Below are positions 1 to 64,000 of a DNA stretch of 64,000 nt, piece after piece (position 1 is the first letter of the stretch; each line of letters opens with the position of its first letter). The notes under the pieces are model-generated. The model was not told the DNA's origin. It saw nothing but the letters and a program-made list of their open reading frames with translations, and searched no databases. The position numbers and the translations under genes are program-made. Origin of the DNA: Microbulbifer thermotolerans (GTDB taxonomy: Bacteria; Pseudomonadota; Gammaproteobacteria; Pseudomonadales; Cellvibrionaceae); assembly GCF_900112305.1 (NCBI RefSeq), contig NZ_FOKT01000005.1, forward strand, positions 124,001-188,000, in the 5' to 3' direction.

Positions 1-28
1 TACTGGCTTTTGAATAAAACTGTTAAGT
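1..28 (+). other. attC site, right end only (partial)
   Basis: The core-like heptamer GTTAAGT at 22-28 lies just before the first cassette gene, as the R' core of a preceding attC site would. The left part of the site is outside the window. Confidence 0.5.
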
Positions 29-44
29 TTCAATGGAGGCCCCG

Positions 45-536
45 ATGGAGGCAAAAGATATAATCACGCTTACCATTTCGGGAGGTGCGCTGGCTGTTTC
101 ACTTATTTCATTGTATTTCAGCCTTTTCCATAAGCGGACTTCTCTTGTTGGAACTCTTGCAGCGTGGAATCCGAGAACCGAGAATTTTGAGAACTCTCAA
201 GCCTGTGAGGTCGCAATTTCCAATACGGGGAATAGAGAACTTGTTCTTAGAGAAATCGAGATTCTGAGTTTCCCGGAAATAGAAGGTGAATTATTTCCCG
301 TTTTGGAGTCAGAGCAAGTTCCCGCTGTCCTGAAACCTGGCGAGATGAAATTATTGACGTTTCCGATACCGGACCTTTATCTGCAAAAGCTCGCAAAAGA
401 AAAGAGGGTGCTTCGGCTAAATTTCCACATCTTAACAACTGAGGCCACGCTTAAGCTGGCGACAAAGGATTTGACCCCGCCCGTTGGTGGTGCAGATATA
501 CCAGAATCCGACTGGAAGCCATTCAAGCTACAATGA
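45..536 (+). CDS. Cassette-encoded membrane-anchored hypothetical protein
   Basis: A 163-residue protein of unknown function. Residues about 5-25 form one hydrophobic segment (TISGGALAVSLISLYFSLF), and the rest looks like a soluble beta-rich domain (AWNPRTENF, ISNTGNRELVLREIE). The ATG at 45 is preferred over the one at 33 because GGAGG lies 5 nt upstream of it. The gene starts about 17 bp after an attC core and ends at another attC, so it is a one-gene integron cassette. It is AT-rich compared with the chromosomal genes further right. The family is not recognised. Confidence 0.75.
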   Translation: MEAKDIITLTISGGALAVSLISLYFSLFHKRTSLVGTLAAWNPRTENFENSQACEVAISNTGNRELVLREIEILSFPEIEGELFPVLESEQVPAVLKPGEMKLLTFPIPDLYLQKLAKEKRVLRLNFHILTTEATLKLATKDLTPPVGGADIPESDWKPFKLQ

Positions 537-537
537 A

Positions 538-620
538 ACTTAACAAGGCCAATCACGGCGACAGCTTTTTCGTTACGGCTTCGCCTTCTCTACAAAGCTG
601 CGCGTGTTGGCGGCGTTAGC
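538..620 (+). other. attC site 1
   Basis: Left core ACTTAAC (538-544) overlaps the stop region of the preceding gene, and the right core GTTAGC lies at 615-620. Partly complementary arms fill the space between (short type, about 83 bp). Confidence 0.75.
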
Positions 621-633
621 TTTAAATCGAACT

Positions 634-954
634 ATGATCAGAAAATGTATTTTATTTATGGTGGTTTGTCTTCTTCCGATGGTGACTATCGCAGAAGGAG
701 AAACTGTTGATGTAGAATTTAGAGAGCCGATATTGCCAATCTTTGTAGGTGTGGCTCTAATTACGTGGGGCGCGTATGAGCTCGGTGATGATGTTGAGTC
801 TAGCCAAAGAAACGTTAAGCTTCTCTGGGGCGGTGCTTTGGTAGCTTCGGCGGGTATAATTCTATATCAAACATCTAAAGATAAAGGCTCACAAATTGTT
901 GCGGTTCCAATTTCTCAAGGTGGTGCTTCAATTGCCTATAATTACCGCTTCTAG
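634..954 (+). CDS. Cassette-encoded small exported/membrane protein
   Basis: A 106-residue protein of unknown function. The N-terminus (MIRKCILFMVVCLLPMVTIAEG) reads as a signal peptide. A hydrophobic stretch follows at about residues 30-45 (ILPIFVGVALITWGAY), and a second at about 65-80 (WGGALVASAGIILY). The ATG at 634 is chosen because upstream in-frame codons lie inside the attC site. It forms a single-gene cassette between attC sites 1 and 2. It may sit in the inner membrane. Confidence 0.7.
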   Translation: MIRKCILFMVVCLLPMVTIAEGETVDVEFREPILPIFVGVALITWGAYELGDDVESSQRNVKLLWGGALVASAGIILYQTSKDKGSQIVAVPISQGGASIAYNYRF

Positions 955-960
955 CCAAAA

Positions 961-1076
961 AGCTAACAAGTGTAGCCACCTGACACAAATAGCAACGTCC
1001 TTTTTTGGTGGTCGCGTTGCTCCCAATATACCAAAAAAGTACGTCACTATTTGTGCAGGTGCTACAGGCGTTATGG
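961..1076 (+). other. attC site 2 (long type)
   Basis: Left core AGCTAAC (961-967) and right core GTTATGG (1070-1076). The arms TGTAGCCACCTGACACAAATAG and the CTATTTGTGCAGGTGCTACA side are near-perfect inverted repeats, as expected for a folded attC. Confidence 0.85.
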
Positions 1077-1087
1077 TTCAAAATAGT

Positions 1088-1576
1088 ATGGCGATGAAAA
1101 TTACATATTTTATAGTGTTGATATTTTACTTTAATGTTGCAAACGCCATCGAAGTTTCTGATGTAGAAAGCAGTATTAGCAATAAGGGCGCAGCTGCAAC
1201 GCTGGGTGAACTATCTTGGCCTTATGAAAAATGGAACGCATTTATCAAAGAGGTGGAGTCGGGAGACGCTCGTTGGGTTGCCCTTGCAATCAAGCTCCGT
1301 TCCGCATCAGATGCAGGAGCTTCATTTGAGCTGGATCATTCACTTGCGCATGCATATTCTAAGAATCCGAAAGCCTTTTCGGATCATCTAAATCCGAATC
1401 AACTATGCAACCCCAATTACATGGAGCTTAGCACCAAGCCAGAAGCTGAAGCTTACCTAAATAGGATGAAAACGATAATTAGTGAGCTTCCAGAATCAGC
1501 GTTTAAGAGCGAATGTAATAAGTTAGTTATTCGGTATGAACAATGGGTTTCCGAGTGGGATGGTACGCCACCATAA
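1088..1576 (+). CDS. Cassette-encoded secreted hypothetical protein
   Basis: A 162-residue protein. The first 18-20 residues (MAMKITYFIVLIFYFNVANA) are a clear signal peptide with an AxA-like cleavage site, so the product is probably periplasmic or secreted. The mature part is polar and helical (KWNAFIKEVESG, EAEAYLNRMKTIISELP) with two cysteines. An ATG at 1073 is in frame but lies inside the attC core, so 1088 (or 1094) is the likelier start. It is a single-gene cassette; the family is not recognised. Confidence 0.75.
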   Translation: MAMKITYFIVLIFYFNVANAIEVSDVESSISNKGAAATLGELSWPYEKWNAFIKEVESGDARWVALAIKLRSASDAGASFELDHSLAHAYSKNPKAFSDHLNPNQLCNPNYMELSTKPEAEAYLNRMKTIISELPESAFKSECNKLVIRYEQWVSEWDGTPP

Positions 1577-1688
1577 CAAGTTGCTGCACGCTGGCGCATA
1601 CTGCTACGCTCGTTTTGTTTCTATCGCTGCGCTCCATTTTTACACAAAACGCTCTCCGCAGTATGCGCAGGTGAGCAAAGCGTTATAA
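1571..1688 (+). other. attC site 3 (long type)
   Basis: Left core CCATAAC (1571-1577) overlaps the stop codon of the upstream gene, and the right core GTTATAA starts at 1682. The arms GCGCATACTGC and GCAGTATGCGC are exact complements, with inner GTTTTGT/ACAAAAC arms. Confidence 0.9.
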
Positions 1689-1789
1689 CCTAAAAGTAGT
1701 CCTGTAGCACCTCTAGAAGGAAGAAGAAAAGATGGATTTAACAACTCCAAAGCCGCAACTTATGGCGGCGTTAGCAGCTAGATCTCGTG

Positions 1790-2095
1790 ATGAAAAAAGA
1801 ATTAGTATTTAGCTTTACTCTAGGTTGCTTCTGCACACTTTTACTTTTTATTTTCATGGCAGGGCTCATCGAAATTCAGGAAAGTGGAGCCGGTAACGAT
1901 ATGAAGTTTTTTGCCCTAGATGAAGACGTCATTTGCTCCTTTCCTTTGCTGTCTGAAAGAAATTTAATAGATGAGCCATGTTCTTGCTGGTTTTTAGGGG
2001 AAGGCGAAGGCTTTAGAGGCTGGGGTAACGGCTGTAATGCGCTTCACTTAAGTAGTGAAGAGTTGGGTAAGCTACCCAAGTGTGGTGCCAGATAA
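1790..2095 (+). CDS. Cassette-encoded small membrane-anchored protein
   Basis: A 101-residue protein of unknown function. An N-terminal hydrophobic helix (LVFSFTLGCFCTLLLFIFMAGLI) works as an anchor or signal. The remainder carries several cysteines (CSFPL, PCSCWF, GNGCNA, PKCGAR) that could form disulfides outside the cytoplasm. A GTG at 1787 is an alternative start. About 100 bp separates the upstream attC from the start, more than in the other cassettes; it includes a 26-codon ORF (1732-1812) overlapping this gene. Confidence 0.65.
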   Translation: MKKELVFSFTLGCFCTLLLFIFMAGLIEIQESGAGNDMKFFALDEDVICSFPLLSERNLIDEPCSCWFLGEGEGFRGWGNGCNALHLSSEELGKLPKCGAR

Positions 2096-2098
2096 GGC

Positions 2099-2157
2099 TG
2101 TTAACAAGTCAAAGCACTCGAACGCAGCAGGGTTGCGCCGGTGTTTGAGGCATTAAG
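2099..2157 (+). other. attC site 4 (short type)
   Basis: Left core TGTTAAC (2099-2105) and right core-like CATTAAG (2151-2157). The arms CAAAGCACTCGAACGCA and TTGCGCCGGTGTTTG are imperfectly complementary. The right core has A in place of the usual G of GTTRRRY. Confidence 0.6.
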
Positions 2158-2182
2158 TATTCTTAGTCTGGAGAGAGAGTTC

Positions 2183-2425
2183 GTGGAAGAAGTAATTGGC
2201 AGTGTATTTAGATTTATCGGTCGATTGCTTGTTGAGATAGTCTTCACTGCTATCTTCGAGGTAATATTTCGATTTCCAGGAAACATTATCTGCAAGCCTT
2301 TCACGAAAGACGGTGAGGAACCAAATGGTTTTCTTGTGATGATTTCCAGTATTTTGTTTTGGGTGTTGGTTGTTGCTTTGGGCTACTTTGCATATCTTGC
2401 GCTTTCTAGCGACCCCAATGTTTAA
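2183..2425 (+). CDS. Cassette-encoded two-helix membrane protein
   Basis: An 80-residue, very hydrophobic protein with two membrane segments (about residues 8-25, FRFIGRLLVEIVFTAIFEV, and 50-72, FLVMISSILFWVLVVALGYFAYLAL) joined by a short charged loop (CKPFTKDGEEPNG). The GTG at 2183 is chosen because GGAGAGAG lies about 6 nt upstream; earlier in-frame starts fall inside attC site 4. Similar small membrane proteins are common cassette cargo, but no function can be assigned. Confidence 0.65.
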   Translation: MEEVIGSVFRFIGRLLVEIVFTAIFEVIFRFPGNIICKPFTKDGEEPNGFLVMISSILFWVLVVALGYFAYLALSSDPNV

Positions 2426-2563
2426 CAAACGAAAGCAGGATGCTACGGCCCTTTTGGCCTCCGCGGGACGCCCAACGCTATGCACGTTTTGTGCGGGTCG
2501 TTGCGCTCCCAATTTTGCACAAAACGTGCATAGCATTGGTCGCCAGTGTTGCGGGTGTTAAGA
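2420..2563 (+). other. attC site 5 (long, VCR-like type)
   Basis: Left core GTTTAAC (2420-2426) and right core GTTAAGA (2557-2563). Arms CAACGCTATGCACGTTTTGTGC and GCACAAAACGTGCATAGCATTG form a long hairpin. The site closely resembles attC site 9. Confidence 0.9.
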
Positions 2564-2570
2564 GGCAACA

Positions 2571-2801
2571 ATGCCAAATATCAAAGTAGCACCATATAGT
2601 GGTATATATGATGACCGTTTGCTGGTTGATAGGCTTGTTGAAATTGGTATATCTATTTCAGAGGCTAATGAAATGGCTGAGGTCGTGGTGCGTGAAATGG
2701 GCCATGGGTTTGGTTTGAGAGCCAAGATTCATGAACACGCAGAAAAATTGGTAAATGCACTTAGGGCTACAGGTCTTGAGGTAAAGTGGGCTCATGGCTA
2801 A
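2571..2801 (+). CDS. Cassette-encoded small soluble hypothetical protein
   Basis: A 76-residue soluble protein without signal peptide or membrane segment. It has an acidic helical middle (VEIGISISEANEMAEVVVREMG) and a basic helical C-terminus (HAEKLVNALRATGLEVKW), an alternation of helix and strand that loosely recalls the ribosomal L7/L12 C-terminal fold. That likeness is weak and is not a functional call. The start lies 7 bp after the attC core. Single-gene cassette. Confidence 0.65.
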   Translation: MPNIKVAPYSGIYDDRLLVDRLVEIGISISEANEMAEVVVREMGHGFGLRAKIHEHAEKLVNALRATGLEVKWAHG

Positions 2802-2825
2802 ATATATTCTTAACTGCCAAGCCGC

Positions 2826-2897
2826 TCTTAACAAGCGCATGTTGTCGGACGGGCTTTACGCTACACTCCAAGCCAGCCGCGAATGCGAGCGTTATGT
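2826..2897 (+). other. attC site 6 (short type)
   Basis: Left core TCTTAAC (2826-2832) and right core GTTATGT (2891-2897). The outer arms CAAGCGCAT and ATGCGAGCG side are partly complementary. Confidence 0.75.
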
Positions 2898-2909
2898 TCC
2901 TGAGGTGTC

Positions 2910-3398
2910 ATGAGAAATTTAATACTTTTTTTCGCAATTTTTCCAATTTTTTCAGCTGCTTATGACACAACCAAATTGCATTCACATTATGTTTATGTGG
3001 AGGGCGTTCTCCCTGAACCATATAAGAGTATTTCTGTAAAAATAGATCTTGATCCGGAAGATGATGATCTAAAAGATATTGCTCTGAGCGTAGATGGGAA
3101 GTTGGTGAGTTTCTCGGAGTCAGAGAAGGCAAAGCTTACTGACCTTGATCTACAAACAATGGAAATTGAGCACGGTATCTTTAGTGCTCATGATAAAGAG
3201 ATGGGTGATTTTCTCTATATAAAAATTGCAAAAGGAAAGAGAAAATCAATACAATGCAATTTTGATAAAGAAGATCTAAACCATGGGGTTTACGATGTCG
3301 CATTGATTCAGTACAACTTCGAAGACCCACCGATTGTGCGGTTGGATAGTCCGTACAAGTACTATCGGGACCGTTTCCTGTGGTGCTTCGAAGGATGA
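2910..3398 (+). CDS. Cassette-encoded secreted hypothetical protein
   Basis: A 162-residue protein with a cleavable-looking signal peptide (MRNLILFFAIFPIFSAA). The mature protein is beta-rich and acidic (KIDLDPEDDDLKDIALSVDG) and has two cysteines (IQCNFD near residue 118, FLWCFEG at the end) that could pair in the periplasm. It starts 12 bp after an attC core. No family was recognised; an inhibitor or binding role is possible but unsupported. Confidence 0.7.
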   Translation: MRNLILFFAIFPIFSAAYDTTKLHSHYVYVEGVLPEPYKSISVKIDLDPEDDDLKDIALSVDGKLVSFSESEKAKLTDLDLQTMEIEHGIFSAHDKEMGDFLYIKIAKGKRKSIQCNFDKEDLNHGVYDVALIQYNFEDPPIVRLDSPYKYYRDRFLWCFEG

Positions 3399-3402
3399 AA
3401 AA

Positions 3403-3507
3403 CCATAACAATCAGCGGCAGAGCGACAGCCAACGCTACGCATCTTTTGTGTTACTCGCTGGCGCTCAAATATTAACACGAAAAGTGCTCCGCGCTGGAC
3501 GTTATAA
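3403..3507 (+). other. attC site 7 (long type)
   Basis: Left core CCATAAC (3403-3409) and right core GTTATAA (3501-3507). Inner arms CTTTTGTGTTA and TAACACGAAAAG are complementary around the loop that includes TCGCTGGCGCTC. Confidence 0.85.
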
Positions 3508-3512
3508 ATCGA

Positions 3513-3737
3513 ATGAGTAAAAAGAGCGTGAATAGGCTATCTGAGGAAGAAATCGCAAAGCGCTATCCGAATGAAAAATACATCAGAGATTACTCAGCAG
3601 TTTCACCATCCTTTTTGTTATGGCTCTCTGTCGGTCTACTTGTGCTCGTTTGCACTCTTCAAGAGTTAGGTGTGTTAGATCCTCTTCTTGTTGAGGTTAA
3701 GGAGATATCTAGTTCAGGTAGGTTCGGAGTTCGGTGA
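3513..3737 (+). CDS. Cassette-encoded single-pass membrane protein
   Basis: A 74-residue protein with a charged N-terminal half (SEEEIAKRYPNEKYIRDY), one membrane helix at about residues 33-50 (SFLLWLSVGLLVLVCTL) and a short C-terminal tail. The ATG lies 6 bp after the attC core. Function unknown. Confidence 0.6.
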   Translation: MSKKSVNRLSEEEIAKRYPNEKYIRDYSAVSPSFLLWLSVGLLVLVCTLQELGVLDPLLVEVKEISSSGRFGVR

Positions 3738-3741
3738 AAAT

Positions 3742-3801
3742 TTATAACAAAACCTGGCAATTCGCTCCGGGCCGACGGCCCTCCGAGAAACATCGTTAAG
3801 T
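3742..3801 (+). other. attC site 8 (short type)
   Basis: Left core TTATAAC (3742-3748) and right core GTTAAGT (3795-3801). The middle GGGCCGACGGCCC is a small hairpin. Confidence 0.7.
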
Positions 3802-3804
3802 TCC

Positions 3805-4122
3805 ATGAGTTCCGAAGATCTAAAAAATCTAGCTACTGTCGGTTTTCTCGCTTTTGTGATCGCTCCACTTGTTGTGAGAAAATTGGCTCTAGACATTCTG
3901 TGTGCATTCTATGAACCAAATTATCCTGGCGACTACTGGCTAGATTATGTAGAAAAAGGCAAGTTTCATTCTTCTTACAGTGATTTTGAGAAAATTTTGA
4001 TTAAAGTGTATCTTCGCCTAGACAAGATTTTGATAGAGAAGATCAAAAGTATTCCTATTCTAGTAGTCGTGTTTTCAGGTTTCTTGGCGCTGTGGTTAAT
4101 CTGGAAGTTTGTAGGAACTTAA
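3805..4122 (+). CDS. Cassette-encoded two-helix membrane protein
   Basis: A 105-residue protein with a hydrophobic segment near residues 10-30 (VGFLAFVIAPLVVRKLAL), a polar central loop (FYEPNYPGDYWLDYVEKGKF) and a C-terminal helix (IPILVVVFSGFLALWLIWKF). The ATG is 3 bp after the attC core and the stop overlaps the next attC. Family unknown. Confidence 0.65.
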   Translation: MSSEDLKNLATVGFLAFVIAPLVVRKLALDILCAFYEPNYPGDYWLDYVEKGKFHSSYSDFEKILIKVYLRLDKILIEKIKSIPILVVVFSGFLALWLIWKFVGT

Positions 4123-4261
4123 CAATCACGGGCAGTGAAGCTGCGGCCCTTCGGGCCTCCGCGGGACGGCTTACCTTATGCACGTTTTACGCGGGTCGCT
4201 TCGCTCCCATTATTGCGCAAATCGCGCACAAAGTAAGCTGTCCCTGTCGGCGGCGTTACGC
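4117..4261 (+). other. attC site 9 (long, VCR-like type)
   Basis: Left core ACTTAAC (4117-4123) overlaps the stop of the preceding gene; right core GTTACGC (4255-4261). Arms GACGGCTTACCTTATGC and AGTAAGCTGTCCCTGTC side pair imperfectly. Its internal sequence (CTGCGGCCCTTCGGGCCTCCGCGGGACG) is shared with attC site 5. Confidence 0.85.
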
Positions 4262-4281
4262 GTACAACGGAATTTATTTGC

Positions 4282-4890
4282 ATGATTAAACTGTTGATAA
4301 ACAATTCGGATTCAGCCGAAATGAGCGAAACCTCTTTTGGTGGGAAGCCGGTCAAAAATATAGGTGAAGATTTTCATTGGCCTAAGTGTGCTTACTGCAA
4401 ACTTCCAATGCAATTTTTGGCGAAGCTATCAGTTGATGAAAAATTATATCAAATATTCATGTGCCAAAACGATCCCGGAATGTGTGAAGAATGGGATGCT
4501 AATGGCGGGAGCAATGCTGTAGTCGTAATAAAGCCCTTCGAACTTGAACTTGTCCAAGAACCATCAGAAGGTGAAACTCTAAGGGAAACAGAGCACTCAG
4601 CGCAGGTGGTTTCGGTCGATGGTGATAACTACGAAACAGCAAGAATTGAATGGGCAGAAAAGAATGGCGTTAGCCCTCGAGAGGTTTTAGGTCAAATTTC
4701 TGGTGAGCCCTCATGGATTCAGGGTAATGAAACACCAAATTGCACCACGTGTAATAAACCAATGGAATTTGTAGCTCAATTGGAGCAAGGGCCAGACTGG
4801 AAAACTGAAATGAACTTTGGAGGCGGCGGGGCGGCGTATTTGTTTCACTGTCGTTGTAATGATTCTGCAAAATTTTTATGGCAGTGCTAA
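4282..4890 (+). CDS. Cassette-encoded DUF1963/YwqG-like protein
   Basis: A 202-residue soluble protein whose layout resembles the DUF1963 (YwqG) family: a strand entry (TSFGGKPVKNIGEDFHWPKC), a hydrophobic core strand (MQFLAKLSV...LYQIFMCQND) and a C-terminal repeat of the pattern (MEFVAQLEQG, YLFHCRCNDSAKFLWQC). Two CxxC pairs (CAYC at residues 36-39 and CTTC near 157) and further cysteines suggest structural zinc sites. The biochemical role of DUF1963 proteins is not established. It is the last gene before the transposable-element cluster. The family call is by eye. Confidence 0.55.
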   Translation: MIKLLINNSDSAEMSETSFGGKPVKNIGEDFHWPKCAYCKLPMQFLAKLSVDEKLYQIFMCQNDPGMCEEWDANGGSNAVVVIKPFELELVQEPSEGETLRETEHSAQVVSVDGDNYETARIEWAEKNGVSPREVLGQISGEPSWIQGNETPNCTTCNKPMEFVAQLEQGPDWKTEMNFGGGGAAYLFHCRCNDSAKFLWQC

Positions 4891-4896
4891 TACCAA

Positions 4897-4957
4897 CACG
4901 TAACAAGATATTGGGCCATACGGCGAGGAGCAAAATTGGAAAACAAAAAACAAAATT
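4897..4957 (+). other. attC left half, interrupted by a mobile element
   Basis: A left core-like CACGTAAC (4897-4904) follows the stop of the DUF1963-like gene at cassette-typical distance, but no right half follows before the RayT-type element begins near 4958. The right half found at 6313-6402 may be its other part. Confidence 0.4.
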
Positions 4958-6008
4958 GGACACCCATCAATTGAAAATTTGATGGAAAGGCTCTGCATAT
5001 TCGGTCCGCTGTTGCTAAGGCGTGCTATTTGGGTAAGTAGTCTCAGAGTCTTGTGTGGAATTGCGCCAAACCGTTTTGTTGTGGCGCAGCGGTCCTTCGT
5101 TGAAGTCCGCGATGGTGTTTTTCAAAGAAAGGAAAAACTTTAAGAAGTGATCAGCGGGGAGAGATAGCGTTCACAATCTCGGACTCCGTGGGCCCAGCGC
5201 TTGCCGAGCTGCTCGCAGACAGAGCGCACTGAATGGGCGGCACCAACCAGAGATTTGAAGCGGCTTTCGAAGTTACGGTTCAAGTAGAGCCAGTGTCGTG
5301 GGTTGATCTGCATCCGGTCGAGAATCGGCGGCAGTTGCTCGTCGATCGCGCCGCGCTTGTCTTCACGAAGGCAACGGCCACTCCAATCTACTAGCTCCAG
5401 ATAGTCCTGTAACTGAAACGGCAGTCCTATTGGCATAGGTTCTCGTGGGCTACCAGCGAAGGGAAAGAGCTGATGTGGCTGTTTGCCATCCCGAGCTGCT
5501 GATGTACGCCGTTGTATGGAAGTGTGGTCTGAGGTTTCGGGTGTATCAGCCATCTTGGCCCGGATTGGGTTCAGGTCCACATAGGCCATACAGGCCGCCA
5601 GAGCTCGCTCGTCGAGCAGTGCTTGGGATTTGAATCTACCTTCCCAAAAGCGACCGGTACAGCCATCTTCCCGATTGGCTTGCCGGGCAATGGATTCATT
5701 GAGCATCCGCATAAACCAACTGATATCCAGCGCAAATGCCTCGGCCAATTCCAACAGCCGATCTTCGATCCACTGTCTCCGATGTTCGAAGCAGCGCCCG
5801 GTGCGCTCATCCCTGCCACACAGGAATGCACGGCGCACGCAGCGGGAGACGCAATGATAGTAGGGCGTAGCTTCGAGAGAAATCAGGGATTTGCGCGGGC
5901 GTCCCATTTGGATATTCACATATCTGTATAGATACACAGTATTTTCTATAAGATGAAAAATGTTGCAATATTACTGACGTCGAAAACTTTTTGTTTTATG
6001 GGTGTCCA
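4958..6008 (-). mobile_element. RayT-type (Y1 transposase) element bounded by 11-bp inverted repeats
   Basis: TGGACACCCAT at 4958-4968 and ATGGGTGTCCA at 5998-6008 are exact inverted repeats enclosing the transposase gene and its non-coding flanks. The left flank (4975-5080) and right flank (5820-6008) are each repeated at 7320-7670. The segment lies within or beside an attC site. Classical IS200/IS605 members lack terminal inverted repeats, so these ends may instead be REP-like hairpin halves recognised by RayT. Confidence 0.6.
5140..5907 (-). pseudogene. REP-associated tyrosine transposase (RayT), HUH segment deleted
   Basis: The reading frame is open for about 255 residues and carries the RayT N-terminus (RPRKSLISLEATPYYHCVSRC) and the downstream block (EDGCTGRFWEGRFKSQALLDE, AYVDLNPIRAKMA). 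Known relatives have about 70 residues between FALDI and SWFMR, including the catalytic SNHYH (HUH) motif and surrounding strands. Here FALDI runs straight into SWFMRMLNES, with the junction at GATATC (5722-5727). The frame survived the deletion but the nuclease should be inactive. Start 5907 (MGRPRKSL) matches the usual family start. Confidence 0.75.
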
Positions 6009-6059
6009 TGAACTTATCCATGAACTTATTCCCCAGCCAGTTCCGATAACCGATTTCCT

Positions 6060-6310
6060 ATCCATTACCTCCTATGATCAAAGTAACGCCCTGTGTTTCC
6101 ATTGCAGCTACATAGGAGTGCGCGGCGTACGAAAGAGGGACACAACAATAGTAATAGTGCGCCTAGTACCAAGAGAGATCACTGCATGGCACGGATGTCC
6201 CATTTGAATCGCAAACATAACTGTATATGTAAAAAGTCTTTTACGTGTGGCAATAAATGTTGCAATATGGATGGTGTTGAAGGCTTTATATTATATGGAT
6301 GTCCATGAAA
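6060..6310 (-). mobile_element. Degenerate second copy of the RayT element end
   Basis: The segment 6110-6310 aligns by eye with 5820-6010: GGAGTGCGCGGCGTACG matches GGAATGCACGGCGCACG, and GTCCCATTTGAAT, TGTTGCAATATGGATGG and ATGGATGTCCATGAA match the promoter-side end. The sequence is diverged with small indels and has no open transposase frame. It is an old remnant of the transposase 5' end plus terminal region. Confidence 0.55.
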
Positions 6311-6312
6311 TA

Positions 6313-6402
6313 GTACTACGCGCCTTTTGTGTTACTCGCTGGCGCTCAAACATTAACACAAAAGGCACTCCGCGCTGGCTGCGCCTGCGCTGAGCGTTAT
6401 AT
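6313..6402 (+). other. attC site, right part (left part displaced)
   Basis: The CCTTTTGTGTTACTCGCTGG motif and its inverted partner TTAACACAAAAGGCAC form the inner hairpin of a long attC. The right core GTTATAT lies at 6396-6402. No left core precedes it; the RayT remnant abuts it. Confidence 0.65.
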
Positions 6403-6452
6403 TCGAAAAAAGTGATCATATTACTTCAAACAAGCAAAAAGGGAGTTTTAAT

Positions 6453-7061
6453 ATGCTAAGACAGTTCGGAAGATCTTTTCCTTCGCCATCGACTAGAACA
6501 GATCAATACGCTCGCCATATTGTTAATTTGCTGGACGCAATTAATGGAGGGAGTGGATTTATGGTAAGTGTAGGCGAGGTTGAAAATGGAAGATTAATAG
6601 TAGCTCTATCAGGAGAGCGGGATGAACTTGAAAACCATTTGGAAAGACAGTTGAGAGCCGTTCCAGCTCCTTATCCGGGATTCCGTCGCTCAGTATTTGA
6701 AGGGCAGTCATCCCTTCACAGCAGTATGATGAATTCTTATTCAGGAAGACAGTACGGTATGACCTATGGAGGTAGCAGAAATTGTGCAGAACCAAAAATT
6801 ATAGAGATGGCGTTCATATTGAGGCAAAGGCTAGTTGCTATGACAACTATCTGGTATGGAAGCACTACTAATAGGGCAGCAAGAAAAGGGTATCATAAGT
6901 ATATGGATAATCGACTCCCTCTAGGTTTGCCCCATCGGTTAAATTTTGCTTTGCCATGTGAGATTTGCAGTCAAAATGAGGCTCGATTAATGCTCTATTT
7001 AGAGGAAGGGTTTCCACAACGAACAGCGCCTCGTTTTGGAAGCTACGAAGCTCCTTTCTAG
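6453..7061 (+). CDS. Cassette-encoded protein with cytidine-deaminase-type zinc motifs
   Basis: A 202-residue protein. Residues 110-113 read NCAE and 168-172 read PCEIC, the C/H-x-E and PCxxC pair that binds zinc and supplies the catalytic glutamate in the deaminase superfamily, including toxin-type nucleic-acid deaminases. The flanking parts also fit: a strand (GRLIVALSG, 46-54) precedes the first motif, CAEPK begins a helix (IIEMAFIL), and a central strand (TTIWYG) lies between them. No secretion domain or partner gene adjoins it. GGGAG precedes the ATG. It is a single-gene cassette followed by attC site 11. Substrate unknown; assignment rests on motifs alone. Confidence 0.6.
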   Translation: MLRQFGRSFPSPSTRTDQYARHIVNLLDAINGGSGFMVSVGEVENGRLIVALSGERDELENHLERQLRAVPAPYPGFRRSVFEGQSSLHSSMMNSYSGRQYGMTYGGSRNCAEPKIIEMAFILRQRLVAMTTIWYGSTTNRAARKGYHKYMDNRLPLGLPHRLNFALPCEICSQNEARLMLYLEEGFPQRTAPRFGSYEAPF

Positions 7062-7078
7062 GTTGTATAAGATTAGCA

Positions 7079-7150
7079 ATATAACAAACGCAGGTTGTCG
7101 GATCGCGTTTGTGCTGCGCTTCAAGGCGCCCGCAACTGCGGGCGTTAAAA
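7079..7150 (+). other. attC site 11 (short type)
   Basis: Left core ATATAAC (7079-7085) and right core GTTAAAA (7144-7150). The arms AACGCAGGTTG and CGCAACTGCGGGCGTT side are partly complementary. Confidence 0.75.
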
Positions 7151-7160
7151 AGGAAAAATC

Positions 7161-7327
7161 ATGAACGGCTTAAAAGAGTTCGAGGGTGACGCCCGAATCG
7201 AAAAGCAAGATGGGGCTGTAATCGGCCCGTATAAGGCATCATTTCGCGGTAAGACCTTTCATTCGCGATGCGAAGTCGGATGTAAAAGAGGGTAACGTTA
7301 TTCTTCGTGAGCTTCCCCGAGTAAAAT
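7161..7327 (+). pseudogene. Cassette ORF, frameshifted and truncated by a mobile-element remnant
   Basis: An ATG at 7161, 11 bp after an attC core and preceded by AAGGA, opens a frame reading MNGLKEFEGDARIEKQDG and GPYKASFRGKT that stops at 7295 (44 codons). A second frame across 7276-7327 (DVKEGNVILRELPR) continues a plausible protein, pointing to a frameshift near 7260-7285. The RayT-related remnant starting at about 7328 removes the rest. The pattern resembles a known type of small cassette protein ending with a VKEGD/N-VILREL strand; that is recalled, not checked. Confidence 0.5.
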
Positions 7328-7664
7328 TGGAAAACCATCAATCGGAAAAACGATAGGAAGACTACTAGATATTCAGTCCGCTGTTGCTAGAGCTTGCTAT
7401 TCGGGTAAGTAGAGCCTGAGTCCTGTATAGAATAATGCCAAATAGTTTTGTTTTGCCCGGTTCGTTCATCCCGGCCGCACAGGAAAGCGCGTCACACACA
7501 GCGGGAGACGCAATGATAGTAGGGCGTAGCTTCGAGAGAAATCAGGGGTTTGCGCGGACGTCCCATTTGGTCCATTTACGTGTATGTATGAACAGTATTT
7601 TCCGTGTGATAAGAAATGTTGCAATATGACTGGCGTCGAAAGTTTTTTATTTTATAAGTTCCCA
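7328..7664 (-). mobile_element. Internally deleted RayT-type element (about 340 bp)
   Basis: The left end (AAAATTGG...ACCATCAAT, then ATATTCAGTCCGCTGTTGCTAG...GCTATTCGGGTAAGTAG) matches 4951-5040. The right part (GGGAGACGCAATGATAGTAG, CTTCGAGAGAAATCAGGG, then TGTTGCAATATGACTGGCGTCGAAA) matches 5843-5990. The intervening roughly 730 bp of the transposase gene is absent, leaving a miniature derivative. The end motifs TGGAAAACCAT and ATAAGTTCCCA are degraded versions of the 11-bp inverted repeat. Confidence 0.65.
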
Positions 7665-7739
7665 TAAAACGGCGTTTTTTCTGCTATTTAAAAGATTGAA
7701 CTTCTGTTTATTTTATGAGTATCCTTGAGTCGTGTGTTG

Positions 7740-7803
7740 CGAAGGTTGCTGCGCGTCTATTTGTACGCACAAGGTAAACCATCTCTGCTTCAGGGCGTTA
7801 ATA
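7740..7803 (+). other. attC site, right end (left part lost)
   Basis: A right core GTTAATA lies at 7797-7803 after CAGGGC, upstream of the toxin-like cassette. The expected left half is replaced by the RayT remnant. No clear hairpin partner remains. Confidence 0.4.
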
Positions 7804-7833
7804 TTTGATCCGTTGGAATCATAAGGAGATAGA

Positions 7834-8310
7834 GTGGAGCAGTTTAAAACAATGGAAGATCTAAGGGATGCAATAAAAAGGCTTAGCAAATGGTTTGCTA
7901 GGCCGATTGTGGAGGGCGAGCATCCAACGTTACATCTTAATCCAAATAGTACAAACCGAGAAGTCGTAAATGGTATTCAAAGAGATGATTATATTTTTTC
8001 AGCTTGTGGGAACTGGATTATTCCTTCTGCTGAACATGGGCTGTCATTTTCTGCACACTGGCAACATTTAAAGGGTATTCACCGGATGAAGTCTAAACGA
8101 AATCCGGGTAAAAGAGTTCATGTGTATTGGGTATTGGAAAAGGCTGATATCCCTGATGGTTTGGAGTTCATCACAGATCCAAGAGATAGAAAGAAGCAGC
8201 ATTACTTTCTTGCAGTAACAAAGAAAATGACCGTTTCAGAACTGCGCTCAAAACTTGAGTGGATTGCTGATAGAATGTCAGTAATTAGAGATGCACAGGA
8301 TGCGTTATGA
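7834..8310 (+). CDS. Tse2-like ADP-ribosyltransferase-type toxin candidate
   Basis: A 158-residue soluble protein starting at GTG 7834 (AAGGAG 6-7 nt upstream). Its second half (GLSFS near residue 70, then KADIPDGLEFITDP, then QHYFLAVTKKMTVSELRSKL) follows the order seen in the Tse2 toxin family: a serine-containing strand, an IPxGLxxxxD strand, then an HYxxxPxxxM segment and C-terminal helix. Tse2 is a type VI effector with an ADP-ribosyltransferase-like fold; freestanding relatives also occur. The next gene overlaps by ATGA, the layout of a toxin-antitoxin or toxin-immunity pair. The match is by eye only. Confidence 0.5.
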   Translation: MEQFKTMEDLRDAIKRLSKWFARPIVEGEHPTLHLNPNSTNREVVNGIQRDDYIFSACGNWIIPSAEHGLSFSAHWQHLKGIHRMKSKRNPGKRVHVYWVLEKADIPDGLEFITDPRDRKKQHYFLAVTKKMTVSELRSKLEWIADRMSVIRDAQDAL

Positions 8311-8573
8311 TTGAGTTTAAAGATATAAGAGAGAAAGAAATTTTAATCCATTATGCTAATAAATTTGGAGATTCAGGCATTATTAAAGTTATTGAATCCG
8401 GTGTTAGTAGTAAAGAAGAAGCGTCTGCTTTGGCAAAATTCTACTGGAAAGTAGTAGATGAAACTGTTGATAAAAAAGATCTAGAGTATGTTTTGGAAAA
8501 AATATACACAACTTTGCACATTCATTGTGGTAACAATGGGTATTCAGACGTTTGGGATAGCGAGATACCTTGA
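8307..8573 (+). CDS. Small acidic partner of the Tse2-like gene (candidate antitoxin/immunity)
   Basis: An 88-residue, mostly helical acidic protein (KDIREKEILIHYANKFGD, SSKEEASALAKFYWKVVDE, LEYVLEKIYTTLHIHCG) without signal peptide. It overlaps the upstream gene by four bases (ATGA), implying translational coupling. Size, position and charge suggest an antitoxin or immunity protein, but no family was recognised. No attC follows; the cassette's 3' end is replaced by the IS256-type remnant about 40 bp downstream. Confidence 0.55.
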   Translation: MIEFKDIREKEILIHYANKFGDSGIIKVIESGVSSKEEASALAKFYWKVVDETVDKKDLEYVLEKIYTTLHIHCGNNGYSDVWDSEIP

Positions 8574-8613
8574 GCGCAAACCTGTCCCTGTGGGTGCCGC
8601 AGGGTGGTAGTGA

Positions 8614-9421
8614 GGGTGTTCAAAATTCTGTGTCAGCCAAATAGTCACAGACTGATGTATTTCTCCAAGCGCTCTGGGAAGTGGATCGCCAGCTGTGACA
8701 GCGTCAGGTTCCAGTTCTGGATTGGGTGCGTCCAGCGCTCGGAGCGCCTTCAGTATACCGGCGTATAGCAGCTTGAGTAAGCTGTTCTCATTGGCGAAGC
8801 CACCCTTGGTTTTGGTCAGTTTCGAAACTGCCGGTGCACGGCTTCAACGGCGTTTGTGGTGTAAATCGGCTTGCGTACGTATTCTGGATATTTGAAGTAG
8901 GCCGATAGTGTGGGCCACTTGCTGCGCCAGGACTTGATCACCATCGGGTATTTGTCGCCCCATTTGGCTTCCAGCTCGTCCAGTGCGCTCTCGGCAGCAT
9001 TGAGTGTTGCCGCCTTGTAGACACATTTGAGATCCGCCATAAAGGCCTTCTGGTTCTTCGAAGCCACGTACTTCATCGAATTGCGGATCTGGTGGATCAC
9101 GCTGTGCTGGACCTCCGTCTGGGGGTAGATACTCTCGATGGCTTCGGGGAAGCCGTGCTGCCAGCGGAGTTCTTCATGGTCGTAGATGTAAGGCCATTCT
9201 TGCGGCTGGGTTTGTCCTCACCTGCGAGGTGCTCCTCCAGCTCCGCCTGTATGGCCGCTTCGGTAAGCTGTTTGATCAGTGGGATCAGGATGCCGTCTTT
9301 GCACTGAGGTCTTTGCCTTCACGCAGTGCCTTGATGGCGGCATCCATATCGAAGATAGGTTTGGTCATGGGGCATCTCTTTTTTGCTAATGGTAAAGAAA
9401 TGACGCAGTATTCTGAATACT
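8614..9421 (-). mobile_element. Decayed IS256-family insertion sequence
   Basis: The element holds a broken IS256-family transposase. Its likely ends are GGGTGTTCAAAATTCTGTGTC (from 8614) and the inverse-related GACGCAGTATTCTGAATAC (9402-9420), which match at 15 of 19 positions when one is reverse complemented. At about 0.8 kb it is shorter than a normal member (about 1.3 kb), so internal sequence is missing. It marks the right edge of the recognisable cassette array. Confidence 0.6.
8645..9369 (-). pseudogene. IS256-family transposase, multiple frameshifts and internal deletion
   Basis: The start region (MTKPIFDMDAAIKALREGKDL) is followed by a frameshift near 9300, after which ILIPLIKQLTEAA continues in another frame. 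The middle (8816-9100) reads MIHQIRNSMKYVASKNQKAF, AAESALDELEAKWGDKYP and TTNAVEAVHRQFR, all typical of IS256/Mutator transposases. A second frameshift near 8826 and a third near 8750 interrupt the C-terminus (SERWTHPIQNWNLTLSQL to LEKYISL). The part between N-terminus and middle is too short. It cannot encode an active transposase. Confidence 0.85.
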
Positions 9422-9488
9422 ATTCAGCCTCTGGTGCTGCAAGTTTTTTAATTTATTGGTGCCCATAGTTGCTTGAATCCAAGAAGGA

Positions 9489-9869
9489 TTATTTGCCCTT
9501 TCTGGGTGCTTTTTCTGGGATTAGCTCTTGCAAAAATCCAGCTACTAAATTTCGGCTATCGTTCAGTTCTTTTAATTTTAAATCTAACTTCTCTAATTCC
9601 TTCTGAAGGGTGGCTCTAACTTCAGGGCATCCAACAAATTGCGGATATCCTTCTTCACCTGATATACACGGCAATAGAATTTTAATGCTCTTTAGTTTTA
9701 TGCCTGAATTGCTCAGGTTTCGGATATGACGCGCTAAGGCCACTAAGCGATCATTGTATTCACGATATCCCGTACTGGTTCGCCTAGGTTCAAGTAAGCC
9801 CTCTTGCTCGTAGTAACGCAGCATGCGTTGGCTAATTCCTGTTCTTTTCGATAACTCTCCGATACGCAA
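9489..9869 (-). CDS. MerR-family transcriptional regulator
   Basis: A 126-residue protein. The N-terminal winged helix-turn-helix (MRIGELSKRTGISQRMLRYYEQEGLLEPRR, with YREYNDRLV) is the MerR signature, followed by a coiled-coil dimerisation helix (EVRATLQKELEKLDLKLKELN). A single cysteine pair region (LPCISGEEG, FVGCPEV) exists but there is no clear metal-binding loop, so the effector is unknown. It is divergent from the hydrolase at 9952, and the 82-bp gap holds a MerR-type promoter. It probably controls that gene and itself. Confidence 0.85.
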   Translation of the reverse strand: MRIGELSKRTGISQRMLRYYEQEGLLEPRRTSTGYREYNDRLVALARHIRNLSNSGIKLKSIKILLPCISGEEGYPQFVGCPEVRATLQKELEKLDLKLKELNDSRNLVAGFLQELIPEKAPRKGK

Positions 9870-9887
9870 GATAATTCTCCTACATGC

Positions 9888-9919
9888 TTGACTCTGACAG
9901 TGCTGTTAAGGTTCACAAT
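9888..9919 (+). promoter_or_regulatory. MerR-type promoter with long spacer and dyad
   Basis: A -35 box TTGACT (9888-9893) and a -10-like CACAAT (9914-9919) are 20 bp apart, the over-long spacing typical of MerR-activated promoters. The spacer carries the dyad GACAG-TG-CTGT. It faces the hydrolase gene, whose ATG is 32 bp downstream of the -10. Confidence 0.6.
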
Positions 9920-9951
9920 AACATAAATGAACTGGATAGGAGAAAAAATTT

Positions 9952-10704
9952 ATGAACGTACTTAACACCTTAAGATTGCGAAAGGTAGCAGTACATCGAT
10001 GTTTTCTGTTCGCTGTTGCATTTTGGGTAGCAATCACGCCACTTACATCCAGCGCATATAAAGAGGAAAAAGCTATGGGTGAGATTAATGTGTATATTGT
10101 TCATGGATTTATGGCGTCTCCCTCTGATCACTGGTTTCAATGGTTAAAGGAGAAACTAGAAGAGCGTGGAATTTCAGTAAAAGTTCTGGAGCTGCCAGAT
10201 TCATCCGCACCTAACCCAATTGTCTGGCAGAAAGCGCTATATGAAAATATTGATAGGCTAAATCGAAACACATTCTTCGTAGCGCACAGTCTAGGTTGTG
10301 TATCATTATTAACATACTTGCAAGAAAATATAAATGATAAATCCATTGGAGGACTAATACTAGTCTCTGGTTTCGTGTCCCCACTACCGAAACTACCTCA
10401 GCTAAACGACTTTGTAGAATACCAGTTTGACTTTGAAAAAATCATTAGCGCAGTGAAACAACGAGCCGTTATAGGATCGCCTCAAGATTCGATCGTTCCA
10501 TATTATTTAACTAGAGAGGTAGCTAAAAATCTCGAATCAAATTTGTATTCAATTGATGACGCAGGGCATTTTTTAGCCGATGATGGATATGATACTTTCC
10601 CTTACTTGTTAGAGATTTTGTTGACTATGATTTCTAGGGAACCTCTGATTAATTCGCTTCCTGACGGTAAAAATTCTTTGGAGCTAGATGAGAAGCTCAG
10701 GTGA
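9952..10704 (+). CDS. RBBP9/YdeN-like alpha/beta hydrolase, C-terminus altered by a MITE
   Basis: A serine hydrolase of the RBBP9/YdeN type. A hydrophobic N-terminal segment (HRCFLFAVAFWVAITPLTSSA) suggests export; a Met at 10075 would give a cytosolic form. Family marks are VYIVHGFMASPSDHW (oxyanion side), the nucleophile elbow AHSLGC (about residues 112-117), the Asp region SPQDSIVP and the catalytic His in DAGHF. AGGAG precedes the ATG. The last 22 residues (REPLINSLPDGKNSLELDEKLR) are translated from the inserted repeat at 10638. Without it the frame would read MISYNFLRQK and stop. Probably induced through the MerR neighbour; substrate unknown. Confidence 0.8.
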   Translation: MNVLNTLRLRKVAVHRCFLFAVAFWVAITPLTSSAYKEEKAMGEINVYIVHGFMASPSDHWFQWLKEKLEERGISVKVLELPDSSAPNPIVWQKALYENIDRLNRNTFFVAHSLGCVSLLTYLQENINDKSIGGLILVSGFVSPLPKLPQLNDFVEYQFDFEKIISAVKQRAVIGSPQDSIVPYYLTREVAKNLESNLYSIDDAGHFLADDGYDTFPYLLEILLTMISREPLINSLPDGKNSLELDEKLR

Positions 10705-10850
10705 TAGGATGGCCATTTCGAAACCGTCGGATACAGGGATGTATCCGTCGGAGCTACAGGGAAGTACTCGTGCGTTTTCGAAATGGCCATCCTATTGCTT
10801 GAGCGCCACAGAACTAACCAAAGCGTTCACGCGAATTAATCAGAGGTTCC
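10638..10850. repeat. MITE copy A, inserted in the hydrolase 3' end
   Basis: A 213-bp non-coding repeat with terminal inverted repeats (GGAACCTCTGATTAATTCGC and its inverse) and internal arms GGATGGCCATTTCGAAA / TTTCGAAATGGCCATCC around the conserved core CGTCGGATACAGGGATGTATCCG. The flanks are CTAG and CTTA, an imperfect 4-bp target duplication. Orientation is opposite to copies B, C and E. Confidence 0.85.
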
Positions 10851-10852
10851 CT

Positions 10853-11057
10853 TACAATTTTTTACGCCAAAAATAAATGGCGCCAGAAACTCTTCACCTG
10901 TAGCAACGGATGCGTAAATGCGTCGGGACTGCTCTGTCAGGCCCATAGAGTAAAAAGGCGTATTGCCGGGAAAGCTGAGTGGCGCTGGTCTTTAATTAGT
11001 GGGCATAGCTGTTGGCTCAGGTTTCGCTAAATTCATTGCTTGCGTCGTTTTCCGGTA
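10853..11057. other. Intergenic region, no feature recognised
   Basis: About 205 bp between the MITE and the DUF748 gene. Only the residual hydrolase frame end (stop TAA near 10875) is recognisable; no terminator or clear promoter was seen. Confidence 0.5.
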
Positions 11058-14000
11058 ATGCCACTGAATAATTCTCCGCCTCTCGACATAACCCGGCGCC
11101 TGCTTTGGTGGCTGGTGGCGATATTGCTGTTGCTGGGTATTGCCAATTTGGCCGCCGGAACGCTGCTGGCGGCGCAGGTTGAGCGCTGGCTGAAAGAGCG
11201 CGGCCTGGATGCGGAAATCGGACATTTGCAGTTGTCTGTTGTGAATTTGCGGCTGGTGGTCAGTGATGTACGCGCAAAAAATGGCAGTGGTCGCGGTTTC
11301 CGCGCGCGGGAGTTGATGCTCGACTATAGCTGGTGGCAGTTATTGCGCGGTCGCATCCAGTTACAGCGGGCCTATCTGGACGGTGCCTATATGGATCTGG
11401 AATCCCGTTCGAGTGAAAGCGGCCGCCGCTGGGAAGTCGGCGGCTGGGCGCTGGGGCAGGGGCCGCGTCGAGACCGGGATTTCAGGTTGCTATTGGAGCA
11501 GGTGCGCATCCGCGACAGCACACTGTGCTACCGCCACCGTCCGGACTGGACCAGCCCCGGCTGTGTGGATTTCGGCGAACTACGGGTGCGGGATTTCCTG
11601 CTGGGATTGCAGCGGACAGGTGATGTGCCGCTGGATATTACCATCGGTGCGGACAAGCTCAATTTACGCAATTTGCTTATTACGGAAAAAGCGTCGGGGG
11701 CAGTTGATGCCACCTTAGTGGAATTGGCGCTGTCCGATGGATTATACCGCCGCCCCGGCAACCGCATCAGTGCCGATACCCTGAAGGCGCAGATGTTCGG
11801 CAGTTGTCCTCCCCAGCGTTGGGCCGATGCTTTACCGGCGCTGCAGCGGCTGGTAGGGCATTGCGGTGTTGCGCGGCGGTTGCAGTTAAAGGGGGATTTG
11901 CTGTTCAGTTTCGGCAAGAGCGGGGAGGTGCGCTGGCGCGCGGCCCTGGGGCAGGATATCGCGCTGCGCTACGCGAATCAGGTTTGGCACAATTGGCGTG
12001 CTCACAGGCTGGCGTTAAAAGAGTTTCACTACCGCCGCGCGCAGAAAACGCTGCGCTGGCAGAGCGCCGGCGCTTCTGATTTCGATTGGTGTCCGTCGGG
12101 CCTGCGCAATAAGCAGCATCACTACTGCAGCCGTGCCGGCACACTGACGCTGCCGGACCCGGTTACCTTTGACTGGCGTAAAAAAATCACGATCAGCACC
12201 GGGCCCAGCCGTTTGAAGCGGGTACAGCTGCTGGATTTGGCGCAGAGTAGGCGCAATCCGTTCAGCGCGAATCTGGCATTGCTGGGGGCTCTGGAGTATC
12301 GGGGTGAGACAGGTATTTTGTCCATCGACGGCGTGGATCTGGAAAGCGCCTCCGGCTGTATTCCGGGGCAGTTGTGGCACCAGCCGGATTACTGTGTGCG
12401 TCTGGCGGGGCTGAGCGGTAGCGAGCAATTCCAGGTGCAGTTCGGTTCGCGTATAGTGCAACGGCCCTGGGGGTTTGCCAGTGGTCCCCTGCGCCTGTCG
12501 CAGTTCAGCATGGCAACGGAAGGGCGGCCGCAGCTGCAGCTGCGCAAACTGCATTGGCAGCGCATTAACCTCCTCGGTGCCGGGGCGCCCTTTTTGTTAC
12601 AGGATTTTGCTTTGCAGTTCTTGTCCGGGTGTTTGCCCGATGGATTGCTGCCGGAAAAATTGCGCCCTCTTTGTGGGGAGCTGGCGAACTTCAATGGCCG
12701 CGGTCATTTCGCCTGGCAGCGGGGCGAGGCGGGCTACCTGATCGCGGGCGAGCTGAGCCTCGGGCGGCTGCGACTTGCTGATCAACTGAGCGGCGGTGGT
12801 CTGCTGTTACAGAAGCTGCACACGGGCGAGGGGATTTTGCGCCGCAGTGCAGACAGCGACCACCCCTGGGTACAGCGGGGCCTCAGCGGTTCGGTGGATA
12901 TCCCGATTACCGCAGGCCATCACGAAAATACGCCGGAGGCGATAGAGGATGATTCCGTTGATGAAAAGGGGTTGTTGCCGGAAGAACTGGCGCAGCGGCG
13001 CGAAGATGTGCAGACCGGGGACCGGGACGACGGTATGCCGCCACCGGATATCGCCAGTCCCAACCTAAAACTGGACAGCACTTCCCTGAGCCGCCTGCAG
13101 GGATGTCTGCCAAAAAGCTGGGCGCGCTTGTTATTCAGCAATCCGCAGCAAATGCCCGGTTGTTTCGATTTGCGCAACTGGCGTCAGCGGGGCCCGCTGG
13201 TCGTTGCCTGGCAGGGCGGTATCGATTTTTCCGCGGCGCAGCTTTCCCTGGAAAAAGTCCGAGCCTCGACACCCGCGGGAGCGGAGTTGCTGAATTTGTC
13301 CGGACTGCACTTGCCCGCCGCGCGGCTGCGCCACTTGCCGCCGCCCTATCGCAGTACTTTTGTTTCCCTGCCGGATTTTTCTCTGCAAGATTTCTATGGC
13401 TGCCTGCCGGTGGGTGTGAATGCGGCGGTGTTCGATATCCGCTGTGCGGAACTGCACAATCTGCACGCGGGCAAGCGCTTTGAATTGACTGTGGACCGGC
13501 GAAAAGTTTCTGCATATATGAGTGGCAGCCGGGCGCAGTGGATACTGCTGGCGGAAGAGGGCGAACACCCCATTTTCGAGCTGCAAAAACTGTCGGCGCC
13601 GCAACTGGAGGTAGAGTGGCAGCGCGGTGCCAACAGACCGGGAAAACTGGCGTTGAAAGATTTCTACGCGGCACAGCTGCACGCCTGTCTGCCGCAGGAA
13701 TGGCAACTGCGCAGTGATTTGCCGCGCTGTATTTCCACGGCGGAATTGCACACGATCGGAGAACGCGGCCTGGCCGTCGCTGAAACACTTTTTAAATCTT
13801 CCCCCATTGCAAAACCCCTGTGGCGTTTCCAATCCCTGCGCCTTGCCGAGCTATCTCTCAGCGCGGATACGCTGGATCTACTGAATTTGCAGCTTCAGGG
13901 TCTGCGCTTCTGTGGTCTTGCGGATTTACTGCCACAAACTGCGCGGCAGTTGGGCATTGCCGACTGCGCAAGTGCGCAACAAATCCACCTCCCGGGCACT

Positions 14001-16286
14001 AACCGTATCGGTTTGACACCACAGGCACCGCGGATCGCACTGGGACCGCTGGTATCGCAACCCATTACGCTGGGGGAAGGGAAAACGGAAAATACGGGCA
14101 CCGGCCTCAAACGGCTCAGCTGGAAACAGTTGCGCTGGGAAGGCGGACAGGTGCTCTGGACCACAGACCTGGAAGCTGTGGGGATGAGAGGCTGCGTTGC
14201 GGGCAGTGCTGCTGCGGTGGCGGAGGGGAGGGCAGATTTTTGCTGGCGTCTGCAGCAGCTGCGCCTGCCGGGTGGACAGAGGATATCCCTGTCCAGCCCC
14301 TTCTCTACGGATGGCTCCATTGAAGCTCTGGGGCTCAGCATCGACAGGGGCAGCGGTGATCCCTTGCAAATTGCGCGTATTCAATTGGACCAGCCCTCCT
14401 ACGGCGGCGCTTCCGTGGGCAAACTGTCCGGTGCCAGTGGTTGCCTGACGGCCGGCACTCTGGGCGATAACCGCCTGGCGCCCTGCTATCGATTGGGACG
14501 GGTAAGCATTCAGGGAATCGATAGGGTCGATACGTCGTCCGGCAAGGTCACTTTACTGCGCGGTGTTGCTATCGAAGGCGTGGAACTGAAGCAGGGGGAT
14601 TATCCCCAGGGGTTGCCGGCACAACTGTTGCAGCTGGAGCAGTTGCACACGGAGGAATTGCGTCTCGGCAGTGGTGAGATCGCTGTGCGTCAGCTGCGGT
14701 TGCAGGGCGTCGCCGGCTGCGTGCCGCCGGGTTATGTGGAAAGGCTAAACCACTGCCTGACACTCGATGCTGTTGATGTCAGCGGCAGCTATCGTTTCTC
14801 TACGCGACAATTGGCGCTGGCACAATTACAGCTGCACAAGGTACAGCTACTGACCGGAACGGGGCGCAGCCTGGTGCGCGGTGACAGCGTATCGGTGGAA
14901 CAGCTGTTGAGTGGAGAATCGGAGTTCCGTTTTCTGCGTGCCGAGGCGGAAGGGTTTGCCATTTTCGATCGGCGCGAGGGGGCACCGGAATACGAGCGCC
15001 ACTCTGTTATCGGCCGTCTGGCTGGCATGAGTGTTGCGCAATTGCATTACGACAGGCGCGGCAACCGCCTGGAAATCGAAAAAGTGGATGCACTGCGACC
15101 GCGCCTGATCGTTATGCGCGACCGCTCCGGCGAATACCCGCTGGCGCGGGATGTGGATGTGCTGACAGGCACACAGCCGCAGGAAAAACCCTTGATCCGC
15201 GCCGCAGACGCCATTACTGAAGGGATGAAAGTGCGCTATCACATCCGCGAGCTGGACGTGCGCCACGGTACCTTCACTTGGGTGGACCGCCAGGGCCAAT
15301 ATCGCGCGCGCTTGCCGATACGGGCAATTTATTTAACCCTGCGCAATGTCAGCAATTTGCCGCTTCACCCTCCGGCAACGGTATTGTTCAACGGCCGTCC
15401 CGGCGGTTTCGGTGAAATTCAACTGGCGGGCACCATCCGCTACCTCGAAACCAAAAAGTGGAACGCCGATCTGACCGGTTATATCGAAAATACCAACCTG
15501 ATCCCCGCGACGCCTTATATGGCCAAGTTGCTCGGCTACAAGATTCTGCAGGGGCAGCTGGACGCGCGCCTGGATATCCGTATACGGGAGAACAAGGTAA
15601 ACGCCTTTGCGGATATGAAATTGAATAAGATCAAGGTCCGCCGTGTGCAAGAGAAGGATAAGCTTCCGGTGAAGTCTTCCATTATCCCGCTGGATATTGC
15701 GCTGCTGTTGTTAAAAGACGGCCAGGGCAATGTGCGATTCGATATGCCGGTAAGCGGCGATCTCTATGATCCGAAATTTTCCTTCAGTTTTATCTTCAGT
15801 CATCTATTGCAGCGGGCAATTATTGAATCTTTGTTTGCTTATTTCACACCGGTTGGCTTCTATACTTTGGCGAAATTCGCTTGGGGGCGTTTCCGTGCGG
15901 TCAGATTCGAGCCGATTTTTTTCGAGCCCGGCAAGAGTGAGCTCGACGCCACAGCCTGGGAGCAGCTGCGGGAAATGGTTGTAAGACTGCGCGAGCGCCC
16001 GGACGCGCGCCCCGGCATCTGTGGCATTGCCAATGCCCGCGATTGGTATGCGCTTTATCCGGATTCCACGCCGGGGCTGGGCGGCAGCCGCAAAGCGCGG
16101 GAAAAGTTCTACCGGAATCCACCGCTGAAGTTATTTGAGGAGTTTGAACGTCTGGCGCAGGAGCGCAGCCGCAAGATAGAGCGCTTCCTGATAGACGAGG
16201 GAATAGGCGCCCAAGAGCTGATTCCCTGTGCGCCCGACTACAATGGACGTGATTTCGACGAACCGCGGGTGGAATTTTCGCGGTAG
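11058..16286 (+). CDS. Giant AsmA-like DUF748 envelope protein with 12 cysteine-pair repeats
   Basis: A 1,742-residue protein. An N-terminal membrane anchor (residues about 12-37, RLLWWLVAILLLLGIANLAAG) is followed by an AsmA/DUF748-type start (VERWLKERGLDAEIGHLQLSV...LRLVVSDVRA) and a DUF748-like C-terminus (KVNAFADMKLNKIKVRRV, PLDIALLLLKDGQGNVRFDMPVSGDLYDPKF, FEPGKSELD). The long middle (about residues 156-1235) is a chain of beta-rich repeats of about 92 residues, each with GC-[LVI]-P and a second cysteine 13-20 residues on. The body is probably periplasmic and may span the envelope; AsmA-like proteins are implicated in lipid transport. The ATG at 11058 replaces a weaker TTG at 11040. Confidence 0.8.
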   Translation: MPLNNSPPLDITRRLLWWLVAILLLLGIANLAAGTLLAAQVERWLKERGLDAEIGHLQLSVVNLRLVVSDVRAKNGSGRGFRARELMLDYSWWQLLRGRIQLQRAYLDGAYMDLESRSSESGRRWEVGGWALGQGPRRDRDFRLLLEQVRIRDSTLCYRHRPDWTSPGCVDFGELRVRDFLLGLQRTGDVPLDITIGADKLNLRNLLITEKASGAVDATLVELALSDGLYRRPGNRISADTLKAQMFGSCPPQRWADALPALQRLVGHCGVARRLQLKGDLLFSFGKSGEVRWRAALGQDIALRYANQVWHNWRAHRLALKEFHYRRAQKTLRWQSAGASDFDWCPSGLRNKQHHYCSRAGTLTLPDPVTFDWRKKITISTGPSRLKRVQLLDLAQSRRNPFSANLALLGALEYRGETGILSIDGVDLESASGCIPGQLWHQPDYCVRLAGLSGSEQFQVQFGSRIVQRPWGFASGPLRLSQFSMATEGRPQLQLRKLHWQRINLLGAGAPFLLQDFALQFLSGCLPDGLLPEKLRPLCGELANFNGRGHFAWQRGEAGYLIAGELSLGRLRLADQLSGGGLLLQKLHTGEGILRRSADSDHPWVQRGLSGSVDIPITAGHHENTPEAIEDDSVDEKGLLPEELAQRREDVQTGDRDDGMPPPDIASPNLKLDSTSLSRLQGCLPKSWARLLFSNPQQMPGCFDLRNWRQRGPLVVAWQGGIDFSAAQLSLEKVRASTPAGAELLNLSGLHLPAARLRHLPPPYRSTFVSLPDFSLQDFYGCLPVGVNAAVFDIRCAELHNLHAGKRFELTVDRRKVSAYMSGSRAQWILLAEEGEHPIFELQKLSAPQLEVEWQRGANRPGKLALKDFYAAQLHACLPQEWQLRSDLPRCISTAELHTIGERGLAVAETLFKSSPIAKPLWRFQSLRLAELSLSADTLDLLNLQLQGLRFCGLADLLPQTARQLGIADCASAQQIHLPGTNRIGLTPQAPRIALGPLVSQPITLGEGKTENTGTGLKRLSWKQLRWEGGQVLWTTDLEAVGMRGCVAGSAAAVAEGRADFCWRLQQLRLPGGQRISLSSPFSTDGSIEALGLSIDRGSGDPLQIARIQLDQPSYGGASVGKLSGASGCLTAGTLGDNRLAPCYRLGRVSIQGIDRVDTSSGKVTLLRGVAIEGVELKQGDYPQGLPAQLLQLEQLHTEELRLGSGEIAVRQLRLQGVAGCVPPGYVERLNHCLTLDAVDVSGSYRFSTRQLALAQLQLHKVQLLTGTGRSLVRGDSVSVEQLLSGESEFRFLRAEAEGFAIFDRREGAPEYERHSVIGRLAGMSVAQLHYDRRGNRLEIEKVDALRPRLIVMRDRSGEYPLARDVDVLTGTQPQEKPLIRAADAITEGMKVRYHIRELDVRHGTFTWVDRQGQYRARLPIRAIYLTLRNVSNLPLHPPATVLFNGRPGGFGEIQLAGTIRYLETKKWNADLTGYIENTNLIPATPYMAKLLGYKILQGQLDARLDIRIRENKVNAFADMKLNKIKVRRVQEKDKLPVKSSIIPLDIALLLLKDGQGNVRFDMPVSGDLYDPKFSFSFIFSHLLQRAIIESLFAYFTPVGFYTLAKFAWGRFRAVRFEPIFFEPGKSELDATAWEQLREMVVRLRERPDARPGICGIANARDWYALYPDSTPGLGGSRKAREKFYRNPPLKLFEEFERLAQERSRKIERFLIDEGIGAQELIPCAPDYNGRDFDEPRVEFSR

Positions 16287-16380
16287 CGAGCCAGCGGAAC
16301 CTGTGGTTCATCCGCTTCCCGGCGCTCAGGTTTTTTTCGGACCGGATAAGGCGCTGTAAACACTAAGGAAGGTGAATATT

Positions 16381-18327
16381 ATGGCAATGAACCTCGCCCA
16401 AAAGCTGATCCAGAGCCATCTTGTCAGCGGCTCCCTGGAACCGGGCAGCACGATCGCACTGAAGATCGACCAGACGCTCACCCAGGACGCCACCGGCACT
16501 ATGGTGATGCTGGAATTTGAGGCCCTGGGCCTGCCGCGGGTAAAAACGGAAATATCCGCCCAGTATGTTGACCACAACTTGTTGCAGACGGATTTTAAGA
16601 ACGCCGACGATCACTTGTTCTTGCAGAGTGCCTGTCGGAAATATGGTCTCTGGTATTCGCGGCCGGGAAACGGCGTCAGTCACCCGGTGCATATGTCCTG
16701 CTTCGGCATCCCCGGAAAAACCTTATTGGGGTCCGACAGCCACACCTGTGCCGCCGGATCTATGGGCATGCTCGCCATAGGTGCCGGCGGGCTGCAGGTT
16801 GCCATGGCGATGGCCGGCCTGCCTTTCGCGATTAAGATGCCGAAAATTCTCGGCGTAAAGCTGGTTGGTGAACTGCCGCCGTGGGTCAGCGCCAAGGATA
16901 TTATTCTGGAAATGCTGCGCCGCTATACGGTTAAGGGGTGCGTGAACACGATTGTTGAATATCACGGCCCGGGTCTGAAACAGCTCAGGGCGATGGATCG
17001 CCACGTGATTGCCAATATGGGCCAGGAAATGGGGGCCACCGCCAGCGTCTTTCCCGCCGACGAAGCGGTGCGCGCCTTTCTGAAACAGCAGCAGCGCGAA
17101 GCGGACTTTGTTCCGCTGCAGGCAGACGAGGGCGCGACCTACGACGAAGAGGACACTATCGACTTGTCCAAACTGGAGCCGTTGATCGCCTGTCCATCCA
17201 GCCCGGACAAGGTGGTGCCGGTGCGGGAAGTGGCGGGGCGGCCAATCTACCAGAGCTATATCGGCTCGTCCGCCAATCCGGGACTGCGGGACTTTGTCAT
17301 ACCCGCGCGTATGGTCGCCGGCAGGCGGGTGGATGACAGTGTGTCATTTGATATCAACCCCACATCGCGCCAGTTGCTGGAGGAAATCAGCCGCAGCGGG
17401 GATCTGGCGACACTGCTGGAAGCCGGTGCCAGATTGCATCAAACCGGCTGCGGCGGTTGCATCGGCATGGGGCAGGCGCCCGCCAGCGGCCGTATCAGCC
17501 TGCGCACCGTGCCGCGCAACTTCCCCGGGCGCTCCGGTACCGAGGAGGATCAGGTTTACCTGTGCAGCCCGGAAGTGGCCACTGCCAGTGCGCTGACGGG
17601 AAAGATTACCGATCCCCGCGACCTGGATATGGATTACCCGGAATTCACCGAACCGGAACAGTTGTCCGATATGCGCCCGCTGCTGCAGCCGCCCCAGGAA
17701 ATCCCCGTTGAGGTGGAGCTGGTCAAGGGGCCCAATATCAAACCCTTGCCGGATTTTGAAAAGCTGCCGGAAGTATTGAAGGGGCCGCTGCTGCTCAAAG
17801 CGGGGGACAATGTGTCCACCGACGAAATACTCCCCGCCGGTGCCGAAATACTCCCCCTGCGCTCTAATATCCCCGCCATCAGCCGCTATGCTTTTTGCCG
17901 CGTCGACGAAAATTTCTATCAGCGTGCTATGGATCTAAACGGGGATTGCTTCGTGGTGGGCGGTGATAACTACGGCCAGGGCTCCAGCCGCGAACACGCA
18001 GCCATCGCGCCCCGCTACCTGGGGGTTCGCTGTGTGATCGCCAAAAGCATGGCCCGCATCCACCGTCGAAATCTGATCAACTTTGGCATCTTGCCACTGC
18101 TCTTCGATGATCCCGCGGATTACGACAAATTGGCGCAGGATGCCGAATTGGAAATTGACGCTCCCATGAAACAGCTGAAACCCGGTCAGCCGGTAAATAT
18201 AAAAAACAACACTTCCGGGGAAACGATAGCACTTCGCCATGACCTTTCCCCCGAGGAGATAGAAACCATAAAGGCCGGTGGTTTAATCAATGAAGTGAGA
18301 GAAAAGCATCTTTTGATGGATTCGTAG
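16381..18327 (+). CDS. Aconitate hydratase (about 650-residue form)
   Basis: A 648-residue enzyme that interconverts citrate and isocitrate in the TCA cycle. It has the aconitase signature GSDSHTCAAGSMGML, the paired cluster cysteines TGCGGCIGMGQAP that with the first cysteine hold the [4Fe-4S] centre, and the swivel-domain GDNYGQGSSREHAAIAPRYLG. The length matches the shorter mitochondrial-type bacterial lineage rather than AcnA (about 890) or AcnB (about 860). AAGGAAGG lies about 10 nt before ATG 16381; a GTG at 16372 is too close to it. It is the only aconitase in the window, and aceK lies 16 kb away. Confidence 0.93.
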   Translation: MAMNLAQKLIQSHLVSGSLEPGSTIALKIDQTLTQDATGTMVMLEFEALGLPRVKTEISAQYVDHNLLQTDFKNADDHLFLQSACRKYGLWYSRPGNGVSHPVHMSCFGIPGKTLLGSDSHTCAAGSMGMLAIGAGGLQVAMAMAGLPFAIKMPKILGVKLVGELPPWVSAKDIILEMLRRYTVKGCVNTIVEYHGPGLKQLRAMDRHVIANMGQEMGATASVFPADEAVRAFLKQQQREADFVPLQADEGATYDEEDTIDLSKLEPLIACPSSPDKVVPVREVAGRPIYQSYIGSSANPGLRDFVIPARMVAGRRVDDSVSFDINPTSRQLLEEISRSGDLATLLEAGARLHQTGCGGCIGMGQAPASGRISLRTVPRNFPGRSGTEEDQVYLCSPEVATASALTGKITDPRDLDMDYPEFTEPEQLSDMRPLLQPPQEIPVEVELVKGPNIKPLPDFEKLPEVLKGPLLLKAGDNVSTDEILPAGAEILPLRSNIPAISRYAFCRVDENFYQRAMDLNGDCFVVGGDNYGQGSSREHAAIAPRYLGVRCVIAKSMARIHRRNLINFGILPLLFDDPADYDKLAQDAELEIDAPMKQLKPGQPVNIKNNTSGETIALRHDLSPEEIETIKAGGLINEVREKHLLMDS

Positions 18328-18403
18328 CAAAATTTAAAAGCGCGAAACTTGTAGTTGGCTCAGGGGCTTCGGGCAATAGGAATCAAATGATGGCCAGACC
18401 CAG

Positions 18404-18616
18404 GGAAACTCTGATTAATTCGCGTGAACGCTTTGGTTAGTTCCGTGGCGCTCAGGCAATAGCATGGCCATTTCGAAAACGCACGAGTACTTCCCTGTAG
18501 CTCCGACGGATACATCCCTGTATCCGACGGTTTCGAAATGGCCATGCTATCACCTGAGCTTCTCATCTAGCTCCAAAGAATTTTTACCGTCAGGAAGCGA
18601 ATTAATCAGAGGTTCT
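18404..18616. repeat. MITE copy B
   Basis: A 213-bp repeat of the same family. Left terminal repeat GGAAACTCTGATTAATTCGC, right GCGAATTAATCAGAGGTTCT. Internal arms GCATGGCCATTTCGAAA / TTTCGAAATGGCCATGC. Flanks CCAG and CTAG differ by one base. It fills most of the 351-bp gap between aconitase and fetB; nothing else was seen there. Confidence 0.85.
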
Positions 18617-18678
18617 CTAGGGCATTTCTTCCAGAAAGCCAAGTGCGTTATTGTCCGCTTGTATTTTCTGCGTAGATG

Positions 18679-19497
18679 TTATGTGAAGAAACGGTCGTGC
18701 CCAGCTGTTGTCAGCCGATCCACCCGCAACCGTTCCCGCCTGTCAAACAGCCGCCGCGAACAGAGCGCCACCGCGGCAAAGGTACCGAACCCGGTACCGG
18801 CGGCGATGGTGAACATAATCAGGATCTGGTATTTAACCGCCAGTGCCGGCGGGCTGCCGGCGAGTATCTGGCCGGTCATCATGCCGGGGAGGGAGACGAT
18901 GCCAGCGGCGGCCATGGCGTTAATGATTGGCATCAGCCCCGCGCGCATGGCTTCGCGGCGGAAGTCGCCGCAGGCTTCTGACCAGGTCTCCCCCAGCATC
19001 AGTCGGTTTTCAATAATATTGCGGGAACGCCGCGCGCTTTCAGTGAGCCGGTCCAGTCCGAGCGCGACGCCGGTCATGGTATTGCCCAGCAGCATACCCA
19101 GGAGCGGTATCGCATACTGGGGTTGATACCAGGGCTCGGGGCCGATGACCGCAACCAGTGTCAGCACAGTGACGCTGAAGGCGGAGATAAACATCGATAG
19201 TGTGCCTATGGCAAAACTCCAGCCGCCACGAAGCCGATATTTCTGCCGCGCGACAACTTCGCGGCCTGCGAGCAGCAGCATGGCCAGTCCCATCAGCGCC
19301 ACCCAAAAGAGGCTGCCCACTGCGAAGAGCGCTTCCAGTACCAGTCCGATCAGCGCCAATTGAATGGCGGTGCGCAGCGCGGCGATCAGCAGGGATTTTC
19401 CCACGCCCAGGTGCGCCGCGAAGGTGCAGGCGGCCAGTGCCATCACCAGACAGGACGCCAGCGCCAGCTGCCACCAGGACAGGGCGATTGCATTCAT
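18679..19497 (-). CDS. fetB: FetB/YbbM-type ABC transporter permease
   Basis: A 272-residue inner-membrane permease of the UPF0014 family with several hydrophobic helices (SWWQLALASCLVMALAAC, LIAALRTAIQLALIGLVLEALF, FWVALMGLAMLLLAG). Family marks include AALRTAIQLALIG, IPLLGMLLGNTMTGVALGLDRL and ALMRAGLMPIINAMAAAGIVSLPGMMTGQILAG. Known FetAB complexes export iron or affect metal tolerance; the substrate here is not shown by sequence. The start overlaps the fetA stop by ATGA. An upstream in-frame extension to 19626 lies in fetA and is not used. Confidence 0.88.
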   Translation of the reverse strand: MNAIALSWWQLALASCLVMALAACTFAAHLGVGKSLLIAALRTAIQLALIGLVLEALFAVGSLFWVALMGLAMLLLAGREVVARQKYRLRGGWSFAIGTLSMFISAFSVTVLTLVAVIGPEPWYQPQYAIPLLGMLLGNTMTGVALGLDRLTESARRSRNIIENRLMLGETWSEACGDFRREAMRAGLMPIINAMAAAGIVSLPGMMTGQILAGSPPALAVKYQILIMFTIAAGTGFGTFAAVALCSRRLFDRRERLRVDRLTTAGHDRFFT

Positions 19498-20093
19498 TCC
19501 TGCAGCTCCAGCAGTTTCGAACCCTCGATGCAAAAGTGCCGCTTGGCCACCCGCCGGATTTGCTCTCGGCTGTGGGCTACCCACAGCACTGGGCGGTTTC
19601 GTGCGTGGATTACGGATATCAGCCAATCTTCCACTTGCCGGGTGGTCTTCTCGTCCAGATTGGCGGTGGGCTCATCGAGTAATAGCACATCGGGTTCGCG
19701 GGACAGGGCTCGAATCAGTGCCAGGCGTTGCTTTTCCCCGGAAGATAGTCGGGAGACGGACCATTCGCTCACGTCCTCGTCGAAACCCAGAGCGTGAAGG
19801 GCTTTTGGCATGGGCTTGTACAGATGTTCGCCGACAGTGTCGAACCACCAGGCGCTCTCCGCAGGCACCATCATCACCGAGCGCCGCCAGCGGTGGCCGG
19901 GTACTAAGCCCTGTGCCAAATTCCCCAGTTTCACAGTGCCGCCGTGGGGTTCCAGGTCCGCAACAGCCCTGAGCAGGCGGCTCTTGCCAGCGCCGGAAGG
20001 ACCGGACAGGCACACTATCTCTCCCGGCGCCACTTCCAGGTTGATATTTTGGAGGGTGCCGATCGACACCTGGTGAAGTATGAGTTTGGCCAA
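19494..20093 (-). CDS. fetA: FetA/YbbL-type ABC transporter ATPase
   Basis: A 199-residue ATPase with Walker A GPSGAGKSRLLRA, signature LSSGEKQRLALIRAL, Walker B VLLLDEP and a switch histidine in VAHSREQ. It is slightly shorter than typical FetA. The frame extends to 20213 through the neighbouring gene, but the likely start is the TTG at 20093 (MAKLILHQV) with AGGCAAG upstream; that start is uncertain. It pairs with fetB and follows the DUF2214 gene by about 17 bp, so all three are probably one operon. Confidence 0.85.
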   Translation of the reverse strand: MAKLILHQVSIGTLQNINLEVAPGEIVCLSGPSGAGKSRLLRAVADLEPHGGTVKLGNLAQGLVPGHRWRRSVMMVPAESAWWFDTVGEHLYKPMPKALHALGFDEDVSEWSVSRLSSGEKQRLALIRALSREPDVLLLDEPTANLDEKTTRQVEDWLISVIHARNRPVLWVAHSREQIRRVAKRHFCIEGSKLLELQE

Positions 20094-20110
20094 TGCACTT
20101 GCCTGTCGGT

Positions 20111-20563
20111 TCAGCCGAAGTAGCCGATTCCTCTCGCCATCATGGCCGCGCACAACAGAATACCGACTACCGCCGCCAGCTCGATATGCACAATGCCGCG
20201 CATCCGCTTCCACTGCCGCTCGCTGACATCCGGCAGTTTCCCCTGTTTGAGGGACTTGTTCCAGGAGACAAAGCGAAAGGTTGGGTAAATGGAAAGCAAT
20301 GCGGCAAGAAAAAACAGCGCCAGCTTTGCGTGGAAGGCGCCGTTGTGAAAATAGTAGGCACTGCCCTTCTCGAAGTAGAAAACCCGCAACAGGCCGACCA
20401 CCACGAGTAGCCCCGCGGAAATGCCCAGTACCCGATCGACGATTTGAAGCTTGCGCGCCTTCTCAAGCGTGAACTTTTGCCCCAGCAGCACTAGTTCTAT
20501 GGCGATGGCGGAGACCAGGGCGAAGGCGGTGAGGTGGTGTAGGAATGCGAAAGTCAGAGGCAT
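20111..20563 (-). CDS. DUF2214 family membrane protein
   Basis: A 150-residue protein with four probable membrane helices (LTFAFLHHLTAFALVSAIAIELVLLG, VLGISAGLLVVVGLLRVFYF, KLALFFLAALLSIYP and HIELAAVVGILLCAAMMARGI). The GSAYYFHNGAFHAKLALF and LRVFYFEKG elements are typical of DUF2214. Function unknown; the conserved histidines suggest a possible heme or metal site. It sits immediately upstream of fetAB in the same direction. Confidence 0.8.
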   Translation of the reverse strand: MPLTFAFLHHLTAFALVSAIAIELVLLGQKFTLEKARKLQIVDRVLGISAGLLVVVGLLRVFYFEKGSAYYFHNGAFHAKLALFFLAALLSIYPTFRFVSWNKSLKQGKLPDVSERQWKRMRGIVHIELAAVVGILLCAAMMARGIGYFG

Positions 20564-20574
20564 TTTTTTGAATT

Positions 20575-21171
20575 TTAGTAGATATTGGATATATCTTCGT
20601 CGAAAATCAAACCGTCCAAATCGAATTCTTCACAGGTTTGCTTGAATTCATCCGTGCAAAACACTCCCCCAAAAGATTTTTCGCCCGAGCGGAACAGGAA
20701 CTTTCCCTGTAGATCGCTCTCACTGAAGACAAGCTTTTCAATTCCATCAGGGAAGGTTCGATCTTCACCGGAATATTGGTAAACGGTTTTTTTCTCGTCT
20801 ACTTCGACATAGGTAAATAGGTTGAATATAAAGTAGTTGGTTTCCTGAACCTGTACGGGTAGAAACTCTCCATGCGGCTCAAGTATAAGGCTTAGCGCGG
20901 CCTTGGCTTTCTCGGAAAGTACTAATGCTGATCCTATCCATATGGAAATATTCGGGATCTTTACTGCAGAGGGGTACATGGGAGAGGCTTCGAAGTCGGA
21001 TTTGACCCGTTTCCACGGGTGTGGAAATGGCTTGCCGCTAGTGCCCAGATCCGAACAATCAGACAAGCCGGATTCCGAATCTTCCAGGTGGAGCTGTTCA
21101 TAAAGTTGGACGCAGTCTAAGGAAAGCTCTTTGAACGACTTTTCATCATTCTTTAATCTGTAGAGATTCAT
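20575..21171 (-). CDS. Imm11-type (DUF1629-like) immunity protein
   Basis: A 198-residue soluble acidic protein with the layout of Imm11/DUF1629 immunity proteins: an N-terminal strand-helix part (MNLYRLKNDEKSFKELSLDC), a central block on a bound-state value (PNISIWIGSALVLSEKAKAAL, EPHGEFLPVQVQETNYFIFNLFTYVEV) and the C-terminal end (KLVFSESDLQGKFLFRSG, FCTDEFKQTCEEFDLDGLIFDED). It starts at ATG 21171, overlapping the toxin stop (TAATG). It probably neutralises the AHH nuclease encoded just upstream. Family call is by pattern. Confidence 0.7.
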   Translation of the reverse strand: MNLYRLKNDEKSFKELSLDCVQLYEQLHLEDSESGLSDCSDLGTSGKPFPHPWKRVKSDFEASPMYPSAVKIPNISIWIGSALVLSEKAKAALSLILEPHGEFLPVQVQETNYFIFNLFTYVEVDEKKTVYQYSGEDRTFPDGIEKLVFSESDLQGKFLFRSGEKSFGGVFCTDEFKQTCEEFDLDGLIFDEDISNIY

Positions 21172-21896
21172 TATTTGCCGCTCCACAATGGATCTTTTGG
21201 GCTTTCGATTTTTACCGGATAGGTGCCGCTTTTAATTTTCATTTTGACGTCTCTCAATTTGGCGACGAAGGTTGGCCCGGGAGGGATTGGAAGAAATTGG
21301 ACTGAAATCCAGTGCTCATAGTTTACGCCGTGTATGGATTTATGTGTTGGGGCTTCGGGTGTGGCCCAGTGATTTTTGTGTGTTTTCAAGTTTGGTATCC
21401 ATACGCCATTTCTCGGATCGTTTATGCGGATGCCGGACAGATGCAGTTTGATGCGAGCCGCTAGCAGGTTTTTCTGCTTCCAGCGCCCTTTCCCCGGTAT
21501 AAGGTGGTGGGCTACATGCTGTAGGCTGGGTTTTGGTTCTCCTTCTGCAAGCAGGTGACGGGCAAGCACCTTGGTTGGGTGATGCTTTTCCTTACGCATG
21601 CGCTCAAGTCTTTGGGAGGATGTCAGGGCGTTGAATTCCATCCGGTATTTAACCAACCCATCTTCAATAGACGCGAGCGTATTGATTCGTCTGCGCTCCT
21701 GCTCCAGATGCTCTCGTGCCTCACGCCACTCTCGTAGGCGTTTATCCCGTTCTTGCGGGGATTCATTGCTTAAGGAGGGGGAGTATTGGGCCGCGTGATA
21801 GGCATCACACTTCTTTTCAAATTCGTAGATGGCCATTTCCAGGGCTGTTGCGGCTTTGGGTGGGGCATTGGGAGCCGGAGGCTGTTCAAGCCACAT
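21171..21896 (-). CDS. AHH-domain nuclease toxin (orphan effector)
   Basis: A 241-residue protein. Residues about 20-110 are charged and helical (EKKCDAYHA, EWREAREHLEQERRR). Residues about 124-200 form an AHH nuclease domain of the HNH/EndoVII fold: VAHHLIPGKG (A129 H130 H131), LHLSGIRINDPRNGVWIP, then THKSIHGVNYEHWI. The start is ATG 21896 with AAGGAG 7 nt upstream; an earlier Met at 21947 lacks a site. There is no PAAR, VgrG, Rhs or signal peptide, so delivery is unclear. The stop overlaps the immunity ATG. Confidence 0.75.
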   Translation of the reverse strand: MWLEQPPAPNAPPKAATALEMAIYEFEKKCDAYHAAQYSPSLSNESPQERDKRLREWREAREHLEQERRRINTLASIEDGLVKYRMEFNALTSSQRLERMRKEKHHPTKVLARHLLAEGEPKPSLQHVAHHLIPGKGRWKQKNLLAARIKLHLSGIRINDPRNGVWIPNLKTHKNHWATPEAPTHKSIHGVNYEHWISVQFLPIPPGPTFVAKLRDVKMKIKSGTYPVKIESPKDPLWSGK

Positions 21897-22030
21897 ATAG
21901 CACACTCCTTGCGCAGTGGATTCTTTGCGATTATGGCTAGCGGTCATGGTAGTAGCAAGATGTTGGACTTTGAACCCGGGCTACCTGTCGGCCATAATCC
22001 GCTCCTTCCGCACAAGATAACGAGAGTTGT

Positions 22031-24280
22031 ATGACCGATACCTCCGTTTATGAGGCCAGCGAGCGGCAGTCGCTCGCGGAGTACACTGAGAAGGCGTACC
22101 TGGACTACTCCATGTACGTGATCCTGGACCGCGCCCTGCCCAATATCGGCGACGGCCTGAAGCCCGTGCAGCGGCGTATCGTCTACGCCATGAGCGAGCT
22201 GGGGCTCAAGAACACCGCCAAGTACAAGAAGTCTGCCCGCACCGTGGGCGACGTGATCGGTAAGTATCACCCGCACGGCGACAGCGCCGTGTACGAGGCC
22301 ATGGTGCTGATGGCGCAGCCCTTCAGCTACCGCTATCCCCTGATCGACGGTCAGGGCAACTGGGGTTCACCGGACGATCCAAAATCTTTCGCCGCCATGC
22401 GTTACACCGAGTCGCGCATGGGCAAATACTCGGAAGTGCTCTTGTCGGAACTGGGCCAGGGCACCGTAGACTGGCAGCCGAACTTCGACGGCACTCTGGA
22501 TGAGCCGGCGGTGTTGCCCGCGCGGGTGCCCAACATATTGCTGAACGGCACTACCGGCATCGCCGTGGGTATGGCCACCGATATACCGCCGCACAATCTG
22601 CGTGAAGTGGTCAATGCGACGGTGGCGCTGCTGGAAAACCCCAAGGCCACGGTGGCGGAGCTATGTGAGCATATTCTGGGCCCGGATATGCCCACCGAGG
22701 CGGAGATCATCACGCCGCGCGCAGAGATACAGAAGATGTACCAGACCGGCCGCGGCTCGATCAAAATGCGCGCTATCTGGGCTAAGGAAGATGGCGAAAT
22801 TGTCATCAGTGCGCTGCCTTATCAGGCCAGTGGCGCCAAGGTATTGGAGCAGATAGCGCAGCAGATGCAGGCTAAGAAGCTGCCGATGATTACAGATCTG
22901 CGCGATGAATCGGACCACGAGAATCCCACCCGCCTGGTGATAGTGCCGAAATCCAACCGCGTGGACCTGGAAGCGGTGATGAACCACCTGTTCGCCACCA
23001 CTGACCTGGAGAAGAGTTACCGGGTCAACCTAAATATGATCGGCATCGACGGCCGCCCACAGGTGAAGTCTCTCGATAAGATCCTGGGGGAATGGCTCAG
23101 CTTCCGCACTGTAACCACCCGCCGCCGCCTGCAGTTCCGCCTCGACAAGGTGGAAAAACGGCTGCACTTGCTGGCCGGTTTGCTGATCGCTTTCCTCAAT
23201 ATTGATGAAGTGATCGAAATTATCCGTACCCACGACGAGCCCAAGCGCGAGCTGATGGAGCGCTTCGAGCTGACTGACGTGCAGGCGGAATATATCCTCG
23301 ATACCAAACTGCGGCAGTTGGCGCGGCTTGAAGAGATGAAGATCCGCGGTGAGCAGGCGGAGCTGGAGAAAGAGCGCGATATGCTCACCAAAACCCTGGA
23401 CAGCCCGCGGCGCCTGAAAACCCTGATCAAGAAAGAACTGCTGGCGGCGGCGGAAGAATTTGGGGACGAGCGCCGCTCGCCGATTGTGGAGCGCGCCGAA
23501 GCCAAGGCCTTCAGCGAAGCGGAACTGCTTTCCAGTGATCCGATCACCGTGGTGTTGTCGGAGAAGGGTTGGATTCGGGCGGCCAAGGGACACGATATAG
23601 ATCCGGCCGCCCTCAGTTACAAAGCCGGCGACCGCTTCAAGCTGGCCGCCCGCGGCAAGAGTAACCAGCCGGCGTTGTTGCTGGACAGTACCGGGCGCAG
23701 CTATGCGATCGCCTCCCATACTCTGCCGTCCGCGCGCGGCCAGGGAGAGCCCCTGTCCGGCCGCATCAACCCGCCTTCCGGTGCTGTCTTTGAGGGGCTC
23801 TTGATGGGTGCCGATGAACAGCGGGTTCTGCTGGCCAGCGATGCCGGCTATGGCTTTATTGCCAAGCTGGCGGATCTGCAATCGCGCAATAAGGCGGGCA
23901 AGGCGATGCTGACACTGCCGAAGGGCGCGCGGGTGTTGCCGCCCTGTGTGGTGGAAAACCCCGGCGAAGCGTTGCTGGCGGCGGTGACCAGCGAAGGGCG
24001 CATGCTGGTGTTCCCTGTCTCCGAATTGCCGGAACTGGCGAAAGGCAAGGGCAATAAGATTATTAATATCCCCGCCGCCCGCGCCGCCAGCCGCGAGGAG
24101 TTTGTGGTGGGTATCGCCGTGCTGGAGGGGGATGTCCAGCTGGTGATTCACGCTGGTAAACGCCATACCAAGATCAAAATCTCCGAACTGGAGCACTACC
24201 TTGGAGAGCGCGGTCGCCGCGGCAATAAACTGCCGCGGGGCTTCCAGAAGGTGGACCGGATCGAGGTGTTGAAAAAATAA
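22031..24280 (+). CDS. parC: DNA topoisomerase IV subunit A
   Basis: A 749-residue type IIA topoisomerase subunit that cuts and rejoins DNA during chromosome decatenation. The catalytic tyrosine lies in [10 protein letters not shown] (Y125), and the quinolone region is [12 protein letters not shown] with Ser85 and Glu89, the sensitive-type residues. The C-terminal beta-pinwheel is shorter than GyrA's and lacks a GyrA box, which supports ParC. No parE is adjacent: a toxin-immunity pair lies upstream and an Imm11 remnant downstream. Confidence 0.95.
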
Positions 24281-24294
24281 CGCCTCTGACAGTA

Positions 24295-24323
24295 CCGGGC
24301 CCGGTAAATCTTTCCGGGCCCGG
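24295..24323 (+). terminator. Possible transcription terminator hairpin after parC
   Basis: Two copies of CCGGGCCCGG, 9 bp apart, begin 15 bp after the parC stop. They can pair into a strong GC stem. No T-run follows, so it may be Rho-assisted or only an mRNA stabiliser. Confidence 0.45.
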
Positions 24324-24373
24324 AGTCTGAATACGCCGCCTCTGCAAAAGAGGATGAAAGCCTCTGTGTCTGA

Positions 24374-24558
24374 CGCTATGTAGATGGGGAATTGGCTGTA
24401 GGCCTGGAAACTCTGTTTTTTGATGACGGCGATGTTGCAGGCCGCTTTCTATTTAAGTCCAAGTTGCAGGGAACTGGCGTGCTCTACTGCTCCTCCTTCA
24501 AAGCATTATGTGAGGAGGCTGGCCTGAGAGGGCTTCGATTTGATGAGGATTTGCTTAG
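24374..24558 (+). pseudogene. Imm11-type immunity gene, C-terminal fragment
   Basis: The frame reads ETLFFDDGDVAGRFLFKSKL then GVLYCSSFKALCEEAGLRGLRFDEDL, which parallels the end of the Imm11-type protein at 20575 (EKLVFSESDLQGKFLFRSG, FCTDEFKQTCEEFDLDGLIFDED). The N-terminal two thirds are absent. MITE copy C is inserted near the last codons; without it the frame would end DEDLLRLF then TGA. It lies on the opposite side of parC and the opposite strand from the intact gene. Confidence 0.6.
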
Positions 24559-24771
24559 GGAACCTCTGATTAATTCGAGGGGATACTACGGTGGGTTCCG
24601 GGGCGCTCAGGCAATAGGATGGATTTTTCGAAAACGCACAAGTACTTCCCTGTAGCTCCGACGGATACATCCCTGTATCCGACGGTTTCGAAATATCCAC
24701 CCTATCACCTGAGCTTCTCATACGCCCACGAAGAATCTCTCCCCCCAGAACGTGAATTAATCAGAGTTTCC
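24559..24771. repeat. MITE copy C with TTAG target duplication
   Basis: A 213-bp repeat flanked by TTAG at 24555-24558 and 24772-24775. Terminal repeats GGAACCTCTGATTAATTCG and GAATTAATCAGAGTTTCC. Internal arms GGATGGATTTTTCGAAA / TTTCGAAATATCCACCC still pair but with mismatches. Confidence 0.85.
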
Positions 24772-24775
24772 TTAG

Positions 24776-25015
24776 ACTTTTCTGACCAAGGGTAAGCAAA
24801 TAGCGGTTCTGTTGAGGCAGCAGCACTGCCAATGAATTGATTTTTATAGGGGGGAACCTCGGGGGCGCTCCCTTTTTTGTTTTCAATGTGCGATCAACCC
24901 CGCTCCCGCCAAAAGTGTGAGCGTCCCTGCGTCAGCCGCGCGCCTGCATCTATTTAACATCGATTCCCTAAGGTCACGGTTGCATCAAAGGATGCACGAA
25001 TTCTCATTGCGACAT
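24776..25015. other. Intergenic region with a possible weak terminator
   Basis: The stretch between MITE copy C and the marR operator contains GGGGGCGCTCCCTTTTTT (ends near 24878), a short GC element followed by six T that could terminate transcription from the left. Nothing else was recognised. Confidence 0.3.
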
Positions 25016-25033
25016 TTATAAGCATGCTTATAA
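25016..25033 (+). promoter_or_regulatory. Perfect 18-bp palindrome, probable MarR operator
   Basis: TTATAAGCATGCTTATAA is an exact palindrome 26 bp before the marR ATG. MarR-family repressors typically bind such AT-rich dyads over their own promoter. It is the obvious autoregulatory site of the marR-emrAB operon. Confidence 0.75.
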
Positions 25034-25058
25034 TAAGCGCCCTTCAAAAGGAGGGGGC

Positions 25059-25514
25059 ATGTCCGAAGATTTCGATGCAGCAAAAGGCAGCGCCGCTGAG
25101 ATGAGTATTGAGCTGCATTCCGCCGCGCGCCTGTTGCGGCGCAATTTCGATCGCCGAGCCAAGGCCCACGGCCTCAGTCGTTCCCGTTGGCAGGTGCTCT
25201 GGCATCTGAGCCGGGAAGAGGGGCAAAAGCAGGCGGAGCTGGCGGAACGTATGGATGTGGCGCCGATCAGTCTGACGCGACAGCTGGACAACCTGCAGCG
25301 GGAAGGGCTGGTGGAGCGCCGCCCGGACCCGGAGGACAGGCGTTGCTTCCGCATCTATCTCACCGAAGCCGCCCAGCCGGCACTGGAGCTGTTGCGCGGC
25401 CTGGCTCAGCAGACCCGCGCTCAGGCACTGGCCGGTTTTTCGGCGGCAGAGGTGCGGCAGTTGCATGGTCTGCTGGCGCGGTTGCGGGAGAATTTGACAC
25501 GAGAGGAGGTATAG
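25059..25514 (+). CDS. MarR-family regulator
   Basis: A 151-residue winged-helix repressor. The DNA-binding part spans about residues 40-100: LSRSRWQVLWHL, then QAELAERMDVAPISLTRQLDNLQREGLVERRPDPEDRR, the standard MarR recognition helix and wing with the DxRR motif. Helices at both ends form the dimer interface. AAGGAGG precedes the ATG. The next gene begins one base after its stop, so it is the first gene of an emrAB-type efflux operon and probably represses it until a drug-like ligand binds. Confidence 0.9.
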   Translation: MSEDFDAAKGSAAEMSIELHSAARLLRRNFDRRAKAHGLSRSRWQVLWHLSREEGQKQAELAERMDVAPISLTRQLDNLQREGLVERRPDPEDRRCFRIYLTEAAQPALELLRGLAQQTRAQALAGFSAAEVRQLHGLLARLRENLTREEV

Positions 25515-25515
25515 C

Positions 25516-26595
25516 TTGAGGGGCAAATTGGGGCTACAGATGGGGAATTTGCCGGCGCGGCAGCTGGGCTTTCTCCTCGGCATTGTCGTCGCTGTGGCGG
25601 TGGCAGGTTGGTGTGTGTTTGGCGGTGGCGGCCGCGTGGAGACCGAGAACGCCTATGTCAAAGCGGACAAGATTTCCCTGGCGCCGGAGGTAAGTGGCGT
25701 GGTGGCCGAAGTATTGGTAAAGGCCAATCAGGTGGTGGCGCAGGGGCAGCTGCTGGTGCAGCTGGACCCAACCCCCTTCGAGTTGGCGGTGGCCGAGGCT
25801 GAAGGGCACCTGGGGCAGGTGCGCAACCAATTACTCGCTCGCCGGGCTGAGTACGCTGAGGCGGAAGCTGCCCTGGAGCAGGCGACCAAAGACGCGGACT
25901 TTTATCGCCGCCAGCTGTCCCGCAATGAAAAGCTGAGCGACGTGGCCCTGTCGGAGGCACAGTTGGATGAATCCCGCCAGCTGCTGCAGCGGGCGCGGGC
26001 ACAGATAGCGATCAATACAGAAAAACTCGCCAGCCTGCGGGCGGAGCTGGGCGGTAATCCGGAGATTCCCCTGGAGGAGCAGGCCGACCTCAAGGTAGCC
26101 CAGGCACAGTTGGACAAGGCCCGCTACCAGTTGTCCCGTACCCGTATTGTCGCTCCCGTGGCGGGGGTGATCGCCAACGAGGTCCCTGTGGTCGGGGAGA
26201 TGATTCCAGCCGGTATCAACGTCATCAGCATGCTCGCCAGCGAGGGGCTCTGGGTGGAAGCGAACCTGAAGGAGACGGAACTCGGGGAAGTGCGCCCTGG
26301 TCAGCAGGCTGAAGTGGTGGTGGATGCCTATCCTAATTTCAAGTGGCAGGCCCAGGTGGACAGTCTTAGCCCCGCCAGCGGCAGTGAGTTTGCGCTGATT
26401 CCGCCGCAAAATGCCAGCGGTAATTGGGTCAAGGTGGTGCAGCGGGTGCCGGTGCGCCTGCGTCTTTATCCGGCCAAAAACGCGCCGGTGCTGCGCGCCG
26501 GTATGAGTGCCCGCGTGCGCATCGACACCGCTGAGGACGATAAGTTAGTGGCAGCGCGCGCGAGCGGCGGCGAGGACAGTCGGGTAGTGCTGTAG
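25516..26595 (+). CDS. emrA: EmrA/HlyD-family efflux adaptor
   Basis: A 359-residue periplasmic adaptor anchored by one N-terminal helix (LGFLLGIVVAVAVAGWCVF). It has the HlyD lipoyl halves (VETENAYVKADKISLAPEVSGVVAEVLVKANQVVAQGQLLVQLDP and LSRTRIVAPVAGVIANEVPVVGEMIPAG, quoted as landmarks), a helical hairpin between them and a C-terminal beta-barrel (GLWVEANLKETELGEVRPGQQAEVVVDAYP). The start is TTG 25516 with AGGAGGT 5 nt upstream. It should link the EmrB pump to an outer-membrane channel encoded elsewhere. Confidence 0.88.
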   Translation: MRGKLGLQMGNLPARQLGFLLGIVVAVAVAGWCVFGGGGRVETENAYVKADKISLAPEVSGVVAEVLVKANQVVAQGQLLVQLDPTPFELAVAEAEGHLGQVRNQLLARRAEYAEAEAALEQATKDADFYRRQLSRNEKLSDVALSEAQLDESRQLLQRARAQIAINTEKLASLRAELGGNPEIPLEEQADLKVAQAQLDKARYQLSRTRIVAPVAGVIANEVPVVGEMIPAGINVISMLASEGLWVEANLKETELGEVRPGQQAEVVVDAYPNFKWQAQVDSLSPASGSEFALIPPQNASGNWVKVVQRVPVRLRLYPAKNAPVLRAGMSARVRIDTAEDDKLVAARASGGEDSRVVL

Positions 26596-26597
26596 CC

Positions 26598-28100
26598 GTG
26601 AGTGGTGCAACGGGCATAACGGAAGGACGGCGCAGGTGGATTACTGTCAGCATTATGTTGGCCACAGTAATTCAGGTGTTGGATACCACTATTGCCAACG
26701 TCGCTCTTCCCCATATGCAGGGGAGTCTCGGTGCCGGCAGTGATCAGATTACCTGGGTGCTGACGTCGTACATCGTCGCCGCGGCCATTATGACGTTGCC
26801 GGTGGGGTACCTTTCTCAACGCTTCGGCCGCCGTCGCCTGTTTCTCTGGTCAGTGGCCGGTTTTACTGTCACTTCCATGCTGTGTGGTCAGGCGGGCAGT
26901 CTGAACGAGATGATTTTCTGGCGCTTGATGCAGGGTGTCTTCGGGGCCGCTCTGGTACCGCTTTCCCAGGCCACTCTGCTCGATACCTATCCGCCGGAGC
27001 AGCACGCTTCAGCCATGGGACTCTGGGGCGTGGGCGTGATGATTGGGCCCGTATTGGGGCCGACTTTGGGCGGCTGGTTGACGGAATATTACTCGTGGCG
27101 CTGGGTCTTCTACATTAATTTGCCGTTCGGCATTTTGTCGTTGCTCGGTATTTACTTTGCTCTCCCCGAGCGGGAAACCACCAGGCCGCGATTTGATGCG
27201 CTTGGCTTTGGCCTGCTGGCACTGGCGGTGGGCGCGTTGCAAATGCTGTTGGACCGTGGCGAACAGGTGGACTGGTTTGAGTCTCTGGAAATTCAGGGCT
27301 ATGCCATTGCCTCGGCACTGGGACTCTATCTGTTCGTGGTGCACTCGCTGACGACAAAAAAACCCTTTCTTTCGCCGGGCTTGTTCCGCGACCGCAATTA
27401 CGTATCGGGCTTGGTGTTTATTTTTGTGGTCGGCATTATTTTGTTGGCCACCATGGCGCTGCTGCCTTCGTACTTGCAGCAGTGGAAAGGCTATCCGGTG
27501 GTGGCGACAGGATTGGTTTTGATGCCCCGCGGCCTGGGGGTGATGGTGGCGATGATCTTGGTCGGGCGCCTGCTGAAATTTGTCGACGGTCGCGCGCTGA
27601 TTGTCGCGGGTATGTTCCTGGTCAGTTTCTCCTTACATCTGATGGCTGGTTTTAATCTGCAGGTAAGCCGTTCCGCGTTGGTGTGGACTGGTGTTTTGCA
27701 AGGGTTTGGCCTGGGTCTGGTATTTGTGCCAATTTCCACGCTGGCCTATGCGACCTTGCCGGCGCAACTGCGCGGTGAAGCCACAGCGCTGTTCAGTTTG
27801 TCGCGCAATCTGGGCAGCAGTGTGGGCGTATCGATTGTGATGGCTGTGCTCACCCGCAATCTGTGGATCAATGAGCAACAACTGGGGGAACATTTACAAG
27901 TGCCGCGGAATTTGGCGGGCACGCTGCCGAATACAGGGGAGTTGCAGACGCTGCCGCTGAATATTATGCAGGAGCTGTCGCGGCAGTCGGCGGAGATCGC
28001 CTATGTGAACGATTTTCAGCTACTGATGTGGATCAACCTGGCGGCGGTGCCGCTGGTATTTCTGCTGGCGAACCCCCGGCGCGGGCTGGAGGCCGCCTAA
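26598..28100 (+). CDS. emrB: EmrB/QacA-family (DHA2) drug:proton antiporter
   Basis: A 500-residue inner-membrane pump with 14 predicted helices. Typical DHA2 marks are VLDTTIANVALPHMQGSLG in helix 1, WVLTSYIVAAAIMTLPVGYLSQRFGRRR (motif A region), and GPVLGPTLGGWLTEYYSWRWVFYINLPFG (motif C). It starts at GTG 26598, 2 bp after the emrA stop. With emrA it would expel hydrophobic compounds. Expression is probably set by the MarR gene at the head of the operon. Confidence 0.92.
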   Translation: MSGATGITEGRRRWITVSIMLATVIQVLDTTIANVALPHMQGSLGAGSDQITWVLTSYIVAAAIMTLPVGYLSQRFGRRRLFLWSVAGFTVTSMLCGQAGSLNEMIFWRLMQGVFGAALVPLSQATLLDTYPPEQHASAMGLWGVGVMIGPVLGPTLGGWLTEYYSWRWVFYINLPFGILSLLGIYFALPERETTRPRFDALGFGLLALAVGALQMLLDRGEQVDWFESLEIQGYAIASALGLYLFVVHSLTTKKPFLSPGLFRDRNYVSGLVFIFVVGIILLATMALLPSYLQQWKGYPVVATGLVLMPRGLGVMVAMILVGRLLKFVDGRALIVAGMFLVSFSLHLMAGFNLQVSRSALVWTGVLQGFGLGLVFVPISTLAYATLPAQLRGEATALFSLSRNLGSSVGVSIVMAVLTRNLWINEQQLGEHLQVPRNLAGTLPNTGELQTLPLNIMQELSRQSAEIAYVNDFQLLMWINLAAVPLVFLLANPRRGLEAA

Positions 28101-28101
28101 G

Positions 28102-28126
28102 CCGGTTTTCCCTAACGGAAAACCGG
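28102..28126. terminator. Bidirectional hairpin between emrB and the DUF2147 gene
   Basis: CCGGTTTTCC and GGAAAACCGG are exact inverse repeats around a 5-nt loop, located between two convergent genes. The A/T run inside the stem supports termination in both directions. Confidence 0.65.
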
Positions 28127-28142
28127 TGATTCCGGTGACGGT

Positions 28143-28559
28143 TTACTCCACTCTCTGCCAGGTTTGGGTGCGGTAGAAGAAGCCGAGGTAGCCACGCACC
28201 TTTAGCTCATTCCCCTCGAGCCAGAATTTGCAGTCGTAGGTTTTACCTTTGGCCGGGTCCAAGATTTGGCCACCCTCGTAGGTATCACCTTTTTTCATCA
28301 TATCGGTAATGATGTCCATGCCGACGATTCTCTGCCCTTTGCGTTCGCCGGGGCATTTGTCGCACACGGTGTCATCCGGCTTCATCAGTAGGTCCACCAC
28401 ACGACCATAGTATTTGTCGCCCTTTTGGTAGATTTCGATGATGGACTTGGGCTGGCCGGTTTCGTCGTCGATGGTACGCCATTTGCCCACAACTTCCTGG
28501 GCTCCGGCCTGCAGGGCGAACAACAGGCTGCACGCAGCGATTATTAGTGTTCTCATCAT
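28143..28559 (-). CDS. DUF2147 family secreted protein
   Basis: A 138-residue protein with a signal peptide (MMRTLIIAACSLLFALQAGA). The mature DUF2147 domain is a small beta-barrel: VVGKWRTIDDETGQPKSIIEIY, then GKYYGRVVDLL-like strand (GDKYYGRVVDLL), CDKCPGERKGQRIVGMDI and GNELKVRGYLGFFYRTQTW. The CxxC in CDKC may be a disulfide or metal site. DUF2147 proteins occur near lipid or stress genes but have no fixed role. It probably forms a single-gene unit. Confidence 0.85.
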   Translation of the reverse strand: MMRTLIIAACSLLFALQAGAQEVVGKWRTIDDETGQPKSIIEIYQKGDKYYGRVVDLLMKPDDTVCDKCPGERKGQRIVGMDIITDMMKKGDTYEGGQILDPAKGKTYDCKFWLEGNELKVRGYLGFFYRTQTWQRVE

Positions 28560-28662
28560 GTCGCTTACCTTTTTGGTTGAGTGACCAGGATATTACACCA
28601 GGTCACGCAAGAAGACAGAATCCCGTGTCCAGTGTAGTAGCGGTCAGGCATTGCCGTCGGCT

Positions 28663-30129
28663 TCAGGATGAGCAGCTGATCGGCATATGCTTGCCGGACT
28701 CCGGTGGCGCTGCGGCCCAGAACTCGTGTTGCGGGTGCTCGTCGAAGGGGTTCTGCAGCAGCGTCACCATCGTCTGCAAGGGCCGGTAATCGCCGGTCTC
28801 GGCGGCCTCTATCACTTTCTGTGCCAGATAGTTGCGCAGTATGAACTTGGGGTTCACGGCGAGCATGGCGCGGTTGCGTCGGCAGAAATCGCTGTTCTCG
28901 TGGGCCAGCCGCCGGTCGTAACCCTCCAGCCAGTGGCGTAGCGCACTGTGCCCCGCTGGGGGCAGCAACGCCAGTAACGCCGAAGGCGGGCGTTCGCCGC
29001 GGTAGTGGGCCAGGGCGCGGAAAAAATTGGTGTAGTCGACCCGGTTGTTGGCGAGCAGTTGCAGCAGATCCGCGCAGAGTTTCTGGTCGTTTTCTTCTTC
29101 TGTAGTCAGGCCCAGTTTGCGCCGCATCAGGGCGGCGTAGGTGTTGATCAGGTGTGGCTGGAATTCTTCCAGACACTCGCGCAGTGTCTCGGCACCGACG
29201 AAGGCGGACAGGGCATGGGCGAGGGCATTGAGGTTCCACAGTACTACGCCGGGTTGCTGCTCGAAGGCATAGCGGCCGGTGTGGTCCGAGTGGTTACAGA
29301 TAAAGGCGGGTTCATAATCGTCGAGAAAACCGTAGGGGCCGTAGTCGAAGGTGTCGCCGATAATGGACATATTGTCGGTGTTGAGCACCCCGTGTGCGAA
29401 GCCCACCGATTGCCAGCCGGCGACCAGCTCAGCGCTTCTGCGCGTCGCAAAGCGCAGCAGTGCTTCAGCCTGTTCGCTGGTGCCCATGTCTCCGGTGTCG
29501 GGGATAAAGCGCTGGCAGACAAAATCGATCAGCCGTTGCAATGCCTCCAGTTGCTTGGTGTAGAAGAGGTACTCAAAGTGGCCGAAGCGTACATGGGTTT
29601 CCGCTACGCGGATCAACATGGCGCCGGTTTCGATTTCCTCCCGAACCACCGGCTCGTCGCTGCCGACAATGCACAGGGCGCGGGTGCTGCGGATACCGAG
29701 GGCGGTCAGTGCTTCACCGGCCAGATACTCGCGGATGGTGGAGCGCAGTACCGCGCGGCCGTCGCCAAAGCGAGAGTAGGGGGTTTTGCCGGCGCCTTTC
29801 AGGTGCAGTTCCCAGAGTCTGCCGCGGGCTTCTATTTCCCCCAGTAAGAGGGCGCGACCATCGCCCAGATCTGGGTTGTAGACGCCGAACTGGTGGCCGG
29901 TGTACTTCATTGCAAAGGGTTTGCTGCCCTTGAATAACTTTTTGCCGCAGCCGAGCTGCGCCCAGTCGGGATTGTGTGCCTCGCTTGCGTCTATACCCAG
30001 CAGTTGCAGCACCGCTGGGTTCACATGGATCAATGCGGGGTGGGCGAAGGGCGTGGGGGTGGTGCGGCTTCCGAAGGCCCCGCCCAGATCAGCGTATTGG
30101 TGTGTGAGGGTGACATCGCTGAGTTTCAT
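28663..30129 (-). CDS. selO: SelO/YdiU protein AMPylator pseudokinase
   Basis: A 488-residue pseudokinase of the SelO family, which transfers AMP from ATP to protein hydroxyls and is tied to redox stress. Marks are FAMKYTGHQFGVYNPDLGDGRA, WELHLKGAGKTPYSRFGDGRAVLRS, REEIETGAMLIRVAETHVRFGHFEYL, HGVLNTDNMSIIGDTFDYGPYGFLDDYEP and the C-terminal CSS. In eukaryotic SelO the Cys of CSS is selenocysteine; here it is an ordinary Cys codon. It follows ppx on the same strand with a short MITE-end remnant between them. Confidence 0.93.
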   Translation of the reverse strand: MKLSDVTLTHQYADLGGAFGSRTTPTPFAHPALIHVNPAVLQLLGIDASEAHNPDWAQLGCGKKLFKGSKPFAMKYTGHQFGVYNPDLGDGRALLLGEIEARGRLWELHLKGAGKTPYSRFGDGRAVLRSTIREYLAGEALTALGIRSTRALCIVGSDEPVVREEIETGAMLIRVAETHVRFGHFEYLFYTKQLEALQRLIDFVCQRFIPDTGDMGTSEQAEALLRFATRRSAELVAGWQSVGFAHGVLNTDNMSIIGDTFDYGPYGFLDDYEPAFICNHSDHTGRYAFEQQPGVVLWNLNALAHALSAFVGAETLRECLEEFQPHLINTYAALMRRKLGLTTEEENDQKLCADLLQLLANNRVDYTNFFRALAHYRGERPPSALLALLPPAGHSALRHWLEGYDRRLAHENSDFCRRNRAMLAVNPKFILRNYLAQKVIEAAETGDYRPLQTMVTLLQNPFDEHPQHEFWAAAPPESGKHMPISCSS

Positions 30130-30152
30130 GGGAACCTCTGATCAATTCGTGG
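30128..30152. repeat. MITE terminal-repeat fragment
   Basis: GGAACCTCTGATCAATTCG right at the selO start (the ATG lies at 30127-30129) matches the MITE end with one change. The rest of the element is absent. Confidence 0.5.
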
Positions 30153-30158
30153 GCGGGC

Positions 30159-31628
30159 TCAAACTTCGCTGATCTCCAGCGCCTGGGGTTGCGACTGCCA
30201 GTATTCCTCCTCCTGCCGGAGAAGGTCTTCAATCGCGGGGTTCTGATCCAGCCACTCCCGGGGCAGGCGCAGCCGGTAACCGTTGTCGCGGGCCTTGAGT
30301 TTGATGCCATCCAGGCCGCGGTCGGTGCGGTCGCGGTGGATAATACAGGCCAGGCGCAGACACAGCAGCAGGTCGGGGTTGGGGTGGAAGCCATAGTGTT
30401 CCCGCGGCGGCTTGATACGCCCGCGCTGATTGCGCAGCAGATAGGCCAGATATTCCTGTTCTGTCTTGGCGAAACCGGCCAGGTCCGCGTGCTCGATCAT
30501 ATAGGCGCCCAACTTGCGGAAGTCGCTGTGGGACAGTGCCAGGCCTATTTCGTGCAATTGCGCCGCCCAGCGTAGCCGCTGCAATTCCTCGCTGCCCGTT
30601 TTTGGGCGCAGCTGGTGCAGCAGGGCCAGGGCGGTGTCGCCAACGCGTTGGGCCTGTGCCGTGCCTACCTGCCAAAGTTGCATCAGCGCCGCCACTGTAT
30701 CGGCGCGGCGGTCCCCACCGTGCAGGCGCCCGGCCAGATCGTGCACTATGCCCTCGCGGATGGCGTAGGGGGAAACCTGCATTGTCTGGATATCCAGCTC
30801 ACAAAAGGTTGCGTGCAGTATCGCCAGGCCCGCGGCGAATACCGGGCGCCGCTCGCTGTCCAGGTCGGGCAGGTCCAGGTCGGCAATGTGCTTGGCGTCG
30901 GCCACTTTTGCCGCCAGCTTGTCGATATCCTCGCGCTTGATCTCCGCAAGCTCGCCGCCATAGAGAACCCTCGCCACCGCCTTGATGGTCCCGGAGCTGC
31001 CGATCACTTGAGCCCCTTCCGCCAAGTGTTGGAGCTCTTGTAGTTCCGCCCGAGCGGCGCGGTGGGCGCGGTTAAAATGGTTGACGGAGTTACTGGAGAC
31101 GATGCCGTCGGCAAAGAAGCGCTTGCTGAAAGACACGCAGCCCATATAGAGGCTTTGCAGTTGTTGCGGCGTTTCGTAACCGCGCACCAATTCGGTGGAA
31201 CCGCCGCCGATATCCACTACGCAGCGCAGCCTCGGGGGGCCGTCGGCGGCGGCCATAACGCCACTGTAAATCAGCCTGGCCTCTTCTATACCGCTGATAA
31301 TTTCGATTGGCGCGCCCAGGATGGATTCGGCGGACTCGAGGAAGCCGTCGGCGTTGGCGGCGGCGCGCAGGGTGTTGGTGCCCACAACGCGGATGTGGTC
31401 CGCGGGCAGTTCCGCCAGTACCGGACGGAATCGATGCAGCGCGTCCAGGGCCCGTTCGGCCACGGCCGTGTCCAGATTGCGCTTTTCGTCCAGTCCCTCC
31501 GCCAGCCGGACCATGGCTTTGTCCGTGTGCAAGCGCACCATGCGCTGGTCGCGGAATTCCGCCAGCAACAAATGGAAGCTGTTGGAGCCCAGGTCGAGGG
31601 CGGCGTAGCGTTCGGTGTCGGGTACCAT
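30159..31628 (-). CDS. ppx: Exopolyphosphatase (Ppx/GppA family)
   Basis: A 489-residue enzyme that removes terminal phosphate from polyphosphate. The Ppx/GppA ATPase-like core shows ALDLGSNSFHLLLAE, VGTNTLRAAAN, ISGIEEARLIYSGV and VVDIGGGSTELVRG, followed by an HD-like helical C-terminal half (LRWAAQLHEIGLALSH, EQEYLAYLLRNQRG). The start is taken at 31628 (MVPDTERY) because upstream in-frame codons overlap the PHO-box-like site. It is divergent from ppk1, so the two enzymes of polyphosphate turnover share a control region. Confidence 0.9.
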   Translation of the reverse strand: MVPDTERYAALDLGSNSFHLLLAEFRDQRMVRLHTDKAMVRLAEGLDEKRNLDTAVAERALDALHRFRPVLAELPADHIRVVGTNTLRAAANADGFLESAESILGAPIEIISGIEEARLIYSGVMAAADGPPRLRCVVDIGGGSTELVRGYETPQQLQSLYMGCVSFSKRFFADGIVSSNSVNHFNRAHRAARAELQELQHLAEGAQVIGSSGTIKAVARVLYGGELAEIKREDIDKLAAKVADAKHIADLDLPDLDSERRPVFAAGLAILHATFCELDIQTMQVSPYAIREGIVHDLAGRLHGGDRRADTVAALMQLWQVGTAQAQRVGDTALALLHQLRPKTGSEELQRLRWAAQLHEIGLALSHSDFRKLGAYMIEHADLAGFAKTEQEYLAYLLRNQRGRIKPPREHYGFHPNPDLLLCLRLACIIHRDRTDRGLDGIKLKARDNGYRLRLPREWLDQNPAIEDLLRQEEEYWQSQPQALEISEV

Positions 31629-31636
31629 GCGGTTCT

Positions 31637-31654
31637 CTGTCAAAAAAATGTCAT
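31637..31654 (+). promoter_or_regulatory. PHO-box-like site between ppx and ppk1
   Basis: CTGTCAAAAAAATGTCAT holds two heptamers (CTGTCAA, ATGTCAT) spaced with an 11-bp period, matching the PhoB consensus CTGTCAT-N4-CTGTCAT in 12 of 14 positions. It points toward ppk1, whose ATG is 94 bp downstream. A -10-like TACTAT lies at 31675-31680. Confidence 0.7.
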
Positions 31655-31747
31655 CTGAATGTAGCAAACTGCTCTACTATTTTTCGGGACCCGGTTCGGA
31701 GTCGCAGTCCCATCACCGCTATTCCTTGTGTAGATTAAGAAGCACGC

Positions 31748-33805
31748 ATGTTCAATGATACGCCTCTGTACCCGAAAGAGCTAAGTTGGCTTTCCTTCAA
31801 TGAGAGAGTGCTCCAGGAAGTGGAGGATAAAAGTGTCCCCATTATCGAGCGGGTGCGTTTCCTGGGCATCTTTTCCAATAATTTGGACGAATTCTACCGC
31901 GTGCGGGTGGCGGATGTGCGCCGCCTGGCCGCTTTTACCAAAGGGGAAAATAAAGAGCGGTTTGCAGAGCTATTGGCGGATATTAATGAAAAGGTATTGC
32001 GCCTGCAGCGCCGTTATCACACTGCCTACTTGAACGTGCTGTCGGATCTCGATAAGCACAATATTCATTTGGTCAATGAGAACCAATTGTGTGAAAAACA
32101 GCGCGCCTTCGTGGAGGCTTACTTTCACCGCGAGGTGTTGCCGGAACTGGAACCGTTTTTTATCGACGACCGGAACACCATGCCGCTGCTCAACGAGACC
32201 AGCATTTACTTCGCGATTTATTTGTTGCTGGAAGACGGCTCTGAGCGTTTCGCGGCGCTTGAAATTCCCACGGATACGCTGCCGCGTTTCGTGGTGATTC
32301 CACCGCGCAAGGGTAGGAAAGAAAAAGTTTATATCGTGCTCGATAATATTATCCGCGCCTGTTTGCTGGAGGTATTCCGCTATGTGTTGCCGATCCGGCG
32401 GGCCGAGGCCTATATGTTTAAAATCAGCCGCGATGCGGAGTTGGAGCTAGGGGAGCACGTCACACAAAATATTCTCGATCGGGTGGCAAAGTCCCTTAAA
32501 AAACGCAAGCAGGCGGAGCCGGTGCGCCTCGCCTATGACGCGAAGATGCCGGAAGTGTTGCTGAACCTGGTGAAGAAAAAACTGAAAATGGGGCGCTATG
32601 ACAGCTTTACTCCGGGCGGGCGCTACCACAATTCCAAAGACTTTATGGGCTTTCCGGCCGATTCGGCGCGCCACAGCTACAAGGCGCTCAATCCACTGGC
32701 CACGCTGCCGGAAAAAGAGAGCGTGTTCAATTTGTTACGGGGACACGACCAGCTCTACTACTATCCCTACCACGACTTCCGGGCCATCACGAATTTTCTG
32801 GTCTCCGCGGCCATCGATCCACAGGTGAAGGAAATCCGTATCAACCTCTACCGGGTGGCGAAAAATTCCCGCGTGGTTGGGGCGTTGATCAACGCGGCGC
32901 GCAACAACAAAAAGGTCATTGCGGTAGTGGAACTGCAGGCGCGCTTCGACGAGTTGGCCAATATTCACTGGTCCAACGAGTTGCGCGAGGCCGGGGTACA
33001 GGTCATTTTCGGTGTTCCCGGCCTCAAGGTGCATTGCAAGCTGATTTCCATTGTGCGCAAGGAGGACGGCGGGGACCGGTTTTACAGCCATCTTGGCACC
33101 GGAAATTTCAATGAGAGCACGGCGCGCGTCTACTGTGATTTCAGTCTGCTGACCAGCGATCAGGCCCTGGGGCGGGATGTCTACAATGTCTTCGAATTTA
33201 TCCAGTTCCCCCACCTGAGGCCCGAATATCGGCACATCGCCGTCTCTCCCTACACCAATCGCCCGGCGTTGTTGAGTGCCATCGATAGAGAAATCGCTGC
33301 CGCTGAGGCCGGTAAGCGGGCAGAGCTGTTTTTCAAGTGCAATAACCTGGTCGACGGCGAGGTGATAGAACATCTGTACCGCGCCAGCGCGGCGGGAGTG
33401 CGGGTGCGTATTATCGTGCGCAGCATGTGTTCGCTGGTGTGCGAAACCCCTGGGGTGTCGGACAATATTCAGGTGATCAGCCTGGTGGATAAATATCTGG
33501 AACACGCCCGCGTTTATATTTTTCACAATGGCGGTGACGAGCAGGTGTGGATGTCATCGGCGGACCTGATGACCCGTAATCTGGATCACCGTGTGGAGGT
33601 GACCTTTCCGGTCCGCGATGAGCAACACCGGCGCACGGTGAAGAAAATCATGGAGCTGCAGTGGAGTGACAATCAGAAAGCGCGGGTATTAGACAAGCTG
33701 CAGAGCAACACGCGCATCGCCAGTAATACGGAAAAGGGCTGCCGCTCTCAGGATGCCATTTACCGCTATCTGAAGCGTCAGACCTCACGGCTCAGCGGCG
33801 GCTGA
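31748..33805 (+). CDS. ppk1: Polyphosphate kinase
   Basis: A 685-residue kinase that polymerises the terminal phosphate of ATP into polyphosphate. Marks include the N-terminal domain (LYPKELSWLSFNERVLQEVED, RFLGIFSNNLDEFYRVRVAD), the ATP-binding central domain (PYHDF...LVSAAIDPQVKEIRINLYRVA) and two PLD-like active-site halves, with the phosphorylated His expected in VHCKLISIVRK (HCK) and the partner near RVYIFHNGGDEQVWMSSADLMTRNLDHRVE. Its 3' end overlaps the convergent lipoprotein gene by 14 bp. The PHO-box-like site upstream suggests PhoB control. Confidence 0.95.
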   Translation: MFNDTPLYPKELSWLSFNERVLQEVEDKSVPIIERVRFLGIFSNNLDEFYRVRVADVRRLAAFTKGENKERFAELLADINEKVLRLQRRYHTAYLNVLSDLDKHNIHLVNENQLCEKQRAFVEAYFHREVLPELEPFFIDDRNTMPLLNETSIYFAIYLLLEDGSERFAALEIPTDTLPRFVVIPPRKGRKEKVYIVLDNIIRACLLEVFRYVLPIRRAEAYMFKISRDAELELGEHVTQNILDRVAKSLKKRKQAEPVRLAYDAKMPEVLLNLVKKKLKMGRYDSFTPGGRYHNSKDFMGFPADSARHSYKALNPLATLPEKESVFNLLRGHDQLYYYPYHDFRAITNFLVSAAIDPQVKEIRINLYRVAKNSRVVGALINAARNNKKVIAVVELQARFDELANIHWSNELREAGVQVIFGVPGLKVHCKLISIVRKEDGGDRFYSHLGTGNFNESTARVYCDFSLLTSDQALGRDVYNVFEFIQFPHLRPEYRHIAVSPYTNRPALLSAIDREIAAAEAGKRAELFFKCNNLVDGEVIEHLYRASAAGVRVRIIVRSMCSLVCETPGVSDNIQVISLVDKYLEHARVYIFHNGGDEQVWMSSADLMTRNLDHRVEVTFPVRDEQHRRTVKKIMELQWSDNQKARVLDKLQSNTRIASNTEKGCRSQDAIYRYLKRQTSRLSGG

Positions 33806-34289
33806 ACCCAACCAGTTCGCCGCGGCTGAATGAGAAGCGGTAGCGTTTGCCAACCTTGAGGCGGTTGCGGCAGGGGGATTGAATGGTGATGCGGGGATAC
33901 TGGGGGGTGACCACCCAGGTGGTGAACGCCTTTCCGGGGCCGCGGCCGATCAACCAGTAGCGATCGCCGCCCTCGCATTGACCGGCCTCCATACAGTTGT
34001 CGAATCCCCAGACATAGGCATTGACGTCATATTGCGCCGGTGTGTTTTCCGCTTCGCGGAACGGCTGCTCAGAGTCGCCTGTAAAGACGTAGAGGTCGTC
34101 AAACGCCACTTGGCGGAAGCCCCGCGCCGGGGTTTTGCAGCTGACGGTATGGGGTTTGGCGACCGCGCGCGCATGTCCGCGGTCCTTGTCCTTTTTCTCC
34201 TTGTCCATTTCGCTGGGGAGGTAACCGCAGCCGCTGGACACCAGTAGTATCAGAGTGCCGGCAGCTGCCGCGAAGTCAATAAAACGCAC
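33792..34289 (-). CDS. Putative outer-membrane lipoprotein, unknown function
   Basis: A 165-residue protein with a lipoprotein signal (LILLVSSGCGYLPSE; lipobox SSGC at residues 18-21). The mature part starts with a charged stretch (MDKEKKDKDRGHARA), then a domain with several cysteines (VSCKTPARG, FDNCMEAGQCEGG, QSPCRNRLKVGKRY) and a C-terminal beta strand. It overlaps the 3' end of ppk1 by 14 bp in convergent orientation. No family recognised. Confidence 0.7.
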   Translation of the reverse strand: MRFIDFAAAAGTLILLVSSGCGYLPSEMDKEKKDKDRGHARAVAKPHTVSCKTPARGFRQVAFDDLYVFTGDSEQPFREAENTPAQYDVNAYVWGFDNCMEAGQCEGGDRYWLIGRGPGKAFTTWVVTPQYPRITIQSPCRNRLKVGKRYRFSFSRGELVGFSRR

Positions 34290-34406
34290 AACTTGCCCCT
34301 CGCCTGTCCACCTCTTCCACTATAGACCCAATTGGCGCGGCGTTCAGGAGCGCCTTGGCGAGAGCCCGGGCGGCGGCAAAAACTTGCCATTATCTGTTCG
34401 ATGCGG

Positions 34407-36158
34407 TCACTTCTGGAGCGCGCCGGAGCCACTGCGCTTAAAACGCCATTTGCGCCGGTAGGGGAAGGCGCTTTCGATGTGGCCGGCGCGGATGCGCTCC
34501 TGCAGCCGCTGCCAATAGCGGTAGTCGTAGAGGTCGCTGTGCTGTTCCTCGAACGCCTTGCGTGCCTCCGGGTTTCCTGAGAAGAACAGGCGGAACTCTT
34601 CCGGGAAGACGTCCATTTCATCCACTGTGTACCAGGGCTTGTCAGACAGCTCCTGCTCCGCGGTCTGGGGCTCGGGAATCTTGCGGAAGTTGCATTCGGT
34701 CAGCGGGCAGAGTTCGTCGTAGTCGTAGAAAACCACGCGGCCGTGGCGGGTGACGCCGAAGTTTTTCAGCAGCATATCACCGGGGAAGATATTGGCGGCC
34801 GCCAATTGTTTGATGGCGTTGCCGTATTCTTCCATGGCTTCGCGCACCTCTTCTGCGCTGGCGCCCTGTAAATAGAGGTTGAGCGGTTCCATGCGCCGTT
34901 CGACGTAGAGGTGCTTGATGATCACCCACTTGTCGTCGATATGCAGCTTAGACGGGGCCAGCTGCTTTAGTTCTTCCAGCAGTTCATCGCTGAAGCGGTT
35001 GCGATAGAAAATAAAATTGGTGTATTCCTGGGTGTCCGCCATGCGGCCCACCCGGTCGGAGCGGGATACGAATTTGTATTTTTCCTTCACGATTTCTTCG
35101 GTGACGGTTTTCGGACGGTCGAATTTGTCCTTGATCACCTTGAACACCACAGGGTAAGAGGGCAGGGTGAAGACGCTCATCACCATCCCTTTGATACCAG
35201 GGGCTATCACAAACTTGTCGTTGCTTACTTTCATATGCGCCAGCACGTGGCGGTAGAACTCTGTTTTGCCGTGTTTGTGGAAGCCGATAGAGTTGTACAG
35301 CTCCGAGCGCTCTTTGAGCGGCATGATCGTGGATAGGAAACGTACAAAACGCGACGGAATCGGCGCATCTACCATAAAGTAGGAGCGGGTGAAGCTAAAC
35401 ACGATACTGGCGGCATCTTGGTTGTAGAGTACTGTGTCTACAAAAATACCGCCGCGGCCGTTGTTCAGGCAGGGCAAAATCAGCGGTACTACCTCGCCGC
35501 CGAACATCATGCGGCCGACTAGGTAGGCTGCCTTGTTGCGGTAGAAGACAGACTCGAGCATATCCACCCGCAGCTGTTTTTCGTTTTCCAGGCCCGAGAG
35601 GGGGGCCTTGCGCAGGGCGGCACAGATATTTTTGATATCCCGCTGCTGGTTTTCCCAGGGCACTGAAAAGCCGTAGTCGTTGAGAATATCTTCGATCATA
35701 TACTCCAGGCCGTCGCGGCCGCTGTAGCTGATGTAGATGCTGTAGTCGCGCAGTGGCTTGTCGTCTGGGGCGCGGGAGGGTTTAACGAAGATGTAATTAT
35801 CGTGGATATTGTCGTGCTGAAACTGGCTGCAAAACACTGAGTTGAAAAAGGTTTCGGCAATTTCGTAGTTGCTGTGGTTGGCGATCAGCTGTGCGTAGGC
35901 GGCGCGGGCCTCTCGCCACAAATCCAGTTGGCCGGTGTCTTTGCTGGTGACCGAGTGAACCAGCTTCAGCACTTGGTTGACCTTGGTTTTGTAGAGATCT
36001 ATGCGCTCGCGATTGGCTTGGTGTACCTCGTGCCACGCGGCGCGTTCAAAGCGTGCCTTGGCGCCGAGAGTGATGTTCTGGAAATCGGCGAAGTAGGCGT
36101 CGAAGCCGTTGAGGATGGTCTTGGCGATGCGGCGCGTTGTCGGTGAGTGATTGGTCAT
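34407..36158 (-). CDS. aceK: Isocitrate dehydrogenase kinase/phosphatase
   Basis: A 583-residue bifunctional enzyme that phosphorylates and dephosphorylates isocitrate dehydrogenase to steer carbon into the glyoxylate shunt. Typical AceK elements are IAKTILNGFDAYFADFQNIT, VVPLILPCLNNGRGGIFVDTVLYNQDAASIVFSFTRSYFM, the ATP loop VIAPGIKGMVMSVFTLPSYPVVFKVIKD, EEYGNAIKQLAAANIFPGDMLLKNFGVTRHGRVVFYDYDE and a C-terminal FRLFFSGNPEARKAF. No isocitrate lyase or malate synthase lies in the window. The preceding gap to the antiporter is ordinary. Confidence 0.95.
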   Translation of the reverse strand: MTNHSPTTRRIAKTILNGFDAYFADFQNITLGAKARFERAAWHEVHQANRERIDLYKTKVNQVLKLVHSVTSKDTGQLDLWREARAAYAQLIANHSNYEIAETFFNSVFCSQFQHDNIHDNYIFVKPSRAPDDKPLRDYSIYISYSGRDGLEYMIEDILNDYGFSVPWENQQRDIKNICAALRKAPLSGLENEKQLRVDMLESVFYRNKAAYLVGRMMFGGEVVPLILPCLNNGRGGIFVDTVLYNQDAASIVFSFTRSYFMVDAPIPSRFVRFLSTIMPLKERSELYNSIGFHKHGKTEFYRHVLAHMKVSNDKFVIAPGIKGMVMSVFTLPSYPVVFKVIKDKFDRPKTVTEEIVKEKYKFVSRSDRVGRMADTQEYTNFIFYRNRFSDELLEELKQLAPSKLHIDDKWVIIKHLYVERRMEPLNLYLQGASAEEVREAMEEYGNAIKQLAAANIFPGDMLLKNFGVTRHGRVVFYDYDELCPLTECNFRKIPEPQTAEQELSDKPWYTVDEMDVFPEEFRLFFSGNPEARKAFEEQHSDLYDYRYWQRLQERIRAGHIESAFPYRRKWRFKRSGSGALQK

Positions 36159-36452
36159 GCACTAGACTTTTGGCTGAAAGTGGGATTGCTCCTTCAGGGA
36201 CAGCCTGCGGTCGCATTCAGTGCTTGGTGCGTGGACGCGGCCCTTCCGGCTGCGGGATTTGTCGATAGTAGCACGCCGCACCGGTGTATCACCTGGGCGA
36301 TTGGATCAGATGTTTTGTCATTTTCGCAGGGTCTACCCGGTGTGTCGCCGCCATTTATCAAATTAGCCTGTGTGCATGACAGATTTGCCGCCTTTGCGGC
36401 CGTGTAAAACAGGTAAAATGGTTTTTTTGGCTGCCTGAAGGAAGAGAGCACT
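36159..36452. other. Intergenic region between divergent aceK and ybaL-like genes
   Basis: A 294-bp gap. A weak promoter-like TTGCCG...TAAAAT may drive the antiporter (near 36385-36420). No palindrome or known regulator site was identified. Confidence 0.35.
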
Positions 36453-38156
36453 TTGCATCACGATATCACTTTGATCACCACGCTTTCCGCTGCCCTGGGA
36501 CTCGCACTATTGCTCGGTTTTGCCGCTGTTCGCCTGCATCTGCCGGCGCTGGTCGGCTACCTGATCGCCGGTATTTTGATTGGCCCGGCAACACCGGGAT
36601 TTGTCGCGGATATAGAGCTTTCGCAACAGCTGGCGGAGATCGGAGTGATATTGATCATGTTCGGTGTCGGCCTGCACTTTTCCATCGAGGACCTGATGTC
36701 GGTGCGGCGTATTGCCATTATCGGCGCACTGGCGCAGATTGCGGTGGCGACCGCGCTGGGGGCCGCGGTTGCCAGTTACTGGGGCTGGCCGCCGGGTGCT
36801 GCCGTGGTTTTTGGTCTGTCACTGTCGGTGGCCAGTACCGTGGTTTTGCTGCGCGCACTGGAGGCCCGCGGCCTGCTCGACTCCATCAACGGCCGCATCG
36901 CCGTAGGCTGGCTGGTTGTCGAGGACCTGGTGATGGTGCTGGTGCTGGTGGTGCTGCCGCCACTGGCGGGCTGGCTGGGTGGCGGCGGTGCCGATGTCGG
37001 CGAGGGCGACCTGTCGACCACGGTGCTCTGGACCCTGGTGAAAGTGACCGTCTTCGTGCTGCTGATGTTGGTGGTGGGGCGCAGGCTTTTCCCCTGGTTT
37101 CTGTGGCGAATTGCTCGCACTGGCTCCCGTGAGCTGTTCACTCTTTGCGTGATCGTATTCGCCATGGGGATAGCCTACAGCGCAGCGGAGGTTTTCGGTG
37201 TCTCCTTCGCCCTCGGTGCCTTCTTTGCAGGCAGTGTTCTGCGCGGTTCGTCACTCAGCCACCGCGCCGCGGATGAGTCACTGCCCCTGCGCGATGCCTT
37301 TGCCGTGCTCTTTTTTGTGTCGGTGGGCATGCTGTTCGATCCGGGGATGTTGCTCGAAGAGCCGCTGCGGGTTCTGGCTGTGCTGGCGATTATTATGCTG
37401 GGCAAGACCCTGGCCGCTTTTATCCTGGTATTGCTGTTCCGCTACCCGCTCAATACCGCGCTCACGGTGTCCGCGAGCCTTGCCCAGATTGGCGAATTCT
37501 CATTTATTCTCGCCGGCTTGGGGGCGTCCCTGAATCTGCTGACGGCGGATGCCCAGAATCTCATTCTCGCCGGAGCGCTCCTTTCTATCGCCCTCAATCC
37601 GCTGCTGTTTAACGCGGTGGAGCCATTGCAGCGCTGGATTCGCTCCCGTTCCCGCTTGGCGCGGGTGATGGAAAGATCGGCGGACCCCCTGGCGGAACTG
37701 CCGGCGACGGTGAGCTCGAAGTCGGTGACCGGCCACGCGCTGCTGGTGGGGTACGGGCGTATAGGCCAGAGAATTTGCGACGACTTGATCGAAAACGGCA
37801 TCTCGCTGGTGGTGGCCGAGCAGAACCGGGAGATTGTGGAGAGTCTGCGCAGCCGCGGTATCCCGGCGGTTTCCGGGGATGCGGCGGAGCCGGAGGTGCT
37901 GATCCAGGCCCATGTGGCGCGGGCGCGGATACTCGTTATTACCACTCCCGATGCCGTGCGTGTGCGAAAAATGATAGAGACCGCCCGCATCCTGAACCCG
38001 GCGATCGAGATTGCCGTGCGCGCGTACAGCGACGAGGATGCGATGTTGTTGCGTAGAGAGCAGGTCGGCAATGTGCTGATGGGGGAGCGCGAGCTCGCTC
38101 TCGGCATGAGCCGGTGTGTCAAGGAGAGTTTTGGGGAAGCGGCGCGGGAAGGTTAA
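36453..38156 (+). CDS. ybaL: CPA2-family cation:proton antiporter with TrkA-N domain
   Basis: A 567-residue inner-membrane transporter of the KefB/YbaL type. The first about 400 residues form a 12-helix exchanger (ALGLALLLGFAAVRLHLPALVGYLIAGILIGPATPG, SLSVASTVVLLRALEARG). A cytosolic TrkA-N/RCK domain follows (SVTGHALLVGYGRIGQRICDDLIENG, VVAEQNREIVESLRSRGIPAVSGDAAEPEVLIQA), which binds a nucleotide and gates transport. The TTG start has GGAAGAG upstream. Ligand and transported ion are not shown by sequence; the symbol follows overall resemblance. Confidence 0.8.
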   Translation: MHHDITLITTLSAALGLALLLGFAAVRLHLPALVGYLIAGILIGPATPGFVADIELSQQLAEIGVILIMFGVGLHFSIEDLMSVRRIAIIGALAQIAVATALGAAVASYWGWPPGAAVVFGLSLSVASTVVLLRALEARGLLDSINGRIAVGWLVVEDLVMVLVLVVLPPLAGWLGGGGADVGEGDLSTTVLWTLVKVTVFVLLMLVVGRRLFPWFLWRIARTGSRELFTLCVIVFAMGIAYSAAEVFGVSFALGAFFAGSVLRGSSLSHRAADESLPLRDAFAVLFFVSVGMLFDPGMLLEEPLRVLAVLAIIMLGKTLAAFILVLLFRYPLNTALTVSASLAQIGEFSFILAGLGASLNLLTADAQNLILAGALLSIALNPLLFNAVEPLQRWIRSRSRLARVMERSADPLAELPATVSSKSVTGHALLVGYGRIGQRICDDLIENGISLVVAEQNREIVESLRSRGIPAVSGDAAEPEVLIQAHVARARILVITTPDAVRVRKMIETARILNPAIEIAVRAYSDEDAMLLRREQVGNVLMGERELALGMSRCVKESFGEAAREG

Positions 38157-38159
38157 GAA

Positions 38160-38186
38160 AGCGCATTAATCAGAGGCTTTCCCGTG
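38160..38186. repeat. MITE terminal-repeat fragment
   Basis: GCGCATTAATCAGAGGCTTTCCC after the antiporter stop resembles the right MITE end (GCGAATTAATCAGAGGTTCC). No left part is present. Confidence 0.45.
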
Positions 38187-38202
38187 AGGGAGAAGGCAGT
38201 AT

Positions 38203-39270
38203 TCAGCGGATAAAGCCGACAGTTTCCCGCGCTTGCTGCCTGAGTTCCTGTGGCAGCGGGATAAAGCCCAGCTCTCTGGCTTGCTGCTGTGCCTCATCGC
38301 TGAGTATGTAGATCACTAGTTTGCGCAGGGCCGCCGCTTTAGCGCTGTCCTGCCGGGCGTAGAGCAGCAGCCAGCTGAGGCCGATGACGGGATAGGCCGA
38401 CTCTCCGTCTGGATCGGGAATATCGGCTACCAGGTTGGGAGCACCGCTGACCGGCAGCCTGTCCCGCGGAAACTCTACTTCTGATAGCGCCGCCGCACTT
38501 GCTTGTGGGCCGGGGGCAACATAGCTGCCAGACTTGTTCTGCAGCCGCGCCACCGGCAGAGCCAGCAGTTTGGAGAAACTGTATTCCACGTAGCCGATGG
38601 CGCCGGGGGTGTGTTTCACTCGTGTGGCGACGCCCTGGTTGCCGGGTGTGGCGATGAAGCGGGCGGCACCGGGCCAGCGGGGTTGGCGGCTTCTGCCGAT
38701 GCCCTTCTCGAAAGCCGCGCTGATCGCACACAGGTGGTTGGTGAGTATGTCTGTGGTACCGGAGGGGTCCGATCGGGTCACGACGGTGATGGACATGTCC
38801 GGCAACTCGATACCGGGATTGGCTGCGGCGATTTTCGGGTGATTCCAGTTGGTGATTTCGCCGAGAAAAATTGCCGGGTACACATCCCGCGGCAATCGCA
38901 ACCCATCTACGCCTTTCAGGTTATAGGTCAGCGCTACCTGTTCGGCGGCCAGGGGCAGCAGCACCACGCCCTGCTCGATTGCGGCGATTTCTTCCGCCGT
39001 CAGCGGCGTACCGGAAGCGGCGAAGTCTACGGCACCGTGGAGAAAATCCTGAATGCCTCCGCCGCTGCCCTTGTCCTGGTATAGCACTTTCACGTTCCCG
39101 TGTTTGCGCGAGAAATCCTTGAACCAGTTCGTGTAGATGGGGTAGGGGAAACTGGCGCCCGAGCCCTTGAGCTGGAGTTGTTCTTCGGCCGCACGGGCGG
39201 AGAACAGAAAAAGCATCAGGACTACTGCCGCGAGGCAGCCGTAGATAGTAGTGGTGCGCCGGAACTTCAT
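38203..39270 (-). CDS. pstS: Phosphate ABC transporter substrate-binding protein PstS
   Basis: A 355-residue periplasmic binding protein with a signal peptide (TTTIYGCLAAVVLMLFLFSARAA). Phosphate-binding marks are KGSGASFPYPIYTNWF, QDKGSGGGIQDFLHGAVDFAASGTPL, LGEITNWNHPKIAAANPG, VVTRSDPSGTTDILTNHL and HTPGAIGYVEYSF. It lies 144 bp downstream of phoX on the same strand, so both may share the PHO-controlled promoter. No pstCAB genes adjoin it, which is unusual; the membrane parts must be elsewhere. Confidence 0.9.
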   Translation of the reverse strand: MKFRRTTTIYGCLAAVVLMLFLFSARAAEEQLQLKGSGASFPYPIYTNWFKDFSRKHGNVKVLYQDKGSGGGIQDFLHGAVDFAASGTPLTAEEIAAIEQGVVLLPLAAEQVALTYNLKGVDGLRLPRDVYPAIFLGEITNWNHPKIAAANPGIELPDMSITVVTRSDPSGTTDILTNHLCAISAAFEKGIGRSRQPRWPGAARFIATPGNQGVATRVKHTPGAIGYVEYSFSKLLALPVARLQNKSGSYVAPGPQASAAALSEVEFPRDRLPVSGAPNLVADIPDPDGESAYPVIGLSWLLLYARQDSAKAAALRKLVIYILSDEAQQQARELGFIPLPQELRQQARETVGFIR

Positions 39271-39414
39271 GGAGATTCCCCAGAAACGGTTCCTTTGAGT
39301 CTAGACGACCGCAGTAATTGCCCCTGGGGGCGGAATTCGCTCCATGGTAGTAACGACCACTTGTGCGCGCACCGGGGTTAGCGGCAGCACCCGTGTGAAT
39401 GAAACGGAAGCGCC

Positions 39415-41343
39415 TTAACTTCCGATCACCCTGCCGTCCTTGCGGTAGATGGCCAGCACTGACGGCCGCGGCGGCAGCGCCGGGTCCCCGTCCGGCCAGC
39501 GGTGCATGGGATGGTCGAAGGTGGAAGAGCCACCGTCTGCCGGGTGCTGCACGGCGACGAATAGGGTGGTGCCATCCGGCGTGAATTCCGGCCCGCACAC
39601 TTCGGCGCCGCGGGGGCAACCGAAGAAGTGTTTTGGGGCCGCGCGCATTTCCCCTTCTGTGGCCATGGCCCAAAGGCCGTCGTGGAAGCCAAATCGCTCG
39701 CAGCCGTCGGTGGCGATCCACATATTGCCCTTGGGATCGAAGGCGACGTTGTCGGGATTGGCGAACCAGCCGTGGGTGGAAATGGCGCCGGGTGATTGCT
39801 GGCCGTAGGCGCCCCGCTCATTGGGATCTTCTGCATTGGGGTTGCCGCCGAGCAGGAAGGTGTTCCATTTGAAGCGGTTACTGCTGTGGTCGCGCCGGCC
39901 TTTCTTGCCCGGCGGTACGATTTCCAGGACGTGGCCCGCAACATTGCGCGGACGCGGGTTGGCAGCGTCGATATCTCCGTGTTTGCGTTTTTTGTTTTTG
40001 GTCAGCATCACATAGGTGCAGTCGTTGACCGGATTGGTTTCCACATCTTCTGGGCGGTCCATCGGTGTGGCCCCGAGCAGGGCGGCGGCGCGGCGCGTAT
40101 CTATCAGCACATCTGCCTGGTTGCGGAAGCCGTTTTCCGGCGTCAGCGGACCCTGGCCAAATAGCAGCGGCAGCCAGCGGCCGCTGCCGTCGGCGTCGAA
40201 GCGGGCCGCGTAGAGGGTGCCTTCGGTGAGGAGCTGGCGGTTTTGGGTGTGGTCACCGGGCCGATAAATGCCGTTGCTGACAAAGCGGTAGACAAACTGG
40301 TGTTCGTCGTCGTCGCCGCCATAGGCGACAACCGGCGCACCCGGTTTGCACACCAGGGTAAACCCCTCGTGCTGGAAGCGGCCGAGACCGGTGAGCTTAC
40401 GCGGGCGGGAGGAGGGGTCATAGGGGTCGTATTCCACCATCCAGCCGAAGCGGTTGGGCTCGTTCGACTCCACAGAAATGTCGAAACGGCGGTCGTACTC
40501 GCCCCAGTTGCGGTTGTGCGGTGATATGCCGAAGGCGTGGTGATTGCGCGCCTCCACGGGGTCGGCGACAGCGTCCGGGTCCCCCTGGAAGGCGCCGCCG
40601 AAGCCTTCCTCGGCGATCAACACGGTGCCCCAGGGTGTTTTGCCGCCGGCGCAGTTGCCGACCGTGCCCAACACCCGTTTGCCGGAGCTGTCGGCCCCGG
40701 TGCACAGGCGGCGGTCTCCAGCTGCCGGCCCGACGATCTCCATACCGGTGTTCAGGGTGATGCGGCGGTTGTAGGGGCTGTCCAACACCGGCCGCCAGCC
40801 ATTGTCTGTTTTTGCGATTTCCACCACCGAGTGACCGCAGGCGGCCTGCTCCACGGCCACATGCTGCGCGCTGACGCCGCGGGTGGCGCTGTGTTCATCG
40901 TTGTAGCCGGAAAACATCAGGTGCGGTTGGGTGTACTCGTGATTGACGCACAGCAGACCGCGAGTACTGTTGCGGCTCTTGCAGTGGCGCTCCCCCTCGC
41001 CTGGACCCGCCCCCGGGTCCAGGGGCATAAAGGCGATGAAATCGTTGTTGTAGCCGAAGCGCCGCTCTTGTTCGCGCGGCGTCAGGGCTCGGGGATCAAA
41101 GGGCGTGGCGCCGGGGACAAGCGGATCTCCCCAACGCAGCAGCAGATCGGCGTTGTAGCCGACGGGCAAATGATGCCGGTCATCCAGGGCGTGGGGGATT
41201 TCCGCAAAGCTCAGGTTAGCGGCGCCGCTATCGCGTTTTTTTCCGCAGCTCGGCAACAGGCCGACCGTGGCGCCGACAGCTGTTGCGGCACCCAGTGCCT
41301 TGAACAGGGCGCGGCGGGTGGGATTTTTCGGTTCCTTGCTCAT
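39415..41343 (-). CDS. phoX: PhoX-type alkaline phosphatase (DUF839)
   Basis: A 642-residue Tat-exported phosphatase. The N-terminus holds a twin-arginine motif (TRRALFKALGAATAVGATVG) followed by PSCGK, which may be a lipobox. The PhoX domain shows YNNDFIAFMPL, RGLLCVNHEYTQPHLMF, ARNHHAFGISPHNRNWGEY, DDDEHQFVYRFVSNG and GPEFTPDGTTLFVAVQHPAD. PhoX enzymes use Ca/Fe centres to release phosphate from organophosphates under phosphate stress. It is divergent from the TonB receptor, with the PHO-box-like array in the gap and pstS downstream. Confidence 0.92.
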   Translation of the reverse strand: MSKEPKNPTRRALFKALGAATAVGATVGLLPSCGKKRDSGAANLSFAEIPHALDDRHHLPVGYNADLLLRWGDPLVPGATPFDPRALTPREQERRFGYNNDFIAFMPLDPGAGPGEGERHCKSRNSTRGLLCVNHEYTQPHLMFSGYNDEHSATRGVSAQHVAVEQAACGHSVVEIAKTDNGWRPVLDSPYNRRITLNTGMEIVGPAAGDRRLCTGADSSGKRVLGTVGNCAGGKTPWGTVLIAEEGFGGAFQGDPDAVADPVEARNHHAFGISPHNRNWGEYDRRFDISVESNEPNRFGWMVEYDPYDPSSRPRKLTGLGRFQHEGFTLVCKPGAPVVAYGGDDDEHQFVYRFVSNGIYRPGDHTQNRQLLTEGTLYAARFDADGSGRWLPLLFGQGPLTPENGFRNQADVLIDTRRAAALLGATPMDRPEDVETNPVNDCTYVMLTKNKKRKHGDIDAANPRPRNVAGHVLEIVPPGKKGRRDHSSNRFKWNTFLLGGNPNAEDPNERGAYGQQSPGAISTHGWFANPDNVAFDPKGNMWIATDGCERFGFHDGLWAMATEGEMRAAPKHFFGCPRGAEVCGPEFTPDGTTLFVAVQHPADGGSSTFDHPMHRWPDGDPALPPRPSVLAIYRKDGRVIGS

Positions 41344-41536
41344 GAGTCACTCCGGGAGCGCGGGGCTGTGTCCTTGAATAAAAATTTTCAGCGCCCCTGA
41401 TGAATTCGTATGGGCGCGCTGTTGATACCGGAGCGCTCAGGCAAGGAGGTATACATCTGGCCGCGGGGTTCCTTTTCCGCAGGGAGGCGAAATCATCGGA
41501 GGCTCCGTAATCAGAGAAAAATACCCTAAACGCAAG
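41344..41536. repeat. MITE fragments upstream of phoX
   Basis: The stretch 41391-41450 carries CCCCTGATGAATTCG and GGAGCGCTCAGGCAAGGAGG, related to the MITE left end and its GCGCTCAGGC motif. No intact element is present. Another fragment (CGAATCAATCTGCGG, GCGCGAATGAATCCAGGGGTTCC) is at 41675-41735. Confidence 0.4.
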
Positions 41537-41566
41537 TTGTGACATTTATGTAACGCAAGCTTCACA
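41537..41566 (+). promoter_or_regulatory. Three phased PHO-box-like half-sites between phoX and the TonB receptor
   Basis: TGTGAC (41538), TGTAAC (41549) and CTTCAC (41560) recur with an exact 11-bp period, the spacing of PhoB half-sites (consensus TGTCAT). Location between divergent phosphate-scavenging genes supports PhoB control, although each half-site departs from consensus. Confidence 0.5.
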
Positions 41567-41759
41567 CCGCGCCGTTAGTCTGCGCCCATTCCACAGCAAT
41601 CACCAATAAAGGAATCTCAGCTTCATTTCCCTCAGAGCCTTGTCGGGCAGCGGCGTAGCTCGGTGCCTCGAGCGCGAATCAATCTGCGGTTTTTGTAAGG
41701 CTCAGGCGCGAATGAATCCAGGGGTTCCCAAACGCCAACAATGGGGGAATGGGTATCTC

Positions 41760-44366
41760 ATGAATAGCAAAATAATTCACGCGCGTTTGATGAATGTGCC
41801 TTTGGCGGCCATTGCCGCGGCGATCATTTCCTTTAACGCCGTTGCCGAGCAGAACCAGACGCTCGAAACCGTTACGGTAACCGCCCAGGCCGCCAATGCC
41901 AGCAGCGATATTGAGCGCCAGCGCAACTCGAACAAGATGGTGGCGGTCCAGACCTCGGAAGCGATCGGCGAGTTGCCGGATGCCAATGTCACCGAGGCGC
42001 TCCAGCGTATGCCGGGCGTGTTTATCGTGCGCGATCAGGGCGAGGGGCGATTTGTCGGTGTGCGCGGTATCGATCCCAACCTGAACGCATCCACCATCAA
42101 CGGCGTAAGCCTACCGGCGCCGGAGACCGACAGCCGCGCGGTGGCCATGGACGTGATTCCATCCGACCTGCTTTCCAGCCTGGAAGTGTTTAAAACGCTC
42201 ACGCCGGATATGAGCGCCGACTCCATCGGCGGTGCCATTGAAATCAAAAGCCTGAGCGCGCTCGACCGCGATGGCCGCCACTTCAAGCTGAGCGTTGAAA
42301 ACAGCTACAGCGAATTGCAGGAGGAAAACAGCCCCAAGCTGGCGGGCACCTTCACCGATAGATTCGAGCTGGATGGCGGCCGCGAGTTGGGCGTCGCCAT
42401 CGTCGCCAGTCACCAGGCGCGCAATTTCGGCTCGGAAAATATTGAAACCGACGGCATCTGGGAAAAACTCACCGCGGTGGATGGCAGTGAAGCCTTCGGC
42501 GCGGTGGAAATCGAACAGCGGGATTACACCATTACCCGCGAGCGCACCGGGCTCGCCGCCAATTTCGACTTGCGCCTGTCCGAGAGCAGCCAGTTATACC
42601 TGCACACCCTCTACTCCGATTTTTCCGACGAAGAGGAGCGCCAGCGCAACTCCTGGAAACTGGATGAAGAAAATGACGATCCCGCCAGCATCAGTGCCAG
42701 CGGCGCGGTCTGGGAAGACGCCGCGTTGGAAAAATCCCTGAAGGATCGTCTCGAAGAGCAGGAAATTCTATCTGTGGTATTTGGCGGCGAGCACCAGCTA
42801 GACCAGTGGGGCATCGAATATGCCTTGGGCTACTCTCAGGCGGAGGAAGCCGAGCCGCACCGGCGCGATACGGACTTCGTTCAGGAAGGCCTACTGCTCG
42901 GTTACACCAGTGCCGGCGAAAAGCCGCAAATGGCGGTCGGCGCCGATGACTTGGAAGCGGCTCTGACCGCGGCCAATTACGCGCTGGATGAATTGGTGAT
43001 CGAGGACAACTTTACCGAAGATGAGGAAATCAGCTTCCGCCTCGATTTCAGCCGTGAGATCCAGCTGGCGGGTAAGCCTTCGGAACTGAAGTTCGGCCTG
43101 CACGAGCGCCGCCGTGAAAAATCCGGCGACCTGAACGCCACCGTCTACGACGGCTTCGGCGCCGATTACACACTGGCCGACTTTGCAATGGGACAGGTCG
43201 ACTATGATCTCGCCGCCTTCGGCCCCGGTATCAACAAGGGGGCGCTGAACCGTTTTATCGATGCCAACCTGTCCAGCTTCGAAGTGGACGAAGCCGAAAC
43301 CGCCCTCGGTTCCGCCCGCGACTATGTGATGAGCGAAGACATCTCCGCCGTCTACGTGATGAACACCATCGAGCTGGAGCGGGCGCAGCTGGTCTACGGT
43401 GTGCGCTATGAAGCGACGGATTTTAGCGCCGATGGTTACCGGGTGATTGAGTCAGAGGAGGCGGTGCCCGGTGCCGAAGAGGTGGCCGAGGATGTCTACG
43501 TCAGTCCTGTGCACTATCAACGCGATTACAGCAATCTCTTCCCGAGCGTCAATTTAAAGTACGATTTCAGTGACAACATCGTACTGCGCGCGGCTTACAC
43601 AGAGTCACTTTCCCGCCCTTCTTTCGGTTATCTGAACCCATCACCGGCAGCGGTTGAGTACGATGAGGGCGAGCTGGAGGTCGAAGCGGGCAACCCGGCG
43701 CTGGACCCCTACGAAGCGCGCAATCTGGACTTTTCCGCCGAGTACTACGCCGACAGATTGGGTATGTTTTCGGTGAGCTTTTTCCATAAGCGCATCGACA
43801 ACTTTATCGTGGTCGCGGATGTGGCGGGCGTGGTGGATGTTGCCGACTATGTGGGCAGCCTGCCGGTGGACGATGCGGAAATTCTGCAACCGGTCAACGG
43901 CGACACCGCCACCCTCACCGGTGCCGAACTGGCCTGGACCCAGGGCTTCGACAATGGCCTGCTGCTGCGCGCCAACGCCACCTTTACCGATTCCGAGGCC
44001 AGCCTGGGGCTGGGGCCGGACGCGGAGCGCAGCGACGATATCTCGCTGCCGAATCAGGCGGATTTAGTGGGCAATTTCATCATCGGCTACGAGCGCGACG
44101 CTTTCAGCCTGCGTCTGTCCACTACTTTCCGGGGAGAGCGGCTGTTGGAAGTCAATATGGAAGACGCGGGCGGCGACCGCTACGAGGACGACCATATGCA
44201 GGTGGACCTGTCGGCCAAGTACCGGTTCGAAAACGGCCTGCAGCTCACCTTCAGCGGCGTAAACCTGACCGACGAGCCTTTATTCGTGCACAACGCCGGC
44301 TACAACGGCCAGTACGAAGAATACGGCCCCACTTATGTGCTGGGACTGACCTACAGTACCTTCTGA
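41760..44366 (+). CDS. TonB-dependent receptor next to phytase
   Basis: An 868-residue outer-membrane receptor with signal peptide (NVPLAAIAAAIISFNAVAEQ), TonB-box-like ETVTVTAQ, plug domain (EAIGELPDANVTEALQRMPGVFIVRDQGEGRFVGVRGIDPNLN, SRAVAMDVIPSDLLSSLEVFKTLTPDMSADSIGGAIEIKS) and a 22-strand barrel ending ...YGPTYVLGLTYSTF (terminal F). The plug resembles TIGR01782-type receptors. It is 94 bp upstream of a phytase on the same strand, so phytate or inositol-phosphate uptake is inferred, not shown. The start is ATG 41760 after GGGGGAATGGG. Confidence 0.85.
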   Translation: MNSKIIHARLMNVPLAAIAAAIISFNAVAEQNQTLETVTVTAQAANASSDIERQRNSNKMVAVQTSEAIGELPDANVTEALQRMPGVFIVRDQGEGRFVGVRGIDPNLNASTINGVSLPAPETDSRAVAMDVIPSDLLSSLEVFKTLTPDMSADSIGGAIEIKSLSALDRDGRHFKLSVENSYSELQEENSPKLAGTFTDRFELDGGRELGVAIVASHQARNFGSENIETDGIWEKLTAVDGSEAFGAVEIEQRDYTITRERTGLAANFDLRLSESSQLYLHTLYSDFSDEEERQRNSWKLDEENDDPASISASGAVWEDAALEKSLKDRLEEQEILSVVFGGEHQLDQWGIEYALGYSQAEEAEPHRRDTDFVQEGLLLGYTSAGEKPQMAVGADDLEAALTAANYALDELVIEDNFTEDEEISFRLDFSREIQLAGKPSELKFGLHERRREKSGDLNATVYDGFGADYTLADFAMGQVDYDLAAFGPGINKGALNRFIDANLSSFEVDEAETALGSARDYVMSEDISAVYVMNTIELERAQLVYGVRYEATDFSADGYRVIESEEAVPGAEEVAEDVYVSPVHYQRDYSNLFPSVNLKYDFSDNIVLRAAYTESLSRPSFGYLNPSPAAVEYDEGELEVEAGNPALDPYEARNLDFSAEYYADRLGMFSVSFFHKRIDNFIVVADVAGVVDVADYVGSLPVDDAEILQPVNGDTATLTGAELAWTQGFDNGLLLRANATFTDSEASLGLGPDAERSDDISLPNQADLVGNFIIGYERDAFSLRLSTTFRGERLLEVNMEDAGGDRYEDDHMQVDLSAKYRFENGLQLTFSGVNLTDEPLFVHNAGYNGQYEEYGPTYVLGLTYSTF

Positions 44367-44460
44367 TTGCTGAAAGTCCCTTTTGCTGGATTTGGGTGGA
44401 AATGTGCCCCCCTGGCATTTGCTCCGGCCATGCTGTTGGATTTAACAAGCAGTGGAAAAA

Positions 44461-46395
44461 ATGACGCGAAAAAAAATTCTCAAACTGTGTATTGTCGCGG
44501 CTCTTTTGGACTTTCTTATTGGGTGCGGAAAAACGACAGAGGTAACAACAAAGCACGTTGGAATATTGAAAGATCCGCAAACACTGTTGCTGCAGGATGT
44601 TGCCTCCAGCCAACTGGCGCCGCTGTCGTTGGGGGAAGCAAATTATCTGTTGCTGGCCAGCGAAACCCGCGGACTGGTGCTGATTGGGGAAGACGGCAGC
44701 GAGATCGCTGCGCTGGATGGCGGTAGTGTGGAACGCTTTGCGTTGCAGGCGCGCGGCGGGGGCCACTGGTTGGTGGCGGCCTACGACGAGGACAGCGGCA
44801 AGATCCAGCTGCGCGGGCTGGAGCCCGACGCCCAGGGCCGGCCCCGTTTTCAGTTTCTCGGGGATATGGCTGTGGACGCGCCCCAGGCCGCGCTCTGCTT
44901 TTCCCGCCAGAAGGATCGCATCCATCTGTTTGCCATCGATGAAAGCGGCCTCGGCCGAGAGTATTTGCTTCTTCCGCGGGCGTCGTCCTGGGGGTTCAGT
45001 GAAGTGCGCCCTTTGTATTTCGGCGAACAGGTCAGCAGCTGCGCGGTGGATAACGCTCGAGGGAAGCTGCTGGTGGCGCAGCCGCCGCTGGGGATCTGGC
45101 GGCTGAATGCCGACGCGGAGCGGGATGAGGCGCGGGAAGTTTTCGTCGCCCCCGACCGGCAGGGCACGGACTTTGGCGGCCTGTGGGTCGACGCTGCCGC
45201 CGGCCATCTATGGGTGGCGGCGGAAAGCGGCGTGTGGGCATACGATTTGAGAAGGCCTCTTTCCGAGCCGCTTTTTTCCCGGTCCCTGGATGGTGTGGCG
45301 CCGGTATCCGTGGCGGTGGCCGGCGGCAAACTGCTGGCGCAGGAAGAAGAGAGCAACGCGGTGTTGCGCTTTGCCGTGCCGCTGCCGGAACCGGTGGCGG
45401 AAATCCAGGCGTTCCGCGGCGCGGTTTCGATGCCACACGTGGCCGCCCGCGCGCAGACAGCGCCGGTCGCCTCCGGTGGCGATGCCGCCGACGATCCCGC
45501 CATCTGGGTCAATCCGCGCAACACCGAAGAGAGTCGTATCCTCGGCACCGATAAAAAGCGCGGCCTCAATGTGTACGATTTAAACGGGAAGCTGCTGCAA
45601 GCCCTGCCGGTGGGGCGGGTTAACAATGTGGATTTGCGCCCGCTGGATCACGCCCGTTTTGCCGCCCTGGCCGCTGCCTCCAACCGTACCACGCCGGGGG
45701 TCAGTCTGTTCGGTATTACCGCGGATGGCGAGGTGGAAAGCCTGGGACTGCGGGAGATGGATCTCGCCGATCCCTACGGCTTGTGCCTCTCCCGCAAAGA
45801 CGGGGGCCTGTATGTCTGGATGTCCGACAAGCAGGGCGATCTGCATCTGGCGGAAATTCGCCTGGGGGAAAACCCGCTGCAGTGGCAGCTGCTCCCCCGC
45901 GCAAGGTTACCCCTGGCGGGGCTGGTGGAAGGCTGTGTGGCGGACGATGAGCGCGGGCAGTTGTTTTACGCCGAGGAAGATCGCGGAATCTGGCGTCTGG
46001 ATATCGACGCCTTTGTCGCCGGCGAAGGCCAGCCGCAACTGGTGGCGAGGGTGGACGGCGACAAACTGGTGGATGACATCGAAGGTATGGCGCTTTACCT
46101 CAACGGCGACAGCAGCTATTTGGTGGTCTCCAGTCAGGGCAACAACAGCTATGCCCTTTTCAGTCGCGACGGCAGCGAGTTCGTCGGGCGTTTCCGTGTT
46201 GATATCAACCCGGAGCTGGGGATTGACGGCGTCTCCGAGACCGACGGTCTGGAAGTGACCAGCGCCGCGCTGGGCGCGGATTATCCACAGGGGGTGCTGG
46301 TCGTACAGGACGGGCGCAACCGCTTGCCCAGCGCGGCGCAGAATTTTAAGTTGATTTCCTGGACGGAAATCGCTGACGCGCTGGCGCTGCAGTGA
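44461..46395 (+). CDS. Two-domain beta-propeller phytase lipoprotein
   Basis: A 644-residue phytase that releases phosphate from phytate. A lipobox (LLDFLIGCGKTT, Cys about 21) suggests outer-membrane attachment. The second half is a canonical calcium-dependent propeller: DAADDPAIWVNPRNTEESRILGTDKKRGLNVYDLNG, GRVNNVDLRPLDH, VEGCVADDERGQLFYAEEDRGIWRLD and GIDGVSETDGLEV. The first half (residues about 35-330) is a diverged propeller lacking DDPAIW, typical of two-domain phytases in which the N-terminal domain boosts activity. Start is ATG 44461; GTG 44452 is possible. It is probably co-transcribed with the receptor. Confidence 0.88.
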   Translation: MTRKKILKLCIVAALLDFLIGCGKTTEVTTKHVGILKDPQTLLLQDVASSQLAPLSLGEANYLLLASETRGLVLIGEDGSEIAALDGGSVERFALQARGGGHWLVAAYDEDSGKIQLRGLEPDAQGRPRFQFLGDMAVDAPQAALCFSRQKDRIHLFAIDESGLGREYLLLPRASSWGFSEVRPLYFGEQVSSCAVDNARGKLLVAQPPLGIWRLNADAERDEAREVFVAPDRQGTDFGGLWVDAAAGHLWVAAESGVWAYDLRRPLSEPLFSRSLDGVAPVSVAVAGGKLLAQEEESNAVLRFAVPLPEPVAEIQAFRGAVSMPHVAARAQTAPVASGGDAADDPAIWVNPRNTEESRILGTDKKRGLNVYDLNGKLLQALPVGRVNNVDLRPLDHARFAALAAASNRTTPGVSLFGITADGEVESLGLREMDLADPYGLCLSRKDGGLYVWMSDKQGDLHLAEIRLGENPLQWQLLPRARLPLAGLVEGCVADDERGQLFYAEEDRGIWRLDIDAFVAGEGQPQLVARVDGDKLVDDIEGMALYLNGDSSYLVVSSQGNNSYALFSRDGSEFVGRFRVDINPELGIDGVSETDGLEVTSAALGADYPQGVLVVQDGRNRLPSAAQNFKLISWTEIADALALQ

Positions 46396-46397
46396 CG

Positions 46398-47264
46398 CTA
46401 TTCCAACAGTGACAGAAAGGCATTCAGGGTGGTGTCGCGGCGCCTGCCCGGCGGCACCAGCCAGGACAGTTCGCGCTCCAGTTGCAGGGGTGTCGCCAGT
46501 TCGACAAATTGACCGGCGGCCACTTCATCGGCGATGGAGAGGGCGGATAGGCAGCCCACACCCAGCCCGGCGAGCACCGACTGCTTGATCGCCTCCTGGC
46601 GCGGCAGTGAAAAGGCGATGGTGGGGGTGATGCGGGCCGCGCGCATGGCGGCGTCGAATACCGAGCGGGTGCCGGAGCCGGGTTCGCGCACTATCCAGCG
46701 CTGTTGTCCCAGATCTGTGCGCTCGATTCTGCCGCTGCCGGCCAGTGGATGGTCGGCGGCGCAGAAAACACTCAACGTGTCCTTCCGCCACGAGTGCACT
46801 TCCAGCGCCGTGTGTCCTGCCGGCCCCTCGATAATCCCCAGGCGGGCGCGCCCCTTTTCCAGCAATTCGATGACTGCCTCACTGTTGCCGATAGTTACCC
46901 GCGGTTCTACCTGTGGGTGGCGTCGGCAGAACGCGGCCAGCAGGTGTGGCAGAAGATAACAGCCTATGGTGACGCTGGCGGCCACGTGAAAGTCCCCGCG
47001 GACCTGGTCGCCGCAGGGGTCTTCCAGCGTATCTACCAGAGACAGTATCTCCCGTACCCGCGGCAGTATCCGCTGGGTGGAGTCGCTCGGTTCCAGGTTG
47101 CGGCCCACCCGGTGAAACAGTGAGTAGCCCAGTGCGCGCTCGAGTTCGCGGATTGCCTGGCTGGCGGCGGATTGGCTGATCGCCTGTTCATCCGCCGCCT
47201 CGGTGAGCCGCCCGAGACGGCAGGTGGCCTCCAGAAGGCGAAGCTGACGTAGATTTAAATTCAT
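46398..47264 (-). CDS. LysR-family regulator divergent from yeiH-like gene
   Basis: A 288-residue regulator with the LysR winged helix-turn-helix at residues 1-60 (LRQLRLLEATCRLGRLTEAADEQAISQSAASQAIRELERALGYSLFHRVGRNLEPSD) and a periplasmic-binding-like effector domain (GCYLLPHLLAAFCRRHPQVEPRVTIGNSEAVIELL, GTRSVFDAAMRAARI, KQSVLAGLGVGCLSAL). It is divergent from the YeiH-like transporter, an arrangement also seen for YeiE and YeiH, so it probably activates that gene in response to an anion ligand. Its stop is convergent with the phytase, 3 bp apart. Confidence 0.88.
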   Translation of the reverse strand: MNLNLRQLRLLEATCRLGRLTEAADEQAISQSAASQAIRELERALGYSLFHRVGRNLEPSDSTQRILPRVREILSLVDTLEDPCGDQVRGDFHVAASVTIGCYLLPHLLAAFCRRHPQVEPRVTIGNSEAVIELLEKGRARLGIIEGPAGHTALEVHSWRKDTLSVFCAADHPLAGSGRIERTDLGQQRWIVREPGSGTRSVFDAAMRAARITPTIAFSLPRQEAIKQSVLAGLGVGCLSALSIADEVAAGQFVELATPLQLERELSWLVPPGRRRDTTLNAFLSLLE

Positions 47265-47276
47265 AAGTAATACTTA
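47264..47276 (+). promoter_or_regulatory. LysR-type dyad at the regulator start
   Basis: TAAGT-AAT-ACTTA is a perfect 5-bp inverted repeat with a T-N11-A outline, next to the lysR ATG. It is a plausible autoregulatory and divergent-promoter site. Confidence 0.5.
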
Positions 47277-47357
47277 ATTTTTACATTAATAATATCCATT
47301 TTAGTTAAGTGTATGTGGCGGATAAAGTCACCTCGGAAATACGAGGGAGCTTCTGTC

Positions 47358-48329
47358 ATGTGGATACATTTACTGCTGATCACCGGGAGTGCCGTGGCGC
47401 TGGCTCAGGTACCGCAGATTGCCGGGCTCGGTCTGTCGGCATTGCCGCTGGCAATCCTGCTGGGGATGCTGTACGGCAATCTCTACCCGACAAAAGGCAA
47501 CGATGAAGGCGCGGTGAACTGGTGCCAGCGGCGCGCCCTGCGCCTCGGCATTGTGCTCTTCGGGTTCAATCTGAGTCTGCAGCAGGTGGCGGCACTGGGG
47601 TGGCAGTTAGTGCTGGTGGATACACTGGTGATCTGTGTTGTGCTCGCGGTGGGCATTGGGGTCGGTATGCGCCTGCTGGGGTTGTCGCGGGAGCTGGCGG
47701 TGCTCACTTCGGTGGGTAGTGCGGTCTGCGGCGCGGCGGCCATCGCCGCCGCCGAGCCGGTGGCCCGTGCACGGGAGCAAGACGTGGCGGTGGCGGTGGC
47801 AACCGTGGTGTTGTTCGGCACGCTGGCAACCTTTTGCTATCCGCTGATCTATTCACTGTGCGGCTGGGAGGAGTCGGTCTTCGGCATTTATATCGGCAGC
47901 ACGGTGCACGAGGTGGCGCAGGCGGTGGCTGCGGGCCAGTCCATCGGCGCCGATGCCATGCAGAGTGCCCTGGTGGCGAAGTTGGTACGGGTGATGCTGC
48001 TGGCTCCGGTAGTGGTGTTTCTCGGCAGTGTACTGTTTCGCGCACGGGGCGGTGAACGGCGCGGGGCGCCAGCGCCCCTGCCCGGGTTTGTGTTCGGCTT
48101 CGCGTTGGCGGTGGGACTCAACAGTGTGCTGGTGCTGCCCCAGGCGCTGCAGACAGTTTTGCAGTTGGCTTCTCAGGGATTGCTGGCGCTGGGGATGGCG
48201 GCGCTGGGCGTCAAAGCGCGCTGGCGCAGTATCCGCAGCGCTGGTGCGCGCCCGCTGCTGCTGTCGTCGCTGCTGTTTCTGCTGCTGCTCGGGGGCGGGT
48301 TTGTCTTGAATGCTTACTTCTACCGTTGA
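47358..48329 (+). CDS. yeiH: YeiH-family putative sulfate exporter (UPF0324)
   Basis: A 323-residue membrane protein with 9-10 helices. Family marks are GLSALPLAILLGMLYGNLYP, LRLGIVLFGFNLSLQQVAALG, LTSVGSAVCGAAAIAAAEPV, SVFGIYIGSTVHEVAQAVAAGQSIG and VAKLVRVMLLAPVVV. Relatives are annotated as putative sulfate or sulfonate exporters but the substrate is rarely proven. Start ATG 47358 follows GAGGGAG. It is divergent from the LysR gene; its 3' end is 4 bp from the convergent barrel gene. Confidence 0.88.
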   Translation: MWIHLLLITGSAVALAQVPQIAGLGLSALPLAILLGMLYGNLYPTKGNDEGAVNWCQRRALRLGIVLFGFNLSLQQVAALGWQLVLVDTLVICVVLAVGIGVGMRLLGLSRELAVLTSVGSAVCGAAAIAAAEPVARAREQDVAVAVATVVLFGTLATFCYPLIYSLCGWEESVFGIYIGSTVHEVAQAVAAGQSIGADAMQSALVAKLVRVMLLAPVVVFLGSVLFRARGGERRGAPAPLPGFVFGFALAVGLNSVLVLPQALQTVLQLASQGLLALGMAALGVKARWRSIRSAGARPLLLSSLLFLLLLGGGFVLNAYFYR

Positions 48330-48333
48330 GCAT

Positions 48334-49044
48334 TCAGAAGTGCATACTCCAGCCGAGGGTGGCGCTTTGTGCATCGAAGTCGCTGCGGAAACTGTCGCTG
48401 CCGACTTCGGTAAAGGATTCCCACTCGGCGCGCAGCGTCCATTTGTTACGGTAGCGGTAGTCGATGCCGAACCCATATCCCCAGTGAAAGCCGTTGTCGC
48501 TGTCGTAGGCTTTGCCGCTGACTTCCTCCAGCCGCGTCTCCACTTCGTCCTCTGCGACCGGGTAGGCGAATAACAGCTGCCCGGACTGGCGTTCCGATAG
48601 CTCGGCGCTCCACAGGCCGCCGCCCAGTTTGCCGAACAGACTGAGCCCCTCGAACAGGGGGCAGTGACCGACGATAAAGGCGTTGAGCAGGTGGGTTTTG
48701 ATCCTGTCTTCAAACTGTAGGAACTCGCCGTTGGTGGCATCGATGCGGAAGTCCAGGTCGGCTTTTGCCAGCTGCTGGTAGCTGGCTTCCACCGCCATAT
48801 ATGGGGTCCAGCGCCAGCCGGTATAGATTTTCCAGCTGTCGCCCTTCTCACCGCAGGCGCTGGCGCTGGCAGTCTGCCCGGAAGAGTTCAGGTTTCGTAC
48901 AAATACTGCGGCGCCGTTGCAGAAACCTTGCAATTCCGTATTGCCGTAGCCGATACCGCCGTATTTATGGGAGTAGAAATCGGCCTGTGTTTGGGCACAG
49001 GCGACTAGGAAAAATACCGCTAGCAGAACGTTTGGCCGCTTCAT
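48334..49044 (-). CDS. OmpA-like outer-membrane beta-barrel protein
   Basis: A 236-residue protein with a signal peptide (PNVLLAVFFLVACAQTQA) and a small beta-barrel. Alternating aromatic strands are visible (KIYTGWRWTPYMAVEASYQQLAK, SLFGKLGGGLWSAEL, FHWGYGFGIDYRYRNKWTLRAEWESF) and it ends with ATLGWSMHF, a terminal aromatic as in BAM substrates. An ACAQ lipobox-like run might make it a lipoprotein. It lacks the C-terminal OmpA peptidoglycan domain. Function unknown. Confidence 0.75.
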   Translation of the reverse strand: MKRPNVLLAVFFLVACAQTQADFYSHKYGGIGYGNTELQGFCNGAAVFVRNLNSSGQTASASACGEKGDSWKIYTGWRWTPYMAVEASYQQLAKADLDFRIDATNGEFLQFEDRIKTHLLNAFIVGHCPLFEGLSLFGKLGGGLWSAELSERQSGQLLFAYPVAEDEVETRLEEVSGKAYDSDNGFHWGYGFGIDYRYRNKWTLRAEWESFTEVGSDSFRSDFDAQSATLGWSMHF

Positions 49045-49142
49045 GGCGTTACCTGCTTTTGGGTTTTAGACGGGATTTTTACTGCATTTCCAGTGGTTGA
49101 TGAAGTTTTGCCGGAGCGATTGTGTACAGTTGCTGCGGATCA

Positions 49143-49796
49143 TTAAATATCGAGTTCGGCCCGCAGCTCTGCGAGCTTCTTCGCATTTTCTTCCTTGGAT
49201 AGGGGTTTCCCGGGTTTTTCTTCCAGTTGTAGCTGTTCGGGCACCGGCAGCTTTTCGCCCTCCAGTACCCGCGCGCAGAGCTTGCGGTAGTGCTCGGCAA
49301 ATACCGGATAGGCGATCGACTCCGAATTGCTGGCGAGAAAAAACCAGCCGGTCTCGCGCCCGGCGTGGTAGACCGCCGGGTGGCTCCAGTTGTAGTTGGC
49401 CCTGGGGCTGGGTGCGTTACAGGCTTCGCGATAGGCGGCGCGGGCGTCGGGCAGGCCGTTTTCTCCGGCGGCGCACAGAGTGAGCATCTTGTGCACTGTA
49501 GGCAGGTATTCGCTCTGCAGTATCGCGCGCTTGGCACCGGCCATGATTTCCTGCGGGCTGAAGGCGGCCAGTGCTTCCAGCCACAGGCGTTTGGCGTGGT
49601 GCAGGGTTTCGGTGTCCGGGAAGGCGGCGCTGAACTGGTTGTGGTAGTTCAGCTTGAAGAGCGCGAAGACTTCGTTGATGGCGCGCTTCATCTCGTTCAG
49701 TTCGGGACTACCAGTCTGTGTCTGTGAGTATGTCGCCGATTGACCGGTCGCGGGTGCGTTGGTTGGTCGGGCGGGTGGTGTCTTGTGGCTTGCCAT
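49143..49796 (-). CDS. Replication protein P-like (helicase-loader type) protein
   Basis: A 217-residue protein resembling phage lambda P-type replication proteins: NEMKRAINEVFALFKLNYHNQFSAAFPD, TETLHHAKRLWLEALAAFSPQEIMAGAKRAILQSEYLPTVHKML, then AYREACNAPSPRANYNWSHPAVYHAGRETGWF and EHYRKLCARVL. Lambda P recruits the DnaB helicase. The start at 49796 has AGGA upstream but overlaps the DnaT-like gene by 89 bp; the Met at 49691 would avoid overlap. It pairs with the DnaT-like gene, suggesting a primosome-type module. Confidence 0.7.
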   Translation of the reverse strand: MASHKTPPARPTNAPATGQSATYSQTQTGSPELNEMKRAINEVFALFKLNYHNQFSAAFPDTETLHHAKRLWLEALAAFSPQEIMAGAKRAILQSEYLPTVHKMLTLCAAGENGLPDARAAYREACNAPSPRANYNWSHPAVYHAGRETGWFFLASNSESIAYPVFAEHYRKLCARVLEGEKLPVPEQLQLEEKPGKPLSKEENAKKLAELRAELDI

Positions 49797-51015
49797 AAGA
49801 ATTTCCTATTGCCAGCTTGTTGCGCTCGGCCCACTGGTGGCGAGCGTGACGCACGAAGACGGCGTCCCAGCTTTTGCGCGCGGCACTCTGTCCGCGCCAG
49901 TAAAGAATAAATTCAGGCACCAGGGAGAGGGCGAAATCGCGGTCTATTTCACACTGGTTGATCAGGTGGCTCAAGCAGTCTGGGCTCGGCTGCCAGTTCC
50001 GCGGCAGGGGCTTGGCCACCGGGTTTTTCTCGATGCCCTGGCAGTAATAGGCCCACTCCTCGCGCGCGTACTGGATAAATTGCTCTCCCCAGCGGGCGCT
50101 GTGACCGCCGCGCTCGAGCCATTTGTAGATAAATTCCGGCAGCAGTTCGGCGGCGAAGTCGGGGTTGATCGCCAGGCGCTTGAGCTGTTCCCAGGTGTGC
50201 TCGCTGGGTTGCCAGTCGCGGGTCATGGGCTGGGGTTTGCGCTTCTCAATAAAGGGCGCGTCTTGATTTTCCCAGTCTTCCATCACCCAGTCGTTAAATT
50301 CCAGGTCCCAGGAGATGGATTGTTTGCCGCTGGAGTGGTGGTAGTCGAGAAAGCGTTGCAGGGCCCGCTGCACAAAGGTGCTCGGTACGCCTTCGTCGGA
50401 GAGTTTGCGCAGTGTCTCTTGGCCGGGGCGCCAGTTTTCCGGTAAGGGCTGCTTGCGCTGCGCGGTGGCCCGGTAGGCCTCCCACTTGCTCTTGACCTGT
50501 TTAACGAACAGGGAGCCGAAAGAGTGGCGCGGCTCGCCCCGTTCGCGCCAGTAGGTAACGAATTCCGGCAGCTGTTCGCGGGCGAAGTGATCCGGTACGC
50601 CCAGCTGGGCGATGCGCGCCATGGTCTCGGCATCCGGCTGCCAGTTGGGGCCTATGGTGTTGGCGTTGCGCTCCGTCGCGGGGGTAAAGCGAGGGTCCGG
50701 GCGGGCGGTGCCGAGGGGCAGGGCGAATTTGAGAAGCTCACTGCTGCCGTAGGGCGCGGCGGCCAGCAGAAGGGCGCCTTGGTTGCGGAGGCTGGTGGCC
50801 ACCCGCTGAATATCCGCCGGCTGCCAGAAGGGGAGAAGCTGGTTGAGCTGTTCTCCGTCCGCCGTGTACCAGTTGTGCCCGGAGCGGTGCTCCAGAGGCA
50901 GGAAAGGCAGCAGGTCCCCGAGCGCGGTCAGCAATACTGCTTCCTCCAGGCCGAGGGTGGCGGCCAGAGTAGGGGAGATGCAAAGGGGTCTTTCGGGGAG
51001 CAGGGGGTGTTTCAT
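49708..51015 (-). CDS. DnaT-like protein with four tandem ssDNA-binding domains
   Basis: A 435-residue protein. The N-terminal about 110 residues (LAATLGLEEAVLLTALGDLLPFLPL, NWYTADGEQLNQLLPFW) resemble phage-type winged-helix replication proteins. Four DnaT-type domains follow, each with NWxP, an FA-containing helix and a YW/W region: about residues 123-190 (NWQPDAETM...LPEFVTYWRERGE), 200-265 (NWRPGQETL...FLDYHHSSG), 275-340 (DWQPSEHTW...LPEFIYKWLERGG) and 350-410 (NWQPSPDCL...VPEFILYWRGQ). E. coli DnaT has one such domain. A role in replication restart or loading is inferred. Confidence 0.75.
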   Translation of the reverse strand: MKHPLLPERPLCISPTLAATLGLEEAVLLTALGDLLPFLPLEHRSGHNWYTADGEQLNQLLPFWQPADIQRVATSLRNQGALLLAAAPYGSSELLKFALPLGTARPDPRFTPATERNANTIGPNWQPDAETMARIAQLGVPDHFAREQLPEFVTYWRERGEPRHSFGSLFVKQVKSKWEAYRATAQRKQPLPENWRPGQETLRKLSDEGVPSTFVQRALQRFLDYHHSSGKQSISWDLEFNDWVMEDWENQDAPFIEKRKPQPMTRDWQPSEHTWEQLKRLAINPDFAAELLPEFIYKWLERGGHSARWGEQFIQYAREEWAYYCQGIEKNPVAKPLPRNWQPSPDCLSHLINQCEIDRDFALSLVPEFILYWRGQSAARKSWDAVFVRHARHQWAERNKLAIGNSYGKPQDTTRPTNQRTRDRSIGDILTDTDW

Positions 51016-51177
51016 GGCGCGATTCTAGCACTCCTGTGTATCCGCTGCGCGCTCCTCTGGTCCGCTTACAATGGCTCGCCAGCTGCGGGGCAGGTGAGAT
51101 CCACTGTCGCTGCAAAGTTTTACTTGCCCTGCCCTTGGGGGAAGCTTTTAACTTGCCTGACAACAGAGATCCCTTAG

Positions 51178-51260
51178 GGAACCCCTGATTAATTCACATA
51201 TGAGTTTTTTCGGGTTTCAAAACATCTTTACCGCCACGAAGCGACTTAATCAGTGGTTCC
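51178..51260. repeat. Short MITE (83 bp) with TTAG target duplication
   Basis: Terminal repeats GGAACCCCTGATTAATTC and GACTTAATCAGTGGTTCC enclose only about 45 bp, and TTAG flanks both sides (51174-51177, 51261-51264). The internal hairpin of the long form is absent. It ends 24 bp before the copper ATPase start. Confidence 0.7.
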
Positions 51261-51284
51261 TTAGCAATGCTGATGGAGAGTGAC

Positions 51285-53531
51285 ATGAAAGAAGGGGCTG
51301 GATCCCCGGCGCAGCTGTTCCGCCTGAGGGGGGCTTCCTGCGCCGGCTGCGTCAACAAGATAGAGCGCGCCCTGCAGCAGGTGCCCGGTGTGGCCGAGGC
51401 GAGGGTCAATCTGGCGGACAAGACGCTCTCGGTTCGGGGCAGTGTGAGCGCAGATACTTGTATCCGTGCCATAGAAAACGCCGGCTACGGCGCTGAACTG
51501 GCAACGGTCAGCGAACGCGAGTTGCGCGAGCAGCAGCGTGCCGCGGACCGGGCGCACTACCGCGATCTGCTGTGGCGCTCTGGGCTGGCGCTGGGGCTGG
51601 GTTTGCCGCTGATGATCTGGGGGCTGGTGACCGGTGAGATGTCGGTACACAGTCTGGGGCAGCAGCTGGCCTGGGGGCTGGTGGGGCTGGCCACGCTGGC
51701 AGTGCTGGTTTACTGCGGGGGGCACTATTTCACCGGGGCCTGGAAGGCGTTCCGTCACCACAACGCCAGTATGGATACGCTGATTGCGCTGGGCACAGGC
51801 ACCGCCTGGGCCTTTTCCTCCCTGGTCGTCGTGGCGCCGCAATTGCTGCCGGAAGTGGCGCGGCACGTTTACTTCGAGGCCAGTGCGATGATTATCGGCC
51901 TGATCAACCTGGGGCAGGCTTTGGAGCTGCGCGCGCGCGGCAAAACCAGCGCGGCAGTGGAGAAGTTGCTGTCGCTGCAGGAGACCAAGGCGCGCGTATT
52001 GCGCGATGGTGAAGATGTGGATGTCCCGGTGGATGCGGTGCAGCCGGGCGACCGCCTGCGAGTACGGCCCGGAGAGAAGATACCTGTGGATGGCAGAGTG
52101 GTGGAAGGCGATAGCCTGGTGGACGAGTCCATGCTTTCCGGTGAGCCGTTGCCGGTGCGGAAAACTGCCGGTGATGCCTTGTCCGCCGGTACTTTGAACA
52201 AGAACGGCAGCCTGTTATTTGTCGCTGAAAAGGTCGGCGCCGAAACCCGCCTGGCGCAGATTATCGAGATGGTGAAGCGCGCACAGAATTCCCGTGTGCC
52301 CATCGCCCGCCTCGCAGACCGCATTGCCGCGGTATTCGTGCCAGTGGTGATGATTGTCGCGGTGCTGGCAGCGCTCGCCTGGTTTAACTGGGGGCCGGAG
52401 CCGAAAGTCGCGCATATGCTGGTGGTAGCCACCGCAGTGCTGATAATTGCCTGCCCCTGCGCACTGGGATTGGCCACGCCCATGTCGGTGATGGTGGGCG
52501 TGGGCCTGGGCGCCGAGCACGGTGTGCTGGTGCGTAATGGCAAGGCGTTGCAGCAGGCGGGTAAATTGAATGTCCTGGTGGTCGACAAAACGGGCACGCT
52601 CACCGAGGGGGCGCCCAGGGTTACCGATCTGCAGGCGGACGGCGATGAGCGGGAGCTGTTGCGTTTGCTGGCGGGCCTTGAGCAGGCGTCCGAGCATCCG
52701 CTGGCGGCAGCCATTGTGGCTGCGGCCCGGGAACGCGGAATCAATCCCGGTGAGGTGCAGGATTTCGAGTCCATTACCGCTCACGGTGTTTCCGGTACTG
52801 TGGATGGCCGCGCCGTGTTACTCGGCAACGGCAAACTGATGCAGCGCAAAAATATCGATATCGACCGCTGGCGGGAGACCGCGGAAACGCTCGCCGCCCA
52901 GGGGCGCACGGTGATGTTCGCGGCCGTAGACGGCGAGGCCGCGGGACTGATCGCAGTGGCGGACCCGCTGCGCGAAGATGCGAAACTGGCGATACAAAGG
53001 CTCAAAAAACTCGGCCTGGAAATCCAGATGCTCACCGGTGACAACCGCGCTGCGGCGGAGGCGGTAGCTGCGCAGCTGGGAATCGATCGGGTCTACGCGG
53101 ATCTGCTGCCGGAGGACAAGGCGCGTATTGTCGGCGACTTGCAGGCCGATCGAAGGCTGGTGGGGATGGTTGGCGACGGCATCAACGACGCCCCGGCGCT
53201 GGCGCGGGCCGAAGTGGGCTTCGCCATAGGTGCCGGTACCGATGTGGCCATTGAAACCGGCGATATCACCCTGATGCGCTCCTCGCTGCACGGGGTGGCG
53301 GACGCGATCGAGCTGTCGCGGGCGACGCTGCGCAATATCAAGCAAAACCTGTTCGGCGCCTTTATCTATAACACCCTGGGAATTCCCATTGCGGCGGGAG
53401 TTCTGTATCCGCTGACCGGCAGTTTGCTGAGCCCGGTGATTGCCGGTGGGGCCATGGCCCTGTCTTCGCTGACGGTGGTCAGCAATGCCAATCGCCTGCG
53501 TTTGTTTAAGCCCTCGGAGGTGACCGTATGA
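51285..53531 (+). CDS. copA: Copper-exporting P1B-type ATPase
   Basis: A 748-residue inner-membrane pump exporting Cu(I). One N-terminal metal-binding domain ([15 protein letters not shown]), the membrane CPC motif ([12 protein letters not shown]), the phosphorylation site DKTGTLTEG, the HP locus SEHPLAAAI and the hinge [13 protein letters not shown] are all present. The start at 51285 is preferred (GGAGAG 4-5 nt upstream); an in-frame ATG at 51267 is possible. The following gene overlaps by ATGA. Confidence 0.93.
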
Positions 53532-53890
53532 GCTTGCTCGTCAATCTGAGTGGACTGGCGCTGATCGCGGCTATTGTCTGGTGGTTTCAGTTGCTGAAGC
53601 GCAGCCCGGCTGCCGATAAGGCTGCGGAAGCCGCCGCATTGATAGTAGTTAGAGATGGTATTTATGAGCCGGGGTGCATCCGGGTAGCTGCGGGGAGGGA
53701 AACCGAGTTGCGCTTTCTGCGCGAAGACCCCAGCCCCTGCGCCGAATATGTGGTGTTTGCGGATTTGGATATCAGCGCGCAACTGGCTGTCGGGCGTGAG
53801 ACAGCCGTATCCCTGCCGCCCCTGACGGCAGGGGAGTATGAGTTTACCTGCCAGATGCGTATGTATCGCGGAACTCTGGTGGTGACATAG
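53528..53890 (+). CDS. Membrane-anchored cupredoxin-like protein
   Basis: A 120-residue protein with an N-terminal helix ([20 protein letters not shown]) and a cupredoxin-like beta domain ([65 protein letters not shown]). The ending CQMRMYRG resembles the C-x(n)-M copper-binding end, with PCAEY upstream. It starts inside the copA stop (ATGA), so it is translationally coupled and probably delivers or receives copper for the ATPase. Confidence 0.72.
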
Positions 53891-54190
53891 AGAACCGCTG
53901 ATGAATTTGCGCGAGCGCTTCAGAAGATTCGGAGGCGGAGTATTTTTAAGGAACCTCTGATTAAGTCACTTTCTGGTGGCAGAGGCGCTTCGGGGGCGGA
54001 TGTGAAGCTCAGGTGATAGGACGGGCATTTCGAAACCGTCGGATACAGGGATGTATCCGTCGGAGCTACAGGGAAGTACTTGTGCGTTTTCGTAATGTCC
54101 ATCCTATTGCCTGAGCGCCCCGGAAGCTACCATAGTGTTCACGCGAATTAATCAGGGTTCCTTAAACCTCGCGAGCGAATTCATCAGATG
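53889..54190. repeat. Older MITE interrupted by copy D (nested)
   Basis: GAGAACCGCTGATGAATTTGCGCGAG (quoted in part, 53889 on) and CTCGCGAGCGAATTCATCAG (54167-54188) form diverged terminal repeats outside copy D. Between them only short flanks and copy D remain, so D appears to have landed in an older short element. Confidence 0.5.
53950..54161. repeat. MITE copy D with TTAA target duplication
   Basis: A 212-bp repeat in the orientation of copy A, flanked by TTAA (53946-53949 and 54162-54165). Internal arms GGACGGGCATTTCGAAA / TTTCGTAATGTCCATCC are diverged. It fills the gap between the convergent cupredoxin and copB genes. Confidence 0.85.
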
Positions 54191-54211
54191 TAAAAACGCT
54201 GGTATCCAGTA

Positions 54212-54946
54212 TCAGAACCAGACGCTGAGGCCCATTACCCAGGTGGTTTCTCGGGATTCCCGGCCATCTTCGCGGGCGAAATCGGCGGCGCGGCCGAACT
54301 TACGCTCGTGGTGTATGCCGATATAAGGGGCAAACTGGCGCGTGAATTCGTAGCGCAGGCGCAGACCGGCTTCCATTTCCGAGAGGCCCGCGGCGGTTTC
54401 GTTGTCCCTGTCGTTCTGGCCATAGAAATCCAGTTCTATTTCCGGGCTCAGTATCAGGCGCTGGGTAAACAGCAGTTCGTACTCGGCGCCGATGCGCATG
54501 CCGATATCGCCGCCATCACTTGCGAACAGCGCTGACTCCACTTCAAAAAAATAAGGGGCCAGCCCCTGGAAACCGATTACTCCCCAGTTCTCGCTCGGTC
54601 CGTTTCCCAGCCTGAAATCGTGGCGCATTCCTATCTGCAGGTCCCAATAGGGTGCAACCGCGCGGCTGTAGAGTAGTTGCAGCTCGGCGTTTTCGGTGCT
54701 GTTCTCCTCGCGATTCAAGTCGCCCTTTAGCCACAGCTTGTCGCGGTCGCCGCCGAAGCGGATATCGCCCCTGAGTGCGCTGCCCTGGTCCCCGCGCGCT
54801 TCCAATCGGTCCACGCTGACCGTGGTCAAGAGCGTGTTGTGGTCCATTACATGGTCCGGTGTGAGAGCGCTCTGGTATGCGGGCTCAGCGGCGGCCGTGC
54901 TGGAGAGAGCCGCGAGCACGGCATTGCTGATCAATCGCTTTTTCAT
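54212..54946 (-). CDS. copB: Copper resistance protein B (outer-membrane barrel)
   Basis: A 244-residue protein with a signal peptide (RLISNAVLAALSSTAAA) and a CopB domain: NTLLTTVSVDRLEARG, GDRDKLWLKGDLNREENS, ELQLLYSRAVAPYWDLQIGMRHD, GVIGFQGLAPYFFEVESALF and EMEAGLRLRYEFTRQFAPYIGIHHERKFG, ending in an aromatic. The Met/His-rich N-terminal part of Pseudomonas CopB is missing, as in many shorter relatives. It is the last gene of the copL-like/DUF411/copA/copB operon and should lie in the outer membrane. Confidence 0.88.
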   Translation of the reverse strand: MKKRLISNAVLAALSSTAAAEPAYQSALTPDHVMDHNTLLTTVSVDRLEARGDQGSALRGDIRFGGDRDKLWLKGDLNREENSTENAELQLLYSRAVAPYWDLQIGMRHDFRLGNGPSENWGVIGFQGLAPYFFEVESALFASDGGDIGMRIGAEYELLFTQRLILSPEIELDFYGQNDRDNETAAGLSEMEAGLRLRYEFTRQFAPYIGIHHERKFGRAADFAREDGRESRETTWVMGLSVWF

Positions 54947-54958
54947 TGCCTCCCCTCC

Positions 54959-56851
54959 TTAAACGACGCGTACTTCGCGGAACATGCCGGGCATGTGGTA
55001 CAGCAGGTGGCAGTGGTAGGCCCAGCGGCCGTAAGCATTGGCAGTCACCAGGTAGCTGATTTGGGAACCCGGTTGCACGAGTACCGTGTGTTTGCGCGGT
55101 ATGTAGTCCGGCTCTTCTGTTTCCAGTTCACTCCACATACCGTGCAGGTGAATGGGGTGGGTCATCATGGTGTCGTTGACCAGCGTGATACGGATGCGCT
55201 CGCCGTAGTTCAGCATCAGCGGCGCTGACTCGTTAAATGGAATGCCATCCATACCCCAGAGGTAACGCTCCATATTGCCGGTAAGGTGGAGTTGGAGTTC
55301 CCGCGAGGGCTCGCGTTTGTCGATGGTGGGGGTGAGGTTGCGGATATCGCCGTAGTTCAGTACCCGGCGGCCATAGCGCTGCATGTGGTCTCGCAGTCCT
55401 ACACCGGGGTCACGCAGGCCGTTCATCGGCTGTTCTGATCGCATATCTACCGTGTAGCGGTATTCGCTCGGCAGGTGCACCACTGGGCTGTGGCTGCCGA
55501 AGCCGGCGCGCCCCAGGTTTCCCGTGTACCAGACGCCCTGCATACCGCCCAGTTCCGGGCGGTCGCCGTGTAGGCTGTAGCCACTGGCAGCAGTGTGCCC
55601 TGTGTGGTCAGTGCCGCCCATTTGGTGCCGGTTGTGTTCCATACCGTGCCGGGCGTGATCCATGCCGTTCATCGGATGTTGGGTGTGGTTCATATCGCTC
55701 GAACCGTGCGCCATACCCATATCGCGGTGGGTGAGTACCGGCGCGTAGTCCATGGCGGGCACCGGCGCAGTCAGGCTCAAGTCTGAGGTCAAGGTGCCGC
55801 GGGCGAAGCCGCTGCGGTCGATGGTTTGCGCAAACAGCGTATAGGCGGTGTCCGCCTCGGGTTCGACCACGACATCGTAGGTTTCGGCCACGCCGATACG
55901 GAATTCGTCCACGGTGACCGGCTCTATATTCTGGCCGTCGCTGGCGACGACTTTCATTTTCAGGCCGGGGATACGGATATCGAAGATCGACATGGCGGCG
56001 GCATTGATAAAGCGCAGGCGGATTTTTTCGCCCCGCTTGAACAATGCTGTCCAATTGTCGTCCGGGGTTTGTCCGTTCATCAGATAGGTGTAGGTGCGGC
56101 CGGTTACATCGGAAATGTCGCGGTCCGACATGCGCATCAGGTTCCACATCTCTCGCTCGCGCCAGGTGGCCGCCAGCCCTTTGTCCCGGATCTCCCGCCA
56201 CAGGTCGCCGGCAGTGCGGCGGCGCAGGTTGTAGTAGTGCCCCTCTTTTTTCAGCTTGGAATAGATATTGTGGGGTGTTTCGTCGCTCCAGTCGGACAGC
56301 AACACCACATAGTCTCGGTCATAGGCCACCGGGTCTGGTTCGGCCGGGTCTATCACGATGCTGCCGTAGAGGCCCTGCTGTTCCTGGAAGTCCGAGTGAC
56401 TGTGATACCAGTAGGTGCCGCTCTGGCTGACCTGGAACTGGTAGCTAAACGTCTCGCCGGGTTTGATGCCGCTGAAACTGAGCCCGGGAACGCCGTCCAT
56501 ATGGCTTGGCAGAATCACGCCGTGCCAGTGAATGGAGGAGTCGTGCGCCAAATGATTGGTGACATTCAGCGTGACTGTGTCCCCCTCCCTCCAGCGCAAC
56601 ACTGGGCCGGGCAGGCTGCCGTTGACGGTCACCGCGGTGCGCTTGCGGCCGGTGAAATTCACCGGCTGATAGCCGATATGCAGGTCGAAGCGGTTGCCGC
56701 GCAATGTCTCTAGGGCGCTACCTACTCGCGGTGTGCGTGCCTTGAGCCCGGCGGGCAAGCCCAGCAACGCAGTGCTGGCGGCCACACCGGTAATGAAGGT
56801 CCGGCGGCCGGGTGAGAACAGATGCCGCCGGCAGTTCCTGATTTTGTTCAT
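54959..56851 (-). CDS. CopA/PcoA-type periplasmic multicopper oxidase
   Basis: A 630-residue Tat-exported oxidase (RRTFITGVAASTALLGLPAG). Copper sites are IHWHGVILP, YWYHSHSDFQEQ, HPIHLHGMWSE and AYHCHLLYHMPGMF. A Met/His-rich insert lies near residues 385-440 (DMGMAHGSSDMNHTQHPM, MDHARHGMEHNRHQMGG), typical of CopA proteins that store copper and oxidise Cu(I). It stands upstream of copB in one operon. It is different from the P-type ATPase often also called CopA. Confidence 0.92.
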   Translation of the reverse strand: MNKIRNCRRHLFSPGRRTFITGVAASTALLGLPAGLKARTPRVGSALETLRGNRFDLHIGYQPVNFTGRKRTAVTVNGSLPGPVLRWREGDTVTLNVTNHLAHDSSIHWHGVILPSHMDGVPGLSFSGIKPGETFSYQFQVSQSGTYWYHSHSDFQEQQGLYGSIVIDPAEPDPVAYDRDYVVLLSDWSDETPHNIYSKLKKEGHYYNLRRRTAGDLWREIRDKGLAATWREREMWNLMRMSDRDISDVTGRTYTYLMNGQTPDDNWTALFKRGEKIRLRFINAAAMSIFDIRIPGLKMKVVASDGQNIEPVTVDEFRIGVAETYDVVVEPEADTAYTLFAQTIDRSGFARGTLTSDLSLTAPVPAMDYAPVLTHRDMGMAHGSSDMNHTQHPMNGMDHARHGMEHNRHQMGGTDHTGHTAASGYSLHGDRPELGGMQGVWYTGNLGRAGFGSHSPVVHLPSEYRYTVDMRSEQPMNGLRDPGVGLRDHMQRYGRRVLNYGDIRNLTPTIDKREPSRELQLHLTGNMERYLWGMDGIPFNESAPLMLNYGERIRITLVNDTMMTHPIHLHGMWSELETEEPDYIPRKHTVLVQPGSQISYLVTANAYGRWAYHCHLLYHMPGMFREVRVV

Positions 56852-56860
56852 TCTGTTCCC

Positions 56861-57340
56861 TCAATACTGCTGGTCGGCCGTATTGATTTCGGCGTAGACA
56901 CTGTGGCTGCCATCGGCATTGATTTGCAGTACCTGGTAAGGCACGAAGCGATCGCCCATTTCCATGCCCGGGCTGCCCGGTGGCATGGCCGGCACCGCCA
57001 GACCTTTGGCGCCCTCGGGTGGATTCTGCAGGAAGCGTCGCACCAGTTTGGCGGGGATATGTCCCTCGAATACATAGCCTTCGGGGGACACGCTGGTGTG
57101 ACAGGATTGGAAACGCGGGTCGATACCGTGACGATTTTTCACCCCGTTGAGGTCGTCGACGTCCATGGCGGTCACGGCAAAGCCATTGTCTCGGGCGTGG
57201 TCAATCCACAGTGTGCAGCAACCGCAGCTGGCGGACTTGTACGTGGTCAGCGGAATGTCTTCGACGGCCGGTTTTTTTTCTTCGGCACAAGAGGTCAGAG
57301 CCAGCGACAGCAGGCCGGCGGCAAACAGTTTGCGGTACAT
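56861..57340 (-). CDS. DUF411 metal-binding lipoprotein
   Basis: A 159-residue protein with lipobox (LLSLALTSCAEEKK) and the DUF411 domain: TTYKSASCGCCTLWIDHARDNGF, DVDDLNGVKNRHGIDPRFQSCHTS, YVFEGHIPAKLVRRFL and GLAVPAMPPGSPGME. CGCC and CHTS are probable copper ligands. Such proteins accompany copper-resistance operons. A C-terminal extension (RFVPYQVLQINADGSHSVY) is slightly longer than typical. It lies 10 bp before the oxidase gene and is probably co-transcribed. Confidence 0.85.
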   Translation of the reverse strand: MYRKLFAAGLLSLALTSCAEEKKPAVEDIPLTTYKSASCGCCTLWIDHARDNGFAVTAMDVDDLNGVKNRHGIDPRFQSCHTSVSPEGYVFEGHIPAKLVRRFLQNPPEGAKGLAVPAMPPGSPGMEMGDRFVPYQVLQINADGSHSVYAEINTADQQY

Positions 57341-57435
57341 GATTTCAACTCTTTTCCACAGATGATGGTCGCGCGCTGTTTATGCGCGCGGATTGTCAAT
57401 CGGCTGGGGAATGCGCCGGGCGCACTGATCCCGCA

Positions 57436-57786
57436 TCAGCTGTGAATCGGGGGACGCAGAGCCGCTTCGGGTTCGGGGGAGGAGCTGAATTCGCGATAGG
57501 CGGTGGCCTGGATATTTCCGGCAGGGGCTACTGCTCTGTTGTCACCTGCGGGCAGTGCGCTGGCGCAGTGGCCGGGGCAGCAACCGCAGCTTTGGTCGCA
57601 GTTACCGCTGTGCGCTTCGCAATCGCCGTTGGCAGCGGGTGAACAGTGAGACTGTTGATCGCCCTGCATGTCCATCGGCATGGGCATTTTCCCGCTGGCT
57701 TCGGCGTCACAGCCCGCCGCCAGCGCCTGGCCGTTGAGGGCCAGTAGCAGTACCAGCAGCAGTGTGCGGGTGAATCGGACGGGCAT
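57436..57786 (-). CDS. CopL-like small Cys/Met/His-rich protein
   Basis: A 116-residue protein with a signal peptide (RTLLLVLLLALNGQALA) and a metal-binding-rich mature part: KMPMPMDMQGDQQSH, CDQSCGCCPGHC. It heads the copper operon. Size and place match CopL-type proteins of Xanthomonas-like copLAB systems that are required for induction by copper. The start at 57786 gives the signal peptide; an upstream frame extension is not used. The call rests on composition and position. Confidence 0.6.
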   Translation of the reverse strand: MPVRFTRTLLLVLLLALNGQALAAGCDAEASGKMPMPMDMQGDQQSHCSPAANGDCEAHSGNCDQSCGCCPGHCASALPAGDNRAVAPAGNIQATAYREFSSSPEPEAALRPPIHS

Positions 57787-57829
57787 GGCAGTGACTTTGA
57801 AATTAAGGCGGGTGCAGTTTATGAGCTGG

Positions 57830-57853
57830 TCCCTGTCGGCGCAACTCCAGGGA
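57830..57853 (-). promoter_or_regulatory. Possible copper-responsive (MerR/CueR-like) promoter
   Basis: TCCCTG and CAGGGA are inverted 6-bp arms 12 bp apart, 44 bp before the CopL-like ATG, with a TCATAA -10-like stretch about 19 bp after a weak TGGAGT -35 on the minus strand. The match to CueR operators is loose. Confidence 0.35.
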
Positions 57854-57906
57854 TGTAGGAATGCGGGTTGGGCGACACTATGCTGGCCAGTGCGGGAGGA
57901 GTGTTT

Positions 57907-58464
57907 ATGCACCCGATACGGCAGTACAGGCAATATCTCACCGCTCTGGCGATGTGCCTCGCTGGGCTAATGGCGACAGCGGCCAGCGCAGCGCCGGAGA
58001 ATTGGTTCGACGAGGCGGCCGCGGCCAACAGTTCAGGAGCTGCTTCCATCCGCGTTTCTCTCGGTGAACAGCGGGCCTATTTCTACAAAGGCAAGAAGTT
58101 GGTGGGGGTGTCCCGGATTTCCTCCGGCAAGGCCGGCTACAGAACGCCGAAGGGGCATTACAAGGTCAGGGGCAAGAAGCTTAAACACAGGTCCACCCTC
58201 TACGGCAGTTATGTGGACAGGAATACCCATCGGGTAGTGCGCGCGGATGTGGATACCCGCAAGCATCGCCGCCCGCCGGGCACCTATTATCGCGGTGCCA
58301 AGATGGATTACTTTATCCGTTTCAACGGCGGTATCGGCTTCCACGCATCCGGTAATGTGCCCAGCTATCCCGCCTCCCACGGTTGTGTGCGGATGCCGCG
58401 GCATATGGCGCAGAAGTTTTACCGCTATGCGCCGGTGGGTACGCCGGTTATCGTTACCAATTGA
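57907..58464 (+). CDS. L,D-transpeptidase (YkuD family)
   Basis: A 185-residue periplasmic enzyme with a signal peptide (LTALAMCLAGLMATAASA). The YkuD domain has SIRVSLGEQRAYFYKGKKLVG, KAGYRTPKGHYKV and the catalytic SHGCVRMP with Cys. It would form 3-3 peptidoglycan cross-links or attach proteins. The start ATG 57907 follows GGGAGGAG at 5-7 nt; the frame extends to 57868 without a site. It is divergent from the copper operon. A MITE fragment begins directly after its stop. Confidence 0.9.
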   Translation: MHPIRQYRQYLTALAMCLAGLMATAASAAPENWFDEAAAANSSGAASIRVSLGEQRAYFYKGKKLVGVSRISSGKAGYRTPKGHYKVRGKKLKHRSTLYGSYVDRNTHRVVRADVDTRKHRRPPGTYYRGAKMDYFIRFNGGIGFHASGNVPSYPASHGCVRMPRHMAQKFYRYAPVGTPVIVTN

Positions 58465-58600
58465 TGGGATGGGAATTTCGAAAACGCACAGATACTTCCC
58501 TGTAGCTCCGCCGGATACGCCCTCGTATCCGCTGGCCTATCACATCACTTGAGCTTCTCTCCCGTCTCCCGGGCTCGGAGTCTCTTTCCTCTTTGGGAGA
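58465..58600. repeat. MITE fragment F, diverged
   Basis: GGGATGGGAATTTCGAAAACGCAC followed by ACTTCCCTGTAGCTCCG and CTTGAGCTTCTC match the middle of the MITE but terminal repeats are gone. It abuts the L,D-transpeptidase stop and precedes copy E. Confidence 0.55.
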
Positions 58601-58617
58601 GAATTAAGGAACCTCTG

Positions 58618-58820
58618 ATTAATTCGCGTGAACTCTTTGGTAGCTTCTGGGGCGCTCAGGTGATAGGAGGGCCATTTCGAAAACGCACGAGTACTTCCCT
58701 GTAGCTCCGACGGATACATCCCTGTATCCGACGGTTTCGAAATGGCCCTCCTATCACCTGAGCTTCTCATCTGGCTCCAAAGAGTTTTTACCGTCAGGAA
58801 GCGAATTAATCAGAGGTTCC
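58618..58820. repeat. MITE copy E with TTAA target duplication
   Basis: A 203-bp repeat flanked by TTAA (58614-58617, 58821-58824). Internal arms GGAGGGCCATTTCGAAA / TTTCGAAATGGCCCTCC are perfectly complementary and differ from copy A by a paired change. The right TTAA supplies the stop codon of the neighbouring regulator gene. Confidence 0.9.
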
Positions 58821-59018
58821 TTAATTAGTGGCTCCCTCACTATCCTGGCCGAACACCTGCTTTTTCCAGTCGGCCCCCAGCTGCTCCTCGATATACTCGC
58901 GAATAAACTGCCGGACTTTCTGCGACGGGGTAACGTCTTCCTGCGCACACAGTTTTTCGAATACCGCCTTCTTCTTGGGGTCGATCAACAGTGTCAGCCG
59001 GGCTGTGCGGTTTTCCAT
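58821..59018 (-). CDS. Ribbon-helix-helix (CopG-like) regulator
   Basis: A 65-residue protein with a strand at residues 3-13 (NRTARLTLLIDP) and two helices (KKKAVFEKLCAQEDVTPSQKVRQFIREYIEEQL), the layout of RHH DNA-binding proteins. A short tail follows (GADWKKQVFGQDSEGATN). Its TAA stop lies in the TTAA target duplication of MITE copy E. It is divergent from the SulP gene and a perfect AT-rich dyad lies just upstream, so autoregulation is likely. No toxin partner is adjacent. Confidence 0.75.
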   Translation of the reverse strand: MENRTARLTLLIDPKKKAVFEKLCAQEDVTPSQKVRQFIREYIEEQLGADWKKQVFGQDSEGATN

Positions 59019-59054
59019 GGGGGAACCTCTCGTTTTCTCTCTTATGAGTTATAC

Positions 59055-59073
59055 ATGTTAATCATATTAACAT
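59055..59073 (+). promoter_or_regulatory. Perfect AT-rich dyad between RHH and SulP genes
   Basis: ATGTTAAT-CAT-ATTAACAT is an exact 8-bp inverted repeat 37 bp upstream of the RHH start and 78 bp upstream of the SulP ATG. It suits an RHH or helix-turn-helix operator. Confidence 0.6.
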
Positions 59074-59150
59074 TGAAGATGCTTTAAATGAGAGGATAAT
59101 GCGCATAAATCTTCCCTTCACATTGCTCTCCACGGGTTTGAACCGCAACT

Positions 59151-60914
59151 ATGGCGCACCGCAAGCATCTGCTTTCTCTTAGAGTCGCCCACGCCCTACG
59201 GGATGCGCTGGGTGAGCATTCCTATGACAGGCGGACTTTCGCCAAGGATCTAATCGCCGGTGTTACCGTCGGCATTATCGCCATACCTCTGGCCATGGCG
59301 CTGGCCATCGCCTGTGGCGTGGCGCCGCAGTATGGTCTTTACAGCGCTTTCGTCGCTGGCTTCCTGATTCCGCTGCTGGGCGGTTCGCGCTACAGCGTAT
59401 CGGGGCCCACGGCGGCCTTTGTGGTGATTCTGGCTCCGGTGGTTCAGCAGTACGGCCTTGCCGGCCTGCTGATCGCCAGTGTGTTGGCGGGAGCCATGCA
59501 ATTGCTGTTGGCCCTGATGCGGCTGGGGCGTTATATCGAATACATCCCCGAATCGGTCACCCTGGGGTTCACCGGGGGCATTGCGGTGGTGATCGCCACT
59601 TTGCAATTGAAGGATTTTATGGGGCTTCCTGTTGCGGAAATGCCGGAGCACTTTACCGGCAAGATGCTGACCCTGATGGAGGCCATGCCCGCCTTTTCAT
59701 CGCCCAGCCTCACTGTCGGCCTGGCGACATTGGCGGTAATGCTGGTCTGGCCGCGCCTGAAAACGCCGCTGCCGCCACACCTGCCCGCAGTACTGGTGGG
59801 TACCATGGTTGCTCTGGCGTTGAACCGGATGGGTCAGGATGTTCCAACCGTGGGGTCCACCTTCAGCTATTCCCTGGCGGACGGTATTTCCGGAGCGGGC
59901 ATTCCCCCGGTGCTGCCGGACTTTCAATGGCCCTGGGTGCGCACTCAGCCCGGGGAGACACCGCTGGTCTTCAGCTGGCAGCTGGCGGGGGATCTGCTGT
60001 CCGCGGCTTTTGCCATCGCCATGCTGGGCGCCATTGAATCTCTGTTGTGCGCGGTGGTGCTCGACGGCATGACCGGCAAAAAGCACAGTGCGAACAGCGA
60101 ACTCCTAGGCCAGGGAATCGGCAATATGGTCACGCCGTTTTTTGGCGGTATTACCGCCACTGCCGCCATCGCCCGCTCCGCCGCCAATGTGAAGGCGGGC
60201 GCGCAGACTCCGATTGCCGCCATGATCCACGCGCTGGTGGTGCTGGTTGCACTGGTGTCTCTGTCGCGCCTGCTCGGTCATCTGCCGATGGCCAGTATGG
60301 CCGCGCTCCTGATGGTGGTCGCGTGGAATATGAGTGAGGCCCCCAAAGCTGTGCAGCTCATCAAAAAGGCGCCGCGCAGCGATGTATTGGTGTTTGCTGT
60401 GTGCTTTTCCCTCACCGTGTTGTTTGACATGGTGATTGCCATCACCGCCGGTGTGGTGCTCGCTTCCCTGCTGTTTATGAAAAATATGGCGGAGATGACC
60501 CGGGTGGCGGAGGTGACCGGTAACCGCAAGCTGGTGGATGTGGATGTCCCGGAAGGGTGGCGGGTTTTCAAAATCAATGGGCCGCTCTTTTTTGCCGCGG
60601 CGGACCGGGTATTCGGCGAGCTGTCTCTGCAGTGCGAGCGGCAGCGGGGCATTGTTGTGTATCTGGATGCGGTGCCCATCCTCGATGCGGGGGGCTTGTC
60701 CGCACTCACTAATTTCCTGGGAAAATGCGCGGCTTCGGATACCCGGGTGTATCTGGCGGATTTCCAGTATCAGCCTCTGAAAACGCTGGCGAAAGCCGGA
60801 TTCAAGCCGGACCAATGGGGTTGCACGCTCTTCCCGACACTGGCCGATGCATTGAGCCGAGTAGCCGATTCCGCCGGCCGAATCGATTCTTCTGTCCGGG
60901 AAAGTGGCAACTAA
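59151..60914 (+). CDS. SulP-family anion permease with STAS domain
   Basis: A 587-residue membrane transporter. The SulP core shows DLIAGVTVGIIAIPLAMALAIACGVAPQYGLYSAFVAGFLIPLLGGSRYSVSGPTAAFVVILAPVV (landmark), YIPESVTLGFTGGIAVVIATLQLKDF, and GIGNMVTPFFGGITATAAIARSAANV. The C-terminal STAS domain spans about residues 460-570 (WRVFKINGPLFFAAADRVF, IVVYLDAVPILDAGGLSALTNFL). Relatives carry sulfate, dicarboxylates or bicarbonate; the substrate is not shown here. It may be controlled by the divergent RHH gene. Confidence 0.88.
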   Translation: MAHRKHLLSLRVAHALRDALGEHSYDRRTFAKDLIAGVTVGIIAIPLAMALAIACGVAPQYGLYSAFVAGFLIPLLGGSRYSVSGPTAAFVVILAPVVQQYGLAGLLIASVLAGAMQLLLALMRLGRYIEYIPESVTLGFTGGIAVVIATLQLKDFMGLPVAEMPEHFTGKMLTLMEAMPAFSSPSLTVGLATLAVMLVWPRLKTPLPPHLPAVLVGTMVALALNRMGQDVPTVGSTFSYSLADGISGAGIPPVLPDFQWPWVRTQPGETPLVFSWQLAGDLLSAAFAIAMLGAIESLLCAVVLDGMTGKKHSANSELLGQGIGNMVTPFFGGITATAAIARSAANVKAGAQTPIAAMIHALVVLVALVSLSRLLGHLPMASMAALLMVVAWNMSEAPKAVQLIKKAPRSDVLVFAVCFSLTVLFDMVIAITAGVVLASLLFMKNMAEMTRVAEVTGNRKLVDVDVPEGWRVFKINGPLFFAAADRVFGELSLQCERQRGIVVYLDAVPILDAGGLSALTNFLGKCAASDTRVYLADFQYQPLKTLAKAGFKPDQWGCTLFPTLADALSRVADSAGRIDSSVRESGN

Positions 60915-61068
60915 ACGCTGAGGTGGGGCCTGGTCTATCGTGTACCGGCCCCAGTGCGCGAGCTCCCCGCACGGCGGCGCAGCAGCGCCTGCAGGAGAAA
61001 GCCGGGTCCGCTTCCGGTACACTCCCCCGCGATAGCAGAGTATGTGCCCCATTAATGCGGAGCGAGAT

Positions 61069-62463
61069 TTGGCTAAGAAGCAGAAAACTGCCTACGTGTG
61101 TAACGAGTGCGGCGCCGACTATAGCAAGTGGGCTGGTCAGTGCAGTGCCTGTGGCACCTGGAACAGCCTCAGTGAGGTGCGCCTGGGCCCGGAGCACAGG
61201 GACAGCCGCGCAGCTAACTTTACCGATGCCCAGTCCGGTTACGCCGGCGCCGCAGGTAGTGGCAAGGTCCAGAATCTGTCCGAAATCGATCTCGGCGAAC
61301 TGCCGCGTATCCCTACTGGCGCCGGGGAGTTGGACCGGGTGCTGGGCGGTGGTCTGGTGCCGGGATCGGTGGTGTTGATCGGCGGCCATCCCGGCGCCGG
61401 TAAATCCACCATACTGCTGCAGACCCTCTGCCAATTGTCTGGAACCATGCCCGCGCTCTATATCACTGGCGAGGAATCGCTGCAGCAGGTGGCTATGCGC
61501 GCTAAGCGCCTGGGGTTGCCGGCGGAGCATCTGCAGTTGCTCAGTGAGACCGATGTGGAGCGCATTTGCCACGTGGCCAAAGAGGTCAAGCCGAAGGTGA
61601 TGGTGGTGGATTCCATCCAGGTGATGCATATGAGCGAGGTGCAGTCGGCCCCCGGCTCCGTGGCTCAGGTGCGCGAGAGCGCGGCCTACCTGACCCGCTT
61701 CGCCAAGCAGACGGGCACGGCGTTGATTCTGGTCGGTCATGTGACAAAAGACGGCAGCATCGCCGGACCCAAAGTGCTGGAGCACATAATCGACTGCTCG
61801 ATACTGCTCGAGTCCACCCACGATTCCCGCTTTCGCACCCTGCGCGCGCACAAGAACCGCTTCGGCGCAGTGAATGAGCTGGGGGTCTTCGCGATGACCG
61901 AGCAGGGCCTGAGGGAAGTCTCCAATCCCTCGGCGATATTCCTGCAGCGCGCCGAGGAAGTTGCGGCGGGTTCAGTGGTGACTTCCGTATGGGAAGGGAC
62001 CCGGCCGCTGCTGGTGGAGCTGCAGGCACTGGTGGACGACAGCAGCCTGGGCAATCCGCGCCGCGTCGCCGTGGGCCTGGATCAGAACCGTCTGAATATG
62101 CTGCTGGCCGTCCTGCACCGCCACGGCGGTATTCTTGTCGGTGACCAGGATGTATTTATCAACGTGGTTGGCGGGGTCAAGGTGATGGAGACCAGCGCCG
62201 ATCTGACACTGCTGTTGGCTGTGGTATCCAGCTTTCGCAACCGGCCGCTGCCGCGCGACCTGATGGTCTTCGGCGAGGTGGGCCTGGCCGGAGAGATACG
62301 CCCCGTGCCTTCTGGCCAGGAGCGGCTGCGCGAGGCGGCCAAGCACGGCTTTCGCAAGGCGATTGTGCCCGCCGCCAACCGGCTGAAAAATGATATCGAA
62401 GGCATGGAGATGCATCCGGTGAAAACCCTGGCAGAGGCCTTGGCGGCGATCGATATGGGCTGA
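61069..62463 (+). CDS. radA: DNA recombination/repair protein RadA
   Basis: A 464-residue branch-migration ATPase. The zinc finger CNECGADYSKWAGQCSACGTW, Walker A GGHPGAGKSTILLQ, the RadA motif KNRFGAVNELGVF and a Lon-like C-terminal domain (DVFINVVGGVKVMETSADLTLLLAVVSSF, FGEVGLAGEIRPV) are present. The TTG at 61069 (MAKKQKTAYVC) is chosen: it has GGAG 6 nt upstream and matches the usual RadA N-terminus; a GTG at 61042 would add nine residues. Confidence 0.95.
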   Translation: MAKKQKTAYVCNECGADYSKWAGQCSACGTWNSLSEVRLGPEHRDSRAANFTDAQSGYAGAAGSGKVQNLSEIDLGELPRIPTGAGELDRVLGGGLVPGSVVLIGGHPGAGKSTILLQTLCQLSGTMPALYITGEESLQQVAMRAKRLGLPAEHLQLLSETDVERICHVAKEVKPKVMVVDSIQVMHMSEVQSAPGSVAQVRESAAYLTRFAKQTGTALILVGHVTKDGSIAGPKVLEHIIDCSILLESTHDSRFRTLRAHKNRFGAVNELGVFAMTEQGLREVSNPSAIFLQRAEEVAAGSVVTSVWEGTRPLLVELQALVDDSSLGNPRRVAVGLDQNRLNMLLAVLHRHGGILVGDQDVFINVVGGVKVMETSADLTLLLAVVSSFRNRPLPRDLMVFGEVGLAGEIRPVPSGQERLREAAKHGFRKAIVPAANRLKNDIEGMEMHPVKTLAEALAAIDMG

Positions 62464-62510
62464 TCCCGCGGGCGCTTGCGAATTCAGGTGTGGCGGAGAA
62501 CACCGAAAAA

Positions 62511-63320
62511 ATGAAGCAAATACTCCTGCTGACCTCTCTGCTGTTGTCTGCGAGCGCAACGGCCTATGAGCGTATCGCGTCACTCAATCTTTGCCTCGAC
62601 CAGATGCTTCTCAGCTGGGTGCCTGCGGAAAAGATTGCCTCGGTCACCTGGCTTTCCGCCGACGACCACTACCGCTCGGCGCCACTACCGGAAAACATCC
62701 ACTTAAACCGCGGGCGGGCGGAAGAGTTGGTGCCTCTGGCGCCGGACCTGATTCTGGTGGGCGAGTTTGGCGCCCAGCGGGCAGCGCGGCGTTTGCGGGA
62801 TTTGGGGATGAAGGTGGTCTCCATTCCCGATGCCTACAGCCTCAAGCAGCTGCAGGAGCAGCTGGCGGCGCTGGAAAACGCCCTCGGGCCATTGCCGCCG
62901 CTGCAAAAACAACAAAGGCAATTGCAGGAACTACTTGCCAGACCCGTACCGGAATCAGAGGCCAGTGCGCTGATTCTCTCTGCCAATAACATCACTTACG
63001 GTCGGGGTATGCTGGAACATCAGTTGCTGGCGCGGGCGGGCTTTGCCAATCTCGCCGCCGAGCGGGGTGTGGAACAACTGGGGCGTGTCAGCCTGGAGGA
63101 GGTGATCGCGCTTCAACCGGATTTGCTGGTGCTCTACGGCGGCGAGAGCGATTTTGCCCTGGCGCACTTGGCCTTTCGCCACCCGGTATTGAAATCCTAT
63201 ATCGATGGCCATCGCCTCTACACTTTGCCGGCGGAGCTGGGATTTTGCCCGGCGCTGGTGGCTGCAGATGTGTTGAAACAACTTACCGAAAAGAGAAAAA
63301 AACTTGTCGCGCAGCAATAG
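62511..63320 (+). CDS. ABC importer substrate-binding protein (BtuF/metal-chelate type)
   Basis: A 269-residue periplasmic protein with signal peptide (KQILLLTSLLLSASATA). The fold pattern RIASLNLCLDQMLLSWVP, LAPDLILVGEFGAQRAARRLRDLGMKVVSIPD, NNITYGRGMLEHQLLARAGFANLA and LQPDLLVLYGG is that of class-III binding proteins for cobalamin, heme or siderophores. Ligand unclear. An upstream GTG (62490) is possible. It overlaps the start of a FecCD permease by about 17 bp, forming an importer operon that runs off the window. Confidence 0.82.
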   Translation: MKQILLLTSLLLSASATAYERIASLNLCLDQMLLSWVPAEKIASVTWLSADDHYRSAPLPENIHLNRGRAEELVPLAPDLILVGEFGAQRAARRLRDLGMKVVSIPDAYSLKQLQEQLAALENALGPLPPLQKQQRQLQELLARPVPESEASALILSANNITYGRGMLEHQLLARAGFANLAAERGVEQLGRVSLEEVIALQPDLLVLYGGESDFALAHLAFRHPVLKSYIDGHRLYTLPAELGFCPALVAADVLKQLTEKRKKLVAQQ

Positions 63321-64000
63321 ATGGTTCTTTTTCCTCATCGTTTTCGCTTTATTGCTGGCACTGATCGCGGCGCTTGCCAGCGGTCCCGTGTCCATTAATT
63401 TGAGTTCGGCCCTGGCGGAAGGTTGGCACAGTGAAAACAGTGATGCGGTGATTCTGTGGCAGCTGCGCCTGCCGCGGGCGCTGCTGGCGATAATGGTCGG
63501 CGCGGCCCTGGGGATGGGCGGCGCGGCCATGCAGGGGATGCTGCGCAATCCGCTGGCGGAACCGGCACTGCTGGGGGTTTCCAGTGGCGCGGCGCTGGCG
63601 GCAATTCTGCTGCTTTACTACGGTGTGGCCTGGCAGTCCGGCTGGCTGCTGCCACTGCTCGCGATAGCAGGTGCCTTTTGCTCGGTGGCCTGCGTATGGA
63701 TGCTGGCCGGGCGCGGTGCCAGCGCCAGTCGCCTGGTGCTGGCGGGGGTGGCGATCAACGCCTTTCTGTCCGCGCTGATGGCACTGGCTCTGAACTATGC
63801 GCCGAGCATGTTCGCAATGCAGGAGATTGTCTTCTGGTTGCTGGGCTCGCTGGCCAATCGCGGCTGGGACCAGCTGCTGCTGGCACTGCCGTTTATTCTC
63901 GCCGGTGCCGCTTTACTGTTTGCTGCGCGCAACTATCTGCGCGCCCTCTCTCTGGGGGAAGCCACCGCCGCCTCGCTGGGATTTCGCGGCCGCCGCTACC
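63304..64000 (+). CDS. FecCD/BtuC-family ABC permease (partial, cut by window end)
   Basis: From TTG 63304 the frame stays open to the window end (about 232 residues): MSRSNRWFFFLIVFALLLAL, LWQLRLPRALLAIMVGAALGMGGAAMQGMLRNPLAEPALLGVSSGAAL and LVLAGVAINAFLSALMALAL, EIVFWLLGSLANRGWD, the conserved FecCD sequence order. The start overlaps the binding-protein stop, so translation is coupled. It would transport the chelate bound by the upstream protein. The C-terminal part and ATPase lie outside the window. Confidence 0.88.
   Translation, partial: MSRSNRWFFFLIVFALLLALIAALASGPVSINLSSALAEGWHSENSDAVILWQLRLPRALLAIMVGAALGMGGAAMQGMLRNPLAEPALLGVSSGAALAAILLLYYGVAWQSGWLLPLLAIAGAFCSVACVWMLAGRGASASRLVLAGVAINAFLSALMALALNYAPSMFAMQEIVFWLLGSLANRGWDQLLLALPFILAGAALLFAARNYLRALSLGEATAASLGFRGRRY

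Follow-up and report, generated by a model that had tools for sequence, protein, structure and literature searches.

Invariant cysteine pairs in a giant DUF748 protein of Microbulbifer suggest a disulfide-stapled periplasmic groove

Bridge-like lipid transfer proteins pose two questions, in bacteria as well as in eukaryotes: what determines how long they are, and how a long beta-groove stays in register. The window analysed here, a stretch of 64,000 nucleotides from Microbulbifer thermotolerans, raises them for one gene: a single plus-strand frame (11040–16286), as read from its sequence, encodes a 1748-residue AsmA-like/DUF748 protein in which cysteines recur as a long series of pairs, and we ask what such a series would do in a protein of this kind.

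The frame is listed with a TTG start at 11040, an in-frame ATG lies six codons further at 11058, and the frame is intact in 47 of 48 Microbulbifer genomes. Residues 21–45 form a hydrophobic stretch (11100–11174, plus strand) that, judged from sequence alone, is likely to be the inner-membrane anchor. The initial annotation had placed a "DUF748 giant" at 11500–14760, a range that fits the cysteine-pair part but falls short of the gene at both ends. The family name holds in so far as the Pfam DUF748 model (PF05359) matches over its cut-off (E 1.3e-45, 156.4 bits against 50), but the best stretch, residues 1328–1665 (15021–16034, plus strand), covers only positions 602–920 of the 1037 in the model and lies outside the cysteine-pair region. 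An acidic linker (residues 606–664; 12855–13031, plus strand), modelled mostly at low confidence, is placed by AlphaFold2 inside one unit, after its third strand and before its fourth. At the C-terminus, residues 1619–1748 (15894–16283, plus strand) are predicted to adopt an OmpA/Pal-like fold, on the basis of a structural alignment with 9uu2 (Z 13.4, rmsd 1.8, 102 aligned); by sequence, the tail scores 19.0 bits, below the 27.2-bit cut-off of the Pfam OmpA/Pal-like family (PF00691). The protein also stays below the cut-off of the YhdP family (PF13116; 18.5 bits versus 46), has no match to the TamB family (PF04357) at E up to 1, and belongs to no NCBIfam family. When the cysteine region was searched as a profile, no solved structure matched at E up to 1, and four sequence matches of the C-terminal domain to solved structures (E 0.58–1.3) were taken as chance.

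The protein contains 26 cysteines, 24 of which make up twelve core pairs of the form C-x(11–18)-C and two of which form a further pair near the C-terminus. From the N-terminus, and all on the plus strand, the core pairs are C163/C175 (pair 1; 11526–11564), C256/C275 (pair 2; 11805–11864), C351/C363 (pair 3; 12090–12128), C440/C452 (pair 4; 12357–12395), C531/C545 (pair 5; 12630–12674), C689/C708 (pair 6; 13104–13163), C788/C802 (pair 7; 13401–13445), C883/C897 (pair 8; 13686–13730), C958/C976 (pair 9; 13911–13967), C1052/C1068 (pair 10; 14193–14243), C1135/C1149 (pair 11; 14442–14486) and C1227/C1239 (pair 12; 14718–14756). First cysteines follow one another at 75–99 residues in ten of the eleven intervals, with a mean of 90.6, and at 158 residues in the interval that holds the linker. 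The initial annotation had read the series in much the same way: its twelve positions coincide with the first cysteines within a few bases, the three motifs that it quoted are present at residues 439–452, 787–802 and 1226–1239, its period of about 92 residues is close to the mean found, and its one longer gap with an acidic linker is the 158-residue interval. The thirteenth pair, C1661/C1730 (16020–16229, plus strand), which that annotation did not mention, lies inside the OmpA-like domain and recurs in OmpA-tailed relatives of both kinds, those that have core pairs and those that lack them. The protein has no CxxCH heme motif, its closest cysteines being 12 residues apart.

Conservation sets these cysteines apart from every other residue type compared. 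In an alignment of 47 distinct proteins from 47 of the 48 Microbulbifer genomes (the window's protein included, the others being 34–64% identical to it), all 26 cysteine columns are invariant, against 14 of 36 tryptophans, 23 of 161 glycines and 17 of 95 prolines. With 26 of 26 columns invariant in 47 proteins, the cysteine-pair pattern is not chance, and absence of the pattern from close orthologs, which the initial annotation had named as the outcome that would tell against it, is not what is found. In the 48th genome (G125) the frame is split in two, and all 26 cysteines are present, spread over both halves. Eight named Microbulbifer records encode close relatives, and seven of these proteins match, with full identity in the compared part, proteins from genomes of the window's own genus. 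A pair counter with a limit of 30 residues returns 11 rather than 12 pairs for four proteins (L047, L049, L050 and L051), in which pair 3 or pair 6 is longer; by alignment column, all four have the full 26 cysteines. Loop length is constant in pairs 1, 2, 4, 11 and 12 and varies in the other seven of the twelve, the cysteines being kept throughout: across orthologs the loop measures 11–34 residues in pair 3, 18–50 in pair 6, 5–15 in pair 7 and 7–23 in pair 10. Invariant cysteines around a loop of changing length are the signature of a covalent pair and not of a conserved surface.

The predicted structure places most pairs at strand borders. Two overlapping AlphaFold2 models, of residues 56–1255 (41 aligned sequences, mean pLDDT 82.7, pTM 0.60) and residues 1070–1748 (42 sequences, mean pLDDT 82.8, pTM 0.73), consist mostly of strands. 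By DSSP assignment of the model, each of the twelve core pairs brackets one loop that contains no strand, and in eleven of them the first cysteine lies within two residues of a strand end and the second within two residues of the start of the next strand; pair 1 is the exception, its first strand extending four residues beyond C163. When pairs of the same lengths are placed at random, the number at strand borders averages 0.5 and never exceeds 4 in 20000 trials, compared with the 11 observed, and when the real set of pairs is rotated, 2 of 1200 rotations reach 11, the unrotated one included. The structure prediction that the initial annotation had asked for therefore supports, at the level of a model, its suggestion that each pair is a disulfide-closed loop between periplasmic beta-strands. 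By eye, the DSSP string has about four strands between successive pairs, a spacing by which the loop tips would lie on one rim; pairs 8 and 9 seem to be separated by only three.

The sequence around each pair follows a shared pattern, which can be written as the unit consensus ...L..L.L..L.GCLP...C..L..L.L.G... Over 41 proteins with 12 units each, hydrophobic residues occupy positions −11 (82%), −8 (68%), −6 (75%) and −3 (74%) before the first cysteine, and +1 (74%), +3 (66%), +6 (99%) and +8 (55%) after the second, with glycine at +10 in 49%; the first cysteine often stands in GCLP, followed by the variable loop and the second cysteine. Of 34 HHalign comparisons among units 4–12, 28 reach a probability of at least 60%, and 13 still do so when the cysteines are masked (for example 92.8 for units 4 and 12, 94.6 for units 5 and 10, and 92.6 for units 9 and 12). 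Control windows from the cysteine-free C-terminal part stay under 10% in 105 of 108 comparisons, the rest being 18.2, 19.7 and an overlapping 87.7; this last one (control c1 against unit 12) and the comparisons of units 8 with 9 and 10 with 11 were set aside, as their windows overlap. Units 1–3 remain at or below 26.3% in every cysteine-masked comparison and, so masked, have no convincing similarity to other units. Most units are likely to be duplicates of one another, a reading that the sequence by itself does not extend to units 1–3.

Relatives of the giant are arranged as a ladder of 0, 1, 2, 11 and 12 core pairs. A sample of DUF748 proteins comprises 44 rows and 41 distinct proteins (G037, G044 and G055 occur twice), and 35 of the rows, or 32 of the distinct proteins, lack core pairs and tail cysteines alike. 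Their open frames measure 781–1190 residues, and they represent the canonical DUF748 type, from which the giant differs in its 1748 residues, its twelve core pairs and its OmpA-like tail with a further pair. A second branch of DUF748 proteins has an OmpA-like tail with a cysteine pair of its own. Among 52 proteins of this branch compared from outside Microbulbifer, 39 are without a core pair, nine have one (G067, G095, G096, G112, G134, G161, G162, G163 and G376), two have two (G109 and G516), one is doubtful and one has eleven (G064, 1657 residues); the twelve-pair form is that of Microbulbifer. In the doubtful one, G107, an apparent core pair (residues 84/92) was not counted, as the open frame starts with an extension rich in cysteines and the pair lies there; nor was G578, in which the contig end cuts the frame. 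In an alignment of 22 sequences, the one pair of the one-pair relatives falls opposite pair 1 of the giant, while pairless relatives have other residues there; on this alignment, pair 1 is likely to be the ancestral pair.

In G109, the two units form a gap-free tandem duplication and are 34% identical across 105 residues (E 4.9e-25 when these two sequences alone are compared). In G516, BLAST finds no similarity between the two, so that its second pair may have arisen otherwise than by recent duplication. The eleven-pair protein (L039) has gaps at two of the window protein's twelve pairs in a MAFFT alignment, which implies that one of its eleven pairs faces no pair of the window protein. Among the matches listed for 390 sampled genomes of the order, no giant occurs outside Microbulbifer and the genus of G064, and the longest related frame outside these two genera has 1275 residues. 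Over 369 genomes of the class, profile A1 matches, beyond the giant's own genome, in two, and there over the N-terminal stretch only.

Short and long forms can also be compared by their neighbours. In all six short relatives whose flanks were compared (L040–L045, with one or two core pairs), parC, the gene for topoisomerase IV subunit A, lies downstream in the same orientation and starts no more than about 0.5 kb away. In the window, parC lies at 22031, downstream of the giant and after an aconitase gene and others, and of the eight named Microbulbifer loci, five have it on the same strand at most about 8 kb downstream, and three do not. No parC was seen in the roughly 4.5 kb around the eleven-pair gene of G064, nor near the gene of G516, which lies on a short contig. 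Most likely, the giant and the short forms share one locus at which the gene grew in place, a conclusion that we do not extend to the eleven-pair form. The short OmpA-tailed relatives resemble the giant in their N-terminus, their C-terminal cysteine pair, the neighbouring parC (in the six) and, in some, pair 1, and differ from it in having 0, 1 or 2 core pairs in place of twelve.

As to the fold itself, the top Foldseek match of both models is LPD-3, a bridge-like lipid transfer protein of eukaryotes (9cap_A; E 2.5e-7 and 3.3e-7, probability 1.00), and the second match of the C-terminal model is an N-terminal fragment of Vps13. The TM-scores to LPD-3 are low (0.12–0.22), and the other matches at E under 1e-3 include teneurin, Rhs, ApoB and LptD chains. 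On re-alignment with VIA, LPD-3 reaches Z 9.6 with the N-terminal model and 8.9 with the other; for the N-terminal model, an ApoB fragment exceeds this value (Z 12.4) and several outer-membrane receptors come up to it (Z 8–9.6). The reading of the model as a groove rests on family, Foldseek and architecture jointly, and on no single score. Amphipathic alternation along the strands, used as a test for a lipid groove, went in the wrong direction: over 45 strands of at least 8 residues, the odd–even difference in hydrophobicity is 1.12, compared with 1.50 in shuffled strands, and 1986 of 2000 shuffles reach the real value. The repeat region has a hydrophobic rhythm at lag 5 (+0.11) and only +0.02 at lag 2, where YhdP, TamB and YdbH of the same genome range from +0.09 to +0.17 and two canonical DUF748 proteins give +0.08 and +0.11. 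The lag-5 rhythm would reflect either regular bulges in the strands or a wall that is built differently.

We consider that the giant is probably an inner-membrane-anchored DUF748 lipid bridge, with a groove of disulfide-stapled, duplicated units and an OmpA/Pal-like end, and three other readings have to be weighed against it. That the cysteines are ligands of metal ions or clusters would account equally for their strict invariance, and is nonetheless very improbable: each site would have two cysteines, set around loops of anywhere from 5 to 50 residues; no other residue type is invariant at the three loop positions beside each cysteine; in the model, by eye, the sites stand some four strands apart; and the location is periplasmic, in a genome that encodes DsbB and two frames with a DSBA domain. 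Somewhat less remote, though still improbable, is the reading that the protein is a regular AsmA-like one whose cysteine loops are a neutral trait of the lineage, of no particular role. The many canonical DUF748 proteins that do without any of these cysteines, and the 39 OmpA-tailed relatives that have the tail pair and no core pair, fit such a trait, but a neutral feature is hard to reconcile with 26 positions at which none of 47 proteins, as little as 34% identical, has lost the cysteine, or with the eleven pairs found in the other genus with a long form.

The third reading accepts the disulfides and makes the protein a structural tether or scaffold from the inner membrane to the cell wall or outer membrane, in which length and stiffness matter and lipid transport does not. 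We regard it as unlikely, though the strongest of the three. Its case draws on the OmpA/Pal-like tail and on the hydrophobic rhythm that sets the repeat region apart from TamB, YhdP and YdbH, and we know of no lipid data for the OmpA-tailed branch of DUF748. OmpA/Pal-like domains hold peptidoglycan through a conserved Asp and Arg; in the tail alignment, one Arg is present in at least 90% of 15 rows and the Asp position, by eye, looks substituted, and it speaks against a tether that the tail does not appear, by eye, to display the full binding motif. Also against it, LPD-3 is the leading Foldseek match of both halves of the protein, and the DUF748 member EpaF (PA4735 of Pseudomonas aeruginosa), when overexpressed, sustains growth and outer-membrane integrity without YhdP, TamB and YdbH (PMC10900882). 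EpaF is redundantly essential with the same three proteins for growth and outer-membrane integrity (PMC10900882), and from this we infer that the Microbulbifer giant, too, would be a phospholipid bridge. With EpaF (1,088 residues) and other DUF748 proteins it has in common a DUF748 region over the Pfam cut-off, a hydrophobic N-terminus and a predicted beta-groove.

For the disulfide-stapled bridge that we favour, the following arrangement may be proposed. Phospholipids would travel through the periplasm to the outer membrane along the AsmA-like protein, in a long groove of beta-sheet whose middle would consist of twelve units of about 90 residues, each of roughly four antiparallel strands, and one hairpin per unit would be closed by a disulfide across its loop. 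As the two cysteines of each pair follow one another in the chain, their bonding should require no more than DsbA. Once formed, the staples would keep the tips of the hairpins aligned even as the sequence diverges and the loops change in length. The protein would have started as a one-pair form and gained its further units by duplication without leaving its locus. Strands of a beta-sheet are spaced by 4.8 Å; the approximately 43 extra strands counted from the model would add, as an estimate only, some 20 nm of contour relative to the one-pair form. For comparison, an AlphaFold model of TamB is quoted with a length of 17.8 nm (PMC11014939). A more particular version of this proposal, which we hold tentatively and rate a little short of even, is that of a distinct disulfide-locked bridge of four-strand modules, each with one stapled hairpin, whose modules were duplicated in place: the one-pair protein at the start would probably have been too short to cross the periplasm, and the lengthened one would reach across it; staples and not sequence conservation would hold its fast-diverging walls in register, and the five-residue rhythm would reflect a wall chemistry unlike that of TamB and YhdP.

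The AsmA-like bridge is already known as a kind, and the stapled, duplicated unit is the new part. The superfamily of VPS13, ATG2 and LPD-3 is described as a long groove assembled from repeated modules of strands, with more or fewer of them in different members (PMC7613979), and the giant, with its predicted repeated-strand groove and its best Foldseek match to LPD-3, would resemble it in this respect. Most modules there have five strands (PMC7613979), whereas those of the giant appear, by eye in the model, to have about four and a cysteine-closed hairpin. The words "disulfide" and "cysteine" are absent from the main text of the repeating beta-groove paper (PMC7613979), as is "cysteine" from that of the EpaF paper (PMC10900882). 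In the literature searched on AsmA-like, DUF748 and bridge-like lipid transfer proteins, a search that most subscription journals lie outside, no native cysteine-pair repeats are described, in agreement with the remark in the initial annotation that the pattern was not known in AsmA-like proteins.

The giant shares with YhdP, TamB and YdbH its AsmA-like character, and all of these are thought to bridge the periplasm. Separate YhdP, TamB and YdbH proteins are encoded elsewhere in the same genome, so that the function of the giant may be redundant. The cysteines of its YhdP and TamB are confined to the first 40 residues of the open frame, and staples are therefore not general among the AsmA-like proteins that this genome encodes. 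The steps by which the groove would have lengthened survive in living relatives with 0, 1, 2, 11 and 12 stapled units, the forms with 0–2 and with 12 units most likely at one shared locus. The staples would also provide a built-in chemical handle, by which redox state or unit count could be set against transport, and a single protein whose folding would need up to thirteen DsbA-made bonds would mean a strong link between oxidative folding and the lipid supply of the envelope. YdbH of the same genome has four cysteines (498, 506, 577 and 586), which make up two close pairs about 80 residues apart.

Within the repeat region of the giant AsmA-like/DUF748 protein (window 11526-14756), which holds its twelve cysteine pairs, hydrophobic residues recur at a five-residue period (3+2), whereas this genome's TamB, YhdP and YdbH proteins have a hydrophobic period of two residues. 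Close cysteine pairs are also present in L132, the YdbH-like, AsmA-like protein of this genome, where two of them (498/506 and 577/586, in open-frame numbering) lie about 80 residues from each other, within residues 498-586 of the open frame. At L053, the corresponding locus of one Microbulbifer genome (G125), the giant gene is split, with 1188 residues in one open frame and 557 in a second, reflecting either an assembly error or a real disruption.

Going upstream from the giant gene, the first frame of appreciable length encodes a serine hydrolase (PF06821; window 9952-10704, + strand), the N-terminal stretch of which is hydrophobic. A small protein encoded at 7834-8310 (+) gives a weak, below-threshold match to the Tse2 ADP-ribosyltransferase family. 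On the other side, the aconitase gene and parC flank an Imm11-type immunity gene (20575-21186, − strand) and an AHH-nuclease gene (21171-21947, −), which together (20575-21947) likely constitute a toxin/immunity pair.
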